IMG/VR virus record: IMGVR_UViG_3300028654_000065 | Location: 1 to 25,576 of that record | Source: a virus | Length of the DNA stretch: 25,576 bases | Reading direction: 5' to 3' (one strand) | Shown here: positions 1 to 25,576 of the stretch, piece by piece | Position numbering within the stretch: the first letter of the stretch is position 1 | How the letters are laid out: the number at the start of each line of letters is the position of its first letter | The notes under the pieces: model-generated | What the model saw: the letters and a program-made list of their open reading frames with translations, nothing else | The model's database searches: none | Told to the model about the DNA's origin: nothing | Position numbers and translations under genes: made by a program

Positions 1-63
1 CAATCTACGATTGAAAACATTCATCGCATCCAGATCTTGATTTCACAATTGGAGGAACTGTGA
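1..63 (+). CDS. 3' end of an upstream gene (partial, unknown)
   Basis: The first 20 codons of the window read openly in frame 1 and end at a TGA at 61-63. The visible C-terminus is QSTIENIHRIQILISQLEEL, a heptad-like helical tail suggesting a coiled coil. The GGAGG at 51-55 inside it serves as ribosome binding site for the next gene, whose GTG overlaps this stop as GTGA, so the two are translationally coupled. The rest of the gene is outside the window and no function can be given. Confidence 0.6.
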   Translation, partial: QSTIENIHRIQILISQLEEL

Positions 64-362
64 AAAAACCAATGGATAATAAGCGGTCCAGTCGATGGCC
101 AGCGCTCCGACGGAAATTCCTGAAAGGAAAAGTGTGTGCAGTTTGCGGCGGCAAGAAAAAATTGGAAGCGCATCACGTTATTCCATTTCATCTTGACCCT
201 GTAAGAGAGCTCGACGAAACAAACCTAATTGCTTTATGCGAAGGAAATCGGGATATTAATTGCCACCTCATGGTCGGACATCTGGGATCGTTCAAATCTT
301 GTAACGTCAAAGTTTTTCTTGATTCACATACTTGGAACGAGAAAATTCGGAATCGTCCATGA
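60..362 (+). CDS. HNH endonuclease family protein
   Basis: A 100-residue protein with a complete HNH/zinc arrangement: Cys26-x2-Cys29, His38-His39 followed by VIP, Asn55 in the NLIALC segment, then Cys60 and Cys68-His69. This is the standard layout of small phage HNH nucleases, in which the HH...N...H residues hold a metal and cut DNA, while the four cysteines bind structural zinc. The N-terminus is basic, consistent with DNA binding. The start is GTG with GGAGG five bases upstream, and the stop overlaps the next ATG (ATGA). HNH proteins next to terminases can assist packaging, but this one sits with early genes far from the terminase, so a role in DNA processing or as a free-standing homing-type nuclease is equally possible. 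The fold is confident, the role is not. Confidence 0.8.
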   Translation: MKKPMDNKRSSRWPALRRKFLKGKVCAVCGGKKKLEAHHVIPFHLDPVRELDETNLIALCEGNRDINCHLMVGHLGSFKSCNVKVFLDSHTWNEKIRNRP

Positions 363-808
363 TTCAGCGACGAGGACAAATTTTAACTCGGGCCGAACGT
401 CGTTCAATGGAGCGAGCAAAAGAAAAATACGTCGCGAAGTTAATGGCCGGCGGATATGACAAATGGATCGATATCACGCACGATGATCATGTCAAAGATG
501 TGATGAGCCGATATGAAGGTATGGCGCCATTTCAAATTTGGCGCAATGGATGTTTTATCGTTCAAGCATACCGACATCCGAATTCCTGGGAGGCAATTCG
601 AGTTATGATTCGATGGATCGATGCTCGCCCGGATCACGATTGGGCACTTTTCCAACGAATCAAAAATGATTTATTTGGACCCGAGAGAGTCGCTCTCGAA
701 GTTTATCCGGCCGAATCAAATAAACAGGACGTCGCAAACATGTATTGGCTTTGGGTTTTACCCGAGGGATTCGATTGTCCGATTGAGATCAAAAGGAAAC
801 GAATATGA
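359..808 (+). CDS. DUF7694-like phage protein
   Basis: A 149-residue soluble protein starting at the ATG that overlaps the previous stop. A TTG 27 bases upstream is possible but less likely given the coupled ATGA. The C-terminal segment with VALEVYPAESNKQDVANMYW followed by LWVLPEG resembles a conserved domain seen in many phage early regions and named only as a domain of unknown function (DUF7694). The middle has several Trp and Arg residues and no membrane segment. The family has no established activity that I know of. The stop overlaps the next gene as ATGA. Family assignment comes from the VYPAES...NMYWLWVLP pattern by memory and is not verified by a search. Confidence 0.7.
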   Translation: MIQRRGQILTRAERRSMERAKEKYVAKLMAGGYDKWIDITHDDHVKDVMSRYEGMAPFQIWRNGCFIVQAYRHPNSWEAIRVMIRWIDARPDHDWALFQRIKNDLFGPERVALEVYPAESNKQDVANMYWLWVLPEGFDCPIEIKRKRI

Positions 809-1053
809 GCAATCCACGTTGCAAAGGTTGCGGTCGAGAGATAATTTGGGTCGAGCATAAGAACCCAGTGACACAGGAAATCAAAAAGGTGCCGCTTGAC
901 CCTCGGGCGCCGACATACCGGCGAAATGAAGCGGGCCAATGGATTCGAAGCGATGCATACGTGAGCCATTTCTCGACATGCTCGCAGGCGAATCAGTTTT
1001 CGAATAGTTCGAAGTCCGCGCCGCCGGATGATCCGTGGTGGAATCGAGATTAA
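805..1053 (+). CDS. small zinc-site protein, unknown function
   Basis: An 82-residue protein with Cys6-x2-Cys9 at the N-terminus and His55-x3-Cys59 further on, a likely single zinc site (CxxC...HxxxC). Between them lies a short beta-like stretch with VPLDPRAPTYRR. The C-terminus PPDDPWW is acidic and aromatic. Small proteins of this pattern are common in phage early operons beside recombination genes, where they are usually left unnamed. Start and stop are tightly coupled: its ATG overlaps the previous TGA, and a noncoding gap of only 29 bases follows. No function is inferred beyond metal binding. Confidence 0.7.
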   Translation: MSNPRCKGCGREIIWVEHKNPVTQEIKKVPLDPRAPTYRRNEAGQWIRSDAYVSHFSTCSQANQFSNSSKSAPPDDPWWNRD

Positions 1054-1082
1054 ACAAAAAACCATCTACAAAGGAGTTAAAG

Positions 1083-1280
1083 ATGGCCGAATTCGTTGAT
1101 GATCTAAGAAGCGTTCCGATTGAAAAGTTTCACGAATTGGAAAAAAAAATAACGGATCACGAGGCAACGATCAAACGTCTGCTTCAAAAATTAAAAGAAG
1201 AAGAACTGAAACGTCATGAATTACTTGGATCCTGCGAAGCCTATCTTGAAATCATCGAAAAGTTGGCGGATCGGATATGA
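1083..1280 (+). CDS. small coiled-coil protein
   Basis: A 65-residue protein. I chose the ATG at 1083 because AAGGAG lies seven bases upstream at 1071-1076. The frame stays open upstream to 1035, but that part overlaps the previous gene. The centre (HELEKKITDHEATIKRLLQK and onward) is a continuous charged heptad helix, so the protein probably oligomerises. It has no membrane segment and no enzyme motif. Its stop overlaps the start of the exonuclease gene (ATGA), so it is co-translated with the recombination genes and may be an accessory factor, but that is only context. Confidence 0.7.
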   Translation: MAEFVDDLRSVPIEKFHELEKKITDHEATIKRLLQKLKEEELKRHELLGSCEAYLEIIEKLADRI

Positions 1281-2203
1281 TAAATCCAAAAGATTTAATC
1301 CTATCTCATAATTTCAAAAACTCATGGTGTCCAGATTTATCTGATAAACATTATCACTCTGATAAGACGGCGCTCGGTTCAAGCAGTATTCGAACGGCAC
1401 TTCGATCTTTAAAAGAGTTTTATTGGGAATTTCAGGGTGAAGAAAAAAAAGAAACTAAAGACATGCGGCTCGGCAAAATCATCCATATGGCCATTCTTGA
1501 ACCCGAACGTTTTCGGCAATGTTATGTCATTGAACCGATATTCGAAGGCCGAACTCAAAAAGGCGAGCTTACGACGAATCCGAATTGCAAGGAAGTTAAA
1601 GAAAAGCGCGAAGCGTGGTTGGCAGATTTGGGTCCTACGGCAATGGTTATCGATGAAAACGAAATGGAAATGATTACCGGTATCGCTACGTCAATTCAAG
1701 AATATCCTGATGCAATGATGCTCATTGAAGATGCGCGCACCGAAGTATCGGGATATTATCGAGATCCTGATACTGGATTAGGAATGAAAATTAGACCAGA
1801 TATGCTTTTGATCGGCGACGTCGCGCTGATCACCGATCTTAAAAGTACAGTTGACGCTGAGGAGTTTAAATTCGGAACCCAGGCCTTCGGGGACGATAAA
1901 CGGTATGATATCCAGCTTTTCCAGTATGCCGAAGGCGCGCGCCTGATCAGCGGTAAGGATGTGCCACAGGTTCATATTATCGCTGTCGAAAAGACGCCAC
2001 CGTATGAGGTCGCCGTTTATTATTTCTTACGCGAGGATTTGGCTCAGGCCGAGCAGGATTACCGCGCGACTTTGCGCAAGATCAAATCGGCAATTGAATT
2101 TGAGAAATGGCCGCAGCGGCAAATGACCATGCAGCGAATCCGCACTCCAAAATGGTTCATAAACAATTCAGTCGAGCAAGATTCAATCCAAGAGGGAGTT
2201 TAA
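1277..2203 (+). CDS. RecE-like PD-(D/E)XK exonuclease
   Basis: A 308-residue protein matching the PDDEXK-like/RecE C-terminal family (exonuclease VIII type). Visible motifs are SSSIRTALRS near 35-44, the GxxxHxxxLEP motif at 66-76 with His70, Asp175 in the RPDML segment, and Asp187-Leu-Lys189 in DLKS, together forming the D...D-x-K metal-binding nuclease centre. A further conserved Gln/Tyr pair sits at DIQLFQY near 213-219. Such enzymes chew one strand from double-stranded ends to expose single strands for annealing. The next gene encodes a RecT-like protein, completing a RecET-type pair. The ATG overlaps the preceding stop, and 308 residues is normal for a phage version lacking the long RecE N-terminus. 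Confidence 0.85.
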   Translation: MINPKDLILSHNFKNSWCPDLSDKHYHSDKTALGSSSIRTALRSLKEFYWEFQGEEKKETKDMRLGKIIHMAILEPERFRQCYVIEPIFEGRTQKGELTTNPNCKEVKEKREAWLADLGPTAMVIDENEMEMITGIATSIQEYPDAMMLIEDARTEVSGYYRDPDTGLGMKIRPDMLLIGDVALITDLKSTVDAEEFKFGTQAFGDDKRYDIQLFQYAEGARLISGKDVPQVHIIAVEKTPPYEVAVYYFLREDLAQAEQDYRATLRKIKSAIEFEKWPQRQMTMQRIRTPKWFINNSVEQDSIQEGV

Positions 2204-2205
2204 AA

Positions 2206-2997
2206 ATGTCAGAGGACGTGAAATCAGAAACGAAAGTCGAATCTCGAATTGATGTCGTAAACGGAGCGATGGTGCCAAAAGATCATGGCGAATTGAATCG
2301 AACACTCGTGACCATCGCCGCCGGCGGTGGGTTCCCAGATAGATTCGATACTCCCCAAAAGCGAATCGCGGCCTATAATCTCGGACATGCGCTCATGGGG
2401 AGTAAATGGCAATTGGCACTCAACCACATAGCGCCGATCAAAGGCCAGTTGACGATCTACGGCGAACTTCCTGGCGCATTGGCCGAGCAGACCGGGGAGG
2501 TTCAAGAAAAAGAAGTCTACGCGCTGGATGAGGACTACAATAAAATTTGTTTGGAAAATAAGAATATCGATTGGCCAGCACACGCCGGCGTTTGCGTCAT
2601 TCAACGAAAGGGCCGCGCCAAAAAAGAATTTACTTACACGCTAAAGGAAGCCGAAGGCGCGGGGCAGTATCCTGCGAAACGGCGTGACGGGTCGATCAAT
2701 AATGACTCCCCATGGATGAAATTCACGAAAGTCATGCTCATGCGAAAAGCGATGGCGATGGCGATCAAGTTTGAATTCCCCGACGCCCTACTCGGGGTTC
2801 CGGTCGCCGAATACGAATACGACGAGGCTCCAGACCTGGCGCCCGTTAAAGACGTGACGCCACCGGGGTCGGACGAGGAAATCGCCAGCGCCCGCGATTT
2901 GATCATGCAGACCCGCGCCAACCACATTGATAAAACATCTGGACAAGAGTCATTGGCCGACGTTGAATTAAGTCAAAAGGAGGCCACGAATGGCTAA
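2206..2997 (+). CDS. RecT-like single-strand annealing protein
   Basis: A 263-residue protein. The ATG at 2206 is preceded by GAGGGAG; the frame is open further upstream but that part overlaps the exonuclease. Features of RecT-type annealing proteins are a hydrophobic/basic core (YNLGHALMGSKWQLALNHIA) and the SPWMKFTKVMLMRKAMAMAI segment near residues 167-186, which corresponds to the 'NPW...M..RKTA.R' region of RecT, followed by FPDALLGV. The C-terminal third is acidic and probably disordered (from YEYDEAPDLAP onward), as in many annealing proteins. Pairing with the RecE-like nuclease just upstream supports the call. It would bind single-stranded DNA made by the nuclease and anneal it to complementary strands during replication. 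Sequence similarity is moderate, so the exact subfamily is uncertain. Confidence 0.72.
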   Translation: MSEDVKSETKVESRIDVVNGAMVPKDHGELNRTLVTIAAGGGFPDRFDTPQKRIAAYNLGHALMGSKWQLALNHIAPIKGQLTIYGELPGALAEQTGEVQEKEVYALDEDYNKICLENKNIDWPAHAGVCVIQRKGRAKKEFTYTLKEAEGAGQYPAKRRDGSINNDSPWMKFTKVMLMRKAMAMAIKFEFPDALLGVPVAEYEYDEAPDLAPVKDVTPPGSDEEIASARDLIMQTRANHIDKTSGQESLADVELSQKEATNG

Positions 2998-3160
2998 TAG
3001 TAAATTGGTATGGAAGCACAAGAAAAAGCCCGGACAGAAATGTAAAGGGCATTTCAAGTACAGCGGCAAGACGCGCTCATTTTTTCTTATCGAAGGTAAG
3101 ACGAAATTAAAATTCACAAGCCCTGAACACGCGAAAGCCGAAGGTTGGAAGGTATCATGA
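2990..3160 (+). CDS. small basic protein, unknown function
   Basis: A 56-residue protein beginning MANSKLVWKHKKKPGQK and ending AEGWKVS. It starts at an ATG with a near-ideal AAGGAGG at 2977-2983 and overlaps the previous stop by eight bases. It is strongly basic, with one Cys and no zinc motif. The segment YSGKTRSFFLIEGKTKLKF could form a small beta sheet. Its stop overlaps the next ATG (ATGA). The strong ribosome binding site and double overlap make it a convincing gene despite its size. Function unknown. Confidence 0.7.
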   Translation: MANSKLVWKHKKKPGQKCKGHFKYSGKTRSFFLIEGKTKLKFTSPEHAKAEGWKVS

Positions 3161-3384
3161 AGTCGACCGAGACCAAGACCGAAACAAAAACCAAGCGTCA
3201 AATGACGGGCAAGAATGCGACGACCATTTTTGTTTACTGGCAAGATGCCGAAGGCGAAAAAGGAATTGCTGATTTCACATCGAAACCGGCGCTCGACGAA
3301 TGGTTGAGAGAAACCAACGTCACCGTCTTGCGCGTGATCCGTGGGCGTGAGCGCAAGATCGCCCGTAAGATTATTTTTCAATAA
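3157..3384 (+). CDS. small basic protein, unknown function
   Basis: A 75-residue protein starting at an ATG that overlaps the previous stop. The N-terminal 20 residues are Thr/Lys/Glu repeats (TETKTETKTK) and probably disordered. The remainder, TTIFVYWQDAEGEKG through VTVLRVIRGRERKI, has an alternating beta-alpha-beta pattern with a basic C-terminus that could contact nucleic acid. It is the last gene before a 118-base noncoding stretch holding a long inverted repeat. I recognise no family. Confidence 0.65.
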   Translation: MKSTETKTETKTKRQMTGKNATTIFVYWQDAEGEKGIADFTSKPALDEWLRETNVTVLRVIRGRERKIARKIIFQ

Positions 3385-3389
3385 TTTTT

Positions 3390-3484
3390 TCGGGATTCCG
3401 GAGCAAGTTCATTCAGGCAAACCCCTTTATGTACCGACAAATCGGAGAGCCGAATAGGCGATGACCCGAGCTCCGGAATCTCGA
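3390..3484 (+). ncRNA. candidate structured RNA closed by a 15-bp stem
   Basis: This noncoding gap is bounded by an inverted repeat: 3390-3404 pairs with 3470-3484 over 15 positions, with one G-U pair (core GATTCCGGAGC against GCTCCGGAATC). Inside the 65-base loop are a CCGA-CAAA-TCGG hairpin at 3434-3445 and a GCC-GAATA-GGC hairpin at 3449-3459. The 3' arm is followed by ATTTTCT. A simple terminator would have a short loop, so a branched RNA or a long-loop attenuator is likelier. It is not a tRNA: there is no T-arm consensus and no cloverleaf geometry. Sense strand is assumed from the flanking genes. No good promoter was seen. Confidence 0.5.
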
Positions 3485-3502
3485 TTTTCTAAGGAATAGG
3501 AA

Positions 3503-3709
3503 ATGGATTTTAGCAAATTTAGAAACGAATTAAAGGGAATGTTTTTTTCTCGCCGACAAGATGTATTTTTGGAATTAAAAAAAATTGCCTGCGAAGATTC
3601 GGGCATCAATGTGGCTTGGCCGGATGTTCTATTGTTTATAGATAATTCTGATGTGGATCGTGTAATTTCAAAAGTTAAAGCCAAATTTGAAAGAAATGAT
3701 GATGAGTGA
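3503..3709 (+). CDS. small hypothetical protein
   Basis: A 68-residue protein starting at ATG 3503 with AAGGAA ten bases upstream. It is rich in Phe, Lys and Asp (MDFSKFRNELKGMFFSRR) and ends in the acidic tail ERNDDE. Its codons are more A+T-rich than those of the flanking recombination genes. The stop overlaps the next gene by eight bases. I recognise no motif. It directly follows the candidate RNA at 3390-3484, so the RNA could act as its leader. Confidence 0.6.
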   Translation: MDFSKFRNELKGMFFSRRQDVFLELKKIACEDSGINVAWPDVLLFIDNSDVDRVISKVKAKFERNDDE

Positions 3710-4301
3710 CGCTGAGAAGCCGCAAGTCTGGTCGATAGATTATCAACTGGAAGGCGAAAACTGCCGGGAAAATATTGAGGGCCCGAATACGGAGGGCACT
3801 GTTCGTGTCATAGAGCTTATCGCCTATGAGAAACTCCAAGCCGAGCTTGAGCGCGTCAAAGAGGCTAACGCTAATGCAGCGATATTCACTGCGAATTCCT
3901 ACCAAGCCGAGCTTGAATCGGCGAAGGCAGAGATTGAGAGATTAGAAAATGAGCGTTTGCGGCCCGATCAACAGAATTATTTGCGCAGATGTAAAGAGGG
4001 CCACGTATTCCTCTTAGCAAAGCCTGGAACTCGGCCATTTGAAGAATCCATTGATTGTCCATTCTGTGTGAGAAATGCCAAGCTGCAACTTATGGTCAAA
4101 AGTTTGAGTGCTAAGTGCTCGAAATATGAGAACGCTTTAATTCACATTTCGTCGATGAACAAGAATGACGGCAAAGCTCCGAAAGACAATAAAGGACCGC
4201 ACACTATGGCTTATTGGGCGTGGCAAGAAGATCAATCACGAGACATTGCATATACCGCGCTTGAGGAAGCCAAAGCGATTCTAGAGGAGTCAGAGAAATG
4301 A
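3702..4301 (+). CDS. coiled-coil protein with a C-terminal zinc-ribbon-like site
   Basis: Three ATG codons in a row (3696, 3699, 3702) are possible starts. I take 3702 because GAAAG lies at a workable distance, giving 199 residues. Residues from roughly 40 to 85 (KLQAELERVKEANANAA onward) form a long charged coiled coil. A RRCKEGHVFLL segment followed about 20 residues later by DCPFC gives a CxxxxH...CxxC pattern like a zinc ribbon. The C-terminal third (KGPHTMAYWAWQEDQSR then AYTALEEAKAILEE) resembles tails of small phage proteins of unknown role. It overlaps the gene before it and is overlapped at its stop by the next ATG. No function is assigned. Confidence 0.65.
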   Translation: MSDAEKPQVWSIDYQLEGENCRENIEGPNTEGTVRVIELIAYEKLQAELERVKEANANAAIFTANSYQAELESAKAEIERLENERLRPDQQNYLRRCKEGHVFLLAKPGTRPFEESIDCPFCVRNAKLQLMVKSLSAKCSKYENALIHISSMNKNDGKAPKDNKGPHTMAYWAWQEDQSRDIAYTALEEAKAILEESEK

Positions 4302-4453
4302 ATTGCATGCACGTTAGAGTTTTAGGATATTCATTCGGGGTTTTTGCGGTCCTTCGACGGCAAGTCACGTCTGACGGAATCGTCTATCACGTTTGCGATG
4401 ACATCGGTAAATACATTGGTCCAGTCTTAGAAAAATATTGCGAGGTCATTTGA
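4298..4453 (+). CDS. small hypothetical protein
   Basis: A 51-residue protein starting at ATG 4298, which overlaps the preceding stop (ATGA). GAGGAG sits about nine bases upstream. The sequence begins MNCMHVRVLGYSFGVFAVL and ends KYCEVI. It has three cysteines, none in a clear zinc arrangement, and a possible short hydrophobic beta strand. Its own stop overlaps the ATG of the glycosyltransferase (TGATG), so it is translated in series with that gene. I recognise no family. Confidence 0.55.
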   Translation: MNCMHVRVLGYSFGVFAVLRRQVTSDGIVYHVCDDIGKYIGPVLEKYCEVI

Positions 4454-5424
4454 TGGCATCCATGATTGACGTTCCGGCGATTCAAGTACCGCCATTCAAA
4501 TACGATATCGCCATGAAAAGCGGAATTAAGAAAGTTCTCATGACGACTTGGGGTGGAATTGGCGATCAGGTTGTGGCCGAGCCTACGCTTCGATATTCGT
4601 TCAAACTCTTCAAAGAATATGAAATCAGTCTTTTGACTTCGTTTCCTGAACTTTTTACGCACTTGCCATTCAAACGCGTTTATCACAAGTCCGAATCTAA
4701 GAATATCAATGAGGACGAATTCATGGTGATCCACACGAACCCTCCGCACAATAATATGGCGCGGGATTTCGTGACTCATCATTTTACTCAGGTCGTAGAT
4801 TTTTGTTCGCTTTGCGCATTTGCTCGCCAACTTCCAATTAGAGACAGAGAAATTTGTTTAGTTGGAGATGAAATGGATCTTTTGAAAAGAGATTACGTAG
4901 TCATTCATCCTGGACGGCATTGGCAATCCAAGACATTTCCAAAAAAATGGTGGGATGAAGTCATTCAAACTATCGTGCAAGCGCATTTTAAAGTCTTGAT
5001 AGTGGGAGCCGATACGCGTGAGGAATGCGGAACCGTGGATGTTGATGCGACACATTGCTTGGATCTGCGAAACAAATTGTCTTTAAAAGAGTCGACTACA
5101 GTTTTAAAAAGAGCAAGGGTTGTTATCACCAATGATTCGTCACCGCTTCATATCGCTGCGGCCGGACCGGCGCACATTCTTTTAATCGCATCTTGTAAAG
5201 AGCCCGATCATTTATTTCATTGGCGGGAAGGTAAATTTGGATGGCGCATGAAAAATTTAGGTCTCGATGGTCTTTGGAATTATCTGGATTCGTGTCCGGC
5301 GCGCACTACTGATTTTCGCATCGATACGATGCCAGAGAAACTTCTCAATGATCTTTTGCCTTCACCGGCGTCCGTAAAGGAGGAAGTCATTAATTGTATT
5401 TATGCGCCTGGATATTTGGAATGA
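4453..5424 (+). CDS. glycosyltransferase family 9 (heptosyltransferase-like)
   Basis: A 323-residue GT-B-fold protein. The ATG at 4453 overlaps the previous stop; a TTG 15 bases upstream is less likely. The N-terminal domain has GGIGDQVVAEP at residues 34-44, the acceptor-side loop of ADP-heptose:LPS heptosyltransferases. The C-terminal domain has VVIHPGRHWQSKTFPKKWW near 149-167 and VVITNDSSPLHIAAAG near 223-238, the nucleotide-sugar binding region, where the family usually has D(S/T)GPxHxAAA. The length fits the family. GT9 enzymes add a sugar, usually a heptose, to lipopolysaccharide core. In a phage it could alter host surface glycans and block superinfection, or modify a phage component. 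It sits directly before the structured noncoding region at 5424-5631. Family confident, acceptor unknown. Confidence 0.82.
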   Translation: MASMIDVPAIQVPPFKYDIAMKSGIKKVLMTTWGGIGDQVVAEPTLRYSFKLFKEYEISLLTSFPELFTHLPFKRVYHKSESKNINEDEFMVIHTNPPHNNMARDFVTHHFTQVVDFCSLCAFARQLPIRDREICLVGDEMDLLKRDYVVIHPGRHWQSKTFPKKWWDEVIQTIVQAHFKVLIVGADTREECGTVDVDATHCLDLRNKLSLKESTTVLKRARVVITNDSSPLHIAAAGPAHILLIASCKEPDHLFHWREGKFGWRMKNLGLDGLWNYLDSCPARTTDFRIDTMPEKLLNDLLPSPASVKEEVINCIYAPGYLE

Positions 5425-5631
5425 TTTAATTGATCGGCGGCTGTGGAAAGCTGTGGTATCCGTAACGTATTGAAAAATGCGCCTCAAGCAATTGAGGAAT
5501 GACAGACGTGAAGGCCCACTGGAGAGACACGCCACATTCATAGAAGTGACGCTCGACAGGCTGTGGTACTATGAAGCCTGCCCAAACTGAGCGACCATAC
5601 CAGAGTCGCGAACTGGTCCGATCAACTAAAT
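5424..5631 (+). ncRNA. candidate structured RNA of about 208 nt
   Basis: The 261-base gap between coding regions carries an almost perfect terminal stem: 5424-5437 pairs with 5618-5631 at 13 of 14 positions (ATTTAATTGATCGG against CCGATCAACTAAAT). Enclosed hairpins are CCTCAA-GCAA-TTGAGG at 5482-5497 (a GNRA tetraloop), a bulged CAC(A)TTC/GAAGTG hairpin at 5533-5548, AGGCT...AGCCT around 5558-5579, and GCGAC...GTCGC at 5591-5609. GCTGTGG occurs three times (5440, 5450, 5560). The 3' stem is followed by a T-rich run ending near 5643, a possible terminator tail. I looked for tmRNA, RNase P, 6S and tRNA signatures and saw none. The strand is inferred from the T-tract. Confidence 0.6.
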
Positions 5632-5685
5632 TATTTTTGTTTTCTGGACTGGTTTTAGATAGACGTGTCGTTCACGCTATAAAGA

Positions 5686-6732
5686 ATGAAACGTCCGATT
5701 GACGAGGTAAGAGTTCTTGCCGAGCGCCTCGGGCGCCCGCCGACCGTATCTGAGTTAAAGAGATATTTATCTCCCGTTATGCTCAAAGAAATCATTGGCG
5801 AATTTGGCACTTATGACAACCTTGTCGGAGCCCTGAATGAACCAAAACCCGAAAAGATTGAATCGGGCGCGGGAACGAACAAATATCGAAAAATCTGTTC
5901 GCGTAAAGAGCAAATTCAGGGTTTTTTTAGACATGTCTTGGATCTCGATGACCTATTCGATCGCGCCGGGAACCCGGAAATACTTCGCCTAGTTGCCCAG
6001 CCGGACACTCATGTGAAATTCATGTTTGAGCCAGCGGTTAATGCATTCCTCAAGTTTTGCCAATGGTACGAGCCAAACATTCACATGATCATGGGAGACT
6101 TCGCGGATTGTGAAGGTATAGCCCATTGGGAACCCCATAACCTGGCACCACGTCGAATCGTTCCTGAAATGAAAATCGCTCGAGCACTCCTTCGCAAAAC
6201 GGTCGAACACACGCCGACGTGCTCAACGCGAATTTATCTCGAAGGAAATCACGAATATTGGATCCAACTTGCAATGACGAGAATGCCAGAATTTTTCGAT
6301 GAAATTGAGGAGCTCGGGATCGAGATCAATTTAAAGACCCTTTTGGCCCTTGAGAAGTTCGGCTATGAGATGTTTCCGCTCAATCACCTAGTCAAGATCG
6401 GTCGCGCCCATTTCACGCATGGGATTTTCACTCAGCAACACCACGCCAAAAAACACCTGGACGTTTTTAAGGGGAATATTTATTACGGGCATCTCCACGA
6501 TAAGCAATCGCACAACCAGACATCTCTCGACGGAGATATGGAAGCCGCGTCACTCGGTTGCCTTTGTCGATTGGATGCTCAGTTTCTAAAGGGAAAGCCC
6601 AATAATTGGAGCCATAATTTCGGGATTTTCGAGTTCTTTAGGGATGGTCAATACACGTTCTTAAGGCCAGACATTCGCAATGGACGCCTGGCCATCATGG
6701 GTAAGATATTTGATGGGAATCAGGGCTCGTAG
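5686..6732 (+). CDS. calcineurin-like metallophosphoesterase with N-terminal HNH-repeat domain
   Basis: A 348-residue protein holding all five metallophosphoesterase motifs: DTH at 107-109, GDFAD at 137-141, GNHE at 187-190, THG with His245, and GHLH at 268-271. These bind two metals and hydrolyse phosphoester bonds in nucleic acids, nucleotides or proteins. Residues 1-51 (VLAERLGRPPTVSEL, then FGTYDNLVGALN) resemble the homing-endonuclease-associated repeat, a small DNA-binding helical unit, so a DNA substrate is plausible. The ATG at 5686 has only a weak ribosome binding site (ATAAAG). The 3' end overlaps the convergent protease gene by 13 bases. Phages often encode such enzymes near recombination genes (SbcD-like or phosphatase roles), but no SbcC partner is visible here. 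Confidence 0.8.
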   Translation: MKRPIDEVRVLAERLGRPPTVSELKRYLSPVMLKEIIGEFGTYDNLVGALNEPKPEKIESGAGTNKYRKICSRKEQIQGFFRHVLDLDDLFDRAGNPEILRLVAQPDTHVKFMFEPAVNAFLKFCQWYEPNIHMIMGDFADCEGIAHWEPHNLAPRRIVPEMKIARALLRKTVEHTPTCSTRIYLEGNHEYWIQLAMTRMPEFFDEIEELGIEINLKTLLALEKFGYEMFPLNHLVKIGRAHFTHGIFTQQHHAKKHLDVFKGNIYYGHLHDKQSHNQTSLDGDMEAASLGCLCRLDAQFLKGKPNNWSHNFGIFEFFRDGQYTFLRPDIRNGRLAIMGKIFDGNQGS

Positions 6733-7610
6733 TAAAGTGCGTCGGTCGCGATCTGATTGCACCGACGCCCATACCGATCAGATGCTTTCATTGTGATGTA
6801 GCCATCATCGCCCCATGTGGTATTCCATGAATTGCGAATCAGATAAGTCCCGACGCCTTTTGGGAGGCCACCCTTGGAATTGAACACGCAATGACCGTCT
6901 TTGACCGCAGTTTCACAGTCATACCCCTCAATCACGACCATGTGGTTGATTTGGGATCCGGCATTGCAATCATCGAAAACCCCGCTCTCATAATTCATCC
7001 AGTTATCGTCGGCCCCAACATCGACCGCCACTGGCCTATGAAGCTGGCTGATGATGTAGGCGATGTCCTTGAAAGTAGATTTCGGAACCCCGCCATACGA
7101 GCCTCCCAAAATCTTGAATGATGCGGTGTACGCGATTGGCGATTCCTTTACACATTGGCCTGATTGAGCAACGTAAGGACCGTCGGATCCATAGGCCGGT
7201 GCGCCGGCAGGACTCACAAACATTTGGGCCGCGCCGAAGTCGCCACCATCACACGAATATCCTTCGGTATTGCAATTCAGCAGATAATTGAACGAGAGAC
7301 GACCTGGATCTTTTCCGGCCTGAATGAGCGTGCCGCGCAAAGTAGATGTGAGCGAAAAGTCCCAGCACGACCCACATTGTCCTTGGTCCTCAACCGGGCC
7401 CGCTTTTCCTCGGAGCGAAGCGCTCGAAGGCAAGAACACGGGTTGAACCGAAAATTGCGCTCGAGGTGCGGTCTTGATGAATTTCTTGGTTTTCTCGGTG
7501 ATTTTCAGCCCTCTGTGGTGCTTTTCGGAATACTTTTTCTTTTTGTACCCAGCTTCGGCCGCCATCGGAATGATCGCGAGCCCCAATAAAATTGCTATGA
7601 TTTTAGTCAT
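6720..7610 (-). CDS. secreted papain-family (C1) cysteine protease
   Basis: The only gene on the - strand; 296 residues. The start at 7610 is chosen because GGAGGT lies just upstream on that strand; an ATG at 7622 would precede this site. The N-terminus MTKIIAILLGLAIIPMAAEA is a clean Sec signal peptide ending in AEA. The mature part has the full papain site: oxyanion Gln76 and catalytic Cys82 in DQGQCGSCWDFS, the family LNC...SCDGG element near 111-123, His223 in NHMVVIEGYD, and Asn260 in RNSWNTTWGDDGY. The propeptide is short (about 40 residues), unlike the usual near-100-residue inhibitor. It converges on and overlaps the phosphoesterase gene. It is probably a cargo gene acting in the periplasm or outside the cell, such as on prey, host or competitor proteins, or in lysis. 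Confidence 0.9.
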   Translation of the reverse strand: MTKIIAILLGLAIIPMAAEAGYKKKKYSEKHHRGLKITEKTKKFIKTAPRAQFSVQPVFLPSSASLRGKAGPVEDQGQCGSCWDFSLTSTLRGTLIQAGKDPGRLSFNYLLNCNTEGYSCDGGDFGAAQMFVSPAGAPAYGSDGPYVAQSGQCVKESPIAYTASFKILGGSYGGVPKSTFKDIAYIISQLHRPVAVDVGADDNWMNYESGVFDDCNAGSQINHMVVIEGYDCETAVKDGHCVFNSKGGLPKGVGTYLIRNSWNTTWGDDGYITMKASDRYGRRCNQIATDALYYEP

Positions 7611-7667
7611 TGTGACCTCCATTTTTTTTTGATTTCATATTTTAAGTTTCCGTGGAACGATTTTATC

Positions 7668-8012
7668 ATGCATAAATGTTTATCAGACGGATCTGATAAG
7701 CCTGGACTGAGACGGAACTGTAAGCCATGTAAGGCATGGTACTCCAGAAAATATCGGCGTCTAGGAAAAGGCGAATCGGCGAGCGATTATTATAATCGTG
7801 TTAAAAACACTCCAATGAATTTGGCCAAAATTGAGGTCAATAAAGCGGTTCGCGACGGAATAATTCCAAAAGTCAGCACTTTCAAATGTCTGGATTGTGG
7901 CGCTACGGCAGAATGCTATGATCACAGAGATTACTTGCAACCAATGAAAATCGATCCCGTTTGTCGATCTTGTAATAAAAAAAGAGGTCCGGGACTGAAT
8001 CGGGGTTTCTAA
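7668..8012 (+). CDS. zinc-binding protein with HNH-like C-terminus
   Basis: A 114-residue basic protein. The ATG at 7668 has GGAACG nine bases upstream; an in-frame TTG at 7629 is possible but poorly supported. Near the N-terminus are Cys4 and Cys18-x2-Cys21. The C-terminal half has Cys74-x2-Cys77, a YDHRDY element at 84-89, and VCRSCNKKRGPG with Cys99-x2-Cys102. This treble-clef-like pattern (CxxC - DHRDY - CxxCNxxRG) recurs in phage proteins related to HNH/endonuclease VII folds. The single His with Asp and Asn may form a nuclease site, but a purely structural zinc domain is also possible. It is divergent from the protease gene and abuts the RusA-like gene, which starts immediately after its stop. 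Confidence 0.7.
   Translation: MHKCLSDGSDKPGLRRNCKPCKAWYSRKYRRLGKGESASDYYNRVKNTPMNLAKIEVNKAVRDGIIPKVSTFKCLDCGATAECYDHRDYLQPMKIDPVCRSCNKKRGPGLNRGF
7678..7701. promoter_or_regulatory. 20-bp palindrome / GGA-loop hairpin at the start of the zinc-protein gene
   Basis: TTATCAGA-CGGA-TCTGATAA at 7680-7699 is a perfect 8-bp inverted repeat with a 4-base centre, extendable by a G-U and a G-C pair to 7678-7701. As RNA on the + strand it presents GGA in the hairpin loop flanked by paired AGA/UCU, the geometry preferred by CsrA/RsmA proteins, and it covers codons 4-12 of the gene starting at 7668. As DNA it lies about 70 bases upstream of the divergent protease start and could be a repressor operator. 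Either reading is inference. Confidence 0.4.
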
Positions 8013-8546
8013 ATGGTGTGGATAGATCGGTTCCCGATGCCGCCAAGTATCAATTCATATTTGATGCCGGTCGCAGGTAAATGGAAAACCGATAAACGAG
8101 GACGTCGATATCAGCAGGGCCGATGGATTAAAACTCCAGTTCATCGCGAGTATATGAATCAATGCCAATTGTGGCGAATTCAAAACAACAAGGCTTTTCA
8201 TAAAATCAAGGAATTAATCCATTGGTCTAGGACCGATGCTGAGAAAAAAGGCATTCATTTCGCACTTAGGATCGACTGCTTTTTTGTTTTCTACGTGGAA
8301 CATATTTTTACCGGAAACGGAAAGGCTCAAAGATTGGACGCAGACAATCGTCTAAAACCATGTAGAGACGCGCTTTCAAAGCTATTAGAAATTGACGATC
8401 GGTATTTCTTCGCCGGAAACTGTGAGAAGGTTTACACGCACACGAAGGAGTCGGAGTGCACTCTAATTCGCATCGACCAGATGGCCCCAAGGACGATAGA
8501 TCAAATAAAGAGTCTGATTCAGACCGAGTTAAATCCGGTTTCTTGA
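8013..8546 (+). CDS. rusA: RusA-family Holliday junction resolvase
   Basis: A 177-residue protein with the RusA signature: an N-terminal FPMPPSINSYL strand/loop, then RLDADNRLKPCRDALSKLL and IDDRYF in the second half. The acidic residues in DADN, in RDAL and in IDDRY correspond to the metal-binding aspartates of RusA (usual pattern DxDN...K...DAL......DD). RusA dimers cut four-way junctions made by recombination, which suits a phage that also encodes RecE/RecT-like proteins and needs resolved DNA for packaging. It is longer than the 120-residue E. coli protein because of an insertion around residues 25-85. The ATG directly follows the preceding stop with no gap, implying coupled translation. 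Its last bases overlap the possible TTG start of the CsrA-like gene. Confidence 0.85.
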   Translation: MVWIDRFPMPPSINSYLMPVAGKWKTDKRGRRYQQGRWIKTPVHREYMNQCQLWRIQNNKAFHKIKELIHWSRTDAEKKGIHFALRIDCFFVFYVEHIFTGNGKAQRLDADNRLKPCRDALSKLLEIDDRYFFAGNCEKVYTHTKESECTLIRIDQMAPRTIDQIKSLIQTELNPVS

Positions 8547-8674
8547 TCCTGCAAGTAAGGCGTGGTGAGGAAATTGAGATCGGTGACATTGTCATTGGCT
8601 TCAATGAGATTTCGTCTGGGTACGCGAGAGTCGCCATTAAGGCGCCAAAAGCCATTCGAATTCATCGCAGGTGA
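8543..8674 (+). CDS. CsrA-like RNA-binding protein
   Basis: The product from TTG 8543 is 43 residues: ILQVRRGEEIEIGD, then VAIKAPKAIRIHRR at the end. It matches the CsrA/RsmA core (LILTRRxGExxxIGD...VRIGVxAPKxVxVHRE), including the conserved APK and HR residues that contact GGA in target mRNAs. CsrA dimers bind GGA hairpins near ribosome binding sites to block or promote translation. The protein stops right after the HRR and lacks the usual C-terminal helix. The start is uncertain: TTG 8543 matches the family N-terminus and overlaps the rusA stop (TTGA), but a GTG at 8456 has a strong AAGGAG five bases upstream and would add 29 hydrophilic residues inside rusA. It precedes the terminase genes by three bases. 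Confidence 0.75.
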   Translation: MILQVRRGEEIEIGDIVIGFNEISSGYARVAIKAPKAIRIHRR

Positions 8675-8677
8675 TTC

Positions 8678-9292
8678 ATGGCTAGAAAAAAACCCCAAGG
8701 AAATGCTCCAGTTCCCGAACCAATCACTCCACACATTTTAACTCGCGAATTGATTGATCAGATATGTCGTCCTTTGCTCATTGGGGTACCTTTCGATTTC
8801 GCAGCATTACTATTCAATATCCACGGAAAAACGGTTCGCTATTGGGTTTTAATGGGGTTTGAGCATCCAGATTCAATTTACGGGGATTTCGTCAATCGAG
8901 TGCGCCAGGCCGTCGCCGAGTATGTGGCCCGGGATCTCAGCGTGATTGAAATGCATTCTCAAGGACGCCCGGCGCAATATGAAATGGAACCCGCAGTCGA
9001 TGGCAACGGCAATGCAATTTACGATAAGAATGGCCAACCAGTCATGCGAGTCGCAAAGGACGGAAACGGATATCCAATCGTAAAGAGCTCGGAGATTAAG
9101 AGCGACTGGCGCGCGGCAAGTTCGCGCTTGTCTATGAGACTCCCAATCTATTTCCGAAGCCGCGAGGACGCCGTTGACCATGATTCTGTGCTGAGCACGG
9201 CCAATATCGACCGCGAAAAGAAACCTGTCGAGGCCATGACTTTCGATCAAAAGATCGTCGAAACGATTAAGAAATTAGAGGAGGAATACTAA
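8678..9292 (+). CDS. probable terminase small subunit
   Basis: A 204-residue protein starting at ATG 8678, three bases after the CsrA-like gene; GCAGGTG gives a partial ribosome binding site. The N-terminal part (LTRELIDQICRPLLIGVPFD, then LLFNIHGKTVRYWVLMG) has a helix-turn-helix pattern like small terminases that recognise the packaging site. The central region (AEYVARDLSVIEMHSQG, then KSSEIKSDWRAASSRLSMRL) matches the helical middle of terS proteins where W..A...L.RR is typical. An insertion with VDGNGNAIYDKNGQPVMRV forms a beta hairpin. The C-terminus is acidic. The next gene but one is the large terminase, which supports the call. The HTH residues are divergent, so this rests on position plus helical pattern. 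Confidence 0.75.
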   Translation: MARKKPQGNAPVPEPITPHILTRELIDQICRPLLIGVPFDFAALLFNIHGKTVRYWVLMGFEHPDSIYGDFVNRVRQAVAEYVARDLSVIEMHSQGRPAQYEMEPAVDGNGNAIYDKNGQPVMRVAKDGNGYPIVKSSEIKSDWRAASSRLSMRLPIYFRSREDAVDHDSVLSTANIDREKKPVEAMTFDQKIVETIKKLEEEY

Positions 9293-9519
9293 TGTACATC
9301 AAAAAACCCCTAAGTCGGCGCCAATTGGACGTCGCAAAGCTCGCGGTTATTGGATGGCGGCGCGAAGAAATCGCCGAAAAGCTATGTGTGAGCCACGCCA
9401 CAGTGAAGTTCCACCTAACGAACATTTACAAGCATTTCGACGTCGATAATCAGGTTGAATTCATGCGACGTTGGCGCGAATGGGTTCCAGAGCTCGGCCC
9501 TATTAGTAGTAGACCCTAG
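9292..9519 (+). CDS. LuxR/GerE-type helix-turn-helix regulator
   Basis: A 75-residue stand-alone HTH domain of the LuxR C-terminal type: PLSRRQLDVAKLAVIGWRRE (scaffold helix), EEIAEKLCVSHATVKFHLTN at residues 25-44 (HTH with the usual V(S/K)xxTVKxHxxNIY), then an IYKHFDVDNQVEF final helix that normally dimerises. No receiver or ligand domain is present, so regulation would be through its amount alone. The ATG overlaps the terS stop (TAATG). Sitting between the terminase subunits at the edge of the virion operon, it is a good candidate for switching late transcription, though direct involvement in packaging-site recognition cannot be excluded. Family confident, targets unknown. Confidence 0.85.
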   Translation: MYIKKPLSRRQLDVAKLAVIGWRREEIAEKLCVSHATVKFHLTNIYKHFDVDNQVEFMRRWREWVPELGPISSRP

Positions 9520-9597
9520 TGCGTCAATGATTAAATCGTAGGCAAAAGTGTCGAGAAATCCCGGCAAAACACTTTATGATTAGGACAAAAGGTTAAA
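9520..9597 (+). other. 78-base gap before the large terminase
   Basis: This short noncoding stretch has an imperfect dyad, AAGTGT at 9546-9551 against ACACTT at 9569-9574, and a repeated GGCAAAA at 9541 and 9563. A TATGAT at 9575-9580 looks like a -10 box, but no matching -35 lies at the right distance. It could hold a regulatory site for the LuxR-type protein encoded just upstream, but nothing in the sequence proves it. Confidence 0.3.
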
Positions 9598-11160
9598 TTG
9601 CTAACTACCGGTAGTGATCCAGACATATCGATCGAGCGTGGAATCGCAAAGTATAAATGCGAACGCGACCATTTGTTTTTCACGCGGTATTTCTTCAAAC
9701 ACCGCCAGGGCCAGAAATTCATCGTCAATTGGCACCACAAGCTCATGGCCATTTACGTCGATAAGGTCATCAGCGGCGAAATCGAAAACCTGATCATAAA
9801 TGTAAGTCCTGGCTCGAGTAAGACTGAGACGATCGTGATCAATCTCATCGCCCGTGGGATGGCTAAGAACCCAATGGCGAGATTCCTTCACTTGTCTTAT
9901 TCGGACGACCTTGCACTTTTAAATTCGCAAGCTGCGCGCGAAATCGTGATCAGCGATGAATTCAAGGCACTTTGGCCTATGGAGATCGCCTCGGACACGA
10001 AAGCCAAGAAACGTTGGAATGTCCTGATAAATGGAAAACGTGGAGGTGGAGTCTATGCGACATCACTCAATGGTCAGGTCACGGGCTTTCGGGCCGGCCA
10101 CATGGCGCCGGGATGGCAGGGCGCGATCATAATTGATGACCCACTCAAGCCCGAGGACGCTTTCTCAAAAACTAAATTAGATGCGGCCAACCGGAAATTA
10201 CTCACGACTGTGAAATCCCGGCGCGCAAACCCTAAGACGCCTATCGTCATTATCATGCAGAGAATAAGTGAAGGAGATCCCACCGGTTTTATCGAGCAAG
10301 GTGGGCTAACGGGCAATTGGACCTATGTGAAAATACCGGCCCTTATGGATCAAGATTACATCAAGAAATTGCCGGAAGAACTGCAGGCCGAAGTCGATCA
10401 AAGCGTGAAGGATGAAAAGGATCGAGTAAGCTATTGGGAATATAAAGAACCGCTCAAAGATCTTATGGAAATGGAGCAAGGACGTGGCGCGGACCAAAAA
10501 GGGAACCAAATTAGCCGTCATGTATTCAGTTCTCAGTACCAGCAGCAGCCTGTTCGCATTGGCGGTAATATTATCAAGGGACAATACTTCCGGCGCTGGA
10601 CACTATTGCCAAAACTCAAATATCGAAAAATCTATGCCGATACGGCCCAAAAAACTGCCGAGCGAAACGATTATTCCGTGTTCGCCGTGTTCGGCGAAGG
10701 AGTAGACGACGGAAAATGCTATCTGATCGATATCATCCGGGGAAAATGGGAAAGCCCCGAGCTCCGGCGCCAGGCGATCGATTTCTGGAATAAGCATAAG
10801 AATGAGGATCAATGGAGTCCTGACACGTACGGGCAATTGCGCAAAATGTTGGTCGAGGACAAATCGAGCGGCACCGGATTGGTTCAAGACATCAAGGCGC
10901 GCGGTGGGATCCCGGTCACTGGTATTGAACGTGACAAAGACAAATACACGCGCGTCATGGATGCGTTACCCTATCTCGAGAATGGCGAGGTCGTGATTCC
11001 GGAGTCCGCGCCGTGGGTGAGCGAGTACATCGCCGAACACGAAGCTTTTACTTCGGACGATACGCACTTGCACGATGATCAGGTGGACGTGACAATGGAC
11101 GCGATTATGGACATTTTATCAACGCAAAACAAATTGAAAACTTGGGAGCGACTGGCATGA
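9598..11160 (+). CDS. terminase large subunit
   Basis: A 520-residue packaging motor and nuclease. The N-terminal ATPase has Walker A VSPGSSKT at 69-76 and Walker B AIIIDDP near 176-182, with the coupling-like segment VIIMQR at 217-222. The C-terminal RNase H-fold nuclease has Asp348 in IYADTAQKT, an acidic [10 protein letters not shown] segment, and [11 protein letters not shown] near 494-504 with the catalytic Asp pair. It cuts concatemers and pumps DNA through the portal. The start is an unusual TTG at 9598, with AAAGG six to ten bases upstream; an in-frame TGA lies 21 bases before it and no ATG or GTG is available, so TTG is forced. It follows a 78-base gap after the LuxR-type gene, and its stop overlaps the next ATG. 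Confidence 0.93.
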
Positions 11161-11465
11161 AGTTAAAGGATTTACCCGCATCGCCGACGGCCATGAAGGC
11201 ATTGCAAATCTTGGTTAAAGAGCGTCTCTACAATGTCGAATTGCTTGGGAATACTCCTGGCGTCGTGATTTCAAAAGAGCAGGCATTGATTGGCGAAATT
11301 TGCGTAATGGGAGCAAAACTCGACGCATTCATGCAAATGTTCGAGGATCGCGAAACCGATTTTTCCAAGTTCAATGAATATGTCGAAAGGGCCGCGATTG
11401 CCGGCACCGAAAATGCTAAAGTTGTACGTAATGGAATCTTGTCCAGTCTCCAAGCGAAAGGCTAA
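11157..11465 (+). CDS. small hypothetical protein between terminase and portal
   Basis: A 102-residue predicted helical protein whose ATG overlaps the terL stop (ATGA). It has a [16 protein letters not shown] helix near the start, a glycine/proline turn ([11 protein letters not shown]), and a helical centre ([15 protein letters not shown]) ending SLQAKG. It has one Cys and no motif. Position suggests either a packaging accessory or an unrelated small gene co-transcribed with the virion operon. The portal starts two bases after its stop. Confidence 0.7.
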
Positions 11466-11467
11466 TC

Positions 11468-12889
11468 ATGATCGAAGATAAAAAAGTATTTACTCTCGAT
11501 GAGGCGATGACGCAAAAGACAATGGACGGGTTTGACAACTTCGTCGCGAGGCTCGGTCTCAATAACGACAATACTTTGTCGGCCGGTTTCTACACATTTA
11601 ACTTGATGACTCGGAATCGGATCCAACTCGAGGCCGCTTACCGAGGATCATGGGTCGTAGGACAGGTCATTGACACCTATGCCGACGACATGACGAAGGC
11701 CGGAATCGATATCCAAACGGCGGATGCGGATGGCGAATCTAATATCAAGAAAATCCAAGCATCTATGGGCAAAAAGCTCATTTGGAAATCAATTCGTGAC
11801 GGTATCGCTTGGGGCCGTTTGTATGGCGGCGCAATTGGCGTACTGCAGATCGAGGGCCAAGACCTTTCGACTCCTCTGAAAATTGAAACAGTCGGAAAAG
11901 ATCAATTCAAGGGAATTGCTATTTATGATCGTTGGCAATTGAACCCTGTCCTATACCCGGTGATCGATTCTGGTCCTGAAATTGGATTGCCAAAATTTTA
12001 TCAAATCACGACCGGTCTTACGAGTTCGTCGCCTGCCGCGCCCACCGTCACAGGACAGATCACGGTCCACCATTCCAGGTGCATTCGATTCATTGGCATT
12101 CAACTTCCATTTTTCCAAGCGATTACGGAAATGATGTGGGGCGAGTCCATTCTCGAGAGACTTTGGGATCGGTTGATTTCATTTGATTCGGCGACAATGT
12201 CTTGCGCGAATCTTATTGAGAGGGCCAACAATCGCGTTGTCGGGGTTGAAAACCTACGTGAGATTCTCGCCGCCGGTGGAAAGGCTCAGCAGGCGCTTGA
12301 ATCGCAGTTCGAAATGATGCGCGTGATGCAAACAAACGAAGGTCTCACGCTCATAGATAAAGAAGACAATTTTCAAAGTATTCAATACACATTTTCCGGT
12401 CTCGCGGATCTCATGCTTCAATTCGGGCAGCAGCTCTCGGGCTCGTCAGGCATTCCGCTTGTAAGGCTTTTCGGTCAATCTCCGGCGGGCCTCAACTCGA
12501 CGGGCGATTCCGACATTCGCATGTACTACGACAATATCAATGCCCAACAAATTTCTCGTCTGGCTCCTGGAGTTGAGGTCCTTTTGCGAGTCATGTGGCA
12601 ATCGGTTCTTGGAAAGCCGGCGCCAGACGACCTCGAATGGAACTTCGTTCCTCTGTGGCAAATGTCGGCGCTCGATAAGGCGACGGTTGCGAAATCAAAT
12701 ACTGAGACAATCATCGGAGCTCATGATGCCGGCCTTTGCCCGACTCAAACGGCAATGGAGGAATTGAGAGCTATGTCCGATGAGACCGGACTGTTCGCAA
12801 ATATTTCGGACGAGGACATTCAAGACGCCGAAGTTGAGGAACCTCCGGAACCTGATATGAATGAGCCCGTTAAGCCAGATAAGCCCTAA
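11468..12889 (+). CDS. portal protein (DUF1073/Phage_portal_3 type)
   Basis: A 473-residue protein. The diagnostic segment is GIPLVRLFGQSPAGLNSTGD near residues 325-345 followed by SDIRMYYDNI, the hallmark of the DUF1073 portal family. The N-terminal RNRIQLEAAYRGSWVVGQVI and ADDMTKAGIDI elements also match. Twelve copies would form the ring at one capsid corner through which the terminase pumps DNA and to which neck proteins attach. The C-terminus (from DAEVEEPPEPD) is acidic and proline-rich. It starts at ATG 11468, two bases after the preceding stop, with CGAAAGG upstream. The Acb1 anti-CBASS nuclease shares an old family name with some DUF1073 proteins, but this product has the length and context of a portal. 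Confidence 0.9.
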   Translation: MIEDKKVFTLDEAMTQKTMDGFDNFVARLGLNNDNTLSAGFYTFNLMTRNRIQLEAAYRGSWVVGQVIDTYADDMTKAGIDIQTADADGESNIKKIQASMGKKLIWKSIRDGIAWGRLYGGAIGVLQIEGQDLSTPLKIETVGKDQFKGIAIYDRWQLNPVLYPVIDSGPEIGLPKFYQITTGLTSSSPAAPTVTGQITVHHSRCIRFIGIQLPFFQAITEMMWGESILERLWDRLISFDSATMSCANLIERANNRVVGVENLREILAAGGKAQQALESQFEMMRVMQTNEGLTLIDKEDNFQSIQYTFSGLADLMLQFGQQLSGSSGIPLVRLFGQSPAGLNSTGDSDIRMYYDNINAQQISRLAPGVEVLLRVMWQSVLGKPAPDDLEWNFVPLWQMSALDKATVAKSNTETIIGAHDAGLCPTQTAMEELRAMSDETGLFANISDEDIQDAEVEEPPEPDMNEPVKPDKP

Positions 12890-12965
12890 CCAGAAAAATT
12901 GCCAAAACCAGTTGGTGATTCACTATGGAGGCGATTCAAAATGCGCATGAACAAAGGAGTTAAAC

Positions 12966-13199
12966 ATGCAAGGGATTCGAAAACCTAAAAAAGTAATGAT
13001 CATCATTGAGGATGCGGGAATTGGAGATTCATTCAATCTCTACATAAGCGGCGATATTGATTTGACGAGCCCTCCAAGCGAAATGAGTCCGGCGCAATAT
13101 TGGGGATCACGACTTTTCAAACTTTGCACGGCGGCCGTCCAAGAGATCAAAGTGCTTCGCAATAAAAATACGAAGGAACTAAAATCCAAAAATGGCTAA
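12966..13199 (+). CDS. small hypothetical virion-operon protein
   Basis: A 77-residue protein with an AAGGAG ribosome binding site at 12954-12959 inside a 14-base sequence (ACAAAGGAGTTAAA) identical to that before the gene at 1083. The protein has a beta-rich N-half (KKVMIIIEDAG, then SFNLYISGDID), a SPPSEMSPAQYWGSRLF turn and a basic C-terminal helix ending KELKSKNG. It overlaps the head morphogenesis gene by eight bases. A 76-base noncoding gap separates it from the portal. I recognise no family. Confidence 0.65.
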   Translation: MQGIRKPKKVMIIIEDAGIGDSFNLYISGDIDLTSPPSEMSPAQYWGSRLFKLCTAAVQEIKVLRNKNTKELKSKNG

Positions 13200-13998
13200 G
13201 ACCATTCGATCTCTTTCATTCGACGCCAAGAAAAAGGACAAGGACTACAAGCGCCAACAATTTCAGGCAAACAAATCAGCCGAGAGAGATTTCTATCGGG
13301 CACTGAAAAAGGTCGCGCAAAAGTCCGGTCACATTGTCGACATTCATGCCGACGGTGCAAAGCTTCGCGATGAAAAGGCAATGATGGAAACGCTCGAGCG
13401 ATATTCGAAACAATTGGGACCGTGGGCTGAGCGCCAGTCTATGCGAATGCTCGATCGTGTTTCGCGCGCGAATCAAAAAGCATACAAGGAACAATCGAAA
13501 AAAATAGGCGCTTTGCTTAAATCAAATATGGCTATGACTGATTCATTTGACGTAGGCTTTGCGCTTTTACACGAGCAGGTCGGTTTGATTCAGTCGATTC
13601 CTTTGGAGGCCGGTCTAAGAGCTCAAAATATCGCGGCCGAAAACTTTTTCCAAGGACGTAGGGCTCAGCCAGATCAATCAGTTATCGATCAATTGAAAAA
13701 TGAAATGGGAATGAGCACAGAAGTCGCGGTCAATCGGGCGAAACTCATTGCTCGAACCGAAACCGCTCGAGCAAATGCGTCCTTCGTCCAGGCTCGCGCC
13801 GCCGCAATCGGGGCTCAGGAATACATTTGGCGAACGACTATGGACGGAGCCGAGCGTGAATCGCACGCCAAGATGAATGGAAAACGAATCCGATACGATA
13901 AACCTCCGACTCTATCTGATGGCACGGTCGGTCATGCTGGAACGTTTCCGAATTGTCGATGCTATCAAGAGCCAGTTTTGCCCGAAGACGTCGAATAA
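13192..13998 (+). CDS. head morphogenesis protein (Mu gpF / SPP1 gp7-like)
   Basis: A 268-residue protein. The conserved C-terminal domain is clear: AKLIARTETARANASFVQAR near 188-207, YIWRTTMDGAERESHAKMNG around 214-233, and the end VGHAGTFPNCRCYQEPVL with the usual PNCRC motif. The N-terminal half is basic and helical. This minor head protein binds portal and DNA in SPP1 and Mu and helps head assembly; a few copies stay in the virion. Its place directly after the portal gene is standard. The ATG overlaps the previous gene by eight bases. Confidence 0.88.
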   Translation: MAKTIRSLSFDAKKKDKDYKRQQFQANKSAERDFYRALKKVAQKSGHIVDIHADGAKLRDEKAMMETLERYSKQLGPWAERQSMRMLDRVSRANQKAYKEQSKKIGALLKSNMAMTDSFDVGFALLHEQVGLIQSIPLEAGLRAQNIAAENFFQGRRAQPDQSVIDQLKNEMGMSTEVAVNRAKLIARTETARANASFVQARAAAIGAQEYIWRTTMDGAERESHAKMNGKRIRYDKPPTLSDGTVGHAGTFPNCRCYQEPVLPEDVE

Positions 13999-14051
13999 AT
14001 ATTTGAAACGCGATATGATATGCATCAGGATGGTTTCTACTGGGAGGGATT

Positions 14052-14264
14052 ATGGACAAACTTCAATTGCAAAATCAGTTCGGGGAAGTTTCTCTTAACG
14101 ACATTTTGCCGGGCGCTTCGGGTGGACCAGACGGCATGAGCTCTAAAGCCATCACGGCAGTGAAATTGGATGGCCTAGGATCAGGAGCTAATAGCACCAT
14201 TCTTGCGACTGACACCATTTTGCAAGCCTTGGCTAAATTGCAGGCGCAAATCAACGCTCTATAA
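14052..14264 (+). CDS. small head-fibre-like protein
   Basis: A 70-residue protein with a strong GGGAGGG ribosome binding site at 14042-14048. The N-terminus MDKLQLQNQFGEVSLND is followed by a Gly/Pro-rich linker and a C-terminal helix GANSTILATDTILQALAKLQ plus AQINAL. This TDTILxALxKLQxQI pattern recurs in short phage fibre or head-decoration proteins, where the C-terminal helix trimerises. A 53-base gap separates it from the morphogenesis gene, and the next gene starts three bases after its stop. Role as a decoration or small fibre is inferred. Confidence 0.6.
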   Translation: MDKLQLQNQFGEVSLNDILPGASGGPDGMSSKAITAVKLDGLGSGANSTILATDTILQALAKLQAQINAL

Positions 14265-14267
14265 GTC

Positions 14268-15590
14268 ATGAAATACTATGCGACCAAAATCAGCGATAAC
14301 ATCGCCGAGACTCCCGAAGGGTATCTCATTTGCATCGGCGTTTCGATCGGTCGCACTGGAGTCATGGATTATGGCAAAGGCGAAACTCCAATAGATCCAG
14401 GACCAGACGGTGTCGTTAAAGTCTCGCGTGATGAGGACGAAGTTTTCCGTCCGGAAACTATCGCTTCGTTTGAAGGAAAACCTTTTACAATCAAGCATCC
14501 AGTTGAATTTGTTAATCCAGATAACTGGAAGGAATTGGCAAAAGGAGTGATTCAAAATGTTCGTCGTGGAGAAGGAGATCAAAAGGACGATTTGATTTGC
14601 GACCTTTTGATTACAGACCAGTTAGCAATTTCTCTTGTGAAAAAAGGGATGCGGGGTTTATCTTGTGGTTATGAGGCCGACTACATCCAAACGGGTGAAG
14701 GAAAAGGAAAACAAGTAAATCTCATCGGAAATCATTTAGCGCTTGTCGAGGAAGGCCGGGCAGGTGCAGGATACGAGATCAAGGACCATAAAATAGGAGC
14801 ACGCTGGATGAAAAAATCTCTCGCTGATACAATCAAATCCATGTTTATCAAAGTTGTCGACGAAGCTGTAGCGAGTGAAGAAAAAGAAAAAAAATCCAAG
14901 GACGCTGAGTCCAAACCTCAGCCTGGCGCGCCCGCCGTTATGGACGCATCTATGTATGATGAGTTAGTCAAAGTTTGCAATGCGATGTCCGAACTTGTCG
15001 GAAAAATGAAACCAAAAGACGACAAGGAAAAAGAAGAAAAACCGAAGGACGAGGACAAGGAAAAAGAAAAAAAGCCTGAGGACGATGAAGAATCAAGTCT
15101 CGAAAGCCGCTTGAAAGCCCTTGAGGCAGCCGTCGAAAAAATGCTCGAATCTGAATCAGAGGAATCTGGTGATGACGACGAGGACAAGGACAAATCTAAA
15201 GATGACGACGAAGAAGAAGAAAATGAAGTCGACGACGAGGACGATCCGGAAATGGTAGGCGACACCGCAGCGCGCGCCGAAATTCTCGCTCCAGGAATCA
15301 AGCTGACAAAAGACGTGAAGTCGGCGGCTCTAAAAGCCGCTTACAAAACAAAAGACGGTAAGGAAGTGATCGATGCTCTTACCAGCGGTAAGGGTCCCGA
15401 TTACTCGAAGTCGGAACGAGTCGAAACTATTTTCATCGCTGCATCCGAATTGATGAAATCGAAACGGACTCAAGACCTGACTCGCACGAAAACAGGTGAT
15501 TTTAATTCGGCGATTTTCAATAATGAAAGTCACATGACCCCGGAAAAAATGAACGAGATCAACGCAAAACGGTACAACACGAATAAATAA
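14268..15590 (+). CDS. DUF2213 prohead protease fused to an acidic scaffold-like domain
   Basis: A 440-residue protein. Residues 1 to about 170 are a DUF2213-type prohead protease: GKPFTIKHPVEFVNPDNW with His77, and RGLSCGYEADY with Ser132, the expected His/Ser pair, then NLIGNHLALVEEGRAG. From about 185 to 345 the chain is extremely rich in Glu, Asp and Lys (KEKEEKPKDEDKEKEKKPED is typical) and predicted to be coiled or disordered, like capsid scaffolds. The C-terminal part (SKSERVETIFIAASELMKS onward) is more ordered. Protease and scaffold in one chain is known in several phages; the protease would cut capsid and scaffold after assembly and destroy itself. It starts at ATG 14268, three bases after the previous stop, with no strong ribosome binding site. 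Confidence 0.85.
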   Translation: MKYYATKISDNIAETPEGYLICIGVSIGRTGVMDYGKGETPIDPGPDGVVKVSRDEDEVFRPETIASFEGKPFTIKHPVEFVNPDNWKELAKGVIQNVRRGEGDQKDDLICDLLITDQLAISLVKKGMRGLSCGYEADYIQTGEGKGKQVNLIGNHLALVEEGRAGAGYEIKDHKIGARWMKKSLADTIKSMFIKVVDEAVASEEKEKKSKDAESKPQPGAPAVMDASMYDELVKVCNAMSELVGKMKPKDDKEKEEKPKDEDKEKEKKPEDDEESSLESRLKALEAAVEKMLESESEESGDDDEDKDKSKDDDEEEENEVDDEDDPEMVGDTAARAEILAPGIKLTKDVKSAALKAAYKTKDGKEVIDALTSGKGPDYSKSERVETIFIAASELMKSKRTQDLTRTKTGDFNSAIFNNESHMTPEKMNEINAKRYNTNK

Positions 15591-15600
15591 GGAGATTCTC

Positions 15601-16110
15601 ATGTGTCCTCCCGCATATCTTTATAATGCTCCGGCTGGTGTGCCAGGCGACATCACTCGCACCGACGAAACAAACGTCGAACCGGCGATGTTGATCGCTC
15701 AGAGCAGCACATTTGCGCAAGCTTTCGGTATACCGATGAAATATGTGACTGGCGGCATCGCTCAATTCGTGGGCGGTGAGTCAGCTTCGGATTTCGCTGG
15801 CGTCCTCGTGCGGGAAGTTCCTGGTATCTCGGGATCGACGGCGCAAGGTTTAAACGACAACGTTCCGTTTCCGGATCAAGTTCAAGGTCTCGCGGTTCGC
15901 GGCTATGTGGCCGTGAAATGTACGCAAGGCACTCCGGCGCGCGGTGGAATCGTTTATGTACGCGTGATCGCGGACACCGGTAAAGCAATCGGAGATTTTG
16001 AAGCTGTATCTGATACCTCGAAATCGGTTGCGCTGAGCTCGACTCAAGCGTCTTGGGCATCCGACGGTAAGGACGCAGACAACAACACCGAACTGAGAAT
16101 CGCTCGCTAA
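15601..16110 (+). CDS. structural cement protein (gp24-like)
   Basis: A 169-residue, glycine/alanine-rich beta protein beginning MCPPAYLYNAPAGVPGDITR. The segments GDITRTDETNVEPAMLIAQ, VTGGIAQFVGGESASDFAGV and AVRGYVAVKCTQGTPARGG are typical of the phage 'structural cement protein Gp24' family, found directly before a DUF2184-type capsid gene. It would bind the capsid exterior between hexamers and stabilise the expanded head. The ATG is preceded by AAGGAG, eight bases away, and translation should be strong. The major capsid gene follows after 15 bases. Confidence 0.78.
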   Translation: MCPPAYLYNAPAGVPGDITRTDETNVEPAMLIAQSSTFAQAFGIPMKYVTGGIAQFVGGESASDFAGVLVREVPGISGSTAQGLNDNVPFPDQVQGLAVRGYVAVKCTQGTPARGGIVYVRVIADTGKAIGDFEAVSDTSKSVALSSTQASWASDGKDADNNTELRIAR

Positions 16111-16125
16111 TAAAAGGGGATTAAT

Positions 16126-17106
16126 ATGTTAAAAGCAGGCCGCCGATTTAGAACACGAGATTCAGCACTATCGTATTTCGTCAACCAACTCGATAACCTC
16201 GATAAACGGTTGTACGAACCGCTCGTCTCCGTAAGCTGGGGTCGCGACATCAAGCTGCGCGCTGGAATTACGATGAGCAACGAAAGCACTTCGTTCATTC
16301 GGTCCGCCTTCGCAGCGCCCGGTACGCTAAAAAATAGCTCCGGATCAAGCGGCGGTAACATGCCATGGTTGTCGGCTGAGACGACTGCGATCCCCGGAGT
16401 GGAAATTAACGGTGAGCGTATCGTTCTTCCTTTGCGCCTTTTGGGTCGAGAAGTTTCCTACACCTCGGTTGAATTGGAACGGTCGCAATTGACCGGTCAG
16501 CCGATCGATGCTCAAAAAATGGAAGCAATGAATATCCTCTATCAAATGAACACGGATCAAATCGTGTACATCGGATCGGACGATGTTAAAACGCAAGGTC
16601 TTTTAAACAATGACCTGATCACGCAAACTGAAGTCGCTGATGGCGCGGCCGGTTCGAAGGCGTGGACCACGAAAACTCCTGATGAGATTTTGGCTGACGT
16701 CAATACCCTCATCGAAGCTTGCTGGCAATCGGCGGCATTCGCGGTTTGTCCTGACAAACTGTTGCTCCCGCCATTCCAATTTTCCTACATCGCCAGCCAA
16801 AAAGTTTCCTCGGCCGGCAACGTTTCGATTCTCAAGTTCTTGAAGGAGAATTCCATTTCGTTATCGGTCAATGGAAAAGAGCTCGATATTCAGCCAGTAA
16901 AATGGCTCACGGGCCGAGGCAACGATAGCGAGGATCGCATGGTCGCCTACACGAACGACGAAATGCGCGTTCGGTATCCGATGGTACCGATCCGTCGCGA
17001 GACGGCGTACTATCAAGGTATCCGATACACCGCTCCCTACATTTGGGCATTCGGTGGTCTCGAGATTGTTTATCCCGAAACGCTGCGATACGCTGACGGC
17101 ATCTAA
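16126..17106 (+). CDS. major capsid protein (DUF2184 type)
   Basis: A 326-residue protein matching the DUF2184 family of HK97-fold major capsid proteins. Recognisable segments are FVNQLDNLDKRLYEPLVSV and WGRDIKLRAGI near the start, LLGREVSYTSVELERSQLTG around residues 105-124, NILYQMNTDQIVYIGSDD at about 134-151, and RRETAYYQGIRYTAPYIW followed by AFGGLEIVYPETL at the end. These correspond to the N-arm, E-loop/P-domain and A-domain parts of the family. It starts at ATG 16126 with AAGGGG upstream. Placement after protease and cement genes is the expected order. This should be the most abundant virion protein. Confidence 0.9.
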   Translation: MLKAGRRFRTRDSALSYFVNQLDNLDKRLYEPLVSVSWGRDIKLRAGITMSNESTSFIRSAFAAPGTLKNSSGSSGGNMPWLSAETTAIPGVEINGERIVLPLRLLGREVSYTSVELERSQLTGQPIDAQKMEAMNILYQMNTDQIVYIGSDDVKTQGLLNNDLITQTEVADGAAGSKAWTTKTPDEILADVNTLIEACWQSAAFAVCPDKLLLPPFQFSYIASQKVSSAGNVSILKFLKENSISLSVNGKELDIQPVKWLTGRGNDSEDRMVAYTNDEMRVRYPMVPIRRETAYYQGIRYTAPYIWAFGGLEIVYPETLRYADGI

Positions 17107-17123
17107 GCGTCAGGGGTTGCACC

Positions 17124-17363
17124 ATGAAAGTAAAATTCAACTGTAAAGTTTGTTTCGGTGGGGTTGATTACCCCATCGGAATCAGCGAAGTTCCTAATGA
17201 TTTGCGCAAAAATGCATATTTTTTGTCGATGATAAAAAATGGCAAAGTAGAGATCATTCACGATTCTCAAGATTCGCAAATCGAAAAGTCTGTTGACGAA
17301 GTAGAAAAATCCGAGCCTGAAAAGCCAAAAAAGGGACGAAAGCCAAAACAAAAGGATGAGTAA
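17124..17363 (+). CDS. small head-tail region protein
   Basis: A 79-residue protein with MKVKFNCKVCFGGVDYPIGI at the start (Cys7 and Cys10 in a CxVC arrangement) and a lysine/glutamate/proline-rich tail (KSEPEKPKKGRKPKQKDE). Small proteins of this layout often lie between the major capsid and the DUF4054-type connector. The basic disordered tail may contact DNA or the capsid. The ATG lies 17 bases after the capsid stop, and the next gene's GTG follows its stop directly. Function not established. Confidence 0.65.
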   Translation: MKVKFNCKVCFGGVDYPIGISEVPNDLRKNAYFLSMIKNGKVEIIHDSQDSQIEKSVDEVEKSEPEKPKKGRKPKQKDE

Positions 17364-17747
17364 GTGGACATTTCGGCGTTTCGAGCAAACTTTCCTGAAT
17401 TTAGCTCAACGTCGACTTATCCAGACTCAATGATCACGTTTTGGGCCGGCGTCGCCGAACTCCAAATAAACAAATGTCTCTGGGACAACATGTACGTCAA
17501 TGGCGTGCAACTCTACGTCGCGCACGAGATCACGCTCGCAGCCCAAAACGTGCAGGCCGCGTCCGTCGGCGGATCCCCTGGTCAGCACGGCGGAATCGCG
17601 AACAGTAAAGCGGTCGGGGCCGTGAATGTCGGATACGACGCCAATACGCAAACCGAAAAAGATGCCGGATGGTGGAACCGTACGATCTACGGTCAGCAAT
17701 TCATCCGATTGGCCCGAATGTTCGGGTCAGGAGCAGTCCAACTGTGA
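17364..17747 (+). CDS. head-tail connector (DUF4054 type)
   Basis: A 127-residue protein with GTG start at 17364 immediately after the previous stop. It begins MDISAFRANFPEFSSTSTYP, which with MITFWAGVAELQINKCLW and the end WWNRTIYGQQFIRLARMF matches the DUF4054/head-tail adaptor family. The middle is rich in Gly, Ala and Ser (AASVGGSPGQHGGIANSK). Such proteins sit beneath the portal and extend the neck. Its stop overlaps the next gene (GTGA). Family recognition is by pattern. Confidence 0.8.
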   Translation: MDISAFRANFPEFSSTSTYPDSMITFWAGVAELQINKCLWDNMYVNGVQLYVAHEITLAAQNVQAASVGGSPGQHGGIANSKAVGAVNVGYDANTQTEKDAGWWNRTIYGQQFIRLARMFGSGAVQL

Positions 17748-18232
17748 AACCTACTTTCCAGGTGACTTACGATTCGGTCGATGAAATCAACCGGGTCATA
17801 AAGTCATTTAAAAAAGATGCGATATTGGTAGGAATTCCAGAAATAGACAACAAGCGCGAGGAAGGTCCCATTGGAAACGCTGCCCTACTATGGATCAATA
17901 ATTTTGGCTCACCGGTCAATAACATCCCACCAAGACCGGTTATGCAAATTGGCATTTTCAACGCGCAGGACGCGATTAGTGAAGAATTTAGAAAAGCAGC
18001 TGACGATGCTTTTGAAAAAGGAATTGCTTCCGTGCGGACGCATTATGAACGAATAGGGATGATCGCGTCGAACTCAATAAAAAAGACGATCAATGATCAG
18101 ATCGGTTTCGATGAACCGGCCGAATCGACCTTGAAGTCGAGGCGATCGCAAGGGTTTAATGGAACCAAATCGCTCATCGTGACGGCGCAAATGAGAAACG
18201 CAATCACTTACGTCATCCAGTGGAGTTTTTGA
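17744..18232 (+). CDS. neck / virion morphogenesis protein
   Basis: A 162-residue protein. The start is GTG 17744, overlapping the connector stop as GTGA, with GGAG about eleven bases upstream; a longer reading inside the connector gene is not credible. It contains ILVGIPEIDNKREEGPIGNA, then INNFGSPVNNIPPRPVMQ, the 'LxxInExGxxxxxIPPRPF' pattern of Mu gpG-type and HK97 gp10-type completion proteins. A helical C-terminal half (ASVRTHYERIGMIASNSI and onward) ends SLIVTAQMRNAITYVI, also family-like. It would sit in the neck or help head-tail joining. Confidence 0.78.
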   Translation: MKPTFQVTYDSVDEINRVIKSFKKDAILVGIPEIDNKREEGPIGNAALLWINNFGSPVNNIPPRPVMQIGIFNAQDAISEEFRKAADDAFEKGIASVRTHYERIGMIASNSIKKTINDQIGFDEPAESTLKSRRSQGFNGTKSLIVTAQMRNAITYVIQWSF

Positions 18233-18601
18233 TTGGCTCAATTAGACGTCTCAGACTTACTTTTAGATCCGGTTTTCATTGACCCGATTACGCTCATTCA
18301 TCGGACGCCGACGGTAAATTCCTACGGCGAAAACACCTTAATGGAAAACTCGGTCACGACCGTGGGATCAGTCCAGCCCGCGTCGACAAAACAAATCCAG
18401 CGATTGCCGGAGGCATTAAGGCTCGCCGACATCCGATCATTTTTCATCAAGGCAGAAATTAAATCTGACGGAACTTCGGTTTACCCAGACATTATTGTAT
18501 TTCAGGGGAAAAGATTTCAGGTTCAATCAGTTGCGCCATGGCTCAACTATGGATCCGGGTGGAATGAGGGAATCTGTGTCGCGGAGGTTCCGGCGCCATG
18601 A
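18233..18601 (+). CDS. head-tail joining protein (unassigned family)
   Basis: A 122-residue protein starting at TTG 18233, directly after the previous stop. It has a beta-rich layout: DLLLDPVFIDPITLIHRTPT, YPDIIVFQGKRFQVQSVAPW, and NEGICVAEVPAP at the end. A FQGKRFQVQSVAPWL element is similar in style to head-closure or stopper proteins, where a strand with VxGxxYxV recurs. It lies between a neck protein and the terminator-like gene, which favours a stopper role. Its stop overlaps the next ATG (ATGA). The family is not certain. Confidence 0.65.
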   Translation: MAQLDVSDLLLDPVFIDPITLIHRTPTVNSYGENTLMENSVTTVGSVQPASTKQIQRLPEALRLADIRSFFIKAEIKSDGTSVYPDIIVFQGKRFQVQSVAPWLNYGSGWNEGICVAEVPAP

Positions 18602-19197
18602 GCAACGATAGCGCAACTGGCGGATATTTAGTCCCATCGTCAAGCCAAGGGCTTCCCGGCTCGTTGACGCTCACGCAGTTCATTCAAACCGTCCTTGTTG
18701 GCATTACCGGTTTTGACGGCACGCTCGTACGGCCGAAATGGCAAGTCGCGCCTCCAAAGCAACCAGATGTCGGAACCGATTGGCTCGCATTTGGAATCCA
18801 AATGACGGATCCAGATCAATTTGCATATTGGGGAATGGATGAAAGCGCGAGTACGATATTTTTACGCCAAGAGTCGATTGAGATACAGTGCGCATTTTAC
18901 GGGCCGAATTCTCAGGAAAACATTTCCTCCTTTCGTGATGGTTTTCAGATCCAACAAAATCTCGAGGCATTGCGACTCGCTAACATGGGATACTTAAAGT
19001 GCACGAGCGCGATCAGAGGTCCAGATTTAGTCAACGAACGTTGGATCGATCGATATGAAATGAGTATATTTTTAACTAGACAGGTCCAAAGGACTTATCC
19101 CATCCTTTCATTTGTGTCGGCCGGGGGTATGCTTCATACTGTGGTGGATGGCGATGCCGTTCCGCACAGTCAAACTTGGTTAGTAGAGGAGCCATAA
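18598..19197 (+). CDS. neck terminator protein (gp12-like)
   Basis: A 199-residue protein. The segment LTLTQFIQTVLVGITGFDGT followed by LVRPKWQVAPPKQPDVGTDW and LAFGI matches the phage neck terminator (gp12-like) family with its VRPRWQ...PP..P..GTDW hallmark. The middle has IEIQCAFYGPNSQENISSF, and the end SFVSAGGMLHTVVDGDAVP. It would cap the tail tube at the neck of contractile or non-contractile tails. The ATG overlaps the preceding stop. Directly after it comes the cassette of signal-peptide proteins instead of the tail sheath that would normally follow. Confidence 0.8.
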   Translation: MSNDSATGGYLVPSSSQGLPGSLTLTQFIQTVLVGITGFDGTLVRPKWQVAPPKQPDVGTDWLAFGIQMTDPDQFAYWGMDESASTIFLRQESIEIQCAFYGPNSQENISSFRDGFQIQQNLEALRLANMGYLKCTSAIRGPDLVNERWIDRYEMSIFLTRQVQRTYPILSFVSAGGMLHTVVDGDAVPHSQTWLVEEP

Positions 19198-19515
19198 ATG
19201 CGCATAATTCTTTTTCTAATCGGATTTTTATTTAGTTCGACATTATTCGCGGACGCATTTAACCCTCCTCAAACGATCACTGCGACCAATACAAGCACGA
19301 GAGTGCTCGCGATCAACGCCAAGAGAAGTTATCTTTTGATTCAAAATATCGGGACCGTCGGAGTTTATGTAAGCACTCAAACTCAAGTTGGGACCGTCGG
19401 TGTTTATGTCCCGGCCGGCGGCGCGTATGAACCGGTAGCTGCACCCATCAACGAAATTTGGGTCGTCAGCGAAAGTGGGAATAATAACATCGTCGTGATG
19501 CAAGGAACTCCGTAA
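19198..19515 (+). CDS. exported small beta protein, fibre cassette
   Basis: A 105-residue protein with a Sec signal peptide: MRIILFLIGFLFSSTLFADA, with a likely cut after ADA. The mature part is a small beta protein with two near-identical units, GTVGVYVSTQTQV and GTVGVYVPAGG, encoded by 20-base segments (GGGACCGTCGG...) that differ by one base. The pattern 'SYLLIQNIGTVGVYVS' resembles small beta-barrel phage fibre or decoration proteins. The ATG abuts the neck terminator stop and its stop overlaps the next ATG. An exported product inside a virion operon is unusual. Confidence 0.7.
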   Translation: MRIILFLIGFLFSSTLFADAFNPPQTITATNTSTRVLAINAKRSYLLIQNIGTVGVYVSTQTQVGTVGVYVPAGGAYEPVAAPINEIWVVSESGNNNIVVMQGTP

Positions 19516-22500
19516 TGCGTGAATTTTTATTGATTTTCACATTTCTATGCACGTTCACGGCGAACGCCTATATTTCGCCCATTTTCGTGAATGCGAATCA
19601 GATTCAAGGACAAGATGTCTCTAATTCAGTTCCGGTTGACGGAAATGTTTTGGTTTACAACGGCACCACTGATAAATGGGAACCCGGTGCCGGAGGTGGG
19701 GGCGGCGGAGTCACTTCGGTAACCGCATCCGTTCCTATTTTAAGTTCGGGTGGAAGCACGCCAAATATCACGTGCCGAAATGCCAGTGGGTCCCAATCTG
19801 GATGTCTGACTTCGGCGGATTGGACGTCGTTCAATCTCAAGCAACCCCAAGGCAATTACATTACCGATTTGATCGATGATGTCGTGGGAAATGGACCAGG
19901 CGTTGCCGGTACAACGGTCGTTGCCATTCAGGGAACCGCGGTCTCGAGCACGGCGCCGAATGATCAGCAATTTTTGAAATATAATGGCACATCAACACAA
20001 TGGGAACCGACCACTGTTTCAATAGGCTCAGTTTCGTCCGTGGCTTTGGCCGATGGTAGTTCATCGCCAATTTATAGTATCAGCGGAAGTCCAGTAACTT
20101 CGAGCGGGACTCTTACCTTTACGCTTTCGAATCAATCGGCCAATCGTGTCTTTGCGGGTCCGACGAGCGGAGGCGCGGCTCAGCCCACATTTCGATCTCT
20201 AGTTTCGGGCGACATCCCGTCCCTTAGCTATGCGAATCAATCACTTTCAAATTTGACGGGTCCGACTTCAGTAAATCAGGATCTGATTTTTTCAAATGCC
20301 AACCACATCATTCAAACTCCCGATGAATCTGGAAGTGACACGAAAAATTTGTCAGTTAATCCAGGTTCCGCAACGAATGCCAATGGCGGCGCATTAACAT
20401 TTAGAGGCGGAAGTTCCACGGGATCTTCAAGTTTCGCAGGTGGATTGGCCGCGCTTATCGGGGGCGGCACTTCTGGCGGAGCATTGGCTGGAAATGCAAT
20501 CGTTCAAGGCGGGGGCGGTAGCGCTGGATCGAATGGCGGCGATGTCCAAATCATTCCAGGATCTGGTACTACGCCAGGCGTAATAAAATTATTGTCTAAT
20601 GATTCTGCAAAATATGTCGGTTTAGTTGTAGATACTTCGACGACTTCATACTCACTGACATTTCCTTTGGGTCAGGGCGCGGCCAATTCATTCATTAAAA
20701 ATGATGGGTCTGGCAATCTATCTTTTGCCTCGGCTGTGACTTCGGTTGGCGCATCAAGTCCTCTCTCGAGCACCGGCGGTCAGACGCCTTCGATTTCATG
20801 TCAAGCGGCCAGCGGATCTCAGGCAGGATGTCTCTCATCGACAGACTGGTCAACTTTCAATTCTAAACAATCAGCTTTGACATTTGGGTCTATCTCCACG
20901 AGCACGACCGGCGTATCGGTTGGAAGTGGGTCAAATTCGACCGTGGGCCCGAATGTGACTGTCAACGTTCAAACGGCGAGCGGATCGCAACCCGGTCTTT
21001 TATCGACGGCCGATTGGACTACATTTAATGGAAAGCAAAGCGCTCTTACGTTCGGAAATTTGACCGATGCAGGTACTGATGGGATCACGGTCACATCTGG
21101 TACTGGCGCCGTCATCGGATCTGGAACTTCGATAGCCCAACATGTGTCTGATTCGACACACAATGGTTATTTGTCGAGCGCTGATTGGTCGACGTTCAAT
21201 GGAAAGCAAGCGGCTGGAAATTATATCACAGCCACAACGGGAGACGTTTCTTCTAGCGGCCCAGGATCTGCGATTGCCACCTTGGCAAATACAAAAAATA
21301 TGGTCTATGTTGATTTTCTATCTGGTGACGATTCGACCGGAACCGGAAACCTCGTAAATCCATGGAAAACGCTTCAAAAAGCTTGTAATTCGATCAGCCC
21401 AAGCGTCAGCGAACCATATGTGATTCAGGTTTCCGGAGGAAATAACGATTCGGATTCAACGACCATTTCTTGTCCTCCGGATATTAATATTGTGTCGGAT
21501 TATGAAATACAAATTAGTCAGCCCTTCGTTATTACCGGAGGATCAGGAAACGATACGGCGAGTTTTACGAATATTACTTTTGTATCGACTTTCACGTGGG
21601 TAAGAAATGACTCGAGCGAAATTAGTCTAGCGCTTTTTAATTCGGGCGCATTCGGATTGATAGATTTCGAACAACAAGGTGCGGGCGTACCGGCTACCTT
21701 TTTCTTTGGATATGGGGCTCAATTTGCGGCCGCCGGAGGTCTGACAATTCAGGCCGGCGAAGCTATCTTGCAGGGCGCTGGACTCGTCTCTGGAACGTTT
21801 AATTTCAAAGATTCTGGATCGGCATTTTTGTTGATGTCTGGTGGAATCGATTTTTTCAATACGACCATGCAATTATATGGTGGCGTGACGGCCGAATTGG
21901 CAGGTGATATTGCCGACACCGGCTATACGATCGAAGGTACGACGACTGGGAGCGGCACTCCGACGATTTTATCCGATTCAGGTAGTATTCCGGCCGCGAG
22001 CGCGATCACAGGAAATTTTAGTTTCATTCCTACATCCCTAGCCATTCATGAGGGCTATACGCCTGCCAATGCTGGCGATTGGTCGCCCGTACCCGATAAC
22101 GTTGCATCGGCGCTTGATACGCTCGCTGCCAGCACATTTGTCCTCCCAAGTTTGACGGCGGGATCAGTGATCTTTTCGAACGGTTCGACGCTCGCCCAAG
22201 ACAATGCGAATTTCTTTTGGGATAATACGATCAAAAGCCTAGAGATAAATGGCGACATATCAGTGTCGTCCTCGGTGACCGATTCTGGCGCGAGCGGCGG
22301 CATCATGAGTGCGCAATCCAATACCACATTGGCTGGCACTTCATCGAATACGACTATCGGGATCAATGGGGTTGCGGTAGGACTCGTTCAAGCGGGTGCT
22401 GAAAACGATAAAACGATATCTGGAATGAACTTCTCGGTAACTCGTGGTGATATGACAGATCAGGGCATTTTGGACAATATGAGCGGCGCCAATTCTTTGC

Positions 22501-23321
22501 TATTCATCAATTCCGATACGGCCGGTGTCACGAATAACGCATACGGATTTTCGGCCAATACATTTTCGGAAAATGGGACTCTCACGAATCTCTATGATTT
22601 TTACTCTTTGCGCGTTCCTGCAGGTCCTGGAGTCGTCACGAATCACTACGGCGTTTATTTGGAAAATGATTCCACTACCCCGATTCAAAACTGGATGTCA
22701 GGTAAAACCCAGTTTGGAGCAAGTTCATTCTCCGCTCCGTCGAGTACTATCGAAGTACATGGTCCTTTAGGATTCGTTGATTCTGGAAATCAAATTTCAT
22801 TTGTGGCTCCGACTCTATCTGGATCGACGGCATATGTGCTGCCGGGGGCGGACGGATCTAGTGGTGATGTATTGTCGACTGACGGTGCTGGAAATATGTC
22901 ATGGACAAGCGCTCCTGCCCCGTCTGACGTTGCTCACTGGGTTCATTTCACGGTCACTTATTCGGATCTAGCGACGGCCGCGCCAACCAATCAAGTAACT
23001 CTCTACACACTTCCCCTTAAAGGCGTCCTACACGGGGCCATGATTCACGACACCACATCATTCAATGATTCCGGTGGTCCGGCGGTCATGACTCAATATT
23101 CTCTGGCCCTTGGAACTGTCGCGAATCCTGTTATTTTGGTCGATAATGCCGACATTTTTCAAGCTCCGAGTGATACGCTTTCATATTCATCGAACGTAGT
23201 TGATGCTCCGAATTTCGGTGGAACGACGGATGTTGTAATGACGGTGACGAGCGATCAGAATTTGGATACGGCAACACAGGGTCAAGCAGACGTTTGGCTT
23301 TATGTCTCGACGCTTCCTTAG
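19515..23321 (+). CDS. giant exported mosaic fibre protein
   Basis: A 1268-residue protein with a signal peptide MREFLLIFTFLCTFTANAY (cut after ANA). Residues about 20-590 are low-complexity Gly/Ser/Thr beta modules, including four copies of a G-x-L-S-x-x-D-W-x-T-F-N-x-K-Q unit, a motif widespread in phage tail fibres and bacterial surface proteins. Residues about 596-830 begin VYVDFLSGDDSTGTG, then NPWKTLQKACNSI, which matches the entry of pectin-lyase-like right-handed beta-helices. Further linker modules carry NVASALDTLAAST and LSTDGAGNMSWTS. The last 135 residues (from about 1134) look like a separate globular beta domain and probably bind a receptor. Its length and modules fit a trimeric fibre. 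No membrane anchor or autotransporter barrel is seen. Confidence 0.8.
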   Translation: MREFLLIFTFLCTFTANAYISPIFVNANQIQGQDVSNSVPVDGNVLVYNGTTDKWEPGAGGGGGGVTSVTASVPILSSGGSTPNITCRNASGSQSGCLTSADWTSFNLKQPQGNYITDLIDDVVGNGPGVAGTTVVAIQGTAVSSTAPNDQQFLKYNGTSTQWEPTTVSIGSVSSVALADGSSSPIYSISGSPVTSSGTLTFTLSNQSANRVFAGPTSGGAAQPTFRSLVSGDIPSLSYANQSLSNLTGPTSVNQDLIFSNANHIIQTPDESGSDTKNLSVNPGSATNANGGALTFRGGSSTGSSSFAGGLAALIGGGTSGGALAGNAIVQGGGGSAGSNGGDVQIIPGSGTTPGVIKLLSNDSAKYVGLVVDTSTTSYSLTFPLGQGAANSFIKNDGSGNLSFASAVTSVGASSPLSSTGGQTPSISCQAASGSQAGCLSSTDWSTFNSKQSALTFGSISTSTTGVSVGSGSNSTVGPNVTVNVQTASGSQPGLLSTADWTTFNGKQSALTFGNLTDAGTDGITVTSGTGAVIGSGTSIAQHVSDSTHNGYLSSADWSTFNGKQAAGNYITATTGDVSSSGPGSAIATLANTKNMVYVDFLSGDDSTGTGNLVNPWKTLQKACNSISPSVSEPYVIQVSGGNNDSDSTTISCPPDINIVSDYEIQISQPFVITGGSGNDTASFTNITFVSTFTWVRNDSSEISLALFNSGAFGLIDFEQQGAGVPATFFFGYGAQFAAAGGLTIQAGEAILQGAGLVSGTFNFKDSGSAFLLMSGGIDFFNTTMQLYGGVTAELAGDIADTGYTIEGTTTGSGTPTILSDSGSIPAASAITGNFSFIPTSLAIHEGYTPANAGDWSPVPDNVASALDTLAASTFVLPSLTAGSVIFSNGSTLAQDNANFFWDNTIKSLEINGDISVSSSVTDSGASGGIMSAQSNTTLAGTSSNTTIGINGVAVGLVQAGAENDKTISGMNFSVTRGDMTDQGILDNMSGANSLLFINSDTAGVTNNAYGFSANTFSENGTLTNLYDFYSLRVPAGPGVVTNHYGVYLENDSTTPIQNWMSGKTQFGASSFSAPSSTIEVHGPLGFVDSGNQISFVAPTLSGSTAYVLPGADGSSGDVLSTDGAGNMSWTSAPAPSDVAHWVHFTVTYSDLATAAPTNQVTLYTLPLKGVLHGAMIHDTTSFNDSGGPAVMTQYSLALGTVANPVILVDNADIFQAPSDTLSYSSNVVDAPNFGGTTDVVMTVTSDQNLDTATQGQADVWLYVSTLP
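19800..21209 (+). repeat. four copies of the DWxTFNxKQ fibre unit
   Basis: Four 45-base copies encode G-(C/L/Y)-L-(T/S)-S-x-D-W-(T/S)-(S/T)-F-N-x-K-Q at 19800-19844, 20826-20870, 20994-21038 and 21165-21209. Copies 1 and 2 are also preceded by a shared stretch (SGG-x-TP-x-I-x-C-x-ASGSQ), showing duplication of a longer unit of about 40 residues. Spacing is irregular, so these are dispersed protein-domain repeats and not DNA tandem repeats. Confidence 0.85.
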
Positions 23322-23333
23322 AGAGGGATTTTT

Positions 23334-24128
23334 ATGATTAAAAAAATTCTAATTTTCATCGCGACAATTTTTGCCCTGGCCGGCATCGCATACGCTTCCA
23401 ATAAACAAATGACCACGGATCTGGCTGAAATTAGCGATCTAAGGCTTACTAGTCCCGCCGGTCATATCGACATTGTTTCTGATAATGCTGGAGGATTTGG
23501 TTTTTTCACTTGGCCTACAAATGACGGAGTAGCAGGTACGCCATTGGTTACCGACGGCAATGGAAACCTTTCCTTTCAGGCTCCTGTCGCTGCCCGCGTA
23601 TGGGCCGGCCGATTTACGACCAACTCAGCAGCGTTTTGGACTGTAACGAGTACCACATATGCCGATTTCGATCAGACTACTGCGTCAACATTAAATGAAC
23701 AGTACAACCAAGGCTTTGGAACGGTATCCACCATCAGCGGTGGCACTACGATTTTACCGGGTGTTTCTATCACAGCCATTGTAGATGGAACCTTAAGAGT
23801 CGAAGCAATAGTGTCTATCGATTCATCGACCGGAGTTACTGCGAAAATTGCGGCCGGACTTCAATTGATCGAAACAAATAGCGCGACAGTTTTGGCCTAC
23901 GGAAGCGCTGGAATGACCAGTAGTAGCACGGGTGGTCTGGCTGGAAACAATAGTGCAACTATCGTTTTAGTTGGATATTTTCCGGTCACTAACGGTTCGA
24001 CATATAATTTTGTTGTTCAGGGCGGATCATCTGCACAAACACTTGCTATAAAAACTGGTGTCACCGGATTTCCAAGTTCCGGAAATGCACCTGGTTTCTT
24101 AAGTTTTGCAATGGAATATTTATTATAA
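23334..24128 (+). CDS. exported receptor-binding-type fibre protein
   Basis: A 264-residue protein with signal peptide MIKKILIFIATIFALAGIAYA (cut after AYA). Residues about 22-82 are a fibre linker (LRLTSPAGHIDIVSDNAGG, then TPLVTDGNGNLSFQAP) of the same kind as the end of the 1268-residue neighbour (SSGDVLSTDGAGNMSW). Residues from about 86 form one beta-rich globular domain (VWAGRFTTNSAAFWTVTS onward, ending SFAMEYLL). It is thus a short version of the big fibre: signal peptide, linker module and a different C-terminal head. The ATG is preceded by GAGAGGGA. The gene lies 12 bases after the large fibre. Trimer formation and binding are inferred from the layout. Confidence 0.75.
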   Translation: MIKKILIFIATIFALAGIAYASNKQMTTDLAEISDLRLTSPAGHIDIVSDNAGGFGFFTWPTNDGVAGTPLVTDGNGNLSFQAPVAARVWAGRFTTNSAAFWTVTSTTYADFDQTTASTLNEQYNQGFGTVSTISGGTTILPGVSITAIVDGTLRVEAIVSIDSSTGVTAKIAAGLQLIETNSATVLAYGSAGMTSSSTGGLAGNNSATIVLVGYFPVTNGSTYNFVVQGGSSAQTLAIKTGVTGFPSSGNAPGFLSFAMEYLL

Positions 24129-24139
24129 AGGGAGAGAAA

Positions 24140-24316
24140 ATGAAATTTATTTTGTCTACAATGATCGGTTTTTCAGTAATGGCCGCGCCGGTAAAAAAGC
24201 CTTATCCCAAGCCACATTTGGGCGTGGATCCGGTTTGCGCGAATCCTCGGTTTCCGGCCGCTCTTAAAAAGGCCCATCACTGCGACGTGAAACAAGCTAA
24301 GAAAAAAGGAGCCTAA
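24140..24316 (+). CDS. small exported basic peptide
   Basis: A 58-residue product starting at ATG 24140 with GGGAGAG upstream. MKFILSTMIGFSVMAA looks like a short signal peptide. The mature chain APVKKPYPKPHLGVDPVCAN and onward is basic, proline-rich and has two cysteines (Cys33 and Cys48) that could form a disulfide after export. It ends KQAKKKGA. It lies between the fibre genes and the tail sheath, and AAAAGGAG inside its last codons is the ribosome binding site of the sheath gene. Function unknown; small secreted factor or fibre accessory are possibilities. Confidence 0.6.
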   Translation: MKFILSTMIGFSVMAAPVKKPYPKPHLGVDPVCANPRFPAALKKAHHCDVKQAKKKGA

Positions 24317-24318
24317 GA

Positions 24319-25576
24319 ATGTTGCCTGTATCAAGACTCGTAAGAGTTGACGTTAATCTGAGCCCCCAAGCGGCGGCCCAACGAAATTTTGGCGTGCTCT
24401 TGATCATGGGCAATTCGGACGTAATCAACGGCCAAGAACGATATCGGACGTATGGTTCGATCGATGAGGTCGCGACCGATTTTGGTACCGAGGCTCCCGA
24501 GTATGAAGCTGCTTTGCTTTTTTACAGCCAGGTTCCTCAACCGAAAACTTTGATGATCGGCCGTTGGATTCAGGCGAATTCAGCAGGCCTAAATATCGGC
24601 GGAATTCTGACTCCGACTCAGCAAAGTTTGTCGAACTGGACTTCTATCACGAACGGCGGATTTACGATCACCATTGATGGCGGATCCGCTCAGCATTTGA
24701 CCGGCCTTGATTTCTCGAGTGCTCCGACATTGAATGCGGTCGCGTCGATCATCAATACCGATTTGACCGGCGCTACGATTGCCTGGGATGGCGAGAAATT
24801 CACGGTCACAAGTGAATCGACAGGCGCAAGTTCGTCCGTCAGCTATGCGACCGCACCTGGATCCGGTACTGATATTTCGTCAATGTTAAAGTTGACATCG
24901 GTCGCACACGCCGACCTCGTGCCAGGTTATGTCGCCGAAACACCGGTCGCAGCGGTTGCGATTATGGCCGATCTTACGACTCTCTGGTACGGCCTAATGT
25001 TTGCGTCCTCGGTTCAACCAACTGACGATCAAAGCATTGCAGTTTCGGCTTTCATTGAGGCTTTAGATATCAAGCGCATCTACGGCTCGACCATTATCGA
25101 TCCGAGTGTCCTTGATAGTGAGGTCACGGATGATCTCGCAAGCCGCCAAAAAGCTGCAGGCTATTTGCGGTCTTTTTGTCAATATTCGAGCACCGCCGCT
25201 TATGCGATTGCCTCATTTTTTGGCCGTGCATTCTCGGTGGATTTCTCAGGACAAAATACGACCATCAACATGATGTACAAACAAGAGCCTGGTGTGATCG
25301 GTGAGGATTTGCCGACTTCTCAAGCTGATGTTTTGCAAAACAAACGCTGTAACGTATTCGTGGATTACGTTAACGATACCGTGATTTTGCAATATGGAGT
25401 CATGAGTGGTCCTGCATATTTCGATGAAATTTTCGGACTCGATTGGTTGCAAGATGCGGTTCAAAACGCCTGCTACAATTTGCTCTATCAATCTCTAACG
25501 AAAATCCCTCAGACCGATGCGGGCGTGAATCAATTCGTCAATGCGATCAATGGAATATTTGATAGAGCAAATTGTA
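24319..25576 (+). CDS. tail sheath protein (DUF3383 type), 5' part
   Basis: The frame from ATG 24319 stays open to the window edge, giving 419 residues of a longer protein. The start MLPVSRLVRVDVNLSPQAAA with FGVLLIMGNSDVI and the segment AALLFYSQVPQPKTLMIGRW match the DUF3383 family, which encodes contractile-tail sheath proteins in several myophages. Later family-like parts are IMADLTTLWYGLMFAS and KQEPGVIGEDLPTSQADVLQ followed by NKRCNVFV. Residues around 95-180 (GGFTITIDGGSAQHLTGLDF) are a typical inserted domain. A good AAAAGGAG lies nine bases upstream. The call establishes the tail as contractile; the 3' end is outside the window. Confidence 0.85.
   Translation, partial: MLPVSRLVRVDVNLSPQAAAQRNFGVLLIMGNSDVINGQERYRTYGSIDEVATDFGTEAPEYEAALLFYSQVPQPKTLMIGRWIQANSAGLNIGGILTPTQQSLSNWTSITNGGFTITIDGGSAQHLTGLDFSSAPTLNAVASIINTDLTGATIAWDGEKFTVTSESTGASSSVSYATAPGSGTDISSMLKLTSVAHADLVPGYVAETPVAAVAIMADLTTLWYGLMFASSVQPTDDQSIAVSAFIEALDIKRIYGSTIIDPSVLDSEVTDDLASRQKAAGYLRSFCQYSSTAAYAIASFFGRAFSVDFSGQNTTINMMYKQEPGVIGEDLPTSQADVLQNKRCNVFVDYVNDTVILQYGVMSGPAYFDEIFGLDWLQDAVQNACYNLLYQSLTKIPQTDAGVNQFVNAINGIFDRANC

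Follow-up and report, generated by a model that had tools for sequence, protein, structure and literature searches.

Predicted Sec signal peptides on accessory fibre-like proteins in the late operon of a contractile-tailed phage lineage

The assembly of tailed phages is taught as a wholly cytoplasmic process. Head and decoration fibres of tailed phages (e.g. of the phi29 type) have a short conserved stretch at the N-terminus, to which exchangeable coiled-coil and tip domains are joined, an architecture which the lineage described here resembles. To our knowledge, such fibres are folded inside the cytoplasm and are made without a signal peptide (SP), and we know of no tailed phage that sends part of its coat through a membrane before lysis. 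Signal peptides on the fibres of tailed phages were not described in any paper found by a literature search of partial coverage, which is weak evidence of novelty.

Coat proteins of filamentous phages, such as M13 pIII, are virion proteins made as Sec-dependent preproteins, as described in PMC8310372; inoviruses, however, are assembled at the membrane, whereas the present lineage consists of contractile-tailed phages whose core proteins are without signals. PblA and PblB of Streptococcus mitis phage SM1 are also phage-encoded, reach the cell surface, and bind a target, but they get there by holin/lysin permeabilisation, and what they bind is phosphocholine in the wall of a Gram-positive host (PMC2920869). 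In the present lineage, the predicted route is a Sec SP, several fibre families are concerned, and the phages look diderm-infecting; with SPs present on the window proteins, these differ from PblA/PblB-like proteins, which reach the surface by holin/lysin-type release without an SP. The MATs (mosaic adhesive trimers) of Bdellovibrio bacteriovorus combine an SP, phage-fibre-like modules, and varied tips (PMC10769870). MATs are encoded by bacterial genes, however, and have a conserved beta-rich domain of about 130 aa after the SP (the comparison made here covered the tips), whereas the genes of the present lineage lie in phage late operons and have SP-less sisters. No similarity to the solved tip domains was detected, as a phmmer search of the PDB with the largest fibre of the locus (1268 aa) gave no match up to E 1, solved MAT tips included. 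Bdellovibrio phage phi1422 (JQ177062), described in PMC3391216, is a dwarf myovirus whose portal, MuF, and sheath proteins are homologous, and predicted SPs are found on two proteins of its fibre region: gp68 (MKFMIAFIIALFSVTMATA/QI, 614 aa), whose gene comes directly after that of the tail fibre, and gp75 (MKSFAFLFILLFGFLAQA/SF, 170 aa). Both are annotated as hypothetical; they differ from the window fibres in that no sequence homology with these was found and in that they lie after the tail fibre instead of occupying the neck slot.

The window, i.e. the whole stretch of DNA analysed here, is an IMG/VR virus contig of 25.6 kb, and its late operon is that of a contractile-tailed phage of the E217/Magia type. 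The gene order is terminase, portal, MuF, protease/scaffold, cement, capsid, DUF4054, neck, collar, terminator, and sheath; an XM1/E217 cement protein, DUF4054, an E217 gp28-like collar, the terminator, and a DUF3383 sheath were all recognised in their expected order. The sheath is 53% identical to that of Bordetella phage IFTN9. An independent contig, L002, is 99.97% identical to the window region over 10,193 bp and extends past the window into tube, chaperone, and tape-measure genes. Since this contig repeats the region and runs on into tail genes, the four-gene region described below is not an assembly artefact. Feature positions are given in Table 1.

Table 1. Positions of the features in the window; a slash marks the predicted cleavage point.
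Feature	Position	Strand	Remarks
GT9 heptosyltransferase-like protein	4438..5424	+	Pfam 2e-16
Papain-family (C1) cysteine protease	6720..7622	-	Pfam 2e-35; own signal peptide MTKIIAILLGLAIIPMAAEA/GYKK
Small LuxR-type helix-turn-helix protein	9292..9519	+	by eye
Head-fibre-like protein without SP	14052..14264	+	N-terminal motif LQNQFGEVS; family has SP in sister phages
Neck/tail terminator, upstream border of slot	18598..19197	+	Pfam Phage_tail_terminator_9 6e-24; PHROG 1973 1e-45
Small beta protein, 105 aa, predicted exported, slot gene 1	19198..19515	+	relative with own SP in L086 slot, BLAST 3e-5
Predicted SP of 105-aa protein	19198..19257	+	MRIILFLIGFLFSSTLFADA/FN; heuristic; SD GAGGAG upstream
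Modular fibre, 1268 aa	19515..23321	+	repeated LSSTDW shaft modules; PHROG tail protein 2e-5
Predicted SP of 1268-aa fibre	19515..19568	+	MREFLLIFTFLCTFTANA/YI; heuristic; SD AAGGAA
Fibre-tip-like protein, 264 aa	23334..24128	+	DGNGNLSF linker; C-terminal domain differs from 1268-aa fibre
Predicted SP of 264-aa protein	23334..23396	+	MIKKILIFIATIFALAGIAYA/SN; heuristic; SD GAGAGGG
Basic small protein, 58 aa, predicted exported, proline/cysteine-containing	24140..24316	+	weak SP
Probable SP of 58-aa protein	24140..24184	+	MKFILSTMIGFSVMA/AP; below strict threshold
Tail sheath (DUF3383/PHROG), downstream border of slot	24319..25576	+	continues in L002; Pfam 1e-112

Four ORFs occupy the gap between terminator and sheath, each with a plausible Shine-Dalgarno (SD) sequence and a predicted Sec-type SP. 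The initial annotation had placed four such genes between neck and tail sheath, and both the genes and their flanks are borne out, three of the SPs being strong and that of the 58-aa protein weaker. All SP calls in this study are those of one heuristic applied alike. The SPs of the 105-, 1268-, and 264-aa proteins pass it strictly, with a mean hydropathy of the h-region of 2.9-3.3 and an A-x-A site; the 58-aa protein, at 2.04, fails and is borderline. A basic n-region, a hydrophobic core, and an A-x-A site, as expected for Sec export and SPase I, are thus found in three of the four. The 1268-aa fibre may hold a segment resembling a beta-helix, as judged from its sequence, and family-database searches with the 264-aa protein gave no family. 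These two proteins had been described as having the same linker modules and different heads; this holds weakly, in that one linker of about 60 aa is common to both (E 5e-4). The lipobox expected of small superinfection-exclusion lipoproteins is absent from the three large proteins, and no outer-membrane anchor was recognised. Comparison of the 264-aa protein, the head fibre, and the slot family (see below) with solved structures by sequence gave nothing meaningful.

The contigs compared are metagenomic and partly redundant, and identical ones were collapsed. The heuristic was passed by 22 of 50 accessory proteins from two slots, MuF-protease and terminator-sheath, vs 1 of 171 core virion proteins from the window and related phages (Fisher 1.6e-15). 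When the first 60 residues of each window protein were shuffled, 0.9-9% passed. From these two background rates, it follows that three strong SPs in a row in the window are not due to chance. An SD-preceded internal start near the mature N-terminus was found in 0 of 24 SP-bearing genes; therefore, an SP-less form produced by internal initiation was rejected. Mature SP-bearing proteins are poorer in Cys in both families (0.42 vs 2.09 and 1.0 vs 2.1), with a stratified permutation p of 0.0002, a difference which is not established given the relatedness of the proteins and the small number of independent phylogenetic pairs. Such depletion would be as expected for an oxidising compartment, and it is kept as support only. 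Among cultured phages, no annotated SP fibre is present in the virion regions of Magia, A785.1, IFTN9, Mulock, and BgManors32: the heuristic match in Magia lies upstream of the annotated start, and those in A785.1 and Mulock are small ORFs. CP-T1, phage 56, and phiPLPE have no SP fibre, and ZF40 has one lipoprotein only.

A search with the terminator as query gave 35 related loci. In the cultured relatives Magia, Mulock, and A785.1, the sheath directly follows the terminator, and in most uncultivated relatives the slot holds one beta protein of 112-136 aa. This protein is SP-less in L004, L009, L014, L018, L019, L020, L028, L030, L031, L035, and others, and the same domain is preceded by an SP in L005, L006, L007, L008, L034, L037, L082/83/87, and L089, where the SP sits upstream of the N-terminus homologous to that of the SP-less members. 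The closest pair, L034 (with SP) and L030 (without), is 71% identical. When the SP state was mapped on a tree of the terminators of 27 phages, 6 changes were required, at least 3 of them on well-supported branches. The slot of L086 contains an SP protein related to the 105-aa gene of the window. The window therefore carries an expanded version of a slot whose contents were repeatedly fitted with an export signal. AlphaFold gave a good beta-sandwich for the slot protein (pLDDT 86); Foldseek of this model showed weak jelly-roll/discoidin/phage-cement-type matches in the PDB (E 0.009 and above) and only uncharacterised phage proteins in BFVD. SP-less relatives of the slot family also occur in head-tail modules of other phages. 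A beta protein of the slot family that bears an SP was also observed in L045 (5938-6336), within the head-tail region of a 63-kb phage that is otherwise unrelated.

A second accessory gene lies between MuF and protease/scaffold. Its products have a common N-terminal motif, xPSLVLKNQFGEQSNN, followed by one of several exchangeable bodies. Twelve members of this head-fibre family bear an SP (G002, G006, G007, G008, G013, G014, G015, G025, L086, L135, L158, and L216) and eleven do not. In the SP-less members, the glycine of the motif lies 10-13 residues from the Met; in the SP-bearing members, its distance from the predicted cleavage point is 11-12 residues in 11 of 14 cases, and 16, 21, and 21 residues in the rest. 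The cleavage sites used for this comparison are mostly those given by the script, and for G007 an A-x-A-type site four residues upstream of the script's choice was taken. G013 (with SP) and L077 (without) are 62% identical over the whole protein of 227 aa. The SP fibre in the head slot of G014 (834 aa) has the NQFGE motif and, by eye, a shaft of the type seen in the window fibre. The body domain is also found in about 65 other phages with other N-termini, without the motif, and without a credible SP, and it adjoins fibre-type genes in the loci inspected. One body-domain protein (L147) was flagged by the heuristic and judged a false positive, its N-terminus MANRNFMSNKLYQFEAYP not being signal-like. 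The AlphaFold model of the head fibre was too poor for use, with a pLDDT of 44.

Accessory genes of the IMG/VR relatives thus occupy three slots: the head-fibre-like slot between MuF and protease, the terminator-sheath slot, and a slot downstream of the baseplate. Large SP proteins after the baseplate are present in G007 (891 aa), G008 (1215 aa), G011 (1034 and 261 aa), and G012 (838 aa), and further ones in G015 (469 aa or more), G017 (250 aa or more), and G006 (399 aa, internal start). Modules of the 1268-aa window fibre are 57-66% identical to those of the SP fibres of G007 and G008, with weaker similarity to G011 and G017. The C-terminal end of the G012 fibre is a K1-lyase_C domain (2e-15), a module of phage receptor-binding proteins. 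Small SP genes after the baseplate (90-153 aa) were not counted as fibres, and they may be lysis genes. The initial annotation had treated the signals as a feature of the neck-sheath cassette; this specificity is lost, since SPs also occur in the head-fibre slot and the tail-fibre region. Its view that fibre- or decoration-like proteins with export signals are abnormal for tailed-phage virion genes stands. Modules of the 1268-aa protein are common with SP fibres of sister phages. As would be the case for phage head or neck fibres, the genes lie in the late structural operon and have structural homologues in other phages.

That the fibres are predicted to be exported is well supported at the level of sequence, as is the view that the SP was gained or lost several times in at least two protein families with the mature N-terminus kept. 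Since the SP-less homologues start almost exactly at the predicted cut, the SP appears to be a graft onto an existing protein of phage structural type. Homologues in related phages without the hydrophobic N-terminus had been named at the outset as grounds against the idea; they exist, and the finding survives since these forms begin at the cut point. We tentatively favour the explanation that these are accessory phage fibre or decoration proteins with acquired Sec SPs, which would be exported, cleaved, and probably joined to virions after lysis. The proteins would be exported and cleaved in an infected diderm host and would presumably take up their fold in the periplasm; virions built in the cytoplasm would become accessible to the mature fibres at lysis, and the fibres may dock through their conserved N-terminus, for which the motif LxLKNQFGExSNN is a candidate in the head-fibre family. 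The outermost adhesive parts would then be produced in a compartment of their own and be the last to join the particle. A plausible though speculative benefit is that sticky receptor-binding domains are kept out of the cytoplasm, or that folding takes place in the periplasm. Docking itself is suggested by position, motif, and homology: the simplest view of the SP-less sisters, which occupy the same slot of the operon, is that they are virion proteins, and they have the N-terminal motif in common with the SP-bearing forms. Moreover, the virion is within reach of both forms, but a partner outside the cell could be met by an SP-less form only once the cell has lysed; dilution after lysis, on the other hand, counts against docking. 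The broader proposal, held with slightly less assurance, is a virion of two compartments, with the core made in the cytoplasm and the outer fibres sent through Sec and the periplasm to dock after lysis by the mature N-terminus, the route being switched by gain or loss of the SP. Both states may occur in one phage, as in the window, where the head fibre lacks an SP and the neck fibres have it; therefore, a protein can be a fibre without being exported.

The main rival to virion fibres is that the exported proteins stay at the envelope of the infected cell and serve there in adhesion or aggregation, in masking receptors, or in excluding superinfecting phages, with the SP turning a virion-type domain into a surface protein. 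This is a serious possibility, if a less probable one: Sec export is the usual route to such functions, the SPs are found on modular, adhesin-like proteins, PblA/PblB of phage SM1 are a precedent for phage tail proteins on the cell surface (PMC2920869), and the window has other SP-bearing or envelope-type accessory genes (C1 protease, GT9). However, the genes are located within the late structural operon, when the cell is near lysis, and the three large proteins have neither lipobox nor recognised anchor. Members with and without an SP also keep the N-terminal motif and its spacing from the mature end. The graft speaks more for a virion fibre that passes through the periplasm than for a purely host-surface protein, although it does not decide the matter. 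Lysogenic conversion, as one form of the envelope role, is unlikely since no prophage relatives were found in the genomes of 85k species, among which no relative of the terminator is present. Slot homologues in three MAGs are without the SP arrangement, and host assignment through prophages therefore failed.

A narrower form of surface function, which assumes a Bdellovibrio-like predator as host and takes the proteins for MAT relatives exported for the predator-prey interface or the bdelloplast, is unlikely. The fibre-region SP proteins of phi1422 speak for it, since the phiPLPE-group relatives of non-predatory hosts have none save the ZF40 lipoprotein, and MATs are themselves SP-bearing phage-fibre-like proteins (PMC10769870). 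Against it, phi1402, the other Bdellovibrio phage and one unrelated to phi1422, has no SP on its fibres; the genes common to phi1402 and phi1422 (phi1402 gp36/37/39) are absent from the window lineage; the solved MAT tips gave no match; and the best cultured matches of the lineage are mostly betaproteobacterial phages, nearly all from Bordetella, Burkholderia, Acinetobacter, and Klebsiella. A Bdellovibrio host by shared genes was therefore rejected for want of these signature genes, and a Bdellovibrio-like host is a possibility and not a result. The hint at Bdellovibrio in the initial annotation hence gains one independent support from gp68 and gp75, and does not extend to a proven host or to membership of the MAT family. 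It is somewhat less likely still that the hydrophobic N-termini are uncleaved membrane or virion-assembly anchors; cleavage is a prediction from sequence, yet homologues in the same slot do without the segment, most SPs have A-x-A-type sites, and the h-regions end exactly ahead of the homologous N-terminus. Chance hydrophobicity or wrong start choice is very improbable: the upper pass rate of shuffled N-termini and the weak 58-aa protein allow for it, but three strong SPs stand in a row with an SD at each start and no alternative internal start, and the pattern recurs across many phages, the core genes being nearly free of it.

The preferred reading of virion fibres passing through the periplasm bears on a wider question. 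Sister phages that carry the same fibre with and without a cleavable-type SP, in two independent genes, constitute a natural experiment on whether parts of a virion can be made outside the cytoplasm, or on how a phage fibre turns into a surface adhesin. They also indicate a concrete way in which exported adhesins that resemble phage fibres, such as those of Bdellovibrio, could originate. Phage phi1422, with its SP-bearing gp68 and gp75, is a cultured phage in which this may be tested. A relative of gp68 (43%) was observed in L225 (3350-5326), an IMG/VR record that to judge from its identifier is probably an isolate genome; there, a 658-aa SP fibre-like protein follows the tail-fibre genes. The three genes common to the two Bdellovibrio phages (phi1402 gp36/gp37/gp39 and phi1422 gp71/gp72/gp01) were not found in the other phages compared, and they are possibly a host-specific signature, perhaps of lysis.

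Several further features of the window were observed. The C1 protease gene lies on the opposite strand between the early genes and the terminase, and its product is probably an exported phage accessory protein, judging from its signal peptide. The GT9 protein, also encoded by G001 and G002, points to modification of LPS and to a diderm host. No anti-phage defence families were matched. The LuxR-type gene lies between the small and large terminase genes. The sheath varies from about 490 to 711 aa among L005, L018, L037, and other relatives; in many of these, tblastn leaves a mid-gene gap consistent with an inserted domain, which the 491-aa sheath of the window does without.
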